From the NCBI GenBank assembly GCA_024278275.1, contig JAJRTN010000199.1, forward strand, positions 1-64,000: 64,000 nucleotides of DNA, read 5' to 3'. The notes below the pieces were generated by a model. That model was given only the letters and a program-made list of their open reading frames with translations. It did not search any database and was not told the DNA's origin. Positions 1-64,000 of this stretch are shown here, piece by piece. Position 1 is the first letter of the stretch. Every line of letters begins with the position of its first letter. This stretch comes from Candidatus Hydrogenedentota bacterium (GTDB taxonomy: Bacteria > Hydrogenedentota > Hydrogenedentia > Hydrogenedentales > JAJRTN01). A program made the position numbers and the translations under genes.

Positions 1-430
1 CCCGGGCAACGGACAAGCGGGAGCTTGTCCCTACCCACCCGTTGAACTCCAGCGGCACCGGTAGGGGCGCGCTCCCGCGCGACCGTTGGCGGCGATGGCT
101 CCACGCCGACAGGAAGGTCCGTCGTAAAGCGTGCCCACGCCCGGACAACGGACAAGCGGGAGCTTGTCCCTACCCACCCGTTGAACTCCAGCGGCACCGG
201 TAGGGGCGCGCTCCCGCGCGACCGTTGGCGGCGATGGCTCTACGCCGACAGGAAGGTCCGTCGTGATGCCTGCCCACGCCCGGACAACGGACAAGCGGGA
301 GCTTGTCCCTACCCACCCGTTGAACTCCAGCGGCACCGGTAGGGGCGCGCTCCCGCGCGACCGTTGGCGGCGATGGCTCCACGCCGACAGGAAGGTCCGT
401 CGTGATGCCTGCCCACGCCCGGGCAGCGGA
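1..430. repeat. 139-bp tandem repeat, 3 copies plus a 13-bp partial
   Basis: Copies start at 1, 140 and 279, with a partial fourth at 418-430. They differ at only a few positions. The window edge cuts the array, so more copies may lie upstream. Each copy carries a perfect hairpin (GGACAAGC-GGGA-GCTTGTCC, at 11-30, 150-169 and 289-308) and a second GC-rich inverted stretch. I see no start codon with a ribosome site and no protein-like reading frame, so I treat the apparent ORFs here as artefacts. The hairpin module recurs on the other strand inside the element at 52525-52834. Confidence 0.9.
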
Positions 431-455
431 CTTCTCCAACCCGCTCTGATATAAT
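428..455 (+). promoter_or_regulatory. Candidate extended -10 promoter for manC
   Basis: The stretch TGATATAAT at 447-455 is a perfect extended -10 element (TG-N-TATAAT). It lies about 58 bp before the manC start and directly after the tandem repeat. The -35 region (GGACTT at 428-433, 16-bp spacer) is weak, which is usual for extended -10 promoters. Confidence 0.5.
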
Positions 456-512
456 GTGCCCCGTCAAACCTGAACGGACCATGAGGCTTTAATCTGACGC
501 GGGGATCGACAC

Positions 513-1607
513 ATGAAACGCATGGCGGTGATTATGGCGGGGGGATCGGGTGAGCGATTCTGGCCCGTCTCGCGCGAACAACACCCCAAGCAGTTGCTTT
601 GTCTGACAGACTCGGGGAAAACACTGCTCCAGGAAGCCGTGGACCGGCTCCTGCCACTCGTGCCCCGGGAACATATCTACATCCAGACCATGGGGCACCT
701 GCAAACGCCCATCAGCGCGGCGGGTCTCGGCATTCCCGGAGAAAACGTCATCGCCGAGCCGTGCAAGCGAAACACGGCCGGCTGCCTTTGCTACGCGGTC
801 GCCCACCTCCTGGCCGAACACGGCGGCGATGGCGCGGACATCACCATGGCGGTGGTCCCCGCGGATCCCGTGGTGGGCGATGACATGCTTTTCCGGGAAA
901 CGGTGGAAGCCGCCCTGGCCGCCGCCGAGGCAGACCCCGTGCTCTGTACCATCGGCATCGTACCCGACCGGCCCGCCACGGGCTACGGCTACATTCACGC
1001 CGAACTCCCCGACGGCGCGTCCCCGCTCGCGGCGCTGCCCGTGCGGGCCTTCAAGGAAAAACCGCCCCGGGACCTTGCCGGGAAATACCTCGCATCGGGC
1101 GACTATTTCTGGAACAGCGGCATGTTCTTCTGGCGGATTTCCACCTTCCTCGACGAGTTCGACCGGGCCAACCCCGTTTTTTCCGAAACCACGCGCCGTT
1201 TGGCCGGGGTCCTGCGTGCCGGCGACCACGTCGAGGCGGAAAACCTCTTTGGCAGGCTGGAGAGCATTTCCATCGACTATGCCCTGATGGAGAAAGCCCG
1301 CAACGTCGCCATGGTGAGGGCCGCCTTTTCCTGGGACGACGTGGGCACCTGGTCGGCCCTGGAGCGCACGCGCCGACCCGACGAGGATGGCAACATCACC
1401 GAGGGCGGCCCCGTCCTCGTGGATTGCCATGGCAGCATCGTCTGCAACCATGCCGGGCCGGAGAAGATGGCCGTGGGCGTCGTCGGCCTGGACGACGTGG
1501 TGGTGGTCGCCACCGAGGACGCCGTGCTGGTGGTCCACAAAGACCGCACCGAAGATGTCAAACAGGTGGTACAGGCCCTCAAAAAACGCAACGCCCCGCA
1601 ACGATAA
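513..1607 (+). CDS. manC: Mannose-1-phosphate guanylyltransferase
   Basis: Transfers GMP from GTP to mannose-1-phosphate, giving GDP-mannose for surface glycans in the cytoplasm. The 364-residue protein has the nucleotidyltransferase signature GGSGERFWPVSR at residues 10-21 and PKQLL at 25-29. It also has PDRPATGYGYI near 151-161, FKEKP at 180-184, FWNSGMFFWR at 199-208 and DDVGTW near 275. It is the short form: the C-terminal cupin (phosphomannose isomerase) domain of bifunctional enzymes is absent. An extended -10 promoter lies just upstream. It is followed by a convergent methyltransferase, so it is probably transcribed alone. The assignment is firm at family level. Confidence 0.93.
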   Translation: MKRMAVIMAGGSGERFWPVSREQHPKQLLCLTDSGKTLLQEAVDRLLPLVPREHIYIQTMGHLQTPISAAGLGIPGENVIAEPCKRNTAGCLCYAVAHLLAEHGGDGADITMAVVPADPVVGDDMLFRETVEAALAAAEADPVLCTIGIVPDRPATGYGYIHAELPDGASPLAALPVRAFKEKPPRDLAGKYLASGDYFWNSGMFFWRISTFLDEFDRANPVFSETTRRLAGVLRAGDHVEAENLFGRLESISIDYALMEKARNVAMVRAAFSWDDVGTWSALERTRRPDEDGNITEGGPVLVDCHGSIVCNHAGPEKMAVGVVGLDDVVVVATEDAVLVVHKDRTEDVKQVVQALKKRNAPQR

Positions 1608-1722
1608 GGGGACAAGGTAAAAGGTACGGTTCCTGTCTCCATGTAATTTACAGGTAAAGAAAAGGCATGAGCGTAAAGAGTGTATTGACCGCTTTCAGAG
1701 CGCTAAGCGACTATCGTGGACG

Positions 1723-2454
1723 CTACCTTTTTCTCGCCACGGCGAAGATGGAGAGGCCGAAGGGAAAGCGGCCGTGGCGCAGCCACCAACGTTCCGCCCG
1801 CAATACCGTGCCCAAGACCTTGGAAACGGGCGTATCCCCTGTATTCCGAAGGTCCGATCCCCGGTGGCTGCTCCATTTCCGCGCCATGCGCACCGGCAGA
1901 ATGCCAGGTAAGAGCAGACAGTTCCAGTAGGACAGGAAACGTATGTCGAAGTCCGCGGCCAGCAAAAGCCGTTTCACCTCGCGCCGGGTAAAACGGTGGT
2001 CCGTGTGAATGCCTACGTCGTGCGAGGAGTAGAGCCACTGATAGGCCGGCACGTTCAGGAAGAGCACCCCGCCCCGTCGGAGTACGCGGTGACATTCGCG
2101 CAACGGCGCCTGTTTATCCGGCACCCCGCGATGGTAGAGCACGTCGAGCAGGACCGTCACATCGAAGGTTTCGCCGGCAAAGGGCAAGGCCACGGCAGAC
2201 CCTTGGGTGAGCGTGGCAGGGGTTCGCCGCCGACAGTACCGCAGGGCCTCCGGCGCGATGTCCAGCCCAACGGTGGAACCGGCGTGGTGAAGCTGATAGA
2301 GCACCCCACCCGTGCCGCAACCCACGTCGAGTACCGCGGGGGCGCGGGAGCTCACATAACGGCGCCACTGGTTTCCCAGGAGCCGGTGCAGCCCCCGGTA
2401 CCACCAGTGGCGGTCTTCCACGGCGTGGAGAATTTCGTATTCCCGTGCATCCAT
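1723..2454 (-). CDS. Class I SAM-dependent methyltransferase
   Basis: A 243-residue soluble protein with the SAM-binding glycine motif VLDVGCGTGG at residues 41-50 and a Rossmann-type methyltransferase pattern after it. The N-terminus (EDRHWWYRG near residues 13-21) is typical of a methyltransferase subgroup often found near glycan or secondary-metabolite genes, but the substrate cannot be read from sequence. I chose the ATG at 2454 because CCGGAG lies about 10 bp upstream and the family normally starts just before the EDRHWW segment. An upstream start at 2496 would add 14 unconserved residues. It is divergent from the ankyrin lipoprotein gene and convergent with manC. Confidence 0.8.
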   Translation of the reverse strand: MDAREYEILHAVEDRHWWYRGLHRLLGNQWRRYVSSRAPAVLDVGCGTGGVLYQLHHAGSTVGLDIAPEALRYCRRRTPATLTQGSAVALPFAGETFDVTVLLDVLYHRGVPDKQAPLRECHRVLRRGGVLFLNVPAYQWLYSSHDVGIHTDHRFTRREVKRLLLAADFDIRFLSYWNCLLLPGILPVRMARKWSSHRGSDLRNTGDTPVSKVLGTVLRAERWWLRHGRFPFGLSIFAVARKR

Positions 2455-2530
2455 GCAATTGCGCTCCGGACCGGTGCCTGCTATGATGCGGCTCATCAGC
2501 TCATGACGGTATTGTGTGGGATTGGCGAGA

Positions 2531-3328
2531 ATGAATCAAGAAACGCGCGGCATCGCTGTTATTTGCGCCCTGCTGGCGGCCTGTTGCGCCGGTTGCGGCG
2601 GTGGAATCAACCGCCGGCAGGACGTTAACGGCCGGTTGGCTCTCCATCGCGCCGCCGAGGCCGGCGATGTGGAGGAAATGAAGCGCCTTTTTGACCGGGG
2701 CGCCGTGGCAAACGTGCGGGATGTCGATGGTGTAACCCCCCTTCATCGCGCCGCACGCGATGGTCGGCTGGCCGTCGCCAAGCTGCTCCTCGAGCACCAT
2801 GCCGACCCCACCCTGCTGACCGATGACGGGTGGGACGCGGTCCATCTGGCCGCCTGGAAGGGGCAAGACGCGGCTTTGGAACTGCTCATGCAATACGGCG
2901 GAACAGCCCATCGGAAAACCCCCGACGGCCGCACGGCCCTCCACATGGCCGCGGCCGGAGGTTCCGAACGGGCCGTGGCCTGTCTTTTGCAGGATTGGCC
3001 CATATACAACACCGTCGGCCGCCCGGACATCAACGAGCCCGATGCCCGGGGAGATACGCCCCTGCTGATTGCGGTAAAAAACAACTACCCCAAAGTGGTC
3101 GCCCTGCTGTTGATCAAAGGGGCCGACACCGGCGTGCTCGACCGGGAAGGCAACGCCGCCCTGCACATTGCCGCCCGCGAGGACAACGTTTACCTGGTTG
3201 AACGGCTCGTCAGCAACGGCGCCGATGTGAGTCAGCGCAACGCCGCGGGCTTGACTCCCCTGGAAGTCGCTTATAAGGCCGGTAACGAAGACGCTGCCCG
3301 GGCACTTTGGATGCAGGGGCGACGCTGA
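2531..3328 (+). CDS. Ankyrin-repeat lipoprotein
   Basis: The 265-residue protein starts with a hydrophobic signal segment and a lipobox-like LAAC ending at Cys18, so it is probably lipid-anchored and faces the periplasm. The rest is about seven ankyrin repeats, each with the G-x-TPLHxAA and VxxLLxxGAD pattern (for example at DGVTPLHRAA and GNAALHIAA). Ankyrin stacks bind other proteins; no catalytic domain is visible. An alternative GTG start at 2516 adds five residues, but the ATG fits the signal peptide better. It is divergently oriented to the methyltransferase. Binding partner unknown. Confidence 0.8.
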   Translation: MNQETRGIAVICALLAACCAGCGGGINRRQDVNGRLALHRAAEAGDVEEMKRLFDRGAVANVRDVDGVTPLHRAARDGRLAVAKLLLEHHADPTLLTDDGWDAVHLAAWKGQDAALELLMQYGGTAHRKTPDGRTALHMAAAGGSERAVACLLQDWPIYNTVGRPDINEPDARGDTPLLIAVKNNYPKVVALLLIKGADTGVLDREGNAALHIAAREDNVYLVERLVSNGADVSQRNAAGLTPLEVAYKAGNEDAARALWMQGRR

Positions 3329-3404
3329 CTTTCGCCGTCGGGCGCGGGTGCGGAAAACAGACGGAATCCGAAACTTGGGAGATGGGTCTTCCCATAACAT
3401 GGTG

Positions 3405-3476
3405 TGGCCCTCCCCGCCCGTGGCATTTTGTACCAGGGGTCACCAATAGGTGTTTGCCCCTCCGTCGTTCCCGCGA
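3405..3476. repeat. Degenerate half copy of the MITE-like terminal repeat
   Basis: Read on the minus strand, this stretch follows the terminal-repeat pattern of the elements at 42058-42264 and 52525-52834. It has GGGGCAAACAC, then a TATT-GTGAC block, GTACA and a CACGG end. An interior fragment (TTCCCGCGAAA) adjoins it. It is strongly decayed, and no matching second end is seen in the 211-bp gap between the ankyrin gene and the nitrilase gene. Confidence 0.5.
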
Positions 3477-3539
3477 AAACCGTAGCTTGAGGAAAACCGG
3501 AAAACGACCTTTCGCAATTGGCACAAGGAGATTCGTCCC

Positions 3540-4427
3540 ATGAGAGACCAAGCCAGGATCACCATGGTCCAACTCACTCCCGGCAACGGCCCCGACTCCG
3601 TGATCGACCGTATGCCGGATTTCTTCGACCGTGCGGCGGAATACGGTTCCGACCTCATCGTCTTTCCCGAGTACGTGCTCGGCCAACGCATCGGCATCGA
3701 CCATCCGCGTGTTCAGAAGTTCTTTGGCCTGGCGCAGGTGCATAACATGTACGCCATCGCCGGCCTGGTGGAAACGCACAACGAGCGTTGGTCTACCACG
3801 GCCTTGATGGTGGACCGCAAGGGCAACCTCCTGGGGCGCTACTTCAAGACCCACCCGGCATCCGGCCCGCCGCCCCATTTCTGGCCGCCACTGGAAGGCG
3901 CCGACCACGAGGCACGGGGTATCCTGGGTGACCGTTTCAAGGTTTTCAATCTCGATTTTGGTCCTGTCGGCATTCTCCAGTGCTACGACGGCTATTTCCC
4001 CGAGGCCTGGGGCTGTACCTCCTATCTCGGTGCGGAAATCATCCTTTGGATCAATGGCCGCGATGGTATGATCGAGGATTCCCACTGTATCTTCGCGGCA
4101 CAGGCCTATGGTTGCGCCGTGGGCGCCTGCATCACCGCCGGAAGGAACACCGGTTTCGCCGGACCGGCCGGCGTGGTCCATGGGAAAGGACCCGGCGAGG
4201 AGATGCGTCTTCATCAGCGTATCAGGGAAAGGGGAGACAACTGCGTTCACGCCACCATCGACCTCAAGAAATTGCGCTGGCACCGCAAGCATCTGCGCAC
4301 CATGCACCAGCGCCGCCCCGAGTTGTATGGTTTGCTGACGCAGGACGTGAAGATGTGGGAAGATTACCCTGAGATCCCCTGGGATTATCCCGAGTGCGCG
4401 GACCTCGTGAACAAGTCGCAGTTATAG
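3540..4427 (+). CDS. Nitrilase-superfamily C-N hydrolase
   Basis: A cytoplasmic amidase or nitrilase-fold enzyme of 295 residues. The catalytic triad is visible as Glu44 (VFPEYVLG), Lys103 (GRYFKTHP) and Cys148 (GILQCYDGYFPE), so it should be active on a carbon-nitrogen bond. The substrate (an amide, carbamoyl or nitrile compound) cannot be told from sequence. A strong ribosome site AAGGAG at 3525-3530 sits 9 bp before the ATG. It stands alone, 120 bp before the two-component pair. Length is normal for the superfamily. Confidence 0.88.
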   Translation: MRDQARITMVQLTPGNGPDSVIDRMPDFFDRAAEYGSDLIVFPEYVLGQRIGIDHPRVQKFFGLAQVHNMYAIAGLVETHNERWSTTALMVDRKGNLLGRYFKTHPASGPPPHFWPPLEGADHEARGILGDRFKVFNLDFGPVGILQCYDGYFPEAWGCTSYLGAEIILWINGRDGMIEDSHCIFAAQAYGCAVGACITAGRNTGFAGPAGVVHGKGPGEEMRLHQRIRERGDNCVHATIDLKKLRWHRKHLRTMHQRRPELYGLLTQDVKMWEDYPEIPWDYPECADLVNKSQL

Positions 4428-4547
4428 CGGGACAACAAGCCGATTTTGCGCAAATCACGCGTTGCGCTGGGGCAAGAATATCCCCCGGTCCTTGTGCTAA
4501 ACTCGATCCTGCGCCGAAACATTCTACGGGAGGAAATCCGGAACACC

Positions 4548-4943
4548 ATGGCGGCTAAGAAGGTTCTCATAGTTGATGATGACGAGGGTATACGGCTTTT
4601 TGTCGAGGCCATACTCGCGGCGGAGGGGTGGGAATGCGTCCTGGGCATCAATGGGGAAGACGCCGTTGACCTGGCGGAGTCGGAACAGCCCGACCTGATC
4701 ATACTGGATGTCACTATGCCGGTGATGGACGGCTTCGAGGCCTTCAGGCGGTTGCGGAATTCGCCTTTTACCGACAATATACCCGTGATCATGCTTACCG
4801 GCGTGAATGAAGAGGGTGATGGCCGGCATCATGACGAACACACCATGGAACGTGATTTCGGCGTGCCCGGTCCGGAAGGGTTCGTGGACAAGCCCGTGGA
4901 TGCCACGTTCTTGCTCCAACGTATTTTCGGGATAATGGGTTGA
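4548..4943 (+). CDS. Single-domain response regulator
   Basis: A CheY-like receiver domain of 131 residues with no output domain. The acidic pocket follows the first strand (VLIVDDDEG), the phospho-accepting Asp is in LIILDVTMPVMDG, and the conserved Lys is in FVDKPVD. The ATG at 4548 is preferred over an upstream frame start because GGGAGGA lies 11 bp before it and the domain begins immediately after. Its TGA overlaps the ATG of the next gene (TGATG), so it is translationally coupled to the sensor kinase, its likely phosphodonor. An insertion around residues 87-100 (VNEEGDGRHHDEHTM) is unusual for a minimal receiver. Confidence 0.85.
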   Translation: MAAKKVLIVDDDEGIRLFVEAILAAEGWECVLGINGEDAVDLAESEQPDLIILDVTMPVMDGFEAFRRLRNSPFTDNIPVIMLTGVNEEGDGRHHDEHTMERDFGVPGPEGFVDKPVDATFLLQRIFGIMG

Positions 4944-6574
4944 TGGCGGATTACGAGTTGGTACTTGCGGTGAAGGAAGGCCCCAGCCGCCGTTACAAGA
5001 TAAAAGCCGGCGGCCTCCATATCGGCCGGCATGTGGGCAACGACATCGTACTCTCTTCGCCCCTCGTCTCACGCCGCCATGCCCGCGTTCTGCCCGAAGG
5101 AGACGCCCTCCGTGTCAGTGACCTGGATTCCAGCAATGGCATCGAAGTGAACGGAAGCCCCGCGAAGGAGGCGGTCCTCCACGAGGGCGACACCCTGCGC
5201 GTGGGCGATCATCTGCTTCGCGTCGTCCGCTCCACCGAATCCAGCCTGGGACAGTCGGTCATCGGACCGGAGGCCGCCCACGAAATCCACCAGGCCATGG
5301 TGAGTGACACCCAGGGGGCGCGTCTTCCCGTTTTGTACCGTGCGGCCCAGTTGCTGGGAACCGTCTTCGATGTGGATGAACTGCTTCAACAGATCCTGAA
5401 ACTCATCTTTGAAGCCCTGCCGGTGCGGCGCGGTTTTATTCTCACCGTGGATCCTTCGGGGGGCGAGCCGGTCATTCGGGCGGTGATGAGCAAGGAGGAG
5501 GAGGGGAAAGACACCCCCCTGAGCCATACCCTCATCGAACATGTCATGGGGCGGCGCGAAGCCATTCTGACGGTGAATGCCCAGGATGACAGCCGTTTTG
5601 ACAGTGCCGAGAGTATCGTGGGGCACGGCATTCGTTCCGCCATGTGCGCCCCCCTGCCCGGCCGTGACGCGGTGGTGGGGGCCATCTACGTGGATTCCGG
5701 AGAACATTCCACGCCTTTCCCGCGGGGCGATCTCGAATTGCTCACCAGCATCGCCCGGGTGGTCGGGGTGGCCGTGGAGAACGCCCAGCTTTACCGGGAA
5801 AATGTCCAGCGTGAGCGATTGGCCGCCATCGGCGAGGCCACCGCGGGGCTGGGGCACTGTATCAAAAACATTCTTACCGGTATTCGCGGGGGTGCCGAAC
5901 TCGTCACCCGCGCCATCGAGCAAGAGGATATGGCGGTGGTCCGCCGTGGCTGGGCCATACTCTCCCTCTCTTTCGAGCGCATCGACCTGCTGGTGCAGAA
6001 CCTCCTTACCTTCTCCCGTCCCCGCCTTCGGGAACGGGTCCCCACGGACATAAACAGCCTGGTTCGCGAGGTTTTCGGCGTGGTTCGGGCGCGGGCCGAG
6101 CGTTTCAACGTGTCCCTTGTCTTCCATCCCGCCGGGGAAATCCGTTGTCCCGCCGACGGGCGCGAAATCTACCGTGCCCTGCTCAATCTGATCACCAACG
6201 CCGTCGAAGCCTGCGAACGGGAGGGGGGCGTGGTCACCGTTATCTGCGGCGCCGATGAACGGCAGTGCGTGATTCGCATCGAGGATACCGGCGTGGGCAT
6301 AGCCGCAGACGTCATGCCGCGTCTGGCCGAGGCCTTCGCCAGCACCAAGGGCTCCTCGGGCACGGGGCTGGGCCTCGCCTGTACGGCCAAGATTGTGGGG
6401 GAACATGGCGGACGGATCGACGTGGAGAGCGAGGAAGGACACGGCGCCGTGTTCACCCTCTATTTACCCATGGGCGACGCGCCGCTTGTACCGCCCGACG
6501 ACGCGGTGCGGCCCAGCGACCGGCTGCGTCGCACCATCATGATTCAGCCCGATTCCCCGGGCAACGGTGACTGA
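4943..6574 (+). CDS. FHA-GAF sensor histidine kinase
   Basis: A 543-residue cytoplasmic kinase without membrane segments. Domain order is FHA (GRH at 28-30, SRRH at 43-46, SSNG at 63-66), GAF (about 125-285), a dimerisation/phosphoacceptor helix with candidate His305 (AGLGHCIKN), and an HATPase domain (Asn419, DTG at 448-450, GTGLGL at 473-478). The FHA domain should bind a phosphothreonine protein, which would link a Ser/Thr kinase signal to this two-component pathway; that is inference. It overlaps the preceding receiver gene by one base. Its 3' end overlaps the convergent CCA enzyme gene by 31 bp. Confidence 0.88.
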   Translation: MADYELVLAVKEGPSRRYKIKAGGLHIGRHVGNDIVLSSPLVSRRHARVLPEGDALRVSDLDSSNGIEVNGSPAKEAVLHEGDTLRVGDHLLRVVRSTESSLGQSVIGPEAAHEIHQAMVSDTQGARLPVLYRAAQLLGTVFDVDELLQQILKLIFEALPVRRGFILTVDPSGGEPVIRAVMSKEEEGKDTPLSHTLIEHVMGRREAILTVNAQDDSRFDSAESIVGHGIRSAMCAPLPGRDAVVGAIYVDSGEHSTPFPRGDLELLTSIARVVGVAVENAQLYRENVQRERLAAIGEATAGLGHCIKNILTGIRGGAELVTRAIEQEDMAVVRRGWAILSLSFERIDLLVQNLLTFSRPRLRERVPTDINSLVREVFGVVRARAERFNVSLVFHPAGEIRCPADGREIYRALLNLITNAVEACEREGGVVTVICGADERQCVIRIEDTGVGIAADVMPRLAEAFASTKGSSGTGLGLACTAKIVGEHGGRIDVESEEGHGAVFTLYLPMGDAPLVPPDDAVRPSDRLRRTIMIQPDSPGNGD

Positions 6575-7866
6575 GCCCGCACGAAGGCCCGCGCTTCCTC
6601 CACCGTCGTGATGCTTCCTTCCAGTTGGGCGTCTTCCAGGGCACGCAGCAAGGCCCCGAATCGCGGCCCCGGCGCATATCCCATGGCGATGAGGTCGCCT
6701 CCGCGCAGCAGGGGTTTGGGACGGATCTCCTCCGGCTGAAGACAGGCCGCGTAGTCATCCACCCAGTTCACGGCCGCCAGGTCGCGATGACTCGAAAGAC
6801 AATCGGCGCGGCAGAGTGCCAACAGTTCCCCGAAACCTCTTTCCCGCACGAAGCGCCGCCGCTTGCTCTCCTTCATCCCCCTTGCCGCGGCCAGCCGCAT
6901 GTGCTGCCCCACCAGCCAGGCTATACGTTCCGTTTGCGCTCTTGAGAATCGCAGACGCCTGCAAATCGCTTCGGCCATATTCCTGCCCACGCGCTCGTGG
7001 CGGCTGAAGCGGATGCGATCCTCGAAGGTTTGGGTCGGGGGTTTCCCCACGTCATGCAGCAGGACGCCCATGGCCAGCGTGAGGGAGGGGTTCTCCAGAC
7101 AGTCCAGCATCATCATGGTGTGCGTCCACACATCCCCCTCGGGATGGAAGCCCGGCGGTTGCTCCACGCCCTGCATGGCCGCCACCTCGGGCAACAGGTG
7201 CTCCAGGAGATTCCCGTCACGGAGCAACTCCATGCCCCGGCGGGGATGGCCTTCCGTGAGGATCTTCACCAATTCGTCCCGGATGCGCTCGGCACTCGTC
7301 CGGGTGATGTTGGGTGCCAGTTCCTCCAGGGCCGTCCACGTTTCATCGTCAATGGTGAAACCCAACCGTGCCGCGAAACGCACGCACCGCATGAGGCGAA
7401 GGTGGTCCTCGCCAAAACGGAGGAAGGGATCGCCCACGGCGCGGAGGACGCGGTTTTCGAGGTCGGCCCTGCCATCAACGTAGTCGATGATTTCGTCGGT
7501 CGCCGGGTCCAGGAAAAGGGCATTGACGGTAAAGTCACGCCGCAGGGCGTCTTCCCGTTCGCCGGTGAAGAATACCCGCGCAGGCCGCCGGCCATCGTCA
7601 TAGGGACCGTCCTTACGGAAGGTCGCCACTTCGACCGGCCCCGCGGCCGTACGAACGCTGACCACACCGAAGGCCGCGCCCACCGGGACGGTTTTGTCGA
7701 AGAGGTCAATCACCTCGCCGGCGCGGGCACTGGTGGCGACATCGAAGTCCTTCGGATCGATGCCCAACAAACGGTCCCGCACACAGCCCCCCGCCAACAG
7801 CGCGCGATGACCGGCGTCCGCCAACCGCGCGCACACGTCTCGCGCGGCCAGTTCCCTGTCCGTCAT
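6544..7866 (-). CDS. CCA-adding / poly(A) polymerase-type tRNA nucleotidyltransferase with HD domain
   Basis: A class II nucleotidyltransferase of 440 residues. It shows GGCVRDRLL at 26-34, the metal-binding DFD at 40-42, RRDFTVNAL at 109-117 and the RNA-binding RxxRFAARLGF near 160-170. An HD phosphohydrolase motif (LLHDVGK) has its HD pair at 271-272, and there is a histidine-rich segment at 249-252. The likely role is adding or repairing the 3' CCA of tRNAs. The HD domain suggests additional phosphatase or cyclic-phosphodiesterase activity, as in E. coli Cca. PcnB cannot be excluded by sequence alone. Its 3' end overlaps the sensor kinase gene on the opposite strand. Confidence 0.88.
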   Translation of the reverse strand: MTDRELAARDVCARLADAGHRALLAGGCVRDRLLGIDPKDFDVATSARAGEVIDLFDKTVPVGAAFGVVSVRTAAGPVEVATFRKDGPYDDGRRPARVFFTGEREDALRRDFTVNALFLDPATDEIIDYVDGRADLENRVLRAVGDPFLRFGEDHLRLMRCVRFAARLGFTIDDETWTALEELAPNITRTSAERIRDELVKILTEGHPRRGMELLRDGNLLEHLLPEVAAMQGVEQPPGFHPEGDVWTHTMMMLDCLENPSLTLAMGVLLHDVGKPPTQTFEDRIRFSRHERVGRNMAEAICRRLRFSRAQTERIAWLVGQHMRLAAARGMKESKRRRFVRERGFGELLALCRADCLSSHRDLAAVNWVDDYAACLQPEEIRPKPLLRGGDLIAMGYAPGPRFGALLRALEDAQLEGSITTVEEARAFVRAQSPLPGESG

Positions 7867-7952
7867 GGGAGACCTCTCGTGCCAACGTCACGGTTGACAT
7901 GGCGTTTGTTCTACACGGTACGTTACCCGCGCGTTTCTCCACGAAACCGGTT

Positions 7953-9485
7953 TCATTGGGCAACTTTGAGCACCAACACCCAGTCATTGCCGTCCCCCAC
8001 GTTGCCGGGCGGGTCAAATTCCTGAAGGGCCGCTCCCGGTCCACTGGGGATATCCTTCTTAAACGCGATCTGGTCAGCGGACTCCTGGTCCCCGGTCCGC
8101 CACTTTCCATTACGCGGGTTGAACCAGAAGGCATTCATTCGCGGGGCGGCCAGGCGATCCATATGGAGGCGGATATTGCGCCCGTCCGCGCTGTAGATCA
8201 TGGCATAGTCGCCCCGGGCCCCGCGTGTCGCCTGGATACAATGGGAAATAACCCCTTCGTTGCCCTCCATACCGCCCGTATCACCGTCAATCAATTCCTG
8301 ATCAGGAATTCGATCCAGGAATTGTTCATTGCTCAGGGAACACATCAAACGGTACAGGTGCTGCATGTCCAGGGCGCCCGCCTCATCGAGACTGGCTTCC
8401 CACGGGCTGGTCTCACCTATGGCTATGGACTCAACCTGGCTGGCGTTACCACCGCCGCAGTGGTAGATGTTCATGCTTCCGTAGGTGACCCCGAAACCGC
8501 CGGCGAAGACGGTCTGGTAGGACTGGAACCGGATCTGCCAGTCTCTGTATTGGCCCTTGCCCGCGCCGCGATACTCGTAACCCCCTTCAAAAAGCCAGGT
8601 GGGCTTCGCGGGAGACAGACCATAATCCAACGTAACGGCCGCTATCTGATCCAAGGGTTGATCCTGAATTGAGTTGAAGTCCAGCCACGGATCGTCATGG
8701 AACCATTCGGATGAATTGGGCATCCATTTGCGCGGGTGGTAGCTCATCAGCGTCGTGCCGTAGTCGGCTTTTCCGTCCTGTTGATCGACCCCGTTGACCC
8801 CGTCGGCAACGCCCTCGGCCATGGCCCGGAACACCTGCCGGTAATCCCGCTCCCCATAGATCGCGCTTCGGTCACCCCCCATCATCCAGAGGAGGTTTTT
8901 CTTGTCGTTGAAACGTCGCCCGATCCAGCGGCCATAGGCGTAGGCGCCGGGAACATCGAAAATAATCTCAGCGGTGGCATGGCCGTTGCCCCAGTCCCCC
9001 GCCACGCAGCCGCCCCACGCCGGCAGCAGCACCGCATACATCCCCATGGATTCCGCCGCGTCGATGATGTATTCAAGGTGGTCCCAGTAATCGTATTCCG
9101 TTGCATTTTCAGGATTATCGCCCGGTGCTGTAATGGGCCGGCGGGGATCCCAGGCGCCATGTTGGCCGACTTCAAAGGCATAGTCCCCATAGGCATTCGG
9201 GATGATCTTGCCGCCTTCGTAGGAGGGAAAGGCGACCAGCGCGATGGTGTTGAATTGCTGATCCTTGCGATGTTGCAGGTAGGCATCCACCTGTTCGCGC
9301 GTCAGCCGCCACGCGATGGCCCAAATCGTGTCGGCCACGGGAAAGAATCCCCTTCCATCCCGGTGTACCAGGAAATGACCGTTCTTGCTTACCCGTAAAT
9401 CACTCATGTTGTCGGCGTGCAGCTCCGTGGTCATGGTGAGAAAGGCAACAGTCAGCAGGGTACTCAGGACCAAACGATACTTCAT
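7953..9485 (-). CDS. Exported DUF4038 (apiosidase/GH140-like) glycosidase
   Basis: The N-terminal 24 residues form a cleavable signal peptide. The body matches the DUF4038 TIM-barrel pattern: LVHRDGRGFFPVADTIW near the start, RKDQQFNTIALVAFP, DYWDHLEYIIDAA, and MMGGDR near 200. DDPWLDFNSIQ and WLFEGGYEY follow. The C-terminus (YSADGRNIRLHMD to the end) looks like the collagen-binding-like beta domain that often closes these proteins. Relatives cleave apiose from plant rhamnogalacturonan II or act on related polysaccharides; the exact substrate is not known here. Ribosome site AAGGAG overlaps the stop of the DUF2339 gene 16 bp upstream, so the two are probably co-transcribed. Confidence 0.82.
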   Translation of the reverse strand: MKYRLVLSTLLTVAFLTMTTELHADNMSDLRVSKNGHFLVHRDGRGFFPVADTIWAIAWRLTREQVDAYLQHRKDQQFNTIALVAFPSYEGGKIIPNAYGDYAFEVGQHGAWDPRRPITAPGDNPENATEYDYWDHLEYIIDAAESMGMYAVLLPAWGGCVAGDWGNGHATAEIIFDVPGAYAYGRWIGRRFNDKKNLLWMMGGDRSAIYGERDYRQVFRAMAEGVADGVNGVDQQDGKADYGTTLMSYHPRKWMPNSSEWFHDDPWLDFNSIQDQPLDQIAAVTLDYGLSPAKPTWLFEGGYEYRGAGKGQYRDWQIRFQSYQTVFAGGFGVTYGSMNIYHCGGGNASQVESIAIGETSPWEASLDEAGALDMQHLYRLMCSLSNEQFLDRIPDQELIDGDTGGMEGNEGVISHCIQATRGARGDYAMIYSADGRNIRLHMDRLAAPRMNAFWFNPRNGKWRTGDQESADQIAFKKDIPSGPGAALQEFDPPGNVGDGNDWVLVLKVAQ

Positions 9486-9501
9486 TCAATGATACTCCTT
9501 T

Positions 9502-11976
9502 TTAAGGTTTTGTCGAACGCATGTGCGCATAGAGCCATGATGCCGCCAGCAGAACCACCGCTGACAGCCCGAAAGCAAGCGCCTGGTACGTGGGTGAGAG
9601 CGATGCGAAGCGGGTGGCGCCCCAGGCGATGGCAAAGGCAAAGATCAGCAAGGCCCCCCAACGGTAGCGGCTTTCCCGGAAGATCACGCCAAACATCAGC
9701 GCGGACAGGCCATGCATAAGCAGAAAGGCGATGGCGTAATGGGGCGGGCCGCACGTGACAATGGCATACACCCCCACCCCGACCGGCACCGCCACCAGCA
9801 GCGTGCGCACATGGTCTTCCGCCTTTGACGGGGTGTCCGCCAGGCGCTGGGTCAGGGCGACGACGCGCTCTGAAGAGAGGCAGGCCACGAGGTACGCCAC
9901 CAGTTGCACGGGAAAGCGGGGATCGGCGCAGAGCGGTGTGTCCCCGTGCCGCAAGCCCCGAACCACCGCGGCCGAACCGGCGGCAATGGCCAGCACGGCC
10001 GAACCCTTGACGCCCGGGAAGGCCGTGAGCCACCCCACGATGAGCAACGCCAAGGCAAGTCCCGCGAGCGCGCCGGGAACATACACCGGATCCAACCCGC
10101 GCCAGATCAATACCGCCAGCATGGCCGTCGCCGCCAGGTAGGGGCCAGTAGCCAGGAGGTGGTGCTCCCATTCCGGACCGATGGCGTGAAAAAGCCGCAC
10201 ATAGCGTTCCCAGAGATAGGCGCCCAGGTAGGTAAGCAGGGCCAGGACAACCGTCAGCGGGAGATAGTGCGGCTGTTCCTCGAAACCGGCAAGAGGCGAC
10301 CAGAGGAAAACGTGGTAGCAGAGATGGGCCGCCAGCAGGAGAAAGATGCAACCCACCTCCAGTTGCGGCGTGAGCAGGACCAGCCCGAGCAGGGCGAAGC
10401 ACAGCCCCTGCGCCGCCAGGAAATACGGCATCCGGGGATCGTCGCCGAACTGGAATATGGTCACCGACACCAGGACGAAGGCCGCCGCCGCCGCATGACC
10501 GATGGCCAGCGAGGCGCCCCGCCAGTTCATCATCGAGTCCGCCAGGAACCATTGCCCGCTTACCGTCCGTTCCTCGGGCCGCATCCATCGCACGTAGCGT
10601 TCATAAAAAGCCGCGGTGATGGAAAAAGTCAGCCCCATGCCCAGGGCCGCCACCAGGTTTCGGGGAACGGTATGGCCCGCGATGGTCATCACGGCGGATT
10701 CGCGCACCGAAGCCAGCCCCACCACGGTGGCCGTCACGACCAGGCCCAGGCCCAGGACCTTGAAAAACACGATCCCGCTCCGTTTATAGGCGATGGCGAT
10801 GGCAAGCCCCTCCAGTCCCATCGCCCCGAGAAACCATTCCCGTGGAACGTACAGCCCAAGCGCCAGCGTTGCCGCGGCCACGCCCTTCGCCAGGAACAGG
10901 GGAAAGACATGGTTTCGAACGTGTCCGGGCCGTTCCGCGGCCACGGCCCCGCACAACCAAAACGCCGCGAGGGCCGCCCAGAACACCCAGGCCGACGGGC
11001 CAAGGTGGTGTTCCGCCCAGGGCCAGGCCAGCCGGAGGAAAAGGAGCGTGTTAAGCGCCGACAGGGTCGCCACGGACTTACGGTAGTACCGTGTTTGACA
11101 ACAGTCGGCAAGGGTGGCCGCCAAGAGAAAAAGATAGGAGGCGACAAAAACCGCCATGAAAAACAGCGAATAGTCGGGTGCCTGATCAAGCAGATACAGC
11201 GATGCATAATCGAGTGGCTCCGGCCGGGGTATGGCGAGTTGCAGACAGGCGTGTGTCCCTGCAACGACTACCCAGGACAACAAGAGCCAACCCCGCGTGG
11301 CCTGCAACAGAAAAGCCGCCAAAGCGAGAACACCACAGCAAAACAGGGCATATTGAAGCGCGGCGGGCGTGCCCGGCGCCGCCCAACATGCCGTCACGAA
11401 GCCCGACAGCGCGGCGATGACCGCCAGGGTCTGGCTCCGAAGCCACCAGGCGCCTCCAAGCATGGCGGCCAGGCAGGCAAGCAGAAGGACCGGCCCCATC
11501 GTCCCAAGGTCGGACAAACGAAGTGGTGCGGGAATCAGCAGCGAGAAGACACCGATATAGAGTAAGCCCAAACCGGTGCCCAGGAAGCCCTCCGCGAAGA
11601 CATCGTGATGCCGCCACAAGTAGATGCCCGCCACCAGGAGTCCCCCGCCCACCCCATGGATCACCGCCAGCTTCTGCCACGCCTCAAGCGCCTCCGTCAG
11701 CACCAGCGCCCGGGTTCCCAGCGCCAGAAACCCCACCAGCAGGACCAGGGCCGTCCGGCTCAGCCACACCGCCCCGATGTGCGCCTCGATGCCCGCCTCC
11801 GTCTCACCACGCAGCACCCGGTCCACCCGGGCGCGCAATTCCTGGAACAGGTGGTGGTCATGGGGATGGGAAGGCGGGCGTTTCTTCCCTTCGCGCGCGT
11901 CCAGCACTTGATGGACCATGGCCGAAAGTTCGCGCACCTGCGCTTCCAGCTCCGCTATGCGTTTCTCGGGGTCCAT
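9502..11976 (-). CDS. DUF2339 polytopic membrane protein
   Basis: An 824-residue protein with a short N-terminal coiled coil (MDPEKRIAELEAQVRELS) and a histidine-rich linker (HPHDHH). About two dozen hydrophobic helices fill the rest. The segment GAVWLSRTALVLLVGFLALGT, then a loop and FAEGFLGTGLGLLYIGVF, is characteristic of the DUF2339 family. The function of the family is unknown. It precedes the DUF4038 glycosidase by 16 bp on the same strand. A cell-envelope role is plausible but unproven. Confidence 0.8.
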   Translation of the reverse strand: MDPEKRIAELEAQVRELSAMVHQVLDAREGKKRPPSHPHDHHLFQELRARVDRVLRGETEAGIEAHIGAVWLSRTALVLLVGFLALGTRALVLTEALEAWQKLAVIHGVGGGLLVAGIYLWRHHDVFAEGFLGTGLGLLYIGVFSLLIPAPLRLSDLGTMGPVLLLACLAAMLGGAWWLRSQTLAVIAALSGFVTACWAAPGTPAALQYALFCCGVLALAAFLLQATRGWLLLSWVVVAGTHACLQLAIPRPEPLDYASLYLLDQAPDYSLFFMAVFVASYLFLLAATLADCCQTRYYRKSVATLSALNTLLFLRLAWPWAEHHLGPSAWVFWAALAAFWLCGAVAAERPGHVRNHVFPLFLAKGVAAATLALGLYVPREWFLGAMGLEGLAIAIAYKRSGIVFFKVLGLGLVVTATVVGLASVRESAVMTIAGHTVPRNLVAALGMGLTFSITAAFYERYVRWMRPEERTVSGQWFLADSMMNWRGASLAIGHAAAAAFVLVSVTIFQFGDDPRMPYFLAAQGLCFALLGLVLLTPQLEVGCIFLLLAAHLCYHVFLWSPLAGFEEQPHYLPLTVVLALLTYLGAYLWERYVRLFHAIGPEWEHHLLATGPYLAATAMLAVLIWRGLDPVYVPGALAGLALALLIVGWLTAFPGVKGSAVLAIAAGSAAVVRGLRHGDTPLCADPRFPVQLVAYLVACLSSERVVALTQRLADTPSKAEDHVRTLLVAVPVGVGVYAIVTCGPPHYAIAFLLMHGLSALMFGVIFRESRYRWGALLIFAFAIAWGATRFASLSPTYQALAFGLSAVVLLAASWLYAHMRSTKP

Positions 11977-12172
11977 TCACGCACTCCACCACGGGAAATC
12001 CTCTGATTCCTATTCTATCCCGCCGCTCCCACTGATTTCCCCCATTGGCGGGCCGTATTATGTCCCGACCGCAGGGGGGGAACCTCATGGACAAGATGGG
12101 CCGGCCCTTGCGTCCGTCCAGTCCCCTGTGGGTGGAACCCGCCCGGAACGCCAACACCCCTCGAATCAGCCC

Positions 12173-12742
12173 TTACTCCGCCGTATACCCGAAGTTGTAC
12201 TCCGCATCCGCCAGCCCCGGCGCCGCGGCGTCTTTCTCGGAAATGATCGTCGGTTCCAGCGGCCACGCGATGCCCACCTCGGGACAGTTGTAACGCAACG
12301 CGCGTTCGCATTCCGGCGCATGAACGCCCGTGCATTTGTAATGCACCAGCGAATCATCGGCCAGTGAGACGAAACCGTGGGCGAAACCAACCGGCACCCA
12401 AAGAGAAAGATGATTCTCCCCCGACAACTCACGCCCAACCCATCCGCCGAAGGTGGGTGAACCTTCGCGCAGATCCACCGCCACGTCATAGATCGCACCC
12501 GAGACACATCGCACCAATTTACCCATGCCGCACGGATTAAGCTGGTAGTGCATCCCCCGCAACACGCCTTTGGCGGACTGGCTCAGGTTGTCCTGGACGA
12601 AAGTATCCACGAACCCTGCCTTTTCCCACATGGGCACGGAATGGAATTCGCTGAAAAAACCCCGATGGTCATGAAAAATGCCGGTTTCCACCACCTTCAC
12701 CGCCGGGATTTCCGTCGCCGTTATTTTCACGGGCATGGGCAT
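12173..12742 (-). CDS. rmlC: dTDP-4-dehydrorhamnose 3,5-epimerase
   Basis: A cupin-fold epimerase in dTDP-L-rhamnose synthesis, converting dTDP-4-keto-6-deoxyglucose to the L-rhamno epimer. The 189-residue protein has DHRGFFSE at 25-32, QDNLSQS at 50-56, and GVLRGMHYQ with catalytic His65. DLREGSPTFGGW and WVPVGFAHGF follow. The other rhamnose genes (rmlA, B, D) are not in the window. Together with manC it points to surface-polysaccharide synthesis. The family assignment is strong. Confidence 0.93.
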   Translation of the reverse strand: MPMPVKITATEIPAVKVVETGIFHDHRGFFSEFHSVPMWEKAGFVDTFVQDNLSQSAKGVLRGMHYQLNPCGMGKLVRCVSGAIYDVAVDLREGSPTFGGWVGRELSGENHLSLWVPVGFAHGFVSLADDSLVHYKCTGVHAPECERALRYNCPEVGIAWPLEPTIISEKDAAAPGLADAEYNFGYTAE

Positions 12743-12842
12743 GATCTGCGTGTCCTTTCAAAGGTATCGGCTAATACGCGCAATTCTCACACAGCCCGTC
12801 GAGACACTGCAAGCGGCGAGCTGCTCCCGTGGGCCACTCCAC

Positions 12843-14246
12843 TCAAAAGAGCCGCCAGGCAATGAGCATGGCGGAAAAAGCCCCACCATAGAGGATCGTA
12901 ATAACATAGAGGGGCACGGAACGCCAGCCCGCGTGGGGAAGATGCAGTCGAATCAGTCTGCGAACCATGACCAGGCTCAGCACAACTCCCAGGGTCATCA
13001 GTGCCAGGGCGAGAACGGTTACCAGGGGATCCCGCCAGGCGGGCAGGGGCGCCAGGGTTATGGTCTTGTCGAAGAGCCCCCGCGCGGTCTTCGTGCCGAG
13101 CGGGTCGGAGACGGCATAGGCCCAGTAGGGAATGCGGGAAGTCATTTTCAGGACCGCTTTGGTGACGTGTGCCGCGGCCATGAGGGGGATGAAGGCGATG
13201 CCGAATTGAAGCAGGTAATCCGTCACGGCAAGACGCCCGCCCACCAGCCGGAACAGGCTGTAAGGCAGCAGCCAGACAAGTATGGGGAGCCCCACGAAAA
13301 GGGTCAGCGACTTGACCAGTCCTTTTGCCAACGTGCCGTTGGCGCCCAGCATATGTTCCAGTTGCGTAGGTGCCCAGGTCAGCAGGGTTCCCGTCACGGA
13401 CCATTCGGTAAAGACCTCATAAACCACGAAACCGGATACCACCATGCAGAAAGCGGCCTGCGCCGCGGTCAGGGGCCGAAGGTTCAGTAAGTCCTGGAAC
13501 CAGGGCCGGGCGAACCAGCCCGGATTCGGGCGTCCTTCCAATCCGGGATTGTTTCTGTCGCAGGCCTTCAGGCATTGGCCGCAAAGCAGGCATTGCGTGT
13601 TGTCGGCGATACGGGCGGGCCGGAGTTCGACACCGCAGCTTCGCCCCTGGAAACGGTAGGCATTGGTTTCTGAAACGCAGGATTGATCGGTGCAGTTCGC
13701 GCAGAGCGACTTGTCCCTTACTCCCCAGCCAAAGGGCGCGATTCGTGCGTAGAGCCCCAGTAAATGGCCCACGGGACAGATGTGGGCGCAGAAGGCATTG
13801 CGTGAGAACACCAACCCGGACAGCACCGCCGTGGCAAGCAGCAGCAGCATGTAGATGCTCATGCGAAAGGGGACACGGTGGATGGCCAAGGTGTGAATGC
13901 CGATGAAAAGGATGAGAACGTAGAACCCCGTTATCACCCAACCGGTGCGCAGGAAAGGCGGTGCCTCGCGTTTGAATCCGATTCTGGCGGCCAGCGAGGT
14001 AACCAGTTCCATGGGGCATACCATGCACCACGCGCGGCCCAGAAAAATGGCTGACAGGATAATCATGGGCCACCAGTAGGACCACACAACCAGGTTGGCC
14101 ACATTGGTGTTGCGCAAGATTTTCGCCAGCGCCATGTCATGGGTATTGGCCGGGATGCCCCCGGCAATAAGCAGGGCGAAGGCGAGAAGCGACAGCAACT
14201 GGAAGACCAGGGGAAACCAGGTGAGGCGAAACAATCGATTAAACAT
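12843..14246 (-). CDS. NapH/NosR-like membrane polyferredoxin
   Basis: A 467-residue integral membrane iron-sulfur protein. Paired membrane-edge motifs CMVCP (in GRAWCMVCPMEL) and CAHICPVG resemble the CxxCP pairs of NapH, NosR and CcoG. Two cysteine clusters follow: CANCTDQSC, then CLLCGQCLKAC with its downstream D-R-N. Both would ligate 4Fe-4S centres. At least six hydrophobic helices are visible. Such proteins pass electrons across or along the membrane to a reductase or maturation factor. No partner oxidoreductase gene is adjacent, so the acceptor is unknown. Confidence 0.82.
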   Translation of the reverse strand: MFNRLFRLTWFPLVFQLLSLLAFALLIAGGIPANTHDMALAKILRNTNVANLVVWSYWWPMIILSAIFLGRAWCMVCPMELVTSLAARIGFKREAPPFLRTGWVITGFYVLILFIGIHTLAIHRVPFRMSIYMLLLLATAVLSGLVFSRNAFCAHICPVGHLLGLYARIAPFGWGVRDKSLCANCTDQSCVSETNAYRFQGRSCGVELRPARIADNTQCLLCGQCLKACDRNNPGLEGRPNPGWFARPWFQDLLNLRPLTAAQAAFCMVVSGFVVYEVFTEWSVTGTLLTWAPTQLEHMLGANGTLAKGLVKSLTLFVGLPILVWLLPYSLFRLVGGRLAVTDYLLQFGIAFIPLMAAAHVTKAVLKMTSRIPYWAYAVSDPLGTKTARGLFDKTITLAPLPAWRDPLVTVLALALMTLGVVLSLVMVRRLIRLHLPHAGWRSVPLYVITILYGGAFSAMLIAWRLF

Positions 14247-14492
14247 GAAAGTTCTTCTCCTGTTCTGCCCGGCCTGTGTCCGGGCATTTCAACTGTGCCG
14301 CCTGCTTCCTTGGCGCGAATATAGCATACCGGCGGATCGGCTTTCAGGCCCCGGGTTTTCGCCTTCCTTCGGCGTGGTGACATGGATGTTCGGCGGGACT
14401 CGCGGGCCATGGCGCGGCAGTCTCCCTTCACGGTGGGGAATCTGCTAAGCTGACGGTGGTAAGGTGAAAACCATGGGCGGAGGAAACGCGCA

Positions 14493-16643
14493 ATGACCAG
14501 CCGGCGACCGATGAATGTCTTTCCGGGGGCGTCGTGGTTAATCATGGTGCTTCTCGTCCTGAATGGCCACGCCGAGGGGACCTCCGGGATGTCCGGACCC
14601 GCCCCGAATGTTCTCCTGGTTACCATGGACACCACCCGGGCCGACCGGATTGGATGTTATGGCTACGAACGGGGGACCACGCCCGCCCTGGACGCCTTGG
14701 CGCGGGAAGGCGTGGTTTTCGAGCAGTGCTTCAGCCAGGTCCCCATCACACTGCCTTCCCACACCAGTATTCTTTCCTCGCGCACGCCCGCGTCCCACGG
14801 GGTGCGGGACAACGGCATCTTCACCGTACCGCAAAGCGTGTTGACCCTGCCGGAGATCCTGAAGCCGCGGGGCTACGCGACGGGGGCCGTGGTCGCATCG
14901 TTTGTTCTCGACTCGCGCTTCGGTTTGCAACAGGGTTTTGACACCTACAATGACGCCTATACGGAAGACTGGACCGAGGAAGAGATCCAGCAGCGCCGGA
15001 TCTACGCCGGCATGATCCTGGAGCGCAAGGCCGACTTGGTTTACCAGGCGGCGTCGGCGTGGCTCGCGTCGGCCCCGGAGCCCTTTTTCCTCTGGACCCA
15101 TTTTTTCGATCCCCATCAGCCCCTGAACCCGCCGCAGCCCTGGCTGGGAAACTTTTTCGACGATCTTTACGATGCCGAGATTGCCTTCACGGACGAGTAT
15201 ATCGGGCAATTGCTGGCGGCACTGAAGGTCAAGGGCGTGGCCGAGAACACGCTCATCATTGTTACGGGAGATCACGGGGAAGGGCTGGACGACCATGGCG
15301 AACCCACCCACGCCATGTTGCTCTATGACTCGACGCTGCATGTGCCATTGATCATGCGTCTCCCGAAAGCGCAACGGGTCACGGGGCGCGTTCCCGACAT
15401 GGTGCGGTCCATCGATATCGCCCCGACCGTGCTTGACGTGTTGGGGGTGGATATCCCGCCGGATTTCGAGGGGGTTTCATTGCTTCCCCGCATGCAGGGC
15501 AAGGCCGGCCCCCTTGCCCTGACCAATTATCACGAGAACCTGCTGCCTCATTTTTCCTTCGGCTGGAGTACCCTGCGGGGGTGGCGGGCGGATGGGTGGG
15601 TGTGGATTGAAGCGCCCAGTCCATTGCTGTACCACTATGAGGAAGACCCGGAGGAAGTGCGTGATCTGATCCGCGCCTATCCCGGGCGGGCGGCGCGAAT
15701 GCGGAAAGATATGCATGCCTATCTTGCCGGGATGAACCGGGCGTTTCACGAAACGGACATGCCTCTCGACCCCGAGGCCGTGGCCGCCCTTGAGGCGCTG
15801 GGCTATGCCGGCGGGGTCGCCTCGGCGGTACCGGAAAAGGCCTATGGGAAAGGGGCGGACCCCAACGCACGGGTGTCCGTGCAGGCCGCCATCAGCGTGG
15901 CTCGCCACGCCGTGGAGCAGGGTGACGTGTCGATGGCGCTGGCTTCACTCTCCGAGATCGAGGCCATGGATCCGGGCAATATCCAGCTCTACGCGCTCCG
16001 GGCGAAGGTCCATTTGCAGCGTGGGGCTTTCGAGGAAGCGGCGAAAGATCTGGACCGTGCCGTCAACCTGTCCCCCAAGCCGAGTCAGCTCCTTTTGGCA
16101 CGGGGACATGTGGCCATGGGAATGGGTGATTTCACGAAGGCCCGGGAATTTTTCGACCGGATTCTTCGGGATTCACCGAAAAATGTCAGCGCCCTCTATC
16201 AGCAGGCCCTGTGCTCTTCCAGGCTGGGTGACCACGAAGCCGCCGCCGATCTGTACAAGACCGCCCTGGCCATTGATCCCTCCCATATCGACAGCCGGAT
16301 AAACCTGGGCATTGCCCTGGCCCGTTTGAAGCGCTTGGACCAGGCGCGGGACACCCTGGAACGCGCCCGCCGATGGGCTCCATATTCCGCCCGCCTGATC
16401 TACAATCTCGGCACGGTCCGATACCACTTGAAGGATTGGAGCGGCGCCCGTGACGCTTTTTCGCTCGCCTTGCGAAGCCATCCCGATTATCCTGAAGCCT
16501 TGTTGGGGATGGCCGCCGTGCTCCACGAACTGGATGAACAGGATGCCGCCGTGGAACAACTTAAACGCATCCAGCAGATTGCGCCGCAAAGCAAAACGGG
16601 AAAACAGGCGCGGTCCTTACTGGCGCAATGTATATCGGAATAG
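14493..16643 (+). CDS. Sulfatase-fold hydrolase with C-terminal TPR repeats
   Basis: A 716-residue exported or membrane-anchored protein: a basic N-terminus and hydrophobic segment 15-25, an alkaline-phosphatase/sulfatase fold (about 37-420), then TPR repeats from about 460 to the end. Metal-site pieces MDTTRAD (Asp46) and TGDHGE are present. The sulfatase active-site motif CxPxR reads Thr86-Leu-Pro-Ser-His90. There is therefore no Cys or Ser to convert to formylglycine, and classical sulfatase chemistry is unlikely. A phosphatase or phosphodiesterase-type activity with a Thr nucleophile is an alternative. Ribosome site GGAGGA precedes the ATG. Its stop is 5 bp from the stop of the convergent parvulin gene. 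Confidence 0.82.
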   Translation: MTSRRPMNVFPGASWLIMVLLVLNGHAEGTSGMSGPAPNVLLVTMDTTRADRIGCYGYERGTTPALDALAREGVVFEQCFSQVPITLPSHTSILSSRTPASHGVRDNGIFTVPQSVLTLPEILKPRGYATGAVVASFVLDSRFGLQQGFDTYNDAYTEDWTEEEIQQRRIYAGMILERKADLVYQAASAWLASAPEPFFLWTHFFDPHQPLNPPQPWLGNFFDDLYDAEIAFTDEYIGQLLAALKVKGVAENTLIIVTGDHGEGLDDHGEPTHAMLLYDSTLHVPLIMRLPKAQRVTGRVPDMVRSIDIAPTVLDVLGVDIPPDFEGVSLLPRMQGKAGPLALTNYHENLLPHFSFGWSTLRGWRADGWVWIEAPSPLLYHYEEDPEEVRDLIRAYPGRAARMRKDMHAYLAGMNRAFHETDMPLDPEAVAALEALGYAGGVASAVPEKAYGKGADPNARVSVQAAISVARHAVEQGDVSMALASLSEIEAMDPGNIQLYALRAKVHLQRGAFEEAAKDLDRAVNLSPKPSQLLLARGHVAMGMGDFTKAREFFDRILRDSPKNVSALYQQALCSSRLGDHEAAADLYKTALAIDPSHIDSRINLGIALARLKRLDQARDTLERARRWAPYSARLIYNLGTVRYHLKDWSGARDAFSLALRSHPDYPEALLGMAAVLHELDEQDAAVEQLKRIQQIAPQSKTGKQARSLLAQCISE

Positions 16644-16648
16644 CGGCC

Positions 16649-18214
16649 CTACTCCACCAGTATTTCCCCCGCGTACTTTTCCATCAAGCCCCGAACAAGC
16701 GTGTCGCGAAAATCCTCGGCATGACGCGTTACATACTGGTCCCGCACCAGGTCCTTCACCGCTTCATAGGGCAACAGGGCCGGCTCTTCCCGACCCTCAA
16801 GGCGCACGATCCAGTATCCCATGTGCTCATACACCAGGCGATGCCGTTGGTAGCGCTCCAGGCGCAGGGGTGCGGAAACCTGGCCAACGGCGAGCTTGCG
16901 AACCGCTTTCGCCAACTCCCGCGAGGCCCGGCGCACCAGCTCCCGGGGCGTGACCCCCTTCACGGTAATCACCTTCACGCCCGGCATGTTTCGCGCTTCC
17001 TCCTCCCTGCCCGACTGAAGCAGGCGGGCGCATTCCTCCGCCGCCAGCCTGGTTTCCATTTGCGGCCGGCCCGCGTCGAAAAGAAGCTGGAACACCGCCA
17101 GGTCAAAGCGCGGAGGAGACTGGTAGCGGTTGCTTCGGCCGTCGTAAAAGGCGCGTAGGCGGTTTTCATCCAGCGTCTTTGTCCAGGCCTTCTGGCGCCG
17201 GCCTCGCGCGGCCTGGCCGGCCAGTTTTCGCCACTCCCCGCGCAGGGCTTCCTCGATACCCGGCTCGAATTCCAGTCCCCGTTCGCGCGCCGCGCGCGCC
17301 AGGAGGCCGTATTCCCGGCGTTTGCGTGCCTCCACCAGTTTCTCCGGCGAGTCGAGGCCCACCCGTGCCGCCAAATCGCGCAGCAGTTCCTGCTCCGCAT
17401 TCTGGAGAGCGGCTGTTCGCAGCTCCTTTTCAATGCCTGCGGACACCTGGGAAAGGGGAAGGAATCCGTCCTCCTCCCGGCGTTCAAGACGGATAATATG
17501 GAAGCCCCATTCCGTCTCGACGATGTCGCTCACCTCCCCGATGGCAAGGTTCCAGGCCGCCGATTCATAGGCTGCGGGGAGCGTACCGCGCCGTTGCCAG
17601 GGCAGCAGTCCCCCGTCCTTCGCGTTTTCCGAGTCACTGTAACGTTTCGCCATTTCCGCGAAATCCGCCCCGGCTAAAATCTCTTCTCGAATACCTTCCA
17701 GTTTCCGTCGAATGGCGGAACGGTCCGATCCCGCGTCGGCCCGAAGAAAAATGTGGGAGGTCAAAATGGCCGCATGGCGACGGAAACGCGCCTTGTTTGT
17801 CTCGTAGTAGGCGGCAATATCCTCGGGCGTGACCACGGGCATCTCGACGGAGACCTGTTCCAGCATCGCGTCGGCCAGGATACGGTCACGGGCCCGGTTC
17901 CAGGCTTTCGTGAAAGCGGGTTGCTCCAACAATCCTGCCTCCCGGGCCTCCACGATAAGCAGCTCTTCCACCAGGAGCTTTTTCGCCATGCGGCGACGCC
18001 AGGCTGGAAGGTCTTCCGAGTCCATGGGCGCGCGTAAATGTTCGGGCAGCGACAAGATATACGCATCAAAATCCTCCCCCGTGATCTCCCCGCCGCGAAA
18101 CCGCGCCACCACGTCGCCCTTGCCGGGAAGCGGGTTGTTGTCCGCCATGGCCGCCATGCCAAGGACCACGGCGCACAGCGCCACGCCGGGAAAGCCGAGT
18201 TGTTGGATGTTCAT
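16649..18214 (-). CDS. Exported parvulin-type peptidyl-prolyl isomerase (SurA/PpiC-like)
   Basis: A 521-residue protein with an N-terminal signal peptide ending near residue 23. A SurA-like helical region comes next (EELLIVEAREAGLL, AYYETNKARF). The parvulin domain follows: SHIFLRAD, FAEMAKRYSDSENAKDGG, LPWQRRGTLPAAYE and WGFHIIRLE. A second, weaker parvulin-like segment follows to the C-terminus. The likely role is folding of secreted or outer-membrane proteins in the periplasm. I chose the ATG at 18214 because the signal peptide begins there; 64 extra residues in frame upstream look non-coding. Confidence 0.87.
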   Translation of the reverse strand: MNIQQLGFPGVALCAVVLGMAAMADNNPLPGKGDVVARFRGGEITGEDFDAYILSLPEHLRAPMDSEDLPAWRRRMAKKLLVEELLIVEAREAGLLEQPAFTKAWNRARDRILADAMLEQVSVEMPVVTPEDIAAYYETNKARFRRHAAILTSHIFLRADAGSDRSAIRRKLEGIREEILAGADFAEMAKRYSDSENAKDGGLLPWQRRGTLPAAYESAAWNLAIGEVSDIVETEWGFHIIRLERREEDGFLPLSQVSAGIEKELRTAALQNAEQELLRDLAARVGLDSPEKLVEARKRREYGLLARAARERGLEFEPGIEEALRGEWRKLAGQAARGRRQKAWTKTLDENRLRAFYDGRSNRYQSPPRFDLAVFQLLFDAGRPQMETRLAAEECARLLQSGREEEARNMPGVKVITVKGVTPRELVRRASRELAKAVRKLAVGQVSAPLRLERYQRHRLVYEHMGYWIVRLEGREEPALLPYEAVKDLVRDQYVTRHAEDFRDTLVRGLMEKYAGEILVE

Positions 18215-18501
18215 GCGCGGTGACCTTGTCCGTGATGGAAACGAATGACGCCGCCTCCGGCGGTTTCCAGGACCCCTTGTATGGCATGGAAGGCCCGCCG
18301 GGTGCAAACTTGACCGAAATGCGAAAGGGCAGGGCATTCGATGGGACCGATGGCCCGGGGCCCGAAAGCCGCCCCCCATGGGTCCCCTGGGTCGCATTCG
18401 TCCCATGCCCGGGTTCCCCGGCGCGGGCGAATGGACACAGCCGTGTTGTTGTAGTATGGTGGAGTCCGAGACGGACCTTGGTTACATCGAGAGGGGTTGC
18501 C

Positions 18502-19260
18502 ATGAGCCAGGAAGAACAAAATGTAATGGAAGAAGCAAAAAAATCGGGCGGCGGCGGTTCGGACAAGGAAACCCGCTGGGAGGTTTATTGGCCGCGCCGC
18601 AAGACTTCGAACCGGAAGGCCATCCATGTGGCTTCCTTTCCGGCCATCATCTATTTCTGGCCGGGCATGATAACCTTTTTGTTGTGCGGCGTGCTTCAGT
18701 GGTCCACGAAGATTCCCGAGGGCACCCTGGGGTGGATCGCGGTGCTGGTCTTCGCCTTCAACATCATGGTCATCGTGCAGGACTTTGACCAGAAGAAGTT
18801 CCTTATCCTCATCCTCGCCATCGTGGTGTTGGGACTGGGCGCCTGGATCATCAATATGAAAGGCTTCGAATTCCTGAAGAACTTCGTGCAAACGCTGATT
18901 GATCTCCAGCCCACGTTCAGCACCTCGGCCTACCTCATTCTCGGGTGCATTCTGGCCCTCCTATTCTTTTGGGGGCTTCTGCGGCCCATGTTCGATTACT
19001 GGCGGCTGGAGCATAACGAGTTTGTCCACTACATTCAGCCCTTCGGCCGCGACCAGAGCATTCCGCGCGTGGGAAGCACCGTGGCCAAGCAGATTCCCGA
19101 CATGCTTGAGTTCATCCTCACCCTGGGCGGCGGCTCCCTCGTCATTACCCGGGAAGGCCGTGTTTGGGCCACCATCCCGCACATTCCTTTCCTGGGGCGG
19201 CGTATGAAAGCCATTGAGAAGATGCTATCCGAAACACGGGTAACATCGATGGAAGAATAG
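18502..19260 (+). CDS. Four-helix membrane protein of unknown function
   Basis: I do not recognise this family. The 252-residue protein has a charged, Gly-rich N-terminus and four hydrophobic helices (near residues 42-64, 73-92, 95-113 and 137-160). A soluble C-terminal domain of about 85 residues follows (FVHYIQPFGRDQSIPRVGS...). The start is set by GAGGGG 9 bp before the ATG. The stop codon is immediately followed by a GTG that probably begins the TAXI protein, so the two are likely one operon and may work together. The C-terminal domain could be the contact surface; this is inference. Confidence 0.7.
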   Translation: MSQEEQNVMEEAKKSGGGGSDKETRWEVYWPRRKTSNRKAIHVASFPAIIYFWPGMITFLLCGVLQWSTKIPEGTLGWIAVLVFAFNIMVIVQDFDQKKFLILILAIVVLGLGAWIINMKGFEFLKNFVQTLIDLQPTFSTSAYLILGCILALLFFWGLLRPMFDYWRLEHNEFVHYIQPFGRDQSIPRVGSTVAKQIPDMLEFILTLGGGSLVITREGRVWATIPHIPFLGRRMKAIEKMLSETRVTSMEE

Positions 19261-19373
19261 GTGAAGCCATCGGGGAGGTTACGGCGGAAGGGACCGCGCG
19301 AACCCGTTTCCGTGGAGGATCAGCTCCGTGCGCGCCGAACCTTCTGGCTGCGCTTCTGGGGGCCGTCGTTGAG

Positions 19374-20651
19374 GTGTTGGTGCTGGGTTTCGCCCTGGCC
19401 TTCCATTTCATGCAACCCGCTCCGCCGGGGAGTCTCACCCTCGCCACCGGCGATCCCGAGGGGGCCTACCACGCCTACGCCCTTCGGTACCGGGATCTTA
19501 TGGCACGCCACGGCATCGACCTGGTGTTGCGTCCCACCGCCGGTACCATGGAAAACCTCGACCTGTTACGGAAGGGCGAGGTTTCCGTCGCCTTCGTTCA
19601 GGGAGGCACCACGAACCCGGTGGGCGAAGCGGGCCTGGAGTCCCTGGCGAGCCTCTTTCTCGAACCCATCTGGGTTGTTACCCGTGGCGAGGAGCCCCCC
19701 GAACGCCTGGCCGGACTCCGGGGCCGGCGCGTCGCCACGGGCGAATCGGGCAGCGGCACCCACGCCATCGCCGAAACCTTTCTGCATGACAACGGACTCG
19801 ACGGGACCGGGGTCACCAGGGTCGATCTGGGGGGGCGCGAGGCGGTGAATGCCTTGCGCGCCGGCGAGGTGGACGCCGCGTTTTTCGTGACGGCGCCCAC
19901 GTCTCCCCTGCTCCGTGAGCTCATGGACACGGCGGGTTTTCAACTGCTCCCTTTCACGCGGCAGCGCGCCTATGCGGGGCGTTATCCTTACCTCGCGCCG
20001 GTGACGCTGGGGGAAGGCGCCCTGGACCTGGCCCGGAACATACCGCCCCGCGATATTCCCATGGTGGCCGCGCGGGCCATGCTGGTGGCGCGGGAGGACT
20101 TGCACCCGGCCTTGGTGACCCTCCTGCTCCAGGTGGCCGGCGAAGCGGGCGCGCCGAAAGGCGTCTTCGGTACGGCCGGTGTCGATGCGCCACCCCCTGT
20201 TCGAGGCCTGACGCCCAGCCGGGAAGCAAAGCGCTATTTCACGCAGGGGCCCTCCATCCTTCAGCGTTATCTTCCCTTTTGGGCCGCAACCCTCATCGAC
20301 CAGTTGAAAATCATGCTCCTGCCCCTCGTCACACTGCTCCTCCCGCTCACCAAGATCGGGCCGCCCATTTACGTCTGGCGCACGCGCTTCAAGATCTACC
20401 GCTGGTACCGCATCCTCCACGCCATCGACCAGGTACACAAGCGCGGTCTGAGTCCAACGACCCTGGAAAGTGACATTGAACGGGTTCGGGCGCTGGAAAA
20501 AGAACTCACCGACATCCACGTTCCCCTCTCCTACATGACCGAGTTTTACGATCTGCACATCCATATTGCCTATGTGTTGCGGTGCTTGCAGGAAATGGCG
20601 GACGCGACGGAAAACGGGGCCGGACACAAGCAAAACGAGGAACGGGCATAG
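19374..20651 (+). CDS. TAXI-family (TRAP-associated) solute-binding protein, probable 5' frameshift
   Basis: The body matches TAXI substrate-binding proteins: LTLATGDPEGAYHAYA, AFVQGGTTNP, GLRGRRVATGESGSGTHA, and EAVNALRAGEVDAAFFV. A C-terminal hydrophobic hairpin and a coiled region are unlike simple periplasmic binders. The open frame begins at a GTG (19374) inside the N-terminal membrane helix with no ribosome site. A GTG at 19261, with GGAAG 6 bp upstream, opens a different frame encoding a basic N-terminus (RRTFWLRFWGP). That frame would run into the helix if one base were restored near 19365-19372. So the true gene is probably 19261-20651, with a frameshift or sequence error. No TRAP permease subunits are adjacent. 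Confidence 0.78.
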   Translation: MLVLGFALAFHFMQPAPPGSLTLATGDPEGAYHAYALRYRDLMARHGIDLVLRPTAGTMENLDLLRKGEVSVAFVQGGTTNPVGEAGLESLASLFLEPIWVVTRGEEPPERLAGLRGRRVATGESGSGTHAIAETFLHDNGLDGTGVTRVDLGGREAVNALRAGEVDAAFFVTAPTSPLLRELMDTAGFQLLPFTRQRAYAGRYPYLAPVTLGEGALDLARNIPPRDIPMVAARAMLVAREDLHPALVTLLLQVAGEAGAPKGVFGTAGVDAPPPVRGLTPSREAKRYFTQGPSILQRYLPFWAATLIDQLKIMLLPLVTLLLPLTKIGPPIYVWRTRFKIYRWYRILHAIDQVHKRGLSPTTLESDIERVRALEKELTDIHVPLSYMTEFYDLHIHIAYVLRCLQEMADATENGAGHKQNEERA

Positions 20652-20833
20652 GCGGAGCGGCCCCTGTTTTCGGGGGCTGTTACGGCCGGGGGAATCCATA
20701 TCACACCGTGCAGGCCTCGTATGATCATCCCGAACGCACTCGCGAAAGACCTTGTATCACTCACGTCACTTCCCGAATATGCTACTATCCGCCGGTCGGA
20801 AAACCTTGGCAAGACCACGAGAAGGAAAGTGGA

Positions 20834-21244
20834 ATGAAAAAAGCATTGGCAGCGGCGTTGATTGCGGGATTGATACTACCGGGTTGCGCCACCCTCGGCG
20901 GAAACACCACGCGCCAGGTGGACGACGTGGTCGGGGATTGGATCGAAGCGTTGGTGGCACAGGACATGGACGCGATCATGGCGGCCTACTCGGAGAACTT
21001 CAAGGACTTTGAGTACGGCGACAAGGCCGGCTTCAGCCGGTTCATCTCCGAGGCGAAAAGCATGGGGTACCTGGATGACCTGAAGACCGACCGGTCCGGC
21101 GAAACCATCGAGATTGAGGAAGACACGGCGAAGGTCGGTCCCATCAGCCTTTCCGGTTACTTCGGCGCGGTCACCATCCATCTCCAACTGGCCAAGGAAG
21201 CCGATGGCTGGAAAATCGTCGGGCAGGACGCCTACGGCATGTAG
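20834..21244 (+). CDS. Small lipoprotein with NTF2/SnoaL-like domain
   Basis: A 136-residue lipoprotein with a signal segment and the lipobox LPGC (Cys18). The mature part (VVGDWIEALVAQDMDAIMAAYSENF ... WKIVGQDAYG) has the size and pattern of the NTF2-like cone-shaped fold, often seen in small envelope proteins of unknown role. GAAGGAAAG precedes the ATG. The 182 bp upstream hold a GC-rich hairpin but no clear promoter. Function unknown. Confidence 0.7.
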   Translation: MKKALAAALIAGLILPGCATLGGNTTRQVDDVVGDWIEALVAQDMDAIMAAYSENFKDFEYGDKAGFSRFISEAKSMGYLDDLKTDRSGETIEIEEDTAKVGPISLSGYFGAVTIHLQLAKEADGWKIVGQDAYGM

Positions 21245-21262
21245 CAGAAGCAAAGACCACGC

Positions 21263-21308
21263 GAACAAACACGGAGTCGCGGCGACCGTTCAGCGCCCGT
21301 GTTTGTTC
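21263..21308. terminator. Hairpin between convergent genes, candidate bidirectional terminator
   Basis: A perfect 12-bp stem (GAACAAACACGG at 21263-21274 with CCGTGTTTGTTC at 21297-21308) surrounds a 22-base loop. It sits between the lipoprotein gene and the convergent symporter gene. It lacks a clear run of T, so it could instead be a REP-like repeat. Confidence 0.4.
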
Positions 21309-21321
21309 GTGTTGTCATTTC

Positions 21322-21372
21322 GCCCCTTTCCCGTGAAGTTCTGTACAAATTGTTGCCAATACGCGTGCGCAA
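21322..21372 (+). repeat. Solo terminal repeat of the MITE-like family
   Basis: The segment CCCGTGAAGTTCTGTACAAA followed by TTGTTGCCAATACG matches the outer end of the elements at 42058-42264 and 52525-52834. No opposite end is found before the symporter gene, so this is a half copy. Confidence 0.65.
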
Positions 21373-21404
21373 CAGGAGGCTGGAAAAAACGGGTGAGCCC
21401 GCCG

Positions 21405-22724
<1,320 letters not shown>

Positions 22725-22812
22725 ACCGTTCTCCTCGAGTAACGGTTCAGCGAAGGGTTGCCATATACATCAGGGTGAACCATGGGGGGCCAAGGTCAAA
22801 TCATAGCCATTA

Positions 22813-22860
22813 TAGTCTCTCACCCGTGAGGTTTTGTGCAAGCTGCCACGAATACGTGGT
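22813..22860 (+). repeat. Solo terminal repeat of the MITE-like family
   Basis: Begins with TAGTCTCTCACCCGTGAGG and continues through TTTTGTGCAAG to CACGAATACGTGG, the same order as the left end of the complete elements. It lies in the 248-bp space between the symporter and rhamnosidase genes. Only one end is present. Confidence 0.6.
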
Positions 22861-22903
22861 CCAGGTGAATGGGAACGCACTGTAAAAGGAGAGAAAGCGC
22901 GAG

Positions 22904-22936
22904 GGCCGCCCGGGGCAATCCCATCCCCGGGCGGCC
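22904..22936 (-). terminator. Candidate terminator of the GH78 gene
   Basis: A perfect 12-bp GC stem (GGCCGCCCGGGG with CCCCGGGCGGCC, 9-base loop) lies 36 bp past the rhamnosidase stop. Read on the minus strand it is followed by a pyrimidine-rich tract ending in TTTT. Confidence 0.6.
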
Positions 22937-22972
22937 GAAGCTCGATGCGGGCCTGATTCCGGCAGGTCACCC

Positions 22973-25567
22973 TTATTTCACCTGGAAGGTGTAGCTTCCC
23001 GGGGCGACGGTGTAGGTACAGGAAGTATCCGTGCGCAACGTGGGTTCGAGGTTCTCCGGAGCCCCCACCCGGGCGGCCAGAACCGTTTTTCCCCGCGTGG
23101 CGGGCACGACAACGGATGCCTTCGCGGCCTTTTCGGGTATGGTCACGTTCATGACAAGACCGTCGCCGGTCTTCGCCCAATTGGAGACAATACGGCCCCG
23201 GACGGAGTCGTAGGAGGCCTTCACATAGGTCAGGCTGCCACCGGGACGGGGACGAATGACGATACGCTCGACGCCCGGCCCTTCGAGCACGATGCCGGCC
23301 ACGGTGTTCATCATCCACTCGCCCACGGAACCGAAGGTGTAGTGGTTGAAGGAGTTCATGCCCGCGTCACCGAAGCCGTGTTCCTTCGTATAGCTGTTCC
23401 AGCGCTCCCAGATGGTGGTGGCGCCCTGGGCGATGGAATAGCCCCAGGAAGGATAGGTTTCCTTCTCCAGGATCCCGTAGGCCAGGTCGAGCCGGTCAAT
23501 GGCGGTAAGGGTGGGCATGAGGATGTTCACGCCGAGAAAGCCGACGCTGAGGTGACCGTCGCGTTTCTCCACCAGTTCCACCAGCCGCTGTCCCGCTTTC
23601 TTGTACTGGTCGTCCGTGAGCAGGCCGAAGGCCATGCCCAGGAGGTAGGCCGTCTGGCTGTCGCCCCTGATGCGGCCGTTGTCCTTCACGAAGGCCTTCT
23701 GGAAGGCCAGGCGGATGCGTCCGAAAAGGTCCTCGTAGGCCTTCGCGTCGGCTTCTTCACCGATGGCCGCCGCCATCTGCGAAAGCAACTGCGTGCTGTG
23801 GGCGAAGTAGGCCGTGGAGATGACCTCCTTCGGGGTGGGATCCTTCACATTCAGCCAATCGCCAAAGCCTTCCGCCGGACGCACCAGGTTCTTGCTCCGC
23901 TTCTCCAGGTAGGCGATCCAGCGCTTCATGTTGTCGTAGTGGGCGCGGATGACGTCCGTGTCGCCATAGCGCTGCCAGATGGTCCAGGGGCAGATGATAC
24001 CCGCGTCGCCCCAGGCCGGTGAAACGCCCCAGCCCTTGGGCGCCACGTTGGGATAGGCGCCGTCCGGTGTCTGCGCGTCGTTGAGGGTGTTCAGCCAGGC
24101 CGTGAAGAAGGGCTGCACATCGTAGAGATAGGCCGCCGCGCCGACGAAGGCCTGGGCGTCGCCGGTCCAGCCCATGCGTTCATCACGCTGGGGGCAATCG
24201 GTGGGCACTTCGAGGTAGTTGCTGCGCATACCCCACAGGATATTGCTGAAAAGCTGGTTCAGCATGGGATTGGAGCACTCGAAGTAACCGCTTCGCTTCA
24301 TGTCGGTGTGGGTCACCACGCCCGTGAGCGCATCCTTTGCGGGCGTGCCGGGGTAACCGGTCACTTCCACGTAGCGAAAGCCATGGAAGGTGAAGCGCGG
24401 CTCCCAGAGCTCCATCCCGTCGCCTTTCAGCGTGTAACGATCCGTCGCGTCCGCGCCGCGCAGATTCTCGGTGTAGATCGTGCCGTTGTCGTTGAGCATT
24501 TCCGCGAAGCGCATTTTTACTTGCGTGCCCGCCGGACCCGATACCTTCAGCCTGGCCCAGCCCGCGAAGTTCTGGCCCATGTCGAAAACGAAGTTCCCCG
24601 GCTTCGGTTCCGAAACCGAGATGGGAACCATCTCCCGTGTGCGTCGCACCGGTTCGCCGGGGTGTGGCTGCAAGAGGGCCTTTTCCTCCGATTCCTGTGG
24701 TGAATCGGCCCCATATTTCGCTGCGATAATCTCCAGCGTTCCCGCGGAAAGGCGCAACTCTTCGTTTTCCTTCACCCGTGCCGACTTGTCCCGGCCATCG
24801 GCGCGGTATTTCACCACCAACACTTTGGGCGTGCCGAGGATGGGATCACCGAAGTTATTGTTGGATGCGGCCATGCGCAGCTTCCCGTCCTTCACCGCGG
24901 CCCGGAGCTTCGCGGTGACGTCGGTCCACGAGGCCTTGTCCTTTTCGGAAGCCAGGCCCACCACCACCGGTTGCCAGCCACGGTCGTCAAAGCCCGTTTC
25001 CGTCCAGCCCGGCATTTCCCGGCGCGCGTCGTAGGTTTCGCCGTCGTAGATATCCGAAGCCCGCACCGGCCCGTCCATGGTGGCTCGCCACGTGCCGTCG
25101 GTGGCGATAATTTCGCGGGTTCCGTCGTCATAGGTCACCCACAGCGCGGCCCGGAGCCGCAGCCGTCCACGCCCCTTGTGGTGCAGGCCGTACCAGCCGT
25201 CTCCCAGCGCGGCCCCGATGACATTGTCTCCCGTGCGCAGGTTGCGGGTAATGTCATAAGTGCGGTAATAAATGTGCTTGGCGTATTCCGTCCAACCCGG
25301 GGCCAACACGTCATTCCCCACGCGCCGGCCATTGATGGAGAATTCGTAGAGTCCCAGGGCGGTGGCCACGAGGCGGGCCTCTTTTACCGGTTTGTCGAGG
25401 GTGAAGCCCTTCCGCAGGTAAACGGCGGGCAAGAGGGCCTGCCCTTGCAGCGATGCCGGGGTGGTCATGCCGATCCATTGTGCCTGATCAAGATTGGGCG
25501 TCTCCGCACCCGCCATTCCGGCCAAGGTCAGTACCACCGCCATGGTCATCAATACGCGTCTCATCAT
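22973..25567 (-). CDS. Exported alpha-L-rhamnosidase (GH78)
   Basis: Removes terminal alpha-L-rhamnose from plant or microbial glycans. The 864-residue protein has a signal peptide (residues 1-20), then an N-terminal beta domain (FSINGRRVGNDVLAPGWT, YDITRNLRTGDNVIG, a classic rhamnosidase N-domain). The (alpha/alpha)6 catalytic domain includes EVPTDCPQRDERMGWTGDAQ, AWGDAGIICPW and GATTIWERWNSY, which carry the acidic catalytic residues of the family. A C-terminal beta domain ends the protein. The start at 25567 (ATGATG) has AAGGAAG just upstream; the longer frame runs into a palindromic repeat. It probably acts in the periplasm or outside the cell. Confidence 0.92.
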   Translation of the reverse strand: MMRRVLMTMAVVLTLAGMAGAETPNLDQAQWIGMTTPASLQGQALLPAVYLRKGFTLDKPVKEARLVATALGLYEFSINGRRVGNDVLAPGWTEYAKHIYYRTYDITRNLRTGDNVIGAALGDGWYGLHHKGRGRLRLRAALWVTYDDGTREIIATDGTWRATMDGPVRASDIYDGETYDARREMPGWTETGFDDRGWQPVVVGLASEKDKASWTDVTAKLRAAVKDGKLRMAASNNNFGDPILGTPKVLVVKYRADGRDKSARVKENEELRLSAGTLEIIAAKYGADSPQESEEKALLQPHPGEPVRRTREMVPISVSEPKPGNFVFDMGQNFAGWARLKVSGPAGTQVKMRFAEMLNDNGTIYTENLRGADATDRYTLKGDGMELWEPRFTFHGFRYVEVTGYPGTPAKDALTGVVTHTDMKRSGYFECSNPMLNQLFSNILWGMRSNYLEVPTDCPQRDERMGWTGDAQAFVGAAAYLYDVQPFFTAWLNTLNDAQTPDGAYPNVAPKGWGVSPAWGDAGIICPWTIWQRYGDTDVIRAHYDNMKRWIAYLEKRSKNLVRPAEGFGDWLNVKDPTPKEVISTAYFAHSTQLLSQMAAAIGEEADAKAYEDLFGRIRLAFQKAFVKDNGRIRGDSQTAYLLGMAFGLLTDDQYKKAGQRLVELVEKRDGHLSVGFLGVNILMPTLTAIDRLDLAYGILEKETYPSWGYSIAQGATTIWERWNSYTKEHGFGDAGMNSFNHYTFGSVGEWMMNTVAGIVLEGPGVERIVIRPRPGGSLTYVKASYDSVRGRIVSNWAKTGDGLVMNVTIPEKAAKASVVVPATRGKTVLAARVGAPENLEPTLRTDTSCTYTVAPGSYTFQVK

Positions 25568-25643
25568 CGTAACTTCCTTTTGCGTGTCATTTGCGAAACC
25601 AAAGCTCGCTTTCCCTGCCACAACCGCAGGGGAGCCATGCTTC

Positions 25644-25691
25644 ATGGGACCCATAGGACTTATAGGTCCCATAAGGTCCTATAAGTCCCAT
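25644..25691. repeat. Nested palindrome upstream of the GH78 gene
   Basis: GGACTTATAGG (25656-25666) and CCTATAAGTCC (25678-25688) form a perfect 11-bp stem. It is flanked by ATGGGAC and GTCCCAT, giving a larger inverted repeat over 48 bp. It lies 77 bp upstream of the rhamnosidase start and 40 bp past the end of the alkyltransferase-like gene. It could be an operator, a terminator-like hairpin or an intergenic repeat. Confidence 0.7.
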
Positions 25692-25731
25692 ATCCGGCAG
25701 CCAATCCGCCGGACACCTGGGCGAGCGGCGC

Positions 25732-26088
25732 CTATAGCGGCACCCGCTCACTCGGCGCGAAGTAAAATCGCTCCGGGTGCTCCGGTTCCCAGCGTAAGAC
25801 CGCCAAGTCTACCGTTTCCGCCGCATCAAACACCACACCTTCCGCTTCCAGCAGCATTTTCTGGAGCATGGGCCGTTCCACCTCGGTCCTGGCACTGATG
25901 CGGCCCTTGCCGTTGATGACCCGCTGCCAGGGGACATCGTCCTTCCGCCCACTGGCACGCATGGCGTAGCCCACGGCGCGGGCGGCCCGGGGGGCGCCGA
26001 GGATGGTGGCTATCTGCCCGTAGGTCATCACCCGGCCACGTGGGATTTCCCGCACGACGGCGTAGACGGCTTCGTAGAAATTCGGCAT
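25732..26088 (-). CDS. atl: Alkyltransferase-like protein (MGMT family, inactive Cys replaced)
   Basis: A 118-residue DNA-binding domain of the O6-alkylguanine-DNA alkyltransferase family: EIPRGRVMTYGQIA with the helix-turn-helix, then RAVGYAMR. The acceptor motif PCHRV reads PWQRV here, with Trp in place of the reactive Cys. Known ATL proteins with this change bind alkylated guanine and hand it to nucleotide excision repair without transferring the alkyl group. I chose the ATG at 26088, where the family domain begins; an upstream start at 26169 would add 27 unrelated residues. It is divergent from the membrane protein gene, 66 bp away. Confidence 0.88.
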   Translation of the reverse strand: MPNFYEAVYAVVREIPRGRVMTYGQIATILGAPRAARAVGYAMRASGRKDDVPWQRVINGKGRISARTEVERPMLQKMLLEAEGVVFDAAETVDLAVLRWEPEHPERFYFAPSERVPL

Positions 26089-26154
26089 GATTAAGCGTAG
26101 TATAGCGTTCGCCGTGCCAGAAGAAAACTTGCGGAAACTCGTGGAGGAGACGCT

Positions 26155-27285
26155 ATGCCCGGCCAGCAAACGGCGCAGGACACGCAGGAAGAGACTCCCA
26201 TCCTGTTGTCTTTACGGCCCTTGCGGGGAACATCCCCGGAACCGTGGGAGGTTCGGCTCGACGAGGATACCCTTTCCCTGGCTTCGTCCGAGGGACGGGT
26301 GATCATGATCCTGCCACGCGGTGAAGCGGCACGGCACTTGCGCTTCGGTTACGACTTGTTTCGGGGACGGTTCGTGTCCTTCGTGTTGGCGGAGGGGCTG
26401 CGTGCCCACAGCTTTTCCTGTGCCCTGGCGGTGCTCCAGACGCTGCTCGGGTGGCTGCCGCACAAGCCGGTGGAAGCGCAGGCCCACGAGCTTCGCCTCA
26501 ACAGTGCCGCCCTGGTCCTGGCCGGTACGGCCGGGCTGCTCATGGCGGACATCTTCGGCCGCGGGGCTTCCGTGTTGCTCATACTGGCGGGAACGGCGGG
26601 CATGATCCGGGGAACCCGCTTCCACTACGGTGTGAACGGGCTGGCCCTGCTCGCCGCCGCCCTGTGGCTTCTTTTCGGAGCCCCCCTCACGGGAATCGCC
26701 GTCCCGCTGGAAACGCGGACCGCCACCACGGGCGCGGGCGCAGTACTCTTGCTATGGGCCATCCAGCAGTTCTCCCTCCTCGGCCCCCGGCAGCGCCTCT
26801 CGGCGGCACGAAAACACCTGGCGCAATCGTCCTTCGAGGGCGAGGCCCTGGTCAGCGCGCTGGTACGACGGGTCGCGAAGGCCGCGATCCTGGCCGCCGC
26901 CCCTCTCGCCGTTCACGCGGTGGCGCTCCTGGCGGGAGGTTTCTCCCCGTCCCCGGCCGGCATGACCACCGTCATCATGCTCTACGGCGCGCCCGCACTG
27001 GCCCTCCTGGGATCGGCGGCCGTGCTCTGGACACGGCGGCGGCCGGCCTATGCCGAGGCCCGCCTGACCGCCCAGTTCATCCTCGTAATCATGGTCCTCT
27101 ACGCGGGCGGCTGGGGCGTCTGCCTGGCCAACGGCACGCCGGGTTTTCCCGAGGGTGCCTTGGCGGAAGCGCTCCCGCTGGTCACCCGGCTCTATGTATG
27201 GATACCCATTGTCGCGGGTGTCGTTTTGCTCAACGGATGGTTCGCCCGCCGTATCGACCGCGAGTTGCAGCGCGAACCCGAATGA
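26155..27285 (+). CDS. Multi-pass membrane protein of unknown function
   Basis: I do not recognise the family. The 376-residue protein has a soluble N-terminal domain of about 110 residues, then roughly eight hydrophobic helices arranged in pairs. The helices are Ala/Leu/Gly-rich and carry no obvious motif. GGAGGAGA lies 4 bp before the ATG. The UroD-family gene starts 20 bp after its stop, so the two may be co-transcribed. Confidence 0.65.
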   Translation: MPGQQTAQDTQEETPILLSLRPLRGTSPEPWEVRLDEDTLSLASSEGRVIMILPRGEAARHLRFGYDLFRGRFVSFVLAEGLRAHSFSCALAVLQTLLGWLPHKPVEAQAHELRLNSAALVLAGTAGLLMADIFGRGASVLLILAGTAGMIRGTRFHYGVNGLALLAAALWLLFGAPLTGIAVPLETRTATTGAGAVLLLWAIQQFSLLGPRQRLSAARKHLAQSSFEGEALVSALVRRVAKAAILAAAPLAVHAVALLAGGFSPSPAGMTTVIMLYGAPALALLGSAAVLWTRRRPAYAEARLTAQFILVIMVLYAGGWGVCLANGTPGFPEGALAEALPLVTRLYVWIPIVAGVVLLNGWFARRIDRELQREPE

Positions 27286-27305
27286 AGCATGAAAGGCATA
27301 CTTCC

Positions 27306-28292
27306 ATGGATTCTCGTGAAATTGTCCGGCGCACCCTGGACTATGAACATCCCGAGCGCGTGGCGCGGAGCTTCCGCGACCCGGATATGGTGTTCCGTGG
27401 TTGCACGGCCCAAACCCATGCCACGGAGTGGAAAGAGGTGGCACCGTCGCGGTGGGAACGTATCGACGAATGGGGCAACCGCTGGGGACGGGTCGATGCC
27501 ACGTCGAAGGGGGAAGTCACGGCGGGGGTGCTGCAACGGCTCGAGGACATGGAACATTACACCTTTCCCGATTTCTCGAATCCCGCGGACTATGTTTGCG
27601 TGGCGGAAGCGCGTGCGGCCCATCCGGACAAGTATCTTATCGGCCCGCTGCCGGGGATGGCCTTCAACATCGCGCGCAAACTCCGGAAGCTGGATGCCTA
27701 TTTCATCGATCTCCTGGCGTCGCGGGACCGGATTCACGCCCTTCATGACCGTATCGACGCCATGCTCGAGGATATGATTCGGAATTACGCCGCCGCCGGG
27801 ACCGATGGCATCATGATCACCGAGGATTGGGGCACCCAGGGTGCCCTGCTTATCGACCCGGCGCTCTGGCGGGAGGAGTTCTTTCCGCGTTTCGAACGGT
27901 TGTGCGGCCTGGCGAAGTCCCTCGGGCAGTCCGTTTGGATGCACTCCTGCGGAAAGATCGAAGCCATCGTCCCGGGCCTCATGGAAGCGGGCGTGGATTT
28001 GCTTCAGTTTGACCAGCCGGAGCTGCACGGGCTCGAAAAGCTCGCCGCCCACCAGGCACGGGGCAGGATAACCTTCTGGTGCCCGGTGGACATTCAGAAG
28101 ATCCTTCCCGGGGGAGACGAGGAAACCATACGCGCCAAGGCCCGGGAGATGCTCGACATCCTGTGGCGCGGACGGGGTGGGTTCATCGCGGGATACTATG
28201 GCGACCAGGCCTCCATTGGCCTGGACCCCGCATGGCAGGACTATGCCTGCGATACCTTCCTTTCCCACGGCCTTCCTCCACAGACGGCCTGA
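27306..28292 (+). CDS. Uroporphyrinogen decarboxylase (URO-D) family protein with Zn-site motif
   Basis: A 328-residue TIM-barrel protein of the URO-D superfamily. It carries His213-Ser-Cys215-Gly and a later Cys259 (FWCPVD), the His-x-Cys...Cys pattern that binds zinc in corrinoid methyltransferases such as MtaA and MtbA. This fits a methyl transfer role better than haem synthesis. No corrinoid protein or activator gene is nearby. AAGG at 27293-27296 supports the ATG at 27306; an in-frame ATG at 27282 overlapping the previous stop is a weaker alternative. No haem genes are in the window. Confidence 0.82.
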   Translation: MDSREIVRRTLDYEHPERVARSFRDPDMVFRGCTAQTHATEWKEVAPSRWERIDEWGNRWGRVDATSKGEVTAGVLQRLEDMEHYTFPDFSNPADYVCVAEARAAHPDKYLIGPLPGMAFNIARKLRKLDAYFIDLLASRDRIHALHDRIDAMLEDMIRNYAAAGTDGIMITEDWGTQGALLIDPALWREEFFPRFERLCGLAKSLGQSVWMHSCGKIEAIVPGLMEAGVDLLQFDQPELHGLEKLAAHQARGRITFWCPVDIQKILPGGDEETIRAKAREMLDILWRGRGGFIAGYYGDQASIGLDPAWQDYACDTFLSHGLPPQTA

Positions 28293-28314
28293 CGGATCAC
28301 CTTCCACCTGCCCG

Positions 28315-28344
28315 GCGACACGGCCCCCATGCGTTCGGTATAAT
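28315..28344 (+). promoter_or_regulatory. Candidate promoter for glgA-tsaE
   Basis: A perfect TATAAT lies at 28339-28344, with GCGACA (matching xxGACA of the -35 consensus) at 28315-28320 and an 18-bp spacer. It is 44 bp before the glgA start. Confidence 0.45.
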
Positions 28345-28387
28345 CCGGCACAGGCACACGCCCTCTCGGGGAGAAACGGAGCCCACG

Positions 28388-29857
28388 GTGGAGCAGAAAC
28401 GCAAGATCCTGTTTTTTACGGCGGAACTGACGCCGCTCTTGAGTACGGGCGGTTTGGCGGAGGTGGCCGGCGCCCTGCCCCGCGCGCTGAAGGCCCACGG
28501 CCATGACGTGCGGGTCATCATGCCCTGTTATGCGAGTATTCCCGCCGAGCACCGGGGCGAACAGCGCAACATGGCCGTGGCGGACCTGGGCACCCACCGC
28601 GCCCACGGCGCGTTGCGGGAATCCAGGGTTCCCGGCACGGACATTCCCCTCTATCTCGTCGAACACGACGGCTATTTCGGCCGACCCGCGCCCTATGGCA
28701 GCGACGCCTATGAATACGAAGACAATGCCGAGCGTTTCTGCTTTTTCGGCATCGCCGGGCTTGACGGCATCAAACAGACGGGGTGGCGACCGGATGTGGT
28801 TCATTGCCACGACTGGCATTCCTCGCCCGTACCCACCTACCTGCGGACCATGTTGGGGGATGATCCTTTCTGGGGCGGCATGGCCACGGTTTTCACCATT
28901 CACAACCTCGCCTTCCAGGGCCGCTACCGCGCCGGCCGCTTCGCCTCCACGGGCTTTCCCCGCGAATACTTCAGCCCCGAGGCCTTCGAGTACGAGGGGG
29001 ACATGAACCTCATGAAGGCGTGCATCAAGTTTGCCCACAAGCTCACCACGGTAAGCCCCCGCTATGCCAAGGAAATACAAACCCTGGAATACGGCGAAGG
29101 GCTCGACGGGGTCCTGCGGACCCGCGCGGGCGACCTCCAGGGGATTCTCAACGGCGTGGATTACACCGTGTGGAATCCCGAGATTGACCCCCATATCGCG
29201 GCACCCTATTCAGCGGATGACCTCGGTGGCAAGGCCCGGTGCAAGGCCGCGCTCCAGCGCGGTTTCGGTCTGCCCGAATCCCCGGACACGCCCCTTTTCG
29301 GCATTGTGAGCCGGCTGGTGTGGCAGAAAGGCATCGATCTGCTCGCCGACGCCATGGACGATTTGGCCGCGCTGGGGGTGCAGGTCGTGATTCTCGGCAC
29401 GGGCGCCAGGGATCTGGAGCACCGCGTCCGGGAAGCCGCACGGCGTTATCCCGAACAGGTCGCGGTACACTTCGGCTATGATATCCCCCGTTCCCACCGG
29501 GTGCAGGCGGGCAGCGATTTCTTTCTCATGCCCTCGCGCTACGAACCCTGCGGCCTCAGTCAGCTTTATGCCCTGCGCTACGGCACCGTGCCCATCGTCC
29601 GGCGAACCGGCGGGCTCGCCGACAGTGTCCACGACTTCAACACCGTACACCGCCGGAAAGGCACCGCCACCGGCATCGTATACGTACCCAACACCGCCCA
29701 ATCCATCGTTCGCGCCGTGAACCGCGCGGTTCAACTCTACCGCGATTCCGAAGCCCTGGCCGTCATCATCCGCACCGGAATGGATGCCGATTTTTCCTGG
29801 ACCCGTTCCTGCGAGGCCTACGAGCGCTGCTACGCGGAGGCTATCAAGGCCACATGA
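28388..29857 (+). CDS. glgA: Glycogen synthase (GT5)
   Basis: A 489-residue glucosyltransferase extending alpha-1,4-glucan from a nucleotide-glucose donor. Clear GT5 features are VVHCHDWHSSPVP, FTIHNLAFQG, GILNGVDYTVWNP, SRLVWQKGIDLL and the C-terminal SRYEPCGLSQLYALRYG with the catalytic Glu. The N-terminal nucleotide-binding motif, normally K-x-GGL, reads Ser19-Thr-Gly-Gly-Leu, so the usual Lys is missing. The start is a GTG at 28388 with CGGAG upstream; no ATG fits. It overlaps tsaE by 4 bp (ATGA), indicating coupled translation. Confidence 0.9.
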   Translation: MEQKRKILFFTAELTPLLSTGGLAEVAGALPRALKAHGHDVRVIMPCYASIPAEHRGEQRNMAVADLGTHRAHGALRESRVPGTDIPLYLVEHDGYFGRPAPYGSDAYEYEDNAERFCFFGIAGLDGIKQTGWRPDVVHCHDWHSSPVPTYLRTMLGDDPFWGGMATVFTIHNLAFQGRYRAGRFASTGFPREYFSPEAFEYEGDMNLMKACIKFAHKLTTVSPRYAKEIQTLEYGEGLDGVLRTRAGDLQGILNGVDYTVWNPEIDPHIAAPYSADDLGGKARCKAALQRGFGLPESPDTPLFGIVSRLVWQKGIDLLADAMDDLAALGVQVVILGTGARDLEHRVREAARRYPEQVAVHFGYDIPRSHRVQAGSDFFLMPSRYEPCGLSQLYALRYGTVPIVRRTGGLADSVHDFNTVHRRKGTATGIVYVPNTAQSIVRAVNRAVQLYRDSEALAVIIRTGMDADFSWTRSCEAYERCYAEAIKAT

Positions 29858-30318
29858 ACGTTTCCGACCGCCATGAACGAACAACCGCCTCGGCGGAAGA
29901 GACGGAATCCCTCGGCCAGGCGCTGGCTCCGATGCTGCCCCGCGGCTGCGTGCTTGCCTTGCGCGGTGATTTGGCCACGGGAAAAACGTGCCTGGTGCGC
30001 GGTATGGCGCGGCATTTCGCCGAGGGCGTCCCCATTCACAGCCCCACCTTTACCCTCGTCAACCAATACGGCCACGATCCCGCCCTCTACCACCTGGATC
30101 TTTACCGCCTCGGCGGTCCCGGGGAAGTGGCCGATCTCGGGTACGAGGAGTTGTTCGACTCCGACGGTATCTGCGTCGTCGAATGGGCGGATCGCGCCGA
30201 GGGTCTCTTTCCCGTAACCCGCGTTGACATCGAACTCGCCCATGCCGGCCATGACCGCCGCCGGATCATCATCGCCAATCACGGCATCCTGCCCAAGGGC
30301 TGGCAAGACCATCTGTAA
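29854..30318 (+). CDS. tsaE: tRNA threonylcarbamoyladenosine biosynthesis ATPase TsaE
   Basis: A 154-residue P-loop ATPase of the t6A37 tRNA modification pathway that works with TsaD and TsaB. The Walker A motif is GDLATGKT, followed by SPTFTLVNQY, HLDLYRL and VEWADR, all in family order. Length is normal. It overlaps the end of glgA by 4 bp, an unusual partner. The partner genes tsaB and tsaD are not in the window. Confidence 0.92.
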   Translation: MNVSDRHERTTASAEETESLGQALAPMLPRGCVLALRGDLATGKTCLVRGMARHFAEGVPIHSPTFTLVNQYGHDPALYHLDLYRLGGPGEVADLGYEELFDSDGICVVEWADRAEGLFPVTRVDIELAHAGHDRRRIIIANHGILPKGWQDHL

Positions 30319-30451
30319 CCGCTCACAACGTGATCCGCCCGAATGGTCATTCCCTTAAATGTGGCACAGTCGCCCCGGCTGTGAGGCGGACAGCCGCCCC
30401 GGCCGTGAGGCCGAAAGGCCTCGAAGCGGCGAAGGTTGGTTTTTCTTCTCC

Positions 30452-30472
30452 TTCCCACGCACTGCGTGGGAA
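30452..30472. repeat. Perfect palindromic hairpin
   Basis: TTCCCACGCA and TGCGTGGGAA flank a single central base, between tsaE and the convergent TPR gene. It is not followed by T on either strand, so it is more likely an intergenic repeat than a terminator. The rest of the 173-bp gap is GC-rich with short repeats of GCCCCGGC-GTGAGGC type. Confidence 0.6.
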
Positions 30473-30491
30473 GATCCCCCGTACACGGCGG

Positions 30492-31349
30492 CTACCGGGC
30501 GGGCGGACGTACACCAGCTTGCTGAAAGAGCTGGAGGGCCTGTTTGTGCTGGGCCGTGCGGTACAGACGCCGGGCCACGGCGACCCGCAGGGCGTTGGCG
30601 GCTTCCGGCGTGACGCGTTGAACCGCCTTGGCGTCTCCAAGCAGGGCCAGGCCCATCCGCGCCGCTTTCACCTGCGCTTCCGCACCGTCCGTGGTCCGGG
30701 TGAAGTAGGCGTTGAACCGATCGACCGCCGCCGGGTGTTTGCCCGCGCGAAAGAGGGCAAAAGCCGCTTCCGCGGTGGCGCCGAGCGCTTCATAACTCGC
30801 GGCCGCTTTCTTCCATTCGCCGACCTCCACGTAGAACCGTGCCGCGCTGACATGGTCCCCCGCCTTGGCCAGGGCGTCGGCGGCGCGCTTGGTCTGCCCG
30901 GCCTTGGCGTACTCGGCGCCCGCACGGGCGTGGTCCCCCGCCTTGGTGAACCACTTCGCCGCTTCATCCGGCCGGTTCAGCCCCGCGTAAACCTCTCCCA
31001 GGCGCGTGTAATCCTTGCGGGCCTTGAGCATACGAACCGTCTTCTCCGGGTTTTTCGCGGCGTCAAGCTGGTCACCGAAAACATTATCCGCCTTCGTGTA
31101 GGCGTCTTCCGGTTCCAGAATCCGGCCCGTCAGCCGCATCTCCCGAAGATGCTTTCGACGGCGACGGTCACGGATGCGCACGTATGTTTCCGCCACGGCA
31201 AGGAACATGAACAAAAGTATGCCCGCCTTGATAAGGTGCGTGGGCCACCCTTCCGGCGCGTCGTAGATATGGGCCTGCCGGAGCCTCTCCATAGGCCAAT
31301 TCAGCGCCGTGTCCCAAAACCATATGAAGGGGGAGAACAACCATTTCAT
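30492..31349 (-). CDS. Membrane-anchored TPR-like protein
   Basis: A 285-residue protein with hydrophobic segments at residues 1-20 and 38-56, a basic linker (RIRDRRRRKHL), then a soluble C-terminal part. That part has short helical repeats (YTRLGEVYAGLNRPDEAAKW, FTKAGDHARAGAEYAKAG, AADALAKAGDHVSAARFYV). These resemble TPR or SNAP-type repeats and probably bind other proteins on the inner side of the membrane. No catalytic motif is visible. It is convergent with tsaE and divergent from the response-regulator gene. Confidence 0.72.
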   Translation of the reverse strand: MKWLFSPFIWFWDTALNWPMERLRQAHIYDAPEGWPTHLIKAGILLFMFLAVAETYVRIRDRRRRKHLREMRLTGRILEPEDAYTKADNVFGDQLDAAKNPEKTVRMLKARKDYTRLGEVYAGLNRPDEAAKWFTKAGDHARAGAEYAKAGQTKRAADALAKAGDHVSAARFYVEVGEWKKAAASYEALGATAEAAFALFRAGKHPAAVDRFNAYFTRTTDGAEAQVKAARMGLALLGDAKAVQRVTPEAANALRVAVARRLYRTAQHKQALQLFQQAGVRPPAR

Positions 31350-31524
31350 CGAAATACGACCCGTGTTTCAGCCGCCCGACGAGCCGGGCGGAGCACTTGC
31401 GCGGTGCATCGTAGACCATCACCGGCCCTGCGGGCAATCTTCGTGGGTTTGCGAAAACTGCCGAAATCGGGTAAACTCTGAACGGTAGTTTGTGCGTTGG
31501 GACGTGGTCTGAAAACAGACTGAA

Positions 31525-32475
31525 ATGGATTGGGGACTGGTGGTGCAACGGATAAGAGTTTGTGTCGCGGACGATTACGTGGATGAAGCCACGGTGCTAT
31601 GTGAAGGGCTTCGACTTTATGACTATGACGCCATCGCCACCCACAACGGCCAGGATACGCTGGATGTTTGTTTCGGGGGAGGGATCGATATTCTGCTGCT
31701 CGACATCGGGCTGCCGGATATAGATGGTTACGAGGTTTGCCGGCGCCTCAAGGCGAACCCCGCCACCCGTGACATCAGCATTATTTTCGTCACCGCCCGC
31801 GGCCATTCGGATGATGTGCAGAAGGGTTATGCCCTGGGTGCGGTCGATTACATTCCCAAGCCTTACAATCTCCCCATGGTGATGGTTCGCGTGAATAGCG
31901 CCGCACGTACGCGGCAGACGCTCGTGAGTTTCTCCTTTCTAAGCGACAGCCTGGTGGACAACTACTATACCGATGCCCTTACCGGTCTGCGCAACGGACG
32001 CTTCCTTATGGAGCGGTTGCAGGAAGAAGTGGACGGGGCGGGACGGTATAATCATTCGCTTTCCTGCCTCATGGCGGAACTTGACGACCCGCAGGCCTTG
32101 GACCAGCAACTGGGTTCGGCGCCCGTGGATGACCTTTTGGCCGAAGTCGGAATGGTTATCCGCAATATGTCGCGCAGTTTCGATATTCTGGCCCGGTACG
32201 ATACCTTTCTGTTTGCCGTGGTGTTGCCCCATGCGGACCGGCGAGACGTGGTGGGCTACGCCCAAAAAATGCAGCAGGTCGTGACCAAAACCATTTTCTC
32301 GGACCCGCCCACCCGGGTAAAACTGACCATCGGTACCGTTTCAAGCACGAATGGAGCGGCTCAGGGCGCCGACCAGATGCTGGGCGCGGCGATGCAAAGC
32401 CTCCTGCAGGCCAAGAGTCAACCGGGCTTGGGCATCGTGGCACGTACCATCACCCCGCCCGATTCCGGGGAATAA
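31525..32475 (+). CDS. Response regulator with degenerate GGDEF domain
   Basis: The 316-residue protein has a receiver domain (acidic pair in VADDY, phospho-Asp in LLLDIGLPDIDG, Lys in YIPKPYN). A GGDEF-fold domain follows (LTGLRNGRFL, ILARYDTFLFAVVLP). The catalytic GGDEF loop reads roughly DTFLF, so cyclic di-GMP synthesis is not expected; it may sense or bind. The receiver has all key residues and can probably be phosphorylated, but no kinase gene is adjacent. The start is uncertain: ATG 31525, or GTG 31540 with GGGGA close upstream, which would begin just before the domain. Confidence 0.82.
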   Translation: MDWGLVVQRIRVCVADDYVDEATVLCEGLRLYDYDAIATHNGQDTLDVCFGGGIDILLLDIGLPDIDGYEVCRRLKANPATRDISIIFVTARGHSDDVQKGYALGAVDYIPKPYNLPMVMVRVNSAARTRQTLVSFSFLSDSLVDNYYTDALTGLRNGRFLMERLQEEVDGAGRYNHSLSCLMAELDDPQALDQQLGSAPVDDLLAEVGMVIRNMSRSFDILARYDTFLFAVVLPHADRRDVVGYAQKMQQVVTKTIFSDPPTRVKLTIGTVSSTNGAAQGADQMLGAAMQSLLQAKSQPGLGIVARTITPPDSGE

Positions 32476-32482
32476 TACCGGT

Positions 32483-34387
32483 CTATTGGGCCGGCGCCGC
32501 GGCATAGCGCACCAGGAACTTCCGGGCCGTTTCGGCGAGTCCCCGCGCATCCAGCCCGTGAGCCGCAAGCTGCTCTTTCCGCGTGGCCTGCCTGGCGAAC
32601 ACGTCGGGCAGACCGACCCGCGTGATGCGTAATTGCTCCAAGTGCCCCCGGTCCGCGAAAAACTCGATAACCGCCGCCCCGAAGCCCCCGGGCAAGGTGT
32701 TTTCCTCCACGGTGATAATGGGGCGATCCGCCAGCCGGAAAAGCAGGTCCCCATCCAGCGGCTTTATGTGACGGGCGTCCGCCACGCCCACGGAAAGCCC
32801 TTCTTCTTCCAGGAGCTGCGCCGCCTCCAGGCAATTGGCCGCGCACGGGCCGACCACCAGGAACGTGGCGTCGTGTCCTACGCGAAGCTCCTCGCCCACG
32901 GACACGTCGCGGTCTTCGGTGGCGCCGATCAGGCCCGCCCCCGACCGGGCAAAGCGCAAGGCCGCCGGGCGGTTTTGCCGCAACGCCCAGCGCAGCAGGA
33001 GAGCCGTATCCAGCGCATCCCGCGGCGCCACGATGGACAGGTCCGGGACGGCCCGCAGAAACGAGAGGTCAAACGTGCCACACTGCGTGGGGCTGTCTTC
33101 CCCGACCAGGCCCGCACGGTCCAGTGCAAACACCACTGGCAGATCCTGAATACACACGTCATGTATGAGTTGGTCATAGCCGCGTTGAAGGAAGGTCGAG
33201 TAAATGGCGACCACGGGCTTGGCGCCCCGTGCGGCCAGACCCGCCGCGAAAGTGACGGCGTGTTGCTCGCAGATACCGACATCGAAACACCGGTCGGGGA
33301 AGACCTCGGCGAATCGTGACAAACCGGTGCCCGTGGGCATGGCCGCCGTGATGGCCACCACATCAGGATCCTTTTCACCCGCTTCAATCAAGGCATTGGC
33401 GAAGGCATCCGTGAAAGTGGGCGCGGGAGAGCGCCGGGCCTCATCCGGCGCCGGCCGCGAGCCGCCTTCGTCTTCGATGGCGCGCACCATGTGCGGTTTG
33501 ATGCCGTGATACTTGACGGGATCGTCTTCCGCTTCCTTAAGCCCCTTGCCTTTTTCCGTGCGGCAATGGAAGAGGATGGGACCTTTCATTTCGTTCATAC
33601 GGCTCAAACACTCAATCAGCAGGGGAAGATCATGGCCGTCCACCGGGCCGATATAGTTGAAGCCCAGTTCCTGGAAAAGGTGTCCATGGGTGATGAAACC
33701 CTTGACTGATTTTTCAAGATCCTGGATGCGGCGGGTCATGCGCTCCCCCACAAGCGTCTTGACAAAACTGCCTACGTCTTCCTTGGCGCGTTTGTAGGAG
33801 CCCGCCATAATCAAACGGTTGAAATAACGCGCCAGGGCCCCCACGTTCGCCGATATGGACATGTCATTGTCGTTCAGGATGACCAGCATGTCCAATCCCA
33901 ATTGTCCCGCATGAGACAATGCCTCGAAGGCCATGCCGCCGGTCATGGCACCATCGCCGATGACAGCCACCACCTTGTGGTCCTCTCTGCGGCGGTCGCG
34001 CGCAACCGCCATGCCCACGGCGGCCGATATGGAGGTGGAACTATGGCCCGTGCCGAAGGCGTCATACGGGCTTTCCGACATACTCGGGTACCCGCTGATA
34101 CCGCCCTGTCGCCGCAAACTGTCGAAACAATCCGCCCGGCCCGTGAGGAGTTTGTGGGCGTAGCACTGGTGTCCCACGTCCCAAATCAGTTGATCCCGTC
34201 CCACATCCAACACATAGTGCAACGCCACCGTGAGGTCCACGACCCCCAGCGGAGAGGCCAAGTGCCCGCCATTGCGGTTCACCACGTCAATAATGCGACG
34301 GCGCAGTTCTTCCGTGAGGCGTCCCAAGTCCTCCAGCGACAGGTTGTGAACGTCCTCCGGACCAGCGATCTGCTCAAGAATAGTCAT
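32483..34387 (-). CDS. dxs: 1-deoxy-D-xylulose-5-phosphate synthase
   Basis: First enzyme of the MEP isoprenoid pathway: condenses pyruvate and glyceraldehyde-3-phosphate using thiamine diphosphate. The 634-residue protein has the expected motifs: WDVGHQCYAHKLLTGR near the start, GHSSTSISAAVGMA, the ThDP motif GDGAMTGGMAFEALSHAG, then DVGICEQHAVTFAAG and YSTFLQRGYDQ in the transketolase-like domains. Length is normal. The space upstream may contain a decayed xseB. It ends 7 bp from the convergent response-regulator gene. Confidence 0.96.
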   Translation of the reverse strand: MTILEQIAGPEDVHNLSLEDLGRLTEELRRRIIDVVNRNGGHLASPLGVVDLTVALHYVLDVGRDQLIWDVGHQCYAHKLLTGRADCFDSLRRQGGISGYPSMSESPYDAFGTGHSSTSISAAVGMAVARDRRREDHKVVAVIGDGAMTGGMAFEALSHAGQLGLDMLVILNDNDMSISANVGALARYFNRLIMAGSYKRAKEDVGSFVKTLVGERMTRRIQDLEKSVKGFITHGHLFQELGFNYIGPVDGHDLPLLIECLSRMNEMKGPILFHCRTEKGKGLKEAEDDPVKYHGIKPHMVRAIEDEGGSRPAPDEARRSPAPTFTDAFANALIEAGEKDPDVVAITAAMPTGTGLSRFAEVFPDRCFDVGICEQHAVTFAAGLAARGAKPVVAIYSTFLQRGYDQLIHDVCIQDLPVVFALDRAGLVGEDSPTQCGTFDLSFLRAVPDLSIVAPRDALDTALLLRWALRQNRPAALRFARSGAGLIGATEDRDVSVGEELRVGHDATFLVVGPCAANCLEAAQLLEEEGLSVGVADARHIKPLDGDLLFRLADRPIITVEENTLPGGFGAAVIEFFADRGHLEQLRITRVGLPDVFARQATRKEQLAAHGLDARGLAETARKFLVRYAAAPAQ

Positions 34388-34439
34388 GTTTGATGTGATT
34401 ACTCACTTTACGCTTTCGCGCGGCCCACTACCGCGCGCC

Positions 34440-34630
34440 GACGGGGCAACATCTCCATGGTTGAACCTGGATACTTCACCAGCCTCCTGTTGCACACGCC
34501 TATCTCGGGTCATCTCAAGGACTTGCCTCGCTCGGCGAACTCCACGTGTACCAACGCGCCGTCGTCCGCCGCGCTCCGTCAAGCCCTTGACCTGGCCCAA
34601 TCTACTCATGCTCTCGACGAAGTTGATGGA
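34440..34630 (-). pseudogene. Possible xseB (exodeoxyribonuclease VII small subunit) remnant
   Basis: The 348-bp gap upstream of dxs has no intact gene. On the minus strand, from about 34630, one frame reads INFVESMSRLGQVKGL. Another frame continues DDGALVHVEFAERGKSL, and a third gives VCNRRL before MEML. In order these resemble the XseB pattern (F-E-x-M-x-R-L, then an ERGxxL and CxxxL helix). xseB directly upstream of dxs is a common bacterial order. Several frameshifts and no good start codon argue for a decayed copy. The similarity is by eye and weak. Confidence 0.3.
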
Positions 34631-34695
34631 ATAACTGGGTTAAGGATAACACAATGGCATCTTCCGACACCGCTATCGGGGCGCCATTCGCAGTA

Positions 34696-34750
34696 ACAAG
34701 CGCCCGCTTGTCCGTTGACCTAAGCGGGCCGCGCTTCACCATGGAGCGCC
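34696..34750 (+). repeat. Fragment of the dispersed intergenic repeat
   Basis: About 50 bases match the interior of the element at 52525-52834 (ACAAGC, CCCGCTTGTCCG, AAGCGGGCCG, TCACC blocks in the same order). It overlaps the last codons and stop of the neighbouring membrane-protein gene. Confidence 0.6.
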
Positions 34751-35593
34751 TCCATCCTCTTCGGCATGCTCCCGCAGCCAAATCCGCGCGTCCCCCTTAC
34801 CGAACTTCTTGTGAATCTTGAGTAGGCGCAACGCATCGGTCTCGTGCCCCCGTTCCCAAAGGTCAAGGATGAAACCCTCTTTGCCCGCATCGTCGAGGGT
34901 TTCCCAACGCGGCAGCTTTTCTTCCCGGTCGGGTGCGGCTTCGTATTGCCCGGCCAGGAGGCGAATGGCGATGTCTTCCCCCGGGCGAATCCACTCCCAG
35001 GTGAGCCGGACGCCGGGTGGCTCAATCACGCGGACGGGATAATCGTGGTGTTTACGGCGCGCGATCCATCCGTGGGGCGGGGGCATTCGCCGTTCTTCCC
35101 GGAGCACCCGGCGCAGGGCCTCCGTATCCCCGTGCGCCAGGTGGATATCAATGCAGGAGAAGCGGTCACGCGAGCTGGCAACCCCGTCCACGCGGGTTCG
35201 GCGGTAGGGAACGTGCCGCTGTTCGAGGGTCTTGCGCACCGCGGCCACCTCCCCGGCGGGGATAAACAACACGCGGTGGCTTTCCCCGGGCAAGTGCCGA
35301 TTGAGGCAGGACCGAAGGTTAATATAGAGGCCCCGCTCCGTGGTTTTGAGGAGCCAGTTACGGGAACCCATGGTCAACCGCAAACGCGCCGCCAACATAA
35401 GGGCGAGAATCAGGGTCGTGAATCCCGGCACGGCGACGAGGATCGGTTGGCTCGCGTCTCCTTTCGGAATGGCCACGTAGGCCGTAATGCCGGCCATGAC
35501 CAGGGTCACCATCAGAAAGGGCAGCCACGAACGGTTGCGAAACGTGTGAAGGACGCCGGTTTCGGGCGCCTGGTTGAAGGGCAGGATCGTCAT
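34736..35593 (-). CDS. Two-helix membrane protein of unknown function
   Basis: I do not recognise the family. The 285-residue protein has two hydrophobic helices (about residues 24-42 and 50-68) and then a soluble, basic domain. That domain has the pattern SHRVLFIPAGEVAAVRKTLEQR and a C-terminal helical part (DAGKEGFILDLWERGHETDALRLLKIHKKFG). The last few codons and the stop lie within a dispersed repeat, so the native C-terminus may have been altered. It lies 124 bp downstream of metG on the same strand. Confidence 0.62.
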   Translation of the reverse strand: MTILPFNQAPETGVLHTFRNRSWLPFLMVTLVMAGITAYVAIPKGDASQPILVAVPGFTTLILALMLAARLRLTMGSRNWLLKTTERGLYINLRSCLNRHLPGESHRVLFIPAGEVAAVRKTLEQRHVPYRRTRVDGVASSRDRFSCIDIHLAHGDTEALRRVLREERRMPPPHGWIARRKHHDYPVRVIEPPGVRLTWEWIRPGEDIAIRLLAGQYEAAPDREEKLPRWETLDDAGKEGFILDLWERGHETDALRLLKIHKKFGKGDARIWLREHAEEDGGAPW

Positions 35594-35717
35594 TGCTTTC
35601 CTGGATTCCCCTTTTTACGGGAACGACGGTTCGGCGGCGGCGGGGTTGCATCCTGTCTGCAAGTACGTCGTCATCATTTCCAACAAGGCCACCCGGCATT
35701 CTTCACCCGGGCCACGG

Positions 35718-37457
35718 CTAGAACGCTTCACCCCGTTGGTGCGCCTCGGCGAGTTCCGCGATGCGGTCCTTGTCGAGCTTGGGGAAGAGCACGGTGGGTT
35801 TCCGCAGCGGCGCGCCCGGGGAGAGCAGGTTTTTGCCCGCGTTCCACCCATCCACGCCGCCGTCGGGACCGCCCTCCGGCAAGTGGATGCCGAGGATTGC
35901 CGAGAGGGTCCGCGCCGCGTCGGGCGTAAAGGGGGCAAGCACATGGCAGAGAGCGTGGACCACCTGGCAACAGGCATACAAGGTGCTTCCCGTCCGGGCC
36001 AGGTCCGTCTTTCGTGTCACCCACGGCTGCCTGGCATCGAAATAGACATTTGCCCGGCGCCCCAGGTCGATGACCCGTTCCAGGGCAAGGCGGAAGCGAA
36101 AGTCCTCCAGCGCCCCGCCAATGGCGTCAATCTGCGTGGGCAGGTAATCGAGCAGCGCCCGGTCTTCCTCGTCCAGGTTTCCGGCCTCCGGCACCTGGCC
36201 GTCGAAGTTTTTCACGGTCATGGTGAGCGAACGATGGATGAAATTGCCCACAACGTCGCAGATCTCGCCGTTGTAACGCTTGAGGAGGTCGTCCCAGTCG
36301 AAAGCGGCGTCCCTGGATTCGGGCGCGTTGGCGCAGAGATAATAGCGAATAATGTCGGGGGCGAAGTGTTCGAGCATCCACTTCACGCTGATCATGTTGC
36401 CTTTCGACTTGGAACCTTTTTCCTCCTTGCCGGTTTTGCGGTTGAAAATGTTGAGGTACTCGTTCCCCACCACGTTGTCCGCCAACACGAAACCGTCCTG
36501 TCCCGCGAGAACCGCCGGGAAGATGATGGCATGGAAGGGCACATTATCCTTGCCGATGAAGTGGATCAGCCGCGTGGCCTCATCCTTCCACCACGGCTCC
36601 CACGCGGCGTCGTCGCCCTTTACGTCCAGGCCCCACTGGCGTGTATTGGTCACGTAACCGATGGGCGCGTCGAACCACACATAGATGCGCTTGCCCTCGG
36701 CCTCGGGATCGTCGAGGGGAATGGTCACGCCCCAATCCGTGTCGCGCGTGATGCAGCGCGACCGCAGATCCTCCACCCAGCCATAGGCGATGCCCCGCAC
36801 GTTGGCCCGCCACTCGGGGTGACTGTCGAGATAGGCCTTCAACCGATCCTTGAACTTGGGCAAATCGAGAAACCAGTGCTTCGATTTCCGCAGCACGGGG
36901 GAGGAGTCGTCCCCGGGGATGTTCGCCCGGGGAGATACCAGGTCGTGGGGGGAATACTGGGCGCCGCAGCTTTCGCACTCGTCGCCGTTGGCCCCCGTAT
37001 AGCCGCACTTCGGGCATGTGCCGCTCACGTAACGGTCCGGCAGAAAGCGTTCCAGGTGCTCCGAATACCACAGCTCCATTTCGTCCTCGTGGATATAGCC
37101 CGTGTCATTGAGCCGCGTGAAGAAAGCCTGCGTCGTGTCGGCATGCAGGGGCCACGAGGTTCGGCCATAGATGTCGTAGGAGATTCCAAGCCGTTTGAAA
37201 GCCTCCGCGTTGGCGGTGTGATAGCGGTCAATTACCTCCTTCGGCGTGATGCCTTCCCTGAGCGCCGTCAACGTCACGGGCACGCCATGCTCGTCGGACC
37301 CGCCGACATAGAGCACCTTTTCGCCCTTCTGGCGCTTGTAGCGCACGAAGATATCGGCGGGCAGATAAGCCCCCGCAATATGCCCCAAATGAATGTAGCC
37401 GTTGGCGTAGGGCAACGCGGAAGTGACCAGGGTTCTCTCGAAGGTTTTCTCGGGCAT
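35718..37457 (-). CDS. metG: Methionyl-tRNA synthetase
   Basis: Charges tRNA-Met; class Ia synthetase of 579 residues. It shows the HIGH-box variant HLGH in ALPYANGYIHLGH, zinc-finger cysteines CPKCGYTG and CESCGAQ, and the KMSKS-loop variant KGSKSKGN. A helical anticodon-binding domain follows (LEDFRFRLALERVIDLGRRAN). The C-terminal EMAP-like tRNA-binding domain seen in longer MetG proteins is absent. The ATG at 37457 is preferred because the conserved N-terminus starts there; an upstream in-frame ATG adds 15 residues. Confidence 0.95.
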   Translation of the reverse strand: MPEKTFERTLVTSALPYANGYIHLGHIAGAYLPADIFVRYKRQKGEKVLYVGGSDEHGVPVTLTALREGITPKEVIDRYHTANAEAFKRLGISYDIYGRTSWPLHADTTQAFFTRLNDTGYIHEDEMELWYSEHLERFLPDRYVSGTCPKCGYTGANGDECESCGAQYSPHDLVSPRANIPGDDSSPVLRKSKHWFLDLPKFKDRLKAYLDSHPEWRANVRGIAYGWVEDLRSRCITRDTDWGVTIPLDDPEAEGKRIYVWFDAPIGYVTNTRQWGLDVKGDDAAWEPWWKDEATRLIHFIGKDNVPFHAIIFPAVLAGQDGFVLADNVVGNEYLNIFNRKTGKEEKGSKSKGNMISVKWMLEHFAPDIIRYYLCANAPESRDAAFDWDDLLKRYNGEICDVVGNFIHRSLTMTVKNFDGQVPEAGNLDEEDRALLDYLPTQIDAIGGALEDFRFRLALERVIDLGRRANVYFDARQPWVTRKTDLARTGSTLYACCQVVHALCHVLAPFTPDAARTLSAILGIHLPEGGPDGGVDGWNAGKNLLSPGAPLRKPTVLFPKLDKDRIAELAEAHQRGEAF

Positions 37458-37656
37458 GATAACAGGACCTGTGGGTTTGGGGAGTTTTCCGGGAGCCATC
37501 ATTCTACCCCATGGAAACGCCGCCTTTCACGCGGCCTGCACATCCCTGGATTAAGGGCGGCGGCCTGTCTCCTCCTGTGCTATACTCGGTGAAATGCGCC
37601 GGCGCGGTCCGGCGGGGATCCCGGCCCGGCCGCCGCAACCTTTCTGGAGATTGACC

Positions 37657-39642
37657 ATGGGTGATCGTGTCTTGATTTTCGTTCTTCTTCTGTTCGGCTT
37701 TGCTCATGCCGCACAATGCGAAGCCTCCTATTACCGCGACCTCTATCCCGATACCTGGGTGGCCACGGACGCCCTGGGCCGCACCATGCCGACCTTTGCT
37801 GAGGTGGGGCCGGTAAAGAATGACCAGCGGCGGGTGGTGGGTATTTTCTACATCACCTGGCACCGGGACGCCGCCGCCAACCGAAAGAGTCCCTACGCGG
37901 CGGATGTAACGAAGATCCTGGCGAAGGATCCCAGCGCCCGGCTGGATGCCGGGAATCCCCTTTGGACCGACGGCTCTTACCATTGGGGCGAACCGGAGAT
38001 GGGCTATTTCCTCAGCAAGGACGAGTGGGTTATCCGAAAGGACATGTCCATGCTGGCCGACGCGGGGGTGGATGTTCTCGTCATGGACGTGACCAACGCG
38101 GTCCGGTATTGGGACGAATGGAACGTGTTCTTCCCCGTGATGCAGCAAATGAAGGCTGAGGGTAACAAGGTTCCCAGGTTCTGTTTCTGGGCCTTCAATG
38201 GCCCCGTCATTACGGTGGTACAGGATCTCTACGACAAAATCTACAAGGCGGGAAAATACAGGGATCTCTGGTTCGAGTGGGACGGAAAGCCCCTGTTGCT
38301 CTACAACGGCACCCCGAATGTCGATGCAACGGCCAACAAGCCGCGCAACAGGAACCCCCACTACGACCCCGCGGCCAAAACCGATCCCAATCACCCCCAT
38401 TATGGCGACCCGGACTATACGGAGGAGTTCTACCAGGACTACACCAGGGAGGTGAAGGCTTTCTTCACGCTTCGCACCATGTGGTGGGGCTATTACCAGT
38501 GGGCCGGAAAGCGCTTCGTTGGCACGGAGGACAATTGGAGTTTCGGTTATGACCTCGCCCATGAGCCGGTAAAGGCCATGGCGCCGGGCGATCTCGTGTC
38601 CACCCACAAGGGCGTGAAAGAAGAAGCGGCCGTCACCCCCGCGCAACATCCCACCAGTGTCGTGGGCAAATCGTGGAGCCGCGCCCATGGCGAACCGGCG
38701 TTGAACGAATACGACCTGCCCAAGCCCACCTACGTGCCCTGGCTGGGCAAAACGGTGGATCACCCCGAGGGCTATGGCATCTATTTTCAGGAGCGGTGGG
38801 ACGAGGCGCTGGCGGCCAACCCGCAATTCCTTTATATCAATGACTGGAACGAATGGACCGCCGGGAAATACCACCCCGCCGCGGGAACGACCACGAAGTT
38901 TCTGCGCCGCGACAGCACCTACTTCTTCGTGGACCAGTACAATGCCGAGTTCAACCGCTGCATCCACCCCATGAAGGGCGGCTACACGGACAATTACTAC
39001 ATGCAGATGGCCCAGAATATCCGGCGCTACAAGGGGGTGCGGCCCGTTCCGGAAAACAGGGGCCTGAGCAAGATGGCCGTGGATGGTGCGTTCGATGACT
39101 GGAAAGCCGTCGCGGTGGAATACCGCGACACGGTGAACGACACGTTCCACCGCGACTATCCCGGCTATGGCGGACTGCACTATAAGAACGATTCGGGCCG
39201 CAATGATATCATCACCGGAAAGGTGGCCGTGGATGACGCGAACCTTTACTTCTACGTGGCGGCCAACAGCGTCCTTACGCCCTGCACGGACAAAAACTGG
39301 ATGCTCCTGCTCATTGATGCCGACCAGGACCCGGACACCGGATGGTATGGATACGATTATCTCGTCAATCAGAAGGTGGTGGATGACAAAACCACCACGA
39401 TCATGCGGTATTCCACGGATGACGCATGGGTGGAGCAGGCCAGACTGCCCTACCGGTACAGCGGAAAAGAACTGGAACTGGCTGTGCCACGCAACCTGTT
39501 GGGCCTGGAAGGCGACGCCTTCACCTTCGATTTCCACTGGGTCGACAATCCGGTCGAACTGAAGGATCCCATTTCCCTGTGCACCGATGGCGACAGCGCG
39601 CCAAACCGGCGCTTCAACTACCGCTGCATCTGGAAAAGGTAG
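37657..39642 (+). CDS. Exported GH71/99-like protein with C-terminal CBM9/DOMON-type domain
   Basis: The 661-residue protein has a signal peptide (cleavage near residue 20). A TIM-barrel-like region follows with VVGIFYITWH, MLADAGVDVLVMDVTNA, RFCFWAFNGP and YINDWNEWTAG; such patterns occur in GH71/GH99-related proteins. The last 160 residues (DGAFDDWKAVAVEYRDT ... DDANLYFYV ... LLIDADQDPDTGW) resemble a CBM9 or DOMON-type carbohydrate-binding beta-sandwich. Role in polysaccharide breakdown is likely, substrate unknown. TGGAGA lies 7 bp before the ATG. It is divergent from metG. Confidence 0.72.
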   Translation: MGDRVLIFVLLLFGFAHAAQCEASYYRDLYPDTWVATDALGRTMPTFAEVGPVKNDQRRVVGIFYITWHRDAAANRKSPYAADVTKILAKDPSARLDAGNPLWTDGSYHWGEPEMGYFLSKDEWVIRKDMSMLADAGVDVLVMDVTNAVRYWDEWNVFFPVMQQMKAEGNKVPRFCFWAFNGPVITVVQDLYDKIYKAGKYRDLWFEWDGKPLLLYNGTPNVDATANKPRNRNPHYDPAAKTDPNHPHYGDPDYTEEFYQDYTREVKAFFTLRTMWWGYYQWAGKRFVGTEDNWSFGYDLAHEPVKAMAPGDLVSTHKGVKEEAAVTPAQHPTSVVGKSWSRAHGEPALNEYDLPKPTYVPWLGKTVDHPEGYGIYFQERWDEALAANPQFLYINDWNEWTAGKYHPAAGTTTKFLRRDSTYFFVDQYNAEFNRCIHPMKGGYTDNYYMQMAQNIRRYKGVRPVPENRGLSKMAVDGAFDDWKAVAVEYRDTVNDTFHRDYPGYGGLHYKNDSGRNDIITGKVAVDDANLYFYVAANSVLTPCTDKNWMLLLIDADQDPDTGWYGYDYLVNQKVVDDKTTTIMRYSTDDAWVEQARLPYRYSGKELELAVPRNLLGLEGDAFTFDFHWVDNPVELKDPISLCTDGDSAPNRRFNYRCIWKR

Positions 39643-39663
39643 GTTTCAGCCTTGCATGGGGGG

Positions 39664-39710
39664 GGCCTGTCCCCAGGCACCGCGAAGCGGTGCGGATGCT
39701 GAGGACAGCC
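39664..39710. terminator. Two-part hairpin between convergent genes
   Basis: A GCACCGC / GCGGTGC inner stem sits inside an outer CCTGTCC / GGACAG stem, between the GH71/99-like gene and yqeY, which converge here. It is a candidate bidirectional terminator, though without a T run. Confidence 0.4.
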
Positions 39711-39741
39711 TCCCTCCCGCAAAAGCAAGGCGGAGGCCGGG

Positions 39742-40191
39742 TCAGGCCTGCCCCAACACCTCGCGGCAGATCCGGTTCAACAGCTTGCCGTCTGCCAAGT
39801 CGCCCAGCTCTTTCTTCATCGCCCCCGTGAGACGGCCCGCCTGATCCACTTCGGGATGTTCCGCCACGTACGCCTTCACGCGCTCGGTCAACGCCTCCGC
39901 GCCGAGTTGTTGGGGCAGGAACTCTTCGATGATGGCGATCTCCTCCCGCAGCTTCTCCACCTCCTCCGGTTTCCCCACCTCCTCGAAGGCCTCCATGCTC
40001 TGCCGGCGCTTTTTCACTTCCGCGCGCAGGGCCTGAAGGGCCTCCTCGTCCGTGATGGGCCGGTCCCTGGGCCCCGCCTTTTCTTTCAGCAACAACGCGC
40101 CCTTGGCCATGCGAAGACAGGACAGACGGGCGGCATTTCTCTCCTTCATCGCCGTCTTGAGGGCGTTTTGCAGGTCTTCCCTGATGCTCAT
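39742..40191 (-). CDS. yqeY: GatB/YqeY domain protein
   Basis: A 149-residue helical protein of the YqeY family, related to the tail of GatB amidotransferase. It has the typical N-terminal LKTAMKERNAARLSCLRMA helix, a middle charged helix (EKLREEIAIIEEFLPQQL), and a C-terminal GRLTGAMKKEL...DGKLLNRICREVL. It is presumed to bind RNA or tRNA-related partners; the precise role is unknown. Length is normal. Confidence 0.92.
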   Translation of the reverse strand: MSIREDLQNALKTAMKERNAARLSCLRMAKGALLLKEKAGPRDRPITDEEALQALRAEVKKRRQSMEAFEEVGKPEEVEKLREEIAIIEEFLPQQLGAEALTERVKAYVAEHPEVDQAGRLTGAMKKELGDLADGKLLNRICREVLGQA

Positions 40192-40430
40192 GGGTTCCGA
40201 TCTCCGGGGTTGTCGCGGAATCGCTTCCCCATGAACCTACCCGCTCATGCCTACCTGATGCAAGGTCTTTGCCTCTCCTTTGCCCTCCTCCCCACCGGGC
40301 CAAGAGAAGCCATGGCGCAAGAAAAGAGGAAACAAAGGTCTTTTCCGGGCCTGGTCGCCTACGCTGTGAACAACACACGGGGCGGGCGCATTGGGGGCCT
40401 CCCCAGAACGATGTACCGGGAGATCGAGTT

Positions 40431-40817
40431 ATGCGGTTCGACATCAGGCGTATCAAAGTACAGTCCATCACCCCCTTCCTGGCCGACACCCTCGAAGAAG
40501 CGAGAAGCCCCTGGCACGAAACCAGGGCGGAGATTCGGGCAGGGTTGGAAAAGGGCAAGCGGAAGGCCTTCCTCCTGCGCTGGGTTCGCACCCAGATGGA
40601 CGCGAGGCTGACGGAGCGGGAACGGTACTGCGTGCAGCTTCACTTCTTTCTCGGCCTGACCTACGAGCAGATTGGCCGTGTCACCGGGACCTCCCGGTCG
40701 GCGGTCTGCCGCGCCGTGCAGCGGGGCCTGCGCCGCCTCCGGGCCGCGGCGCAAGAGGACACTTCCTGGCGCGGCGGGTGGCAGGATCGGGGCGGGGAAG
40801 GCCGGGGACCGTCTTGA
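40431..40817 (+). CDS. Lone sigma-70 region 4-type DNA-binding protein
   Basis: A 128-residue protein whose C-terminal half matches sigma-70 region 4 and related HTH regulators: LTERERYCVQLHF, then TYEQIGRVTGTSRSAVCRAVQRGLRRLR. The N-terminal half (FDIRRIKVQSITPFLADTLEEARSP) does not match a sigma region 2, so it is probably a regulator rather than a complete sigma factor. The ATG at 40431 is chosen because GGAG lies 8 bp upstream. It stands alone, before the TPR lipoprotein gene. Confidence 0.72.
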   Translation: MRFDIRRIKVQSITPFLADTLEEARSPWHETRAEIRAGLEKGKRKAFLLRWVRTQMDARLTERERYCVQLHFFLGLTYEQIGRVTGTSRSAVCRAVQRGLRRLRAAAQEDTSWRGGWQDRGGEGRGPS

Positions 40818-40933
40818 TCTCCCCTTTTTCCCATGGGGCGTAGCATGATAGTATCTTCCCGTTCGGTTGAGGGGTCTTCGGCCTACGGATATTGTTTGGC
40901 GCCCTGTTCGGGGCCACATGAAGGAATGACACC

Positions 40934-42049
40934 ATGCGACGTATCGCCCGGCTGCCTGTTTTGATCGTTATCGCCAGTTTGGTGGCCGGGTGCGCCACGA
41001 CGGCCACGGTGGACCAAGCCGCCATCTCGGGCGCGCAACGGCCCGCGTGGTCGCTCGATGGCGCGGACGATGAAATGGTGGTGGCCGTGTCGCCGGCGCG
41101 GCGGACCCTGCAAATCATGGGCAGCGCGGGCACCCTCATCGGCGCGGGCATCGCGGCGGTCAGCAATTCACGGTATCGACGTGCCATTGAATCGGTACTC
41201 TCGGACTACGATGGCGGCGCGGTAATGGAAAAAATCCTGGAAGAACGACTCCGTGAAACGTTCGGCCCGGACCTGGCCCGCGTGTCCGCGCCTCGGCACG
41301 TGGTGGGGCAGAAGGAACGCCAGGAGGCCATGAAGGCGCGTTTCCGCGCGTTGCGCGGCCAGGGCCATGACCGTGTGCTGGATCTGAACGTGACCTACGG
41401 CCTTTTCGGCTACGAGGGCACGCTGGTGGCCAAGATCGACGGCCGCATGTACGCGGTCGATGGCCGCAAGGTGATCTGGGACAACCGTCTCGTGGTCTTT
41501 TCCTCACCCGTACTGGCGAGCGACCGCCTGGTGGATCCCACGAAGCGTGCCCTGCCCAACCTGGGATCGCCGCGCCTCAGCATTGAAGAGAACGCTATCG
41601 AGCAGTGGACGGGAGACGGCGGCGCGCTGTTTCGCCGGCGCTTCGAGGCGGCGGCCCGCGGCGCGGTGTCCGCCATGCTTGTCGATATGGGCCTTGCGGA
41701 CGAACCCGAAGGCGCCTACTACCTCGCCAAGCAGCTCATGAACCAGAAGAAGTTTGACCGGGCGGACGCGTATTACCGGAAAGCGTTGGCCATGCGGCCG
41801 GATTACGCCGATGCACGAAACGGTCTCGCCGTGAATACCGCCCACGCGGGTGACCTGGACGGTGCCATCGCCTTGGCCGAAGCCCTCGTGAAAGACAAGC
41901 CCGACTACGCCCCGGCCCAATACAATCTCGCCTGGTGGTATGCCGAGGGGCGGAAAGACGTGGAAGCGGCCCGCCCCTATTATGAGCGCGCCCGCGAACT
42001 GGGACTTCCCGGCGACAAGGATCTTGAAAAGACGCTTGGAATTCAATAG
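40934..42049 (+). CDS. Lipoprotein with C-terminal TPR repeats
   Basis: The 371-residue protein has a signal peptide with lipobox VAGC (Cys20). A central beta-rich domain of about 230 residues is unidentified. Three TPR-like repeats end the protein (FDRADAYYRKALAMRPDYADARNGLA, GDLDGAIALAEALVKDKPDYAPAQYNLA, VEAARPYYERARELG). Such proteins often scaffold envelope complexes. A MITE-like element begins 9 bp after its stop codon. Confidence 0.78.
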   Translation: MRRIARLPVLIVIASLVAGCATTATVDQAAISGAQRPAWSLDGADDEMVVAVSPARRTLQIMGSAGTLIGAGIAAVSNSRYRRAIESVLSDYDGGAVMEKILEERLRETFGPDLARVSAPRHVVGQKERQEAMKARFRALRGQGHDRVLDLNVTYGLFGYEGTLVAKIDGRMYAVDGRKVIWDNRLVVFSSPVLASDRLVDPTKRALPNLGSPRLSIEENAIEQWTGDGGALFRRRFEAAARGAVSAMLVDMGLADEPEGAYYLAKQLMNQKKFDRADAYYRKALAMRPDYADARNGLAVNTAHAGDLDGAIALAEALVKDKPDYAPAQYNLAWWYAEGRKDVEAARPYYERARELGLPGDKDLEKTLGIQ

Positions 42050-42057
42050 ACGCCATG

Positions 42058-42264
42058 TAGTCCCTTCCCCGTGAAGTGCTGTACCTCCTGTCACGAAAAC
42101 ATGCGTGTCCCGCCCCACCGTTATGCCCGCGAAAGCGGGGAGCCATGGGTCGGGGGCAGTACCTTGACCTTTTCCGTGGATTCCCGCGTTCGCGGGAATG
42201 ACGTAAGGGAGAGGCAAACACGTTTTTGCGACAATTTGTACAGAACTTCACAGGTAGGGAACTA
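42058..42264. mobile_element. MITE-like element with ~40-bp terminal inverted repeats (copy 1)
   Basis: The ends read TAGTCCCTTCCCCGTGAAG at the left and, on the opposite strand, TAGTTCCCTACCTGTGAAG at the right. Similarity continues through CTGTACaaaTTGTC to a GAAAACxTG block. Both ends carry the TA that Tc1/IS630-type transposases duplicate. The interior contains a GC hairpin repeat (GGATTCCCGCG / CGCGGGAATG) and no coding region, so movement would need a transposase in trans; none is in the window. Confidence 0.8.
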
Positions 42265-42309
42265 AGCATCGGATCCCGAAGCGAAGCACCCCGAGCAGGA
42301 CCGAGGTGA

Positions 42310-42345
42310 AAAAAACCGCACGGTTACATGGCTGTTCCCGCGGTA
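42310..42345 (-). terminator. Candidate terminator of the arsR-to-DGC operon
   Basis: Read on the minus strand, ACCGC ... GCGGT forms a short stem with a 20-base loop, followed directly by seven T. It lies 59 bp past the DGC gene stop. The stem is short, so strength is uncertain. Confidence 0.45.
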
Positions 42346-42403
42346 AGGGCACATCCGTTCATCCCGCTTCAAGCGGACCGGTGAGTGTGTCGGAGGATCC
42401 GCG

Positions 42404-42802
42404 CTAACAGCACGATTCCTCGACATCCAGAAGGGCGGCGCCGGCCGCATCGGCGGCTCTTGCAATGTTTTCCTCGCTCACGGGCGTTTTGCCCTTTTCC
42501 ATGCCCAACGCTTCAAGCTGCACATGGGCAAAATGCTCAAAACCCGCCTTCTTCATAATCTTCTTCGCGCATTCATGATCGCAGCCGTCGAGGACCACGA
42601 TCCGGGCCGCGCCCCGAGTCTTGCCGACGATATCGGGAATGTCGGCACCAATAGCGGCGGTGCAACACATGGACGCTGTCTTTTTCTTGGCGAGTTTACG
42701 GGCCGCCCGGTCGGAGATGGAGCCCACGTCGGCGGCTCCGGAACAGGCGAAAACCATGTTGTAGCGCAGTGTTCCGCAACAGTTGGACGTTTGCTCAGAC
42801 AT
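42404..42802 (-). CDS. Putative zinc-binding DGC-domain protein
   Basis: A 132-residue cytoplasmic protein with many cysteines: Cys8-Cys9, Cys20, Cys46-Cys47, Cys74 and Cys78 (VVLDGCDHECAKK), and a C-terminal Cys131-Cys132. The DGC motif and paired cysteines match the DGC domain family, described as putative zinc-binding proteins of unknown role. Last gene of the ArsR-controlled operon, 86 bp after the mini-thioredoxin gene. It may bind or deliver a soft metal or sulfur species; this is inference. The ATG at 42802 is chosen for AAGGAAAGG upstream. Confidence 0.82.
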   Translation of the reverse strand: MSEQTSNCCGTLRYNMVFACSGAADVGSISDRAARKLAKKKTASMCCTAAIGADIPDIVGKTRGAARIVVLDGCDHECAKKIMKKAGFEHFAHVQLEALGMEKGKTPVSEENIARAADAAGAALLDVEESCC

Positions 42803-42888
42803 GTTTCTTTCCTTTCCTTGAAACGCTTTTGACACGTTATCCACACCAGCCGCTGCCGATGGCAGGGGTCCCATGGCTGACTTTTCGT

Positions 42889-43122
42889 TCAGACCAGCAT
42901 GGCCTTCACGTCTTCCACGGAAGGCACTTTCCCCGATACCTTCACTTCGCCGTCCACCACCAGGGCGGGGGTTACCATGACACCAAAGGCCATGATATCG
43001 TCGATTCGCGTCACCTTCTCGACTTCATAATCCAAACCGAGTTCCTTCGCGGCGGCTTCCGCCGTTTCCGTGAGCTTTTGGCATTTGGCGCAACCGGTTC
43101 CAAGAATCTTCAGATCTTTCAT
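42889..43122 (-). CDS. Mini-thioredoxin (small redox-active disulfide protein)
   Basis: A 77-residue thioredoxin-fold protein with the redox motif Cys11-Ala-Lys-Cys14 and cis-Pro loop MVTPALVVDGEV. It belongs to the 'redox-active disulfide protein 2' group, commonly encoded next to DUF318 permeases. Such proteins likely exchange thiols or pass metal or metalloid thiolates to the transporter. GGGAG precedes the ATG by 7 bp. It follows the TauE gene by 26 bp in the operon. Confidence 0.9.
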   Translation of the reverse strand: MKDLKILGTGCAKCQKLTETAEAAAKELGLDYEVEKVTRIDDIMAFGVMVTPALVVDGEVKVSGKVPSVEDVKAMLV

Positions 43123-43148
43123 TTGTAAACTCCCTGTTGACTTATTTC

Positions 43149-43973
43149 TTACCTTATGGCGGGTTCCATCCAGGTGAACAGTTGGACCGCCAGACGAATG
43201 GCGATGAGCCACACGGCAACACCGAAAACACGCTTCAACAAAAGCCGATTCAGCTTGAGGGAAACCCGGCTTCCCATCGTGCCCCCCAGGATCGCGCCGA
43301 GCGCCAGTATTGCGCCGACCCGCCCATCCACCTGCCCGCTCATGGTGTGCCCCACCAGGCCCGACAGGGCCGTGGCTGCCACCATGACGGTCGAGGTGGC
43401 CACGGCGATCTCCATGGGTACGCCGCAAAACAACACCATAATGGGCAGCTTGATGATGCCGCCCGTGATGCCCAGCATCCCCGACAGAAAGCCGATGGCC
43501 GCGGTGGCCGTCAGGACCAGGGGAAGATTCACGCGGTAATCGTTGCCCTGAAAGTGGCGGTTCCATAACCACCATTTTCCCGTAACCATCGGTCTCTTTG
43601 AAGCAAGATTATTCCGCCGGAGCATAAGGGTACCGGCCACCATCAACACCAGCACGAGGACCGACTGAAGGAACGCCGCGGGGAGGTAACCCGCGAAGTA
43701 GCCGCCCACCAAGGCCATGAGGTCCGTGGGTGGATCGATGACCAGGGCGAGTTTCCAATCGACCTTCTTGTTCTTCCAGAAGGTGAATGTGGCGGAAAGC
43801 GAGGTGGCCAGGATCAGGATAAGACTGATCGATGGTGCTTCCCTGATGGAAAAACCGGCAAACAGAAGAATGGGCACATAGAGGATTCCGCCGCCCATGC
43901 CGATCATGGAAAAGACGGTCGATATGGCGAAGAACACCACGGCCAGGAGGACCAACTGTTCCATGCCGGTCAT
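43149..43973 (-). CDS. TauE/SafE family membrane exporter
   Basis: A 274-residue permease of the TSUP family with about eight helices and the two family repeats: GMGGGILYVPILL in the first half, GFLSGMLGITGGIIKLPIMV in the second. Relatives export sulfite, sulfoacetate or other small sulfur anions and some metal complexes. Its ATG overlaps the stop of a 25-codon CxxC micropeptide gene (ATGA), so it is translationally coupled to it; this supports the start at 43973 rather than the in-frame ATG 9 bp downstream. Confidence 0.87.
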   Translation of the reverse strand: MTGMEQLVLLAVVFFAISTVFSMIGMGGGILYVPILLFAGFSIREAPSISLILILATSLSATFTFWKNKKVDWKLALVIDPPTDLMALVGGYFAGYLPAAFLQSVLVLVLMVAGTLMLRRNNLASKRPMVTGKWWLWNRHFQGNDYRVNLPLVLTATAAIGFLSGMLGITGGIIKLPIMVLFCGVPMEIAVATSTVMVAATALSGLVGHTMSGQVDGRVGAILALGAILGGTMGSRVSLKLNRLLLKRVFGVAVWLIAIRLAVQLFTWMEPAIR

Positions 43974-44047
43974 GCTTCCCGCCCCGCCTTTCCCACGCAG
44001 GGGATACAGGCCATGCCGACTTCAACCAGTTCTTCGCGTGTGCTCAT
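43970..44047 (-). CDS. 25-residue CxxC micropeptide (CIPC)
   Basis: A short open frame with ATG at 44047 and AAGGAG 11 bp upstream. The 25-residue product starts MSTREELVEV, has Cys14-Ile-Pro-Cys17 and a basic tail. It is not a known family to me. It sits in the only long (90 bp) gap of the middle operon, between the RND pump and the TauE exporter, and its stop overlaps the exporter's start. A real translated peptide with a redox or metal-binding CxxC fits the operon; alternatively it only serves to couple translation. Confidence 0.55.
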   Translation of the reverse strand: MSTREELVEVGMACIPCVGKAGREA

Positions 44048-44137
44048 TTTTCAGAAATCTCCTTGTTTCTAGGGAGATACCCAGTTTCCCGAATGGCCCG
44101 TGAGGCAAATGTCTGCCGGACACGGTCCAGTCGGGAT

Positions 44138-47100
44138 TTACGTTTCGGTTGATTTGGACTGGGCGAAGGTGAACCACCGCCATCCCTTGGCGCACATGTT
44201 CCCGAGGCTGTCGAAGGAGGAGTACACCACGGGGACGACGATCATGGTCAGGAAGGTTCCGACCAGCAGGCCCGACGCGGCAACGATGCCCAGGGGGCTC
44301 ATGCGTTCGAGACCGACGGCCATTTCAAAGATGAGGGGAGACAATCCGACAATGGTCGAGACAGTCGTCATCAGGATGGGCCGCAGCCGGAACCGCACGG
44401 ACTGCAAGATGGCTTCATCGCGCGCCATGCCCTTGGCGCGCGCGTTGATAATGAAATCGAGCAGCAGAATGCTGTTGTTCACAATGGTGCCGCCCAGGAG
44501 AATCATGCCCATCATGGCGGGCTTGCACATGGGCTTGTCGAAGATAAGCAAGCCCCAGAACCCGCCGGCCACGGCCAGGGGTATGGCGGCCATGATGGTG
44601 AAGGGGTGCAGGAACGACTTGAACATGGCCACGAGGAGAATGAAAAGCAGCACGAAGCCGATCATCAGGGCGCGGCCCATTTCCCGCTGGCCGATCACCA
44701 TGTTCACGCCGTTACCCGCAACGCGGATGGTGTAGCCGGCGGGCGTCCTGATGTCGGCCAGTTTCTTTTTCACCATGGCGGTGACCTGGCCGATGGTGTA
44801 GCCTCGGTTCACCGCGGTGATGTCGATGGTGGGCAAGAGGTTTTCGCGGGTAATGAAGGGCTGGGTTTTATGGGGGTGTATTTGGGCCATGGCACGCAGG
44901 GGCACCTGCCCCAGGGGCGTGTTGATATAGACATCGCGCAGTTGAGACGGGTAGGTAATGTCGGCCCCGCGGTACCGTACCGTGACGGGGATGTCGAGAT
45001 AGCCGGTGAGGCGCATGGAAGTGGCCGAAATGCCCTTCACGGCGGTGCGCAGTTCCTTGGCCACGGCGGGGGGGGAGGCGTGGTAAAGTTCGGCCAGGTC
45101 GGGGTCGATCTTGATTCGGCAATCCCGCTTGTCAATGCGCCAGCTTCGGCGTACGTCCACGAGGCCCGGCGTTCCGTCGAGGTCCAGCAAGGTTTGGGCC
45201 GCCAGTTCGTCGAGTACGGCTGGATCCGGTCCGCTGATGATGATGTCGAGGGGAGCGCGGGTCGTGGACAGGGGGGTCGCGCCGTATTCGCTGACCGTGA
45301 AATCCTGCACACCTTCCATCTTGCGCAATTTCCCGCGCCAAAGGTCCTGGATCTTCCAGATGTCATCGGCGCGTTGGGTGCGGTCCAGCAGGGTGATCTT
45401 GATCTTGCCCGTTTGGGCCGTGGAGCCGCCTCCGCCGAAGCTGATCTCTCCCGGTTCCGAACCCACGGTGGAGGAGATGGTCAACACGCTTGGCGTTTCA
45501 TAAAGCATGGCCTCCACTTCTGAAAGGGTCCGTTCGACCTGATGGGGCGTGTAGTCGGAAGGCGTCTCGAAGACAAGATTCACAATCCCCGTATCCATGG
45601 GCGGCATCAACTCGCCGCCCAGGAGCGGCTTGACCTGCTTCATGGTGAATACGAGGAAAACCAGGGCGAGGAGAATCACGAGCCAGCGATGCTTGAGCGC
45701 GCCGCGCAACAGGGCCAGGTACACGCGGGACAGCCCTTCAACGCCCCGGTCGGTCACCGAGAAGACACGTTCGATGATATTGCGCCTTCGTTCTCCGTGC
45801 GCCAGCAGGCGCGACGCCATCAACGGCACGATGGTCAGCGCCGCCAAGAGCGAGGCCACCAGGGTCGCCGAGATCATGAGGTTCAGGGGCCGCATGACCT
45901 GTTGCGTGTAGCCGCCGGCGAACATGACCGGCACCAACACGATAACCGTGGTCAACATGCCCGCCGTGACCGCGAGCGTCACCTCTCGCGCCCCGGCGGA
46001 TGCGGCTCGAAGGGGGTTCTTGTTCGGATCTTCGCGGTAGTGCCGGTAGATGTTTTCCAGCACCACGATGGACGCATCGACGACCATGCCCACGGAAATG
46101 ATAAGGCCGGAGAGGGTCACCATATTCAGCGTATAGGGACTGAACCAGAGCACCACGAGACTGGCGAGGAAGGCCATGGGAATGCTGACGGACACCACCA
46201 CGGCGGCACGGATATCGGCCAGAAAGAGGAAGATAACCGCCACGGTGAGCAACACGGCCTGGACCAGGGACATGCGCATACCACTTACATTGAGGTCGAT
46301 AATCGGTTGCTGGTCGTCGGTGATGGTGAAGTCGATATCGGGGTATTCCGCCGTCAGAACGGGGAGTTTCGCTTTGATATTCCGAATGGCCGTAACCGTG
46401 GCGCCGCCCTCGGGACGCATGATATTCACGGCGATGGCGGGCCGGCCGTTGCCGTGGTATACGCTGCGCTGCTCCGCTTCGCCCAGGGAAACGTCCGCAA
46501 TGTCGCGCATACGCAGGACCGCCCCCTGGTCGAAGCGAATCGGCATGTTTCGGATCTCGTCGAGGTTGGCAAACTCGTTCGATACCTTGAGGAGATACTC
46601 CCGGTTCGGCGCGTAGATGGTTCCGGCCGGCGCCGAGACGTTCTGCCGCGCCAGCGCGGCCACCACGTCGTTCAGTGTAAGGTCGTTCGCGGCCAGGCTT
46701 TCCCGGGAGACCCGGACCTGGATTTCCGGCTTATGCGCCCCGAAGACATCGACATCCGCCACGCCGTCGACGTTGAGGAGCTCGTCCTCGATCTGGTTTT
46801 CCGCCAACAGCCGGATCTGGGACAGGTCTTTCGTTCCTCCCTCTTTCGGTGTGAGCGACAGGGTAAGCAGCGGGCGCGTGGCGTTGGCGATGCGGTAGAT
46901 ACGCGGTTCAAGAATCGCGGGCGGCAAGGCGGCCCGGATTCTGCCCACGGCGTTCTGAACATCCACCACCGCCTCGCCCAGGTTCTTGTAATAGTGGAAC
47001 TCCGCGTTGATGGAAGACACTTCGTCGCGGCTGGTGCTGGTAATGCGCTTCAGCCCGCCCAGGGTGTTCAATTCCTTCTCGATGATTTGGGTTACCTTGT

Positions 47101-47281
47101 CGGCCATGTCGTCGGCGTCGACGCCCGGCCACACCGTCACGACCACCACCTGCGGCGGTACCGTGTTGGGGAAGAGGTCCGTGGGGGTACGGAAGAAGGC
47201 GAACGCGCCCAGTGCGGCCACCAGGAGGCAGAACGCCACCACGGCATAGGGCGACTTAATGGAGAAATCGGAGAGATTCAT
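44138..47281 (-). CDS. RND-family efflux pump (inner-membrane subunit)
   Basis: A 1047-residue AcrB/CzcA-type proton antiporter. It shows the first membrane helix, the porter subdomain signatures (PGVDADDMADKVTQIIEKEL, ALPPAILEPRI) and the helix 4 proton-relay segment SVGMVVDASIVVLENIYRH. The helix 4 segment has one Asp where AcrB has a pair. TM10-11 pieces (GFVLLFILLVAMF, LLGGTIVNNSILLLDFIINAR) and full length indicate an intact pump. Whether it exports drugs (HAE1-like) or metal ions (HME-like) cannot be settled by eye. Its ATG overlaps the adaptor gene stop by 4 bp. Confidence 0.93.
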   Translation of the reverse strand: MNLSDFSIKSPYAVVAFCLLVAALGAFAFFRTPTDLFPNTVPPQVVVVTVWPGVDADDMADKVTQIIEKELNTLGGLKRITSTSRDEVSSINAEFHYYKNLGEAVVDVQNAVGRIRAALPPAILEPRIYRIANATRPLLTLSLTPKEGGTKDLSQIRLLAENQIEDELLNVDGVADVDVFGAHKPEIQVRVSRESLAANDLTLNDVVAALARQNVSAPAGTIYAPNREYLLKVSNEFANLDEIRNMPIRFDQGAVLRMRDIADVSLGEAEQRSVYHGNGRPAIAVNIMRPEGGATVTAIRNIKAKLPVLTAEYPDIDFTITDDQQPIIDLNVSGMRMSLVQAVLLTVAVIFLFLADIRAAVVVSVSIPMAFLASLVVLWFSPYTLNMVTLSGLIISVGMVVDASIVVLENIYRHYREDPNKNPLRAASAGAREVTLAVTAGMLTTVIVLVPVMFAGGYTQQVMRPLNLMISATLVASLLAALTIVPLMASRLLAHGERRRNIIERVFSVTDRGVEGLSRVYLALLRGALKHRWLVILLALVFLVFTMKQVKPLLGGELMPPMDTGIVNLVFETPSDYTPHQVERTLSEVEAMLYETPSVLTISSTVGSEPGEISFGGGGSTAQTGKIKITLLDRTQRADDIWKIQDLWRGKLRKMEGVQDFTVSEYGATPLSTTRAPLDIIISGPDPAVLDELAAQTLLDLDGTPGLVDVRRSWRIDKRDCRIKIDPDLAELYHASPPAVAKELRTAVKGISATSMRLTGYLDIPVTVRYRGADITYPSQLRDVYINTPLGQVPLRAMAQIHPHKTQPFITRENLLPTIDITAVNRGYTIGQVTAMVKKKLADIRTPAGYTIRVAGNGVNMVIGQREMGRALMIGFVLLFILLVAMFKSFLHPFTIMAAIPLAVAGGFWGLLIFDKPMCKPAMMGMILLGGTIVNNSILLLDFIINARAKGMARDEAILQSVRFRLRPILMTTVSTIVGLSPLIFEMAVGLERMSPLGIVAASGLLVGTFLTMIVVPVVYSSFDSLGNMCAKGWRWFTFAQSKSTET

Positions 47282-48474
47282 CGTGCTGCCTCCACCTTCA
47301 TTCCGTCCGCGAGCCGCGCCCAGCCGAGGAAGGAATGGACAACCACTTCTTCACCCGGTTTCACGCCTTCTACGGCGGCCTGCTCGCAGGCCGTGCCCAA
47401 CACCCTGATGGTGCGCGCTTCCAATTGACCGTCCTTCATCACGAAGACTTTCGGGTGTTCCAGGTTGCCTTCGATCAAGCTGGCCACGGGAATCAGCGGC
47501 ACGCTTTTACGGCGCTGGAAAACGACCGTGGCCGTCAGGTACTGCCCCAGGGTCAGCCCGGCGGCCTCCTCCTTCGAAAGCACCACCTCGGCCCGAAGCG
47601 TGCGGGCCCGGTTAAGCGCGGGATAGAGACGGGTGATTTTCGCGGTGCGCACCTCTCCGTCCACGGGGAAAGTGACCTCCAGACCCGCCTTGACCGCGGG
47701 CAGATCGGATTGGGGCACGTCAATGACCACCATCATCGTGCCGGCGTCCTGCACGACCAACAGCGCCTTGCCCGGCGCGGCCTGGTCGCCCGGGTCCACG
47801 TTGCGGGTTGTGATCACTCCGGCGAAAGGGCTTTTCAGTACGCAATAGCTTTGGGTGGTACACAACTCCTCGGCCTTGGCCTTGAGCGAGGCAATCTGCT
47901 GCACCAGGGCGTTGGTCTTTTCCCGGGCGGCCACCAGTTTACCCCGGGCCTCGTTCATCTTCTCCGCGGTGGCTTCTGCTTCGGCCCCCGGAATCGTGTC
48001 CTTCTCGGCCAGGGCTTTGTCCCGCTTGGTCTCCCGGTTCCAATACGCCAGGGAGTCCTGCAGCGAGGCCACCGTGCCCCGGCTGCCCTCCAAGTCCGCC
48101 TGGGCCTGTTTGATTTGGGCCTCCACGGACGTGATCTGCGCGTCCATTTGCCGATGGTCCAGCGTCATCAGGACCTGTCCGGCGGTCACCGTATCCCCTT
48201 CATCAACCAAGACCGTATCGACCGTGGCCGTGACGCGGGCGGTCACCTTGGCCTCTTTAACCGGTTCGATGATCGCCAGGTAATCATGGGATTCGGGCAG
48301 ATCACCCAGGTAGGCGGTTGCCGTATCCACGAGGGTCGAGGGCGCCACGTACTTGGGCGCACGAGCGAGGGATTGTTTTTTTCGTTGAATCAACGCCCTG
48401 CCGCCCGCCACCAGGGCGGCGGCCACGGCGATTACGATGAGGAACCGAAAGCCTTTAAGCAGTACGGGTTTCAT
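47278..48474 (-). CDS. RND periplasmic adaptor subunit (HlyD/MFP type)
   Basis: A 398-residue membrane fusion protein: N-terminal anchor (FLIVIAVAAALVAGG), a lipoyl half motif (VLVDEGDTVTAGQVLMTLD), a long coiled-coil hairpin (about 120-220), the second lipoyl half (SPFAGVITTRNVDPGDQ) and beta-barrel domains. It bridges the inner-membrane pump to the TolC-type channel. It overlaps both neighbours by ATGA, so the three-part pump is translated as a unit. Confidence 0.93.
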   Translation of the reverse strand: MKPVLLKGFRFLIVIAVAAALVAGGRALIQRKKQSLARAPKYVAPSTLVDTATAYLGDLPESHDYLAIIEPVKEAKVTARVTATVDTVLVDEGDTVTAGQVLMTLDHRQMDAQITSVEAQIKQAQADLEGSRGTVASLQDSLAYWNRETKRDKALAEKDTIPGAEAEATAEKMNEARGKLVAAREKTNALVQQIASLKAKAEELCTTQSYCVLKSPFAGVITTRNVDPGDQAAPGKALLVVQDAGTMMVVIDVPQSDLPAVKAGLEVTFPVDGEVRTAKITRLYPALNRARTLRAEVVLSKEEAAGLTLGQYLTATVVFQRRKSVPLIPVASLIEGNLEHPKVFVMKDGQLEARTIRVLGTACEQAAVEGVKPGEEVVVHSFLGWARLADGMKVEAAR

Positions 48475-50120
48475 GAGATGTCTCCTGTCTGTATTTCGCC
48501 CGTGGCCAGGCGCAGTTCAACAAGCGCCGTGTTGTAATCCCGGAGCGTTCGGTAGTAACTCGTTTGCGCGGTGAGAAGGGCCGATTGAGCGTCCAGGACA
48601 TCCACGATGGTCCCCTTGCCCAGGTTGTACTTCTCCCGTTCTATCCGAAGGCTCTCTTCCGCCTCGACGATACTCTTGTGGGTCACGTCAACCCGCTGGC
48701 GGGCCGTCTCTACGTTCAGCGAAGCCGTCTCCACGTCAAGCCGGATCTGGAGTTCGAGCTTCCGAAGCCGCTGCCGTGCCGCGTTCAGGCGGGCCTGTTC
48801 TTTCCGGACGGCCGCCCGAAGCGACCCTCCCTCGAAGATCGGAATCGTCACGGTGATCCCGATGCGGCCCACGTCTTCGAAGTCATCCGCGGAATCCACC
48901 CCCGCCCGCGAGACACGCGCCGTGGTGGCGCCCCCGGCGGTGCGGGTCAGGGTGAGGGCCCGGCCGTTCGGCAAAGGCCTCGTGTGGGAGATGGCCGTGC
49001 TCCCCGGCTGTCCGGCGGTCGTGGACAAGGAACTCGCCGGCGGGGTTACGGGGTCGCCCGAACCGTCAAAGCCCCAGCGCCCCCCGTAAGACGCCTCCAG
49101 CGAAACTTGAGGGTCCCGTGCTCCCCGGGCGATGTCCACGCGCCGGGCCTGCGCCTCCAGGGCCGCCTTGGCCGAGGCGTAGTCCTCGCGCCGCGCCAAC
49201 GCTTGCGTTACGTCGCCCGCCGTGGTGGCGCCATCGGGGAGGGCCAGGGTGCCACTCACGTCGAGGTTCGTGGTCGCCTCGGTGGAAATACCCAGGAGGT
49301 TGGCCAGCACGCGGTGTTGCACCGCCAAAGCGTTGCGCTCCCGGAGCAATTGCTGATCCACGTCCGCCAGGCGCACGTCGGTGCGGAGGAGATCCACCTT
49401 GGCCACCTTCTCCGCTTCCATGAGGCTGCGCACCCGGTCCACGTGGTCCTTGAGCACCTTGCGGGAAAACTCGAGCGATTCGATGACATGGCGCTGGGCC
49501 AGGATCCCGTAGTAAACACTGCTCACGTTGAAAACCAGTTCACGGCGGGTCCGCGCCAGGGTGTGCTCCGACGACTCGGCGAGCAACGCCGCCGCCCGGA
49601 TGCCGTTCACAATCTTGCCGCCCGCGTAAAGGGGGAGCCGGACCACCAGGTCCGCCGAGGCCAGGTCGTCGGTGAAATAGCTGGTACCGCCGGGCCTGGA
49701 GGGCGCCACCACCCGCTGATCGTCCTGGTAGTGGAAGATGCCGCCCGAGAGGCCCACCTTCGGCCACCGTTCACCGGCCCGCTCGCGCCGTTCCGCCAGC
49801 GCCGCCTCCCGGTCCCACGTCGTGGCCGCCACTTCCGGGTTGTGCTTCAACGCGAGGTCGATGCACGACACCAGTCCAAGGCCCGGTCCCGCCGTGGAAA
49901 CCGCCGGGGCCTCGCTTGTTTCGGGGACCGTGGTGGTGGGCCTGGCGGCGGGCGCCACGGGGGGCGCCGTGTTCTCGTAGGGGTCCGTGGGATGCACCGT
50001 GGCGCAGCCCGCCACGATCACGGCGGTTATCAGGACCGCCACCAGGCCACGTGAGCGCCGCCACACCCGGACCTTCCCGGGGTCGTATCCACATTGCCGT
50101 ATACTCATGAAGTTTCTCAT
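48471..50120 (-). CDS. TolC-family outer-membrane lipoprotein
   Basis: The outer-membrane channel of the tripartite pump, 549 residues. It has a lipobox VAGC after a hydrophobic segment, a Pro/Thr-rich linker, then the two TolC repeats of long helices and beta strands (LALKHNPEVAATTWDREAAL; DVETASLNVETARQRVDVTHKSI; YNLGKGTIVDVLDAQSALLTAQTSYY). A lipid anchor is known in OprM-like members. The start is uncertain between ATG 50120 and ATG 50108. It follows the permease gene by 20 bp. Confidence 0.88.
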   Translation of the reverse strand: MRNFMSIRQCGYDPGKVRVWRRSRGLVAVLITAVIVAGCATVHPTDPYENTAPPVAPAARPTTTVPETSEAPAVSTAGPGLGLVSCIDLALKHNPEVAATTWDREAALAERRERAGERWPKVGLSGGIFHYQDDQRVVAPSRPGGTSYFTDDLASADLVVRLPLYAGGKIVNGIRAAALLAESSEHTLARTRRELVFNVSSVYYGILAQRHVIESLEFSRKVLKDHVDRVRSLMEAEKVAKVDLLRTDVRLADVDQQLLRERNALAVQHRVLANLLGISTEATTNLDVSGTLALPDGATTAGDVTQALARREDYASAKAALEAQARRVDIARGARDPQVSLEASYGGRWGFDGSGDPVTPPASSLSTTAGQPGSTAISHTRPLPNGRALTLTRTAGGATTARVSRAGVDSADDFEDVGRIGITVTIPIFEGGSLRAAVRKEQARLNAARQRLRKLELQIRLDVETASLNVETARQRVDVTHKSIVEAEESLRIEREKYNLGKGTIVDVLDAQSALLTAQTSYYRTLRDYNTALVELRLATGEIQTGDIS

Positions 50121-50140
50121 CGCTCCCGTTGTTTTCTTGA

Positions 50141-51442
50141 CTAGGACACCAGCACGCCGAAGAACATGCCGGTCAGGGTTGCCATGACGATGACGAGGGA
50201 TACGAACACGACCATCTTCTTCGTGCCGAGCACGCTGCGAATGACCAGCATGTTCGGCAGGCTCAAGGCCGGTCCCGCCAGCAGGAGCGCCAGCGCGGGT
50301 CCCTGTCCCATTCCGTTCCCCAGCAGTCCCTGGAGGATGGGCACCTCCGTCAACGTGGCGAAATACATGAAGGCCCCCACGACCGACGCGAAGAGATTTG
50401 CCCAGAGGGAATTGCCGCCCACCAGTGACGCCACCCACCGGGAAGGAATAAGGCCCTCGTGGCCCGGTCGCCCGAGGAGCAACCCGGCAACCAGAACGCC
50501 GAGGAAAAGCAGGGGAAGAATCTGCCTGGCGAAGGTCCACGTGGAGGAGAACCACGACTGCATCCCCTCGTTCTCCGTGTTCGTGACCAGGGCCAGGCCC
50601 AACACACCCAGGCTGAAGGGCAGCAGGGGTTCATGCGGCGTCGCCAGCGCGGCCACCCCGGCCACGGTCGCGACCGCCACGATCTTCCACCAGCGCACGC
50701 CGAACCAGGCCACCATCGTCAGCCCCAGCCCGGCGGCGGACACGGCGGTGAGAACCCATTTCCAGGCATAGAGGAAATGCCATACGCCGGCGGTGTCATC
50801 CGTTTTCCCCCAGTTCGCGAACACGAGGACGCAGACCATGGTGGCGAAATAGAGCCCGTTTTGCCAGAGCGGACGTTCCACTTCCGCCTCGGGAAGCACG
50901 GCCGCAGCCGCGGCTTTCTCCCTTTCCTCCCTGCGGAAGATGAGGTGCATTAGCAGACCGATGACCACACTGAAGACCACGGCTCCCACGGCGCGGGCAA
51001 TGCCGAGCCGCAGGCCCAGGACCCGCGCGGTGAGAACAATGGCCAGCACGTTGATGGCCGGCCCGGAATAGAGGAACGCCGTGGCCGGACCCAGTCCCGC
51101 GCCCATGCGGTAGATGCCGGCGAAGAGCGGCAGGACCGTGCAGGAGCAAACGGCAAGGATCGTGCCCGACACGGAGGCCACGCCATAAGCCAGCACCTTC
51201 GGCGCGTTCGCCCCCAGGTACCGCATGACCGACGCCTGGCTGATGAAAACCGCGATGGCCCCCGCGATGAAGAAAGCCGGAACCAGGCACAGCAGCACGT
51301 GTTCCCGGGCATACCACTTCACCAGGTGAAGCGATTCCATGACCGCGTTATCGAAGCGCGCCCAACCAACGGGGAGATAAAGGCACACGAGAAAGGCGGC
51401 GGCAATCCACGCCAACGGTTTCCACTCTTTCGACCAGTCCAC
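50141..51442 (-). CDS. DUF318/ArsP-type permease
   Basis: A 433-residue inner-membrane permease of the ArsP/UPF0718 group, with about ten helices in two repeats. The first repeat contains Cys99-Ser-Cys101 in AVCSCTVLPLFAGIYRMGAG and the second LSLPNMLVIRSVLG. ArsP members export trivalent organoarsenicals; relatives handle other soft metals. The cysteine pair is a plausible metal(loid) site. The GTG at 51442 is chosen because AAGGAG is 6 bp upstream. A predicted ArsR operator lies 12 bp before the start. Confidence 0.88.
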   Translation of the reverse strand: MDWSKEWKPLAWIAAAFLVCLYLPVGWARFDNAVMESLHLVKWYAREHVLLCLVPAFFIAGAIAVFISQASVMRYLGANAPKVLAYGVASVSGTILAVCSCTVLPLFAGIYRMGAGLGPATAFLYSGPAINVLAIVLTARVLGLRLGIARAVGAVVFSVVIGLLMHLIFRREEREKAAAAAVLPEAEVERPLWQNGLYFATMVCVLVFANWGKTDDTAGVWHFLYAWKWVLTAVSAAGLGLTMVAWFGVRWWKIVAVATVAGVAALATPHEPLLPFSLGVLGLALVTNTENEGMQSWFSSTWTFARQILPLLFLGVLVAGLLLGRPGHEGLIPSRWVASLVGGNSLWANLFASVVGAFMYFATLTEVPILQGLLGNGMGQGPALALLLAGPALSLPNMLVIRSVLGTKKMVVFVSLVIVMATLTGMFFGVLVS

Positions 51443-51454
51443 GCTCAACTCCTT

Positions 51455-51474
51455 GGCTTATTGACCAATCAGGC
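51455..51474 (-). promoter_or_regulatory. Second predicted ArsR operator, upstream of the permease
   Basis: The palindrome TTGG-N8-CCAA within CTGATTGGT-N5-AGCCAA. It matches the site at 51840-51859 at 15 of 20 positions, but in the opposite orientation relative to the window. It lies between arsR and the permease and touches the permease ribosome site, so binding there could also affect translation or a second promoter. Confidence 0.6.
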
Positions 51475-51507
51475 ACCTTTTCGGGCAAAAAAAAGACCGG
51501 GGGGACC

Positions 51508-51825
51508 TCACACCACCGCGGCATTCGCCTCGACGTTTGACTGGACCACCGCCTCGATACAACTGAAGATACGGGTGATACATTTCACCCGAAGCCGGTA
51601 GTAGACCTTCAGGCCCCGTTTCTCGTCCTCAAGTATCCCCGCCTCCTTAAGCACGCTCAAGTGCTTGGAGACAGTGGATTTATCGGCCCCAATCAAATCG
51701 GTTAATTCACATACGCACCGTTCACCCTCGGCAAGCTGGTCGATGATGAACAAACGTGAGGGGTGTGCCATGGCTTTCACAATCTTCGCCCGTGCCTGGT
51801 ATCGGTTTCGCGTCTTCGCATCCAT
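51508..51825 (-). CDS. ArsR-family metal(loid)-type repressor
   Basis: A 105-residue winged-helix repressor. The recognition helix is ADKSTVSKHLSVLKEAGI. The helix before it contains Cys37-Val-Cys39 (ERCVCEL), the type 1 metal or arsenite site of ArsR/CadC-like proteins, and Cys82 and Cys89 near the C-terminus could complete a thiolate site. The ATG at 51825 is set by AAAGGAG 6 bp upstream. It is the first gene of the minus-strand operon and probably represses its own promoter until a thiol-binding metal or metalloid displaces it. Confidence 0.93.
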   Translation of the reverse strand: MDAKTRNRYQARAKIVKAMAHPSRLFIIDQLAEGERCVCELTDLIGADKSTVSKHLSVLKEAGILEDEKRGLKVYYRLRVKCITRIFSCIEAVVQSNVEANAAVV

Positions 51826-51839
51826 GAGCATCTCCTTTG

Positions 51840-51877
51840 CTGATTGGTATTATAGCCAACAAGATCGATCCTGTCAA
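51840..51877 (-). promoter_or_regulatory. Consensus promoter with ArsR operator over the -10
   Basis: Read on the minus strand: TTGACA (51872-51877), a 17-bp spacer, TATAAT (51849-51854). Both hexamers are perfect. The palindrome TTGG-N8-CCAA at 51844-51859, extended as CTGATTGGT-N5-AGCCAA at 51840-51859, covers the -10, so a bound repressor would block polymerase. A near-copy lies before the permease gene. Confidence 0.82.
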
Positions 51878-52047
51878 GCAGACATTCCAGGTGCTTTCTT
51901 ACGTGGTGCAACGGGGTAAACGAAATCCAGGACTTCAAGGCGAGGAAATCAGGGAGTCCCCAAGGTCGCAGATAAACAACGCCTGCCCTTGGCGTGTTCC
52001 CCTGCGTGCGCGCCATGAACGGCCAGATGAAGGTTGGCCGCGGCGGA

Positions 52048-52073
52048 CGGCGGTGGCGATTCCAGGTTCCGGC
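52048..52073 (+). repeat. Short dispersed repeat (copy A)
   Basis: Shares 24 of 26 bases with 60696-60721 (CGGCGGTGGCGAT, CC, GGTTCCGGC). It lies in the 415-bp space between arsR and the tRNA gene. Apart from the promoter at 51840-51877 and this repeat I see nothing coding there. Confidence 0.55.
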
Positions 52074-52240
52074 TGGGTTGGAACGGGCTTTTGGGCAATG
52101 ACAAGAAAAACGGACGGGATTCGGCTTTTGTCCGGGGCGTCCAGAATGGGATGAACCACGAAAACAACCGCGCAAGCGGTAATTCGGGAGTTGGAATAAA
52201 CCAAGCGAGTGTCGATACAATACCGATCCGCGGTCACGGC

Positions 52241-52324
52241 GGAGGAGTAGCATAATTGGTAATGCAGCGGTCTTGAAAACCGCCGCCTTCGGGCTTGCAG
52301 GTTCGAGTCCTGTCTCCTCCGCCA
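52241..52324 (+). tRNA. tRNA-Ser (anticodon UGA)
   Basis: An 84-base cloverleaf: acceptor GGAGGAG/CTCCTCC, D arm GCAT/ATGC, and anticodon arm GCGGT-CTTGAAA-ACCGC giving UGA. The long variable arm has a GCC-TTCG-GGC hairpin, the T arm is GCAGG-TTCGAGT-CCTGT, the discriminator is G, and the CCA is encoded. Anticodon, long variable arm and G discriminator all indicate Ser. The D arm, with four base pairs and an AATTGGTA loop, looks more like a class I tRNA. Confidence 0.88.
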
Positions 52325-52398
52325 GTTTTCATAACAGCCCCAAGACAACCTGAATACCACCAAGCCCAGGGCGACGCTTACAGCGTTGGAACCGCGCT

Positions 52399-52424
52399 CG
52401 TTCCCATGGTCCGCCATGGGAACG
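52399..52424. repeat. Perfect hairpin downstream of the tRNA
   Basis: CGTTCCCATGG and CCATGGGAACG, an 11-bp stem with a 4-base loop, 75 bp past tRNA-Ser. It has no T run, so it is probably a dispersed repeat rather than a terminator. The flanks (52325-52398 and 52425-52524) show no gene. Confidence 0.6.
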
Positions 52425-52524
52425 AAACAATCCGACATTTCGCGTTCGCCGCCACCATGAACATCGCACCCTGCATGGTCTCATACCGTTCCGCTGGCAT
52501 AATTTAACATGGGGGCCCCGGAAT

Positions 52525-52834
52525 GAGTCCCTTCCCAGTGAAGTTCTGTCAAATGATCACGAATACGTGTTTGCCCCCCCCTTCTTTCCGTCATTCCCGC
52601 GAAAGCGGGAATCCACGGGAAAGGGCAAGAAGTCGCTCGTATCATGGAGCCCCGATTTCGCGGGGATGACGGTGGGTTGGGGTGGTAGGGACAAGCCCCG
52701 CTTGTCCGCTGCCCGAAGCGGGCCGTGCATCACCGTGAAACGCCCCGTTGGCGCGGGACACGCGCCGCCCACGGTCATGCCGGGGCAACCACGTTTTCAT
52801 GACCATTTGTGCAACACTTCAGGGGTGGGGACTA
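52525..52834. mobile_element. MITE-like element with ~40-bp terminal inverted repeats (copy 2)
   Basis: Left end AGTCCCTTCCCAGTGAAGTT and right end (opposite strand) TAGTCCCCACCCCTGAAGTG continue into matching CAAATG-TCA-GAA-ACGTG blocks. The interior carries the widespread hairpin ATTCCCGCG-AAA-GCGGGAATCC. It also holds the GGACAAGC-CCC-GCTTGTCC module shared with the tandem array at 1-430. No coding region. The right end supplies the TAG stop codon of the adjacent thioredoxin gene. Confidence 0.8.
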
Positions 52835-54052
52835 AAAGAGCTTTGCGATGACCTCATCGTCAAGGCGGCCGGGATGATCGGCAAAGACGATTTTACCTTC
52901 CTTGTCGATAAGGACGGTGTGGGGGATACCGCTGACCCCATACAGGTCGGAAACAAGTTTTCCGTTGAACTTGGCGTCCATGAGTTGCAGCCAGTTGACG
53001 TCCTTGTTCTTGGCAATGTAGCCCTTGGGGGCGTTGGCGCTGTCATCAATGCTGATGCCGACCATGACGAGGCCCTGCTTCGAAAACTTCTTGTTGAGCT
53101 CAATCATGTGGGGCATCATCTGGATACAGGGCTTGCACCAGGTGGCCCAGAAATCGAGGAGGACGACCTTGCCTTTCATGTCGCTGAGCTTGAAGGGCTT
53201 GCCATCAAGGGTCTTGGCCTCGAAATCGGGGGCCGCGTTGCCGGATGACAGGGCGGAGCTTTCCGCGCCGGGGCTGTCACCCTGCATCATTGCCGCCATG
53301 TCCATCACGTTCGCGCCTTCGGGTGGCGTGTAGGCGAACAGTCCATCTTCAAGATCCGGATTCAGTTTTATATTATTGAAAGCCATTTCCATCATGGTCG
53401 TGCCATCGCTCATGACCATGCTGACCCGACGGGGGAATCCATCCTTCTGGCCAAAGGCCACGACGGTCTTCTCGGGGATGGGCTTGCCGCCCGGCGCGGG
53501 CTGTTTAAGATCCAGATCGACGGGGATACGCAGGACGTAAACCGTTTCTTCGTTCACCTTTTCGACGCCGGCGAACTCCACGCCCTGCTTACCGAGGGAA
53601 TCCCCGAGAAAAGCGCCGTAGGCCTGGCCCGCGCCGCCTCCGGGCATGCCCCCGCCCGATTGCCTGACCATTTCAGCCAGTTCCGCGGGCAGCTTGGACA
53701 GGTCCATCTTGATGACCTGTTGCTTGCCCATGACATTCATTTCGGTCCATTGGACATCGTTCTTGTCGAGCACCGTGAGGGTGTCCATTTTCTGTCCCAT
53801 CATATCCATGGTCATCCGGGACCGGGTGAGCGCCCCCTTGCCCATGACTTCGCCGCCGAGGGTCATTTTCCTTTCCCCCATCTGCATTTTCATGGCCACA
53901 TCGCTCTGGTAGGTATTGATGGGATCCAGGCCTTCCGCCCATTTTTTTATATCGTCGAGATTGGCGGGATCGGCCGCGAAGGCCGGTTTGGCGGCCAGGG
54001 AAAGGATCTGCACGATGACCGCGACAATGGAGAGGAAACGCAGGGTGCTCAT
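52832..54052 (-). CDS. TlpA-like exported thioredoxin with N-terminal LolA-like domain
   Basis: A 406-residue periplasmic protein. It has a signal peptide (residues 1-26), then a beta-rich domain of about 230 residues resembling lipoprotein-carrier (LolA/LolB or DUF2092-type) folds. A thioredoxin domain follows (NAAPDFEAKTLDGKPFKLSD, WATWCKPC active site, GIPHTVLIDKEGKIV). The CxxC suggests disulfide reduction in the periplasm, for example in cytochrome or envelope maturation. The stop codon coincides with the end of a MITE-like element. The ATG at 54052 is set by the signal peptide. Confidence 0.83.
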   Translation of the reverse strand: MSTLRFLSIVAVIVQILSLAAKPAFAADPANLDDIKKWAEGLDPINTYQSDVAMKMQMGERKMTLGGEVMGKGALTRSRMTMDMMGQKMDTLTVLDKNDVQWTEMNVMGKQQVIKMDLSKLPAELAEMVRQSGGGMPGGGAGQAYGAFLGDSLGKQGVEFAGVEKVNEETVYVLRIPVDLDLKQPAPGGKPIPEKTVVAFGQKDGFPRRVSMVMSDGTTMMEMAFNNIKLNPDLEDGLFAYTPPEGANVMDMAAMMQGDSPGAESSALSSGNAAPDFEAKTLDGKPFKLSDMKGKVVLLDFWATWCKPCIQMMPHMIELNKKFSKQGLVMVGISIDDSANAPKGYIAKNKDVNWLQLMDAKFNGKLVSDLYGVSGIPHTVLIDKEGKIVFADHPGRLDDEVIAKLF

Positions 54053-54441
54053 GAAAGTACCTTTCGTATCGTGGCGGCCCGACCATTTCGGGCCGCATCG
54101 AACACAGCGCACAGGCTACCCGAGGGGGAGCCCGGAGTCAAGTTTGACGCTTGGGCGACAGGGGAACGGGACCGTCCCGTCTCCGCTTTCAAAAACGGTA
54201 CTTGCCCCGCTCATACCCGCTTCTATGGAGTGTTTTTCCCCGAACACCGCGAAGGAACGCGAAGGCGGGAATCCATGGGAAAGGTTACGGTGTTTTCCCC
54301 TGCTCGTGGAACTCCGCGTTCACGGGGATGACGATGGGGCGTGGCATTGGACGGTGGTTTCTGCGTGTAACGCCCCTTTCGTGTGTTTTGTGTATTTCGT
54401 GTTTCACCCCATTCTTGTGTTGCGGGGCGTGGTCACGTGAT
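54053..54441. other. 389-bp intergenic stretch with repeat fragments
   Basis: Contains a hairpin at 54075-54095 (CGGCCCGA / TCGGGCCG) near the thioredoxin gene start. From about 54235 to 54340 there are degenerate pieces of the MITE interior (GGCGGGAATCCATGGGAAA, then CGCGTTCACGGGGATGACG). No gene is seen. Confidence 0.5.
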
Positions 54442-55386
54442 TTACACGACCCCTGCGGCCGCGACGCAGGCCCGCATTTTCTCGATTCCCGCGCGGGCTA
54501 CCTCTTTCGGATCCTGCTCCCAGTATTCGCGCTTGAAGATCTCCAACGAGAGGGGGCCGGTGTAGCCGATGGCTTTGAGGTCGCGCAGGGCCTGGCCCAG
54601 GGGCAGGACGCCGTCACCGGGAAAGACGCGGTCCTTGTCGCCCGCCGCTTCCCGTTTCATGCCGCCGGGCACGTCGTTCCAATGGAAAACGGCGATAAAG
54701 TTGGCATCCAGGTGGCGGATGCCGTTGAACCCGGAGCCGCCGCGGTAGAGGTGAAAGGTGTCCATCACCAGGCAGGCGTCAGGGTCGTCGGCGTCGATGG
54801 CGACGGCGCAGGCCTGGCCCAGGCGGTGAATGCCCTTGAAGAAGCCGACAAACTCGAAGGCCACGGTGATACCGTAGTCCTCGCGACCGATACGGAGCAA
54901 TTCCCCGTAGCGGTCGGCGCCCCATTTGAGATCAAAGTTTGCCCGGTCGGGGATGGGAATGGCCGCCACGCATTTCGACCCCACTTCGGCGGACATGCGC
55001 ATACGTTCGCGCGTTACCTTGAGGGCCGGCGCCCAGGCCTCCGGTTCCGCGGGCATGCAGTTCCAAAGACCGATAATGTTGGGCACGAAGAGACCCTGGT
55101 CACGGATGGACCGCCCCAGGTCCTTCAGACTGCCGCCGTTTTTCTCGTGATTCTCCAGGTCATCGATCCAAAGCTCGATCCCGTCCCACCCCGTTTCCGC
55201 GGCAACGCGAATCTTGTCCAGCACGGGCGCGGGACGGATGGTACTCGCGTTCAGTGAAAGGGGCCACGGGCTTGCCCCCCCCTGGTACTTGTTGGTCGCT
55301 CCATGGGCACCCGCCGCCAAGGGGCCGGCGGTCGTGGCCGCGGCAAGGCCCTGCAAAAATCCGCGCCGTCCCAAGGTCTCCGTCAT
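54442..55386 (-). CDS. Tat-exported sugar phosphate isomerase/epimerase-like TIM barrel
   Basis: A 314-residue protein of the xylose-isomerase-like/AP-endonuclease 2 fold. The N-terminus has a twin-arginine signal (GRRGFLQG, then Ala-rich segment), so it is folded before export. Barrel features include GWDGIELWIDD, VAFEFVGF with a metal-type Glu, DTFHLYRGG, FHWNDVPGG and LSLEIF with the last Glu. Substrate unknown; many relatives act on keto-sugars. GGGAGA precedes the ATG at 55386. It lies 34 bp after the PpiC-type gene on the same strand. Confidence 0.82.
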   Translation of the reverse strand: MTETLGRRGFLQGLAAATTAGPLAAGAHGATNKYQGGASPWPLSLNASTIRPAPVLDKIRVAAETGWDGIELWIDDLENHEKNGGSLKDLGRSIRDQGLFVPNIIGLWNCMPAEPEAWAPALKVTRERMRMSAEVGSKCVAAIPIPDRANFDLKWGADRYGELLRIGREDYGITVAFEFVGFFKGIHRLGQACAVAIDADDPDACLVMDTFHLYRGGSGFNGIRHLDANFIAVFHWNDVPGGMKREAAGDKDRVFPGDGVLPLGQALRDLKAIGYTGPLSLEIFKREYWEQDPKEVARAGIEKMRACVAAAGVV

Positions 55387-55420
55387 GGTTTGTCTCCCAT
55401 GTACACCGGCCCGCAGCCGA

Positions 55421-56284
55421 TCACGCTTCCTCAATCACCGCCTTCTCGCGCAAGCCATCGGTGAATGCGTCAATCACGGCGTTTTCCCGGTCCCGGAAAA
55501 GGGCGCCGGCAACCTGTTCCTTCACTTCCTCGAAGGTGCGGGCTTGGGCGGGGGCACGGTCGTAGACCTTGGCGATGTGCAGGCCGAAGGGTGTTTCAAA
55601 AACCTCGCTCACCTCGCCCTTGCCGAGGGCGAAAACCACGTCCTCGAACTCGGGCACCATGGCGCCCCGGGCGAACCAGCCCAGGTCGCCGGCATTCTCG
55701 GGGCAATCGGAGTTCCGCGCGGCCAGTTCCTCGAAAGGCGTGCCTTGGGCGATCATCCGTCGCATGGTCTGCATTTCCTCGCGGGGCTGGTGCAGATCGA
55801 GCACGGTTCCGCCCACATGTTTGACGATATGGGCCGCGCGAATGCGCTCGGGCACCATGAACCAATCGCGGTGTGCCTCGTAGTGGGCCCTGGCCTCTTC
55901 CTCGGTTGGTTGCTTGAGATCCTTGCAGACCTCGTCGAGCAGGGCATCCACCTTCAAACGCAGCGCGATGTCACGTTCCACGTCTTCGCGGTTGCCGCCG
56001 ACCGAATCGAGTTGTTTCTGGAAGGCTTCTTCGCCGCCGCAGTCGTCGATAATCTTCTGGAGCTCCGCCGCGACGGCGCTTGGCGATATTTCAGGATCGA
56101 CCTGAAGGGCTTCCTGCTTGACGAGCATCCGGGCGATGGCCGCGTCCCGCGCGAAGTCCGACGGACTCTCGTCCAAGTCACCGGAGGCCGCGCCGGGTTG
56201 ACCGCCCTGCTGTAATTCAAGCTGGCGGCGCACCTGTTCGATTTCCGAATCTTCAATTCGCTCGCCGTTGACAATAAGGGCCAT
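55421..56284 (-). CDS. Signal-less parvulin-type peptidyl-prolyl isomerase
   Basis: A 287-residue SurA/PpiC-type protein: N-terminal helical region (MALIVNGERIEDSEIEQVRRQLE), the parvulin domain with RAAHIVKHV, FEELAARNSDCPENAGDLGWF and TPFGLHIAKVYDR. No signal peptide is visible, so it may act in the cytoplasm. Trp in GWFARG and His in the HIVKH/GLHIAK pair fit the active-site region. GAGGAAA lies 6 bp before the ATG. Upstream of the Tat isomerase gene on the same strand. Confidence 0.85.
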   Translation of the reverse strand: MALIVNGERIEDSEIEQVRRQLELQQGGQPGAASGDLDESPSDFARDAAIARMLVKQEALQVDPEISPSAVAAELQKIIDDCGGEEAFQKQLDSVGGNREDVERDIALRLKVDALLDEVCKDLKQPTEEEARAHYEAHRDWFMVPERIRAAHIVKHVGGTVLDLHQPREEMQTMRRMIAQGTPFEELAARNSDCPENAGDLGWFARGAMVPEFEDVVFALGKGEVSEVFETPFGLHIAKVYDRAPAQARTFEEVKEQVAGALFRDRENAVIDAFTDGLREKAVIEEA

Positions 56285-56475
56285 GGTATTTCCTCGGATG
56301 CGTGACCGGCGGAAAGACGTCGCGAGACCGTTCTTTCAACGCCGTGGCACGGGTGTCGCCCGGATCCCTTGGGGAGGGGATGAACCTTTCCATCCACCGG
56401 GTTCCGGTATTTCGGGCAGTGTAGCACAGCTCGGCCCGTGCCGGACACCTGCCCGGCGGAGAGCCGCCCCCGGCC

Positions 56476-58752
<2,277 letters not shown>

Positions 58753-58761
58753 GCATTCAAC

Positions 58762-59076
58762 CTATTCCGGCTCCATGCCGCATCGCAGGGGAAAACCATG
58801 GGCGAGGGCGAGCCGGTGCGTTTTCTTCACCTTGGCTTCGGCGATACTTTTAACATATACCCCAGCGACGCCCGTTCCATTCTCGTGTACGCGGAGCATG
58901 ATGCTCCGGGCCTCATTGCCGGACTTATGAAACACCGTTTTCAAAACCATGACCACGAAGTCCATGGTGGTGTAGTTATCGTTCAGCAGCAGCACCTTGA
59001 ACCGGCGCGGCCGTTCAACTTTTTGCCGTTCTTTTACGCCGGCCTGGCCGCCGGCCTGGGGTACAAATTCGGGCAT
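58762..59076 (-). CDS. clpS: ClpS adaptor
   Basis: The N-end-rule adaptor for ClpA, 104 residues. The conserved core VLLLNDNYTTMDFVVMVLKTVF is followed by VHENGTGVAGVY and LPLRCGMEPE at the end, the family features that bind destabilising N-terminal residues. An unstructured basic N-terminal arm precedes the core. The ATG at 59076 is favoured over a TTG start 21 bp upstream. Co-transcribed with clpA. Confidence 0.95.
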   Translation of the reverse strand: MPEFVPQAGGQAGVKERQKVERPRRFKVLLLNDNYTTMDFVVMVLKTVFHKSGNEARSIMLRVHENGTGVAGVYVKSIAEAKVKKTHRLALAHGFPLRCGMEPE

Positions 59077-59379
59077 GGATCTGTTTTCACCGTACAAGAC
59101 AAAGACGCTTGAGGCGGTCTCCCGCTTACTCGCGTCTTACACCATGAACACGCCCTGATCATAGCACAGATACGGCCGTCCGTGTGCCGGTGGCGACGGT
59201 ATCTCTCGTTAAAAAAGGCAGGCTTTCCATTGACCGGGGCACGCGCCGCCCACGGGCATGACGGGTGGGGAGGGTTACAATCTCGCAGAGGCCTCACAAG
59301 GACTCACAAGGAACTTGCAAATGATGATCGTTGGGATGATACTGGATAAAGCTGGATGCCAAGGCGCCGAGGAAAAGCC
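59077..59379. other. 303-bp intergenic stretch
   Basis: Divergent genes on either side. A fragment of the MITE interior (GCACGCGCCGCCCACGG-CATG) lies at about 59233-59262. A TATGAT-type -10 for clpS may lie at 59158-59163 on the minus strand, with a weak -35. No gene is seen. Confidence 0.45.
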
Positions 59380-60669
59380 ATGAACGATCCCAAGAGACGA
59401 TTTGCCGTGCAGGCCGCCGTTTGGGCAATGGGGTTGATGGTGGCCGTTGCTTGGGGTGCCGGGGATCATGACGCCGAAGCACCGGCCCGTGTGCCCGGGG
59501 TCGTGTCCACGAAACCGGTTGATCTGACCCCCGCGGCGCTGTTTCGCACGGGGCTGGCCTATGAGGAGGCTGTAAAGCAATTGGGCGGCGAGGGCGAAGA
59601 GCTTCGCCGAATGAAGGTGGAAAAGGTCACCTATCGGTGGTCCGACCCGCGGGGCGCGAGCTTTATCTGCCGTTTCGAAGATGGGAAACTGGTTCAGAAA
59701 ACCGCCTTCCGAACGGGGTCGCGGCAGGTCACGGGCAAGAAGCCTTTGCTCAACAAGGCGGACCACGAGGCGCTCAAGCCGGGCACGCCTTTGCGGCAGG
59801 CCCTGCGCATCCAGCCCGCGCCCAAGCGCGTGTCGGCAAGCACGGTCGAGGTGATTTATTACCGTTGGACGGATCGGGCCGGCAAAACCTTCGTGGGGCG
59901 CTTCGAGAACGGAAAACTTCGGCAGAATACGGGCCGTGAAACCGCGGCCCGTGCGAAAGCAAAGTTGGCGAAACGGAAGGCGAAGGCCCAAAAAAGCGCA
60001 CCGTCCGCGGAAAATCCGGGCCCCGTCTCCGACCCCGGTACGGTCGCGCCGGAGGCGGCCGGGGTGGACGGTGGCGCGGAAACGACCCGGTCTGAAGCGC
60101 CCTTGGCCGAAGATGGGGAAGAACCCTCGCCGGCCCCTGGGCCCGATGCTTTTGCCGGGGAGGAAACGCGCGGGGAAGCCCTTTCCGAAGCGGTGGCCGA
60201 AGCGCCTTCCGCCCCGGAAGCGGCCGCCGAGGAAGAATACGAGCCCCGGCCGGAACCTGCCCCCGGTCCCCGGGTACACGTGGCCGGCGCGTCACGGCGT
60301 CAACGCGAAGCGGACCGGCCAAGCGGCCGTCTTCGCCCCGCGCGGCTGCCCGAGTTCCGCCATTCACTGCGCCGCGGCAGCTACGAAATCCTGGTTCGGA
60401 ATCCCACCCGCGTTCAGGTTACATTGGGGCTGCGCGCGGAGGGCAAAGGTCGCGACGCTACGCTGCCCCCCGGCGGCACGGTGTCTTTCTTCGTTGACCA
60501 GGGTGTCTATTCGCTCTACTTCATCTATCGAGACGACCCGCACACCCTTCTCCAGGGGCCCGCCATTGCACTGGGCGGCTTGCGTCTTCCCGATGCCGAG
60601 GTCCTGCTGGATGGCGGCGACGGCTACAGCGTCAGGGTACTGGAGGGAACTTCAACGCACCGCAGGTGA
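59380..60669 (+). CDS. Exported protein with two BamE-like repeats and a PEGA-like C-terminus
   Basis: The 429-residue protein has a hydrophobic signal segment (about 14-28). Two homologous domains of roughly 80 residues follow. Their matching cores are TYRWSDPRGASFICRFEDGKL and YYRWTDRAGKTFVGRFENGKL, each preceded by an AVKQLGG- or LRQALR-type helix; this resembles the BamE/SmpA fold. A Lys/Ala-rich then Pro/Glu/Ala-rich linker of about 150 residues follows. The C-terminal domain of about 90 residues (SYEILVRNPTRVQVTLGLR ... VDQGVYSLYFIYRDD) looks like a PEGA or similar beta domain. Function unknown; an envelope scaffold is likely. GAGGAAAAG precedes the ATG. Confidence 0.68.
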   Translation: MNDPKRRFAVQAAVWAMGLMVAVAWGAGDHDAEAPARVPGVVSTKPVDLTPAALFRTGLAYEEAVKQLGGEGEELRRMKVEKVTYRWSDPRGASFICRFEDGKLVQKTAFRTGSRQVTGKKPLLNKADHEALKPGTPLRQALRIQPAPKRVSASTVEVIYYRWTDRAGKTFVGRFENGKLRQNTGRETAARAKAKLAKRKAKAQKSAPSAENPGPVSDPGTVAPEAAGVDGGAETTRSEAPLAEDGEEPSPAPGPDAFAGEETRGEALSEAVAEAPSAPEAAAEEEYEPRPEPAPGPRVHVAGASRRQREADRPSGRLRPARLPEFRHSLRRGSYEILVRNPTRVQVTLGLRAEGKGRDATLPPGGTVSFFVDQGVYSLYFIYRDDPHTLLQGPAIALGGLRLPDAEVLLDGGDGYSVRVLEGTSTHRR

Positions 60670-60695
60670 TGGGGGACGCGCCAGGCACGACGCCT

Positions 60696-60721
60696 CGGCG
60701 GTGGCGATGCCTGGTTCCGGC
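60696..60721 (+). repeat. Short dispersed repeat (copy B)
   Basis: Pairs with 52048-52073 (24 of 26 bases). It overlaps a small hairpin (CCAGGCA ... TGCCTGG) in the 72-bp space between the BamE-like gene and the convergent UroD-family gene. Confidence 0.55.
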
Positions 60722-60741
60722 CAAGCCGGTCTGGGAAAGGA

Positions 60742-61971
60742 CTACCGAAGCGGTCGCTCTCCGGCGGCTTTGTACATGGCGATAACCTTTTCCGCGGGGA
60801 TTTCCGCCAGGATATTATGGATTGAATTGAATACATAACCGCCGCCTTCGGAGAGGCAGTCCACGACTTTCCTTACTTCGGCCTCCACTTCCTCCACGGT
60901 ACCGAAAGGCAGGGTCTTCTGGGTGTCCACCCCGCCGCCCCACAAGGCGATTCGGCCACGGCACCGTTCCTTCCACGCCGGGAAGGGGTGTCCGCCCGCC
61001 GTCCACTGCACGGGGTTCAGAATGTCGAATCCACTGTCGATGACCAGGTCGATCAGGTCATAGATCGCCCCGCAAGAGTGGAGAAAGGTCTTCACGTTGG
61101 GGGCCGCGCGGTGGATGGTCCGGTTGATCCGCCGGTAGTAGGGCAGAAACAGTGTTTCGTAGAGCGCGGGGGGCGCCAGGGTTTGATTTTGCAGCCCCCA
61201 GTCATCTGCGTTCACCATGTAGATATCGATGTAGGGATGAATCGCTTCGAGCAGTCGGCCCACTTCATGTTCAGCATGGGACAGGGCCACCTCGTGCAAC
61301 TCCGCCACCAGGTCCGCTTCGGTCATGCACAGGAGCGGGAAGATCGCCAGGCCTCCATGGGCCGCGATGGCGATGCCGGCCGTCGGCCCGTTAAAGAAAA
61401 TGGCGCGGTCCGTCGATTCCCGCGCACGCCTGCACAGGGAAACCACATCAGCGAGGGCATTATCGCTCAAGCGGCTTTGGCGTAAGCCCTTTTCAAAGGC
61501 TTTTACGTCGGGCCGGGGCAGATCCTCCGTCAAGGAGAACGCCTGACCGCCGTGTTCCGCGTCAAACACATAGGCCCCCGGTGGCATGCGAAGCTGTCCA
61601 TTCGATTGCGTGATAGTGCCGTCGTCGAGTGTTTCAAAATCAGCCGGGTTCCGAACCAGGGCTTTCAGGCGGCCCCCGAAATCATAGGGATGCCACGGAT
61701 CGAACTGATCGAAAGCGTTGGATACGCCCAAGTGCATGAACACGGATACCACGTCACAGCCCAAAGCGTCGAGCACATCCAAGTCTGGCAGGGCCAGCAT
61801 CTGGCCTGTATCGTGTACCTTCGGGCGCCGCGGCGGCAGCCCGAGCGCTTTCACAAGGTCAGGATAGGCGAAACAACTGATGCCGGTCGAAAGCATCCCG
61901 CCCAAATCCCGGGGGACCCGGTCGGTGGGCTCGAAAGCGAGCGCTTTCATTACGCGTTCACGGCTTGTCAT
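60742..61971 (-). CDS. Uroporphyrinogen decarboxylase (URO-D) family protein, second copy
   Basis: A 409-residue URO-D-fold protein with MTSRERVMKALAFEPTDRVP at the N-terminus and FLHSCGAIYDLIDLVIDSGF in the barrel. Unlike the homologue at 27306-28292 it has no Cys after the HSCG motif (the matching strand reads IALWGGGVD), so the zinc triad seen in corrinoid methyltransferases is incomplete. True haem-pathway HemE seems unlikely, since no porphyrin genes are near. GGAGGAAACC sets the start at 61971. It is 42 bp downstream of the exported protein gene. Confidence 0.8.
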   Translation of the reverse strand: MTSRERVMKALAFEPTDRVPRDLGGMLSTGISCFAYPDLVKALGLPPRRPKVHDTGQMLALPDLDVLDALGCDVVSVFMHLGVSNAFDQFDPWHPYDFGGRLKALVRNPADFETLDDGTITQSNGQLRMPPGAYVFDAEHGGQAFSLTEDLPRPDVKAFEKGLRQSRLSDNALADVVSLCRRARESTDRAIFFNGPTAGIAIAAHGGLAIFPLLCMTEADLVAELHEVALSHAEHEVGRLLEAIHPYIDIYMVNADDWGLQNQTLAPPALYETLFLPYYRRINRTIHRAAPNVKTFLHSCGAIYDLIDLVIDSGFDILNPVQWTAGGHPFPAWKERCRGRIALWGGGVDTQKTLPFGTVEEVEAEVRKVVDCLSEGGGYVFNSIHNILAEIPAEKVIAMYKAAGERPLR

Positions 61972-62026
61972 GGTTTCCTCCATGGCTCAGTGGGTATTTC
62001 TTCGGGAAACACAGGGGGGCGGGGAA

Positions 62027-63928
62027 TCACCTCGCCCCGCGAAAATCCAGCACCAACTCCCGGTCGTCCTTTCGCACCGTCACCACGCCGCTGTTCCACT
62101 TGCTCCGAACATAGGGGCTGTCGAAGACCATCTTGGGCGCGTAGTCAACCGGCCTTCCGTTGATTTCCGGGGGCGCGGCGTAGTCGGCGTGGAAGGTCAG
62201 GGTGTCTCCGCCCAGGCCCCGGTAGTGGAGGGTGTCGCCTTCCCATCGGAGGGGCAGTTTCACCATGGCGCTTTGGAAGGCTTCGTAGCTCGCGTGGTTG
62301 GACTTGCGGTCCACCTCGATAATGACCGGGCTGTAGGCATCGTCCATCACCAGGAAGTCGCCGCCATTCGGGTCTTCCCCCACGTTCCAGGCGCACCCGC
62401 CCCGCGCCGGGCGAACGGCGGCGTAGGCGCCTTCGGCCTCGGCGAAGGTCCATCCATCCGCACGCGCCCGGTTGGTCAGGCCGGCGTCGGAAAACCACAC
62501 CCGCATGTTCCCGGTCTTCTTCGCCTGGGTGCCTTCCTTCAGACGTTGGGCGATGAGGGAACCCTTGCTTTGCGCGGACCACTGCTGGTTGTAGGTGGTG
62601 GTGTCGGGCGACTGGCATTGGGGGAAGATGCGCGCATTGGGATGGCCCCGGAAAATAACTCCGTGCCACCGGTTCTGGCTGCTGATCATGGCCCAGTCCT
62701 CCAGGGGCCGCGCTTCGAGCAACTGGGTGCCCATGATGAAGTCGGGCGTGCAATAGCTGTAGCGAACGATGCCGCCCGTGTCGGTGCGCATCCGGTAATC
62801 GGGGGGACCGTAAAAGCCCTTTTCTGCCAGCCCCATGCGTCGCTGCCGGATCTCATAGCATCCCCGGCCTTCCGCGTCCAGCATGAGGTCGAGCACGACC
62901 AGGGGCAGACGGTAGGCGCTCGTGAGAGGCGTGAAGAAGTTGCCCGAGGGCCGGGTGGCCGTTCCCAGGCCCGCGTAATACCACAGCAGGGGATAGACGC
63001 CATAGGTGCCCGTGCGGCTCGATCCGCCCTGGTAAAGGCGTGATTTTCCCCCACCCCGCACGCCGTCGATGCTCTCCTCGGCCCACGTGGCCCAGTAGAG
63101 ATCGAGCAGTTTCCCCGCCAGGGCTTTCAATGCCGCGTCTTCCGCGAAATCGTACATGTTGTAGATGCCCTTGATCGACATGAAGCCATAGCCGCCGTTG
63201 GCGCTCTCGATGAACAACCCCTTGCGCGCCCGTTCGCGCAGGTATTCCCCGGCATAGGCGGTCCACGCCGCGTGGTGCTCCGCCGGGGTGTGACCGTCGG
63301 GAAAGACGCGGTCGCGGTAATCCGGCGCGTCCTTTAACAGCTTATTGAATTGCCAGAGGGTCGAGAATAACTGGAGGTGATGGTTCTCCGATTCCCACAC
63401 GTGCCAGGTCTTGGACTTGGCGAATTCCGCCCGGGACAGGTCGGCGTGATCGTTGGCATAGCGCCACATCATCTCGTAAACCTTCGCTTCCGTCGCCGGG
63501 GCTAGGCGCCCGGCGTCCCGTGTACCGTGCGCGCCGTAAAACTCGACCATGCGAAGGATCACGTCAATGGCCCAGTAAAAGCTGTCCCGGTCGTCCCGGG
63601 CGGGGCGGCTGCCGATGTAGTAATCGCAATTCTCGGCGAGCGCCTGGTTGGCCACGTCCACCTGTTCGTTGAGCCAGAAGGCGCGCATGGCGAAGTCGGT
63701 GATGGAGTACGTGTAGTGACGGGTGTAAGGCGCCCGGCCCGGTCCCAGGGGCGCGCGTTTCTTCGCCACCCTCAGCGGTTTTCCACGCAACGCCTCGAAG
63801 GCCTTGTCCCGGCGTGCCTCGAAGGCATCACGGCAGAACACCAGTGTTTGCTCCGGCAGGGCATGGGCCATGGGGGCAAGGGCCAGGAGAAGACAGAAGG
63901 GAAACAGGCGTGAGGCATGCAAGGTCAT
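62027..63928 (-). CDS. Exported protein of unknown function, toroid plus beta-domain layout
   Basis: A 633-residue protein with a clear signal peptide (to about residue 23). The first 400 residues are helix-rich and Trp/Tyr/His-rich (WHVWESENHHLQLFSTLWQFNKLL, TWAEESIDGVRGGGKSRLYQG, LWYYAGLG). The last 200 residues are strand-rich. This layout recalls polysaccharide lyases and heparinase-like proteins, with an (alpha/alpha) toroid and beta domain. I cannot name the family or the catalytic residues. It lies next to the second UroD gene, and a role in glycan degradation is inferred from context. Confidence 0.6.
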   Translation of the reverse strand: MTLHASRLFPFCLLLALAPMAHALPEQTLVFCRDAFEARRDKAFEALRGKPLRVAKKRAPLGPGRAPYTRHYTYSITDFAMRAFWLNEQVDVANQALAENCDYYIGSRPARDDRDSFYWAIDVILRMVEFYGAHGTRDAGRLAPATEAKVYEMMWRYANDHADLSRAEFAKSKTWHVWESENHHLQLFSTLWQFNKLLKDAPDYRDRVFPDGHTPAEHHAAWTAYAGEYLRERARKGLFIESANGGYGFMSIKGIYNMYDFAEDAALKALAGKLLDLYWATWAEESIDGVRGGGKSRLYQGGSSRTGTYGVYPLLWYYAGLGTATRPSGNFFTPLTSAYRLPLVVLDLMLDAEGRGCYEIRQRRMGLAEKGFYGPPDYRMRTDTGGIVRYSYCTPDFIMGTQLLEARPLEDWAMISSQNRWHGVIFRGHPNARIFPQCQSPDTTTYNQQWSAQSKGSLIAQRLKEGTQAKKTGNMRVWFSDAGLTNRARADGWTFAEAEGAYAAVRPARGGCAWNVGEDPNGGDFLVMDDAYSPVIIEVDRKSNHASYEAFQSAMVKLPLRWEGDTLHYRGLGGDTLTFHADYAAPPEINGRPVDYAPKMVFDSPYVRSKWNSGVVTVRKDDRELVLDFRGAR

Positions 63929-64000
63929 GGTGAGGCGTTCCCGGGGTTATGGCGCAGAATGGACTGTTGAGCAAAAGTCTAACACGGACGCACACGGACA

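Follow-up and report, generated by a model that had tools for sequence, protein, structure and literature searches.

A predicted second ArsR operator, often preceded by a T-tract, as a probable transcriptional roadblock between arsR and a permease gene

Results

Genes and promoter of the locus

The window, i.e., the whole 64-kb stretch of DNA analysed here, carries on its minus strand a gene for an ArsR-type repressor followed by a permease gene (Table 1). The arsR promoter is a perfect sigma-70 promoter (TTGACA-17-TATAAT) and was the sole promoter-like site within 50-53 kb. The permease probably starts at GTG 51442, as its relatives begin with M-N/D-W. No clear terminator was seen in the gap between the two genes in the window. 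On the 3' side of the permease gene, co-directional TolC-like, HlyD/RND adaptor, RND pump and TauE/SafE-like genes follow with small gaps or overlaps; together with the permease gene they perhaps form one export operon (43149-51442). A gene for tRNA-Ser (TGA) lies upstream of arsR (52241-52324), and an Rfam search near the locus found a tRNA alone. At 52590-52670, an inverted GC-rich stretch around CCCGCGAAAGCGGGAATCC resembles a dispersed intergenic repeat.

Table 1 Features of the arsR-permease locus in the window.
Feature	Position	Strand	Remark
-35 element TTGACA, arsR promoter	51872..51877	-	12/12 consensus match with 17-nt spacer
-10 element TATAAT, arsR promoter, inside operator site 1	51849..51854	-	12/12 sigma-70 match
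Operator site 1 (autoregulation; predicted)	51840..51859	.	CTGATTGGTATTATAGCCAA on + strand
arsR, ArsR/SmtB-family repressor	51508..51831	-	107 aa; 105 aa from better-spaced ATG 51825
T8 tract between arsR and permease	51487..51494	- (transcribed-sense strand)	sequence
Operator site 2 (proposed roadblock)	51453..51472	.	CTGATTGGTCAATAAGCCAA on minus strand
Permease Shine-Dalgarno AAGGAG	51449..51454	-	sequence
ArsP_1-family permease	50141..51442	-	PF03773, E = 2.4e-72

The ArsR protein contains a winged helix-turn-helix domain (PF01022, 59.7 bits against a cut-off of 22, E = 2.4e-16) and scored 89.1 bits against the metalloregulator model NF033788, the cut-off of which is 55. A cysteine metal(loid) site was found as a CVCE motif at residues 39-42. 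Cys84 and Cys91 were invariant in all 49 ArsR relatives, and Cys39 and Cys41 were present in 47 and 40 of the 49, respectively; judging from these conserved cysteines, the ligand is probably a thiol-reactive metal or metalloid. In the group formed by this protein and its relatives (L012-L090), the C-terminal Cys84/Cys91 accompany the CxC pair in the third helix, and the four residues possibly constitute a four-thiol site of the group's own. The helix-turn-helix residues S52, T53, S55, H57 and others were also invariant among the 49 relatives, which is consistent with a single operator type. For the permease, assignments as an SO_0444 Cu/Zn efflux protein (116.2 bits) and as an SaoE efflux permease (104.7 bits) were rejected, the NCBIfam equivalog cut-offs being 300 and 325, respectively; its sequence places it in the broad ArsP_1 family only.

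Two palindromes flanking arsR

A preliminary description of the window had reported two 20-bp palindromes as ArsR operators. Both are present, and 15 of the 20 bases agree when they are oriented alike. Site 1 lies at 51840-51859 over the -10 of the arsR promoter, exactly as described, and holds the TATAAT of the 12/12 promoter. Site 2 is in the inverted orientation just 5' of the permease gene, also as described, but it occupies 51453-51472 and not 51455-51474, a difference of two bases, and its distance from the likely GTG 51442 is 10 nt instead of the 12 bp given. It lies between arsR and the permease gene, has no -10 inside, and overlaps the permease Shine-Dalgarno by two bases. The two sites are approximately 390 bp apart.

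The preliminary description had suggested a search of the genome for the motif as a check. The bare core TTGG-N8-CCAA is common: it occurred twice in the window against 1.5 expected, and 54 times in the 5.35-Mb genome, where the reversed control occurred 85 times. The core alone was rejected as evidence, since its frequency is not above chance in either. A pair of such cores at most 600 bp apart was found in 1 of 300 shuffled windows. The fuller pattern CTGATTGGT-N5-AGCCAA matched perfectly at only two positions of the genome, both of them at this locus, and the next best match had two mismatches; this pattern was derived from the two sites themselves and hence is not independent. A stronger and independent test than these pattern counts is the ranking by a position weight matrix built from the homologous loci with the window excluded: within the 64 kb, site 1 obtained the highest score (21.9) and site 2 the next (15.3), and the third-ranked position reached 6.3. 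The proposal that both sites are ArsR operators is well supported by conservation across phyla and by the overlap with the -10; considering also this ranking, the recurrence among loci and the invariant helix-turn-helix residues, it is very probably correct.

Recurrence of the two-site layout

A homology search with the permease yielded 80 loci from many phyla, 64 of which (65 including the window) had a co-oriented arsR homologue just upstream. Of 63 loci, 51 had the pattern ATTTGG-N8-CCAAAT (at least 9 of 12 positions) before arsR, and 34 of 52 had it in the arsR-permease gap, whereas dinucleotide shuffles gave 7.3 and 4.6, respectively; the loci come mostly from metagenome assemblies and partly share ancestry, and the thresholds for calling sites were chosen by eye before the shuffles were run. 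Sequence logos showed TATTTGG-N8-CCAAATA to be common to the first and second sites. The -10 letters of the promoter were present in the logo of the first site and gone from that of the second, and T-tract columns appeared before the second. When a -10 inside the palindrome was required, a promoter score of at least 9 was reached by 38 of 50 first sites and by 0 of 35 second sites. Judging from these alignments, the second site differs in kind from the first: it is a predicted operator that polymerase coming from arsR would have to cross and that covers no promoter.

A T-tract coupled to the second site

The preliminary description overlooked a T-tract that precedes the second site. A run of T6 or longer ended 8-11 nt before TTGG at 28 of the 35 second sites, while in 1000 dinucleotide shuffles the count averaged 1.4 and never exceeded 5; the tract was first noticed in the very loci counted here, and independent checks come from the searches without reference to genes and from the divergent loci, both described below. 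The commonest form in relatives was T6-T8 ending 9-10 nt before TTGG, on the side of the incoming polymerase; the cultured Desulfopila sp. IMCC35008 (L079) is one relative with the usual spacing. The T-tract lay 0 to 186 nt behind the stop codon of arsR, and the second site 8 to 39 nt ahead of the permease start, and intergenic positions outside the two elements showed almost no conservation. Since these flanking distances vary while the spacing from T-tract to TTGG stays fixed, the T-tract and the operator form one unit. The T-tract is also one-sided: T-runs were observed upstream of 29 of the 35 second sites, A-runs downstream of none of them, and T-runs upstream of none of the 50 first sites. 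Beside a symmetric operator, such one-sidedness is more readily explained by the direction in which polymerase travels than by a bend in the DNA. In the divergent arsR loci (L051, L053, L062 and L089), the operator lies over the -10 and the T-tract module is absent.

The window itself is an outlier of this layout, as its T8 ends 18 nt before TTGG, 8 nt farther than in relatives. Among the other Hydrogenedentota loci with a second site (n = 18), nine have a T6 or longer run, always at 9-10 nt.

We also searched for the module without reference to genes. The pattern T6-N9/10-TTGG-N8-CCAA was found at 13 distinct places in 68 genomes of the window's phylum, of which 7 were directly behind an arsR homologue. 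In the 24 genomes with homologous loci, it occurred at 16 distinct places and its reversed control at 2. With a slightly tighter pattern, the examined places behind arsR numbered approximately 15 out of 30 in one further phylum (395 genomes) and 3 out of 14 in another (289 genomes), a repeat element in genome G180 being counted once. Over the three phyla, approximately 25 of 57 distinct matches lay just behind an arsR homologue. The loci of these searches partly overlap those of the permease search.

In place of the permease gene, the T-tract/operator unit behind arsR precedes a DGC-domain gene at one locus (L096) and a rhodanese/TauE unit at another (L138); other permeases and pump types were also found downstream of the gene-blind matches. 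This variety suggests that the unit goes with arsR rather than with one pump. A locus of Chloroflexota (L056) has a different operator, ATATTC-N8-GAATAT, at the second site in its arsR-permease gap, with a T7 tract in the same geometry (8 nt). This variant hints that the module may not be bound to one operator sequence; when sought in 251 Chloroflexota genomes, it was present in this locus alone. Two further candidates (L070 and L083) were rejected, as T-tracts were present but a convincing shared operator pair was lacking.

Discussion

Proposed mechanism

From comparative evidence, namely the sequence, conservation, spacing, the missing promoter, and the strand and side bias observed here, we infer ArsR binding, polymerase stalling and U-tract-assisted release. 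We consider it likely that ArsR at site 1 represses the promoter of its own gene and acts as a roadblock to polymerase at site 2 before the permease gene, with the U-tract aiding release. Both palindromes would be operators of the ArsR encoded between them. At site 1, bound ArsR would cover the -10 and repress its own promoter, the only one seen for the arsR-permease unit; the operator overlaps a promoter element there and likewise in relatives, and this overlap together with the conservation across phyla lends good support to the autoregulation claimed in the preliminary description. Since ArsR has to be made, some transcription would always leak. At site 2, an operator in the transcribed path of a gap in which no promoter was found, bound ArsR would block polymerase between arsR and the permease gene, so that basal transcripts would yield ArsR but not the pump. 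The separate control of downstream genes suggested earlier is thus retained in the form of a roadblock: site 2 does not lie over a promoter, and none of the 35 homologous second sites scored as one. Ligand binding would free both sites and so place the permease under double control.

In most relatives, where T6-T8 ends 9-10 nt before TTGG, the transcript of the halted polymerase would be paired to the template by a weak rU:dA hybrid, and release would be favoured without need of a hairpin. The spacing of 8 nt between the T-tract and the ATTTGG arm fits a roadblock: LacI-blocked polymerase reaches approximately 5 bp before the operator edge (PMC4132739), and RNA polymerase I halts in a T-rich stretch approximately 15 bp before its roadblock protein (PMC12366685). 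Hao et al. also reported that sequence upstream of a roadblock could influence termination (PMC4132739). With RNA polymerase I, a roadblock and a T-rich stretch without a hairpin did not release the RNA (PMC12366685). Because that enzyme needed a hairpin and upstream hairpins are found here in few loci only, Mfd or Rho may be required for release; stalled polymerase is removed by Mfd in E. coli (PMC6237814, PMC4132739, PMC10310618). In addition, small ArsR dimers may be weak roadblocks, and four loci with a stable hairpin just before the T-tract (L013, L014, L015 and L047) could be ordinary terminators. For the window, the predicted roadblock is better supported than the U-tract step, which is doubtful there: with its T-tract 8 nt too far, release may be less efficient or may rely on Mfd or Rho.

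Other readings of the second site

Site 2 has the same operator as the arsR promoter, and in relatives the T-tract sits roughly at the -35 position relative to a -10 in the palindrome; it could accordingly be the operator of a separate permease promoter, arsR and the pump being two independently repressed units. This is unlikely, as the promoter scores of second sites fell below even those of shuffled sequence while most first sites scored highly, the arsR promoter is the only promoter-like site around the locus, and the divergent loci, which truly need a second promoter, retain the -10. Two matched sites approximately 390 bp apart would also suit a loop in which both operators are bound jointly and arsR is looped out for stronger promoter repression, an option raised in the preliminary description. 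The distances between sites, from 361 to 595 bp, were not phased with the DNA helix (for a 10.5-bp turn, the mean resultant was 0.004, compared with approximately 0.18 at random), and a loop leaves both the fixed T-tract spacing and its one-sidedness unexplained; we regard its chances as remote.

The T-tract and palindrome might alternatively act in RNA, either as a hairpin that controls how the permease is translated or how stable the mRNA is, or as an intrinsic terminator behind arsR. The transcribed palindrome could indeed fold, and in a few relatives a hairpin immediately precedes the T-tract. Pairing between the arms of second sites was, however, no higher than in column shuffles, as at the DNA-only first site, and the arms retain the letters of the promoter operator. 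A hairpin of the palindrome would come after the U-tract and not before it, hairpins ahead of the T-tract are no general feature (mean z -0.56), and the T-tract spacing is tied to the palindrome and not to the start codon. An action in RNA is hence improbable. Finally, a palindrome alone is no proof of function, and short T/A tracts bend DNA, so that site 2 might be extra ArsR binding capacity or a passive duplicate with the T-tract as a bent-DNA aid to binding. This is very unlikely, since a bending aid to a symmetric operator predicts A-runs downstream and T-runs at site 1, neither of which occurred (0/35 and 0/50, respectively). The predicted roadblock at site 2 is compared below with known systems.

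Relation to known systems

ArsR is listed among roadblock proteins (PMC10310618), and its roadblocking is known from engineered second sites (PMC3918153; PMC10310618). In synthetic reporters, a second ArsR site downstream of arsR lowered the background (Stocker et al. 2003, as cited in PMC3918153). These circuits resemble the layout described here in that arsR stands under its own repressed promoter with a second ArsR site before the output gene, and background without ligand is lower, an effect that is predicted for the window. They differ in being engineered with the ArsR and operator of E. coli, and no T-tract module is described for them (PMC3918153); the present layout is natural and conserved across phyla.

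Natural roadblocking between genes of an operon is known from YtgR and trpRBA of Chlamydia trachomatis, where upstream transcripts end at the operator (PMC6504234). Unlike ArsR, YtgR is an unrelated iron-dependent repressor that also represses an alternative intergenic promoter, and no fixed T-tract was reported. C.Kpn2I, LacI, CcpA and CodY are bacterial repressors that block elongation, and Kpn2I is autoregulated (PMC6237814, PMC4132739, PMC10310618), but the block in these cases is either close to the beginning of the regulated unit or part of a test construct, and a conserved T-tract spacing is undescribed. RNA polymerase I terminators (Reb1/Nsi1/TTF1; PMC12366685) share the DNA-bound protein and the T-rich stop at a fixed distance; they are eukaryotic, constitutive, dependent on an upstream RNA hairpin for fast release, and not ligand-controlled.

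In the openly accessible literature, a prior description elsewhere being possible, we found no report of a natural conserved two-site ArsR layout, nor, within the same scope, of the T-tract spacing or of T-tract-assisted roadblock termination in bacteria. By this search, ArsR roadblocking in synthetic constructs and natural intergenic roadblocking by YtgR are known, and the conserved T-tract/operator module and the two-site layout appear to be new.

Significance

A broader proposal, which could equally prove right or wrong, is that the module is a natural, widespread, ligand-controlled bacterial terminator with a DNA-bound repressor in place of an RNA hairpin, ArsR halting the polymerase at a fixed spacing while it holds a U-tract hybrid. 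Without ligand, the transcript would be released, as in termination by RNA polymerase I. The fixed spacing of the T-tract in relatives makes the effect of pre-roadblock sequence on polymerase release testable by a few base changes, and the T-tract/operator module provides a searchable genome signature for ligand-controlled termination. If the natural second operator is a roadblock, the sensor would keep being made while the pump stays off, the same trick that engineers built by hand for arsenic biosensors.
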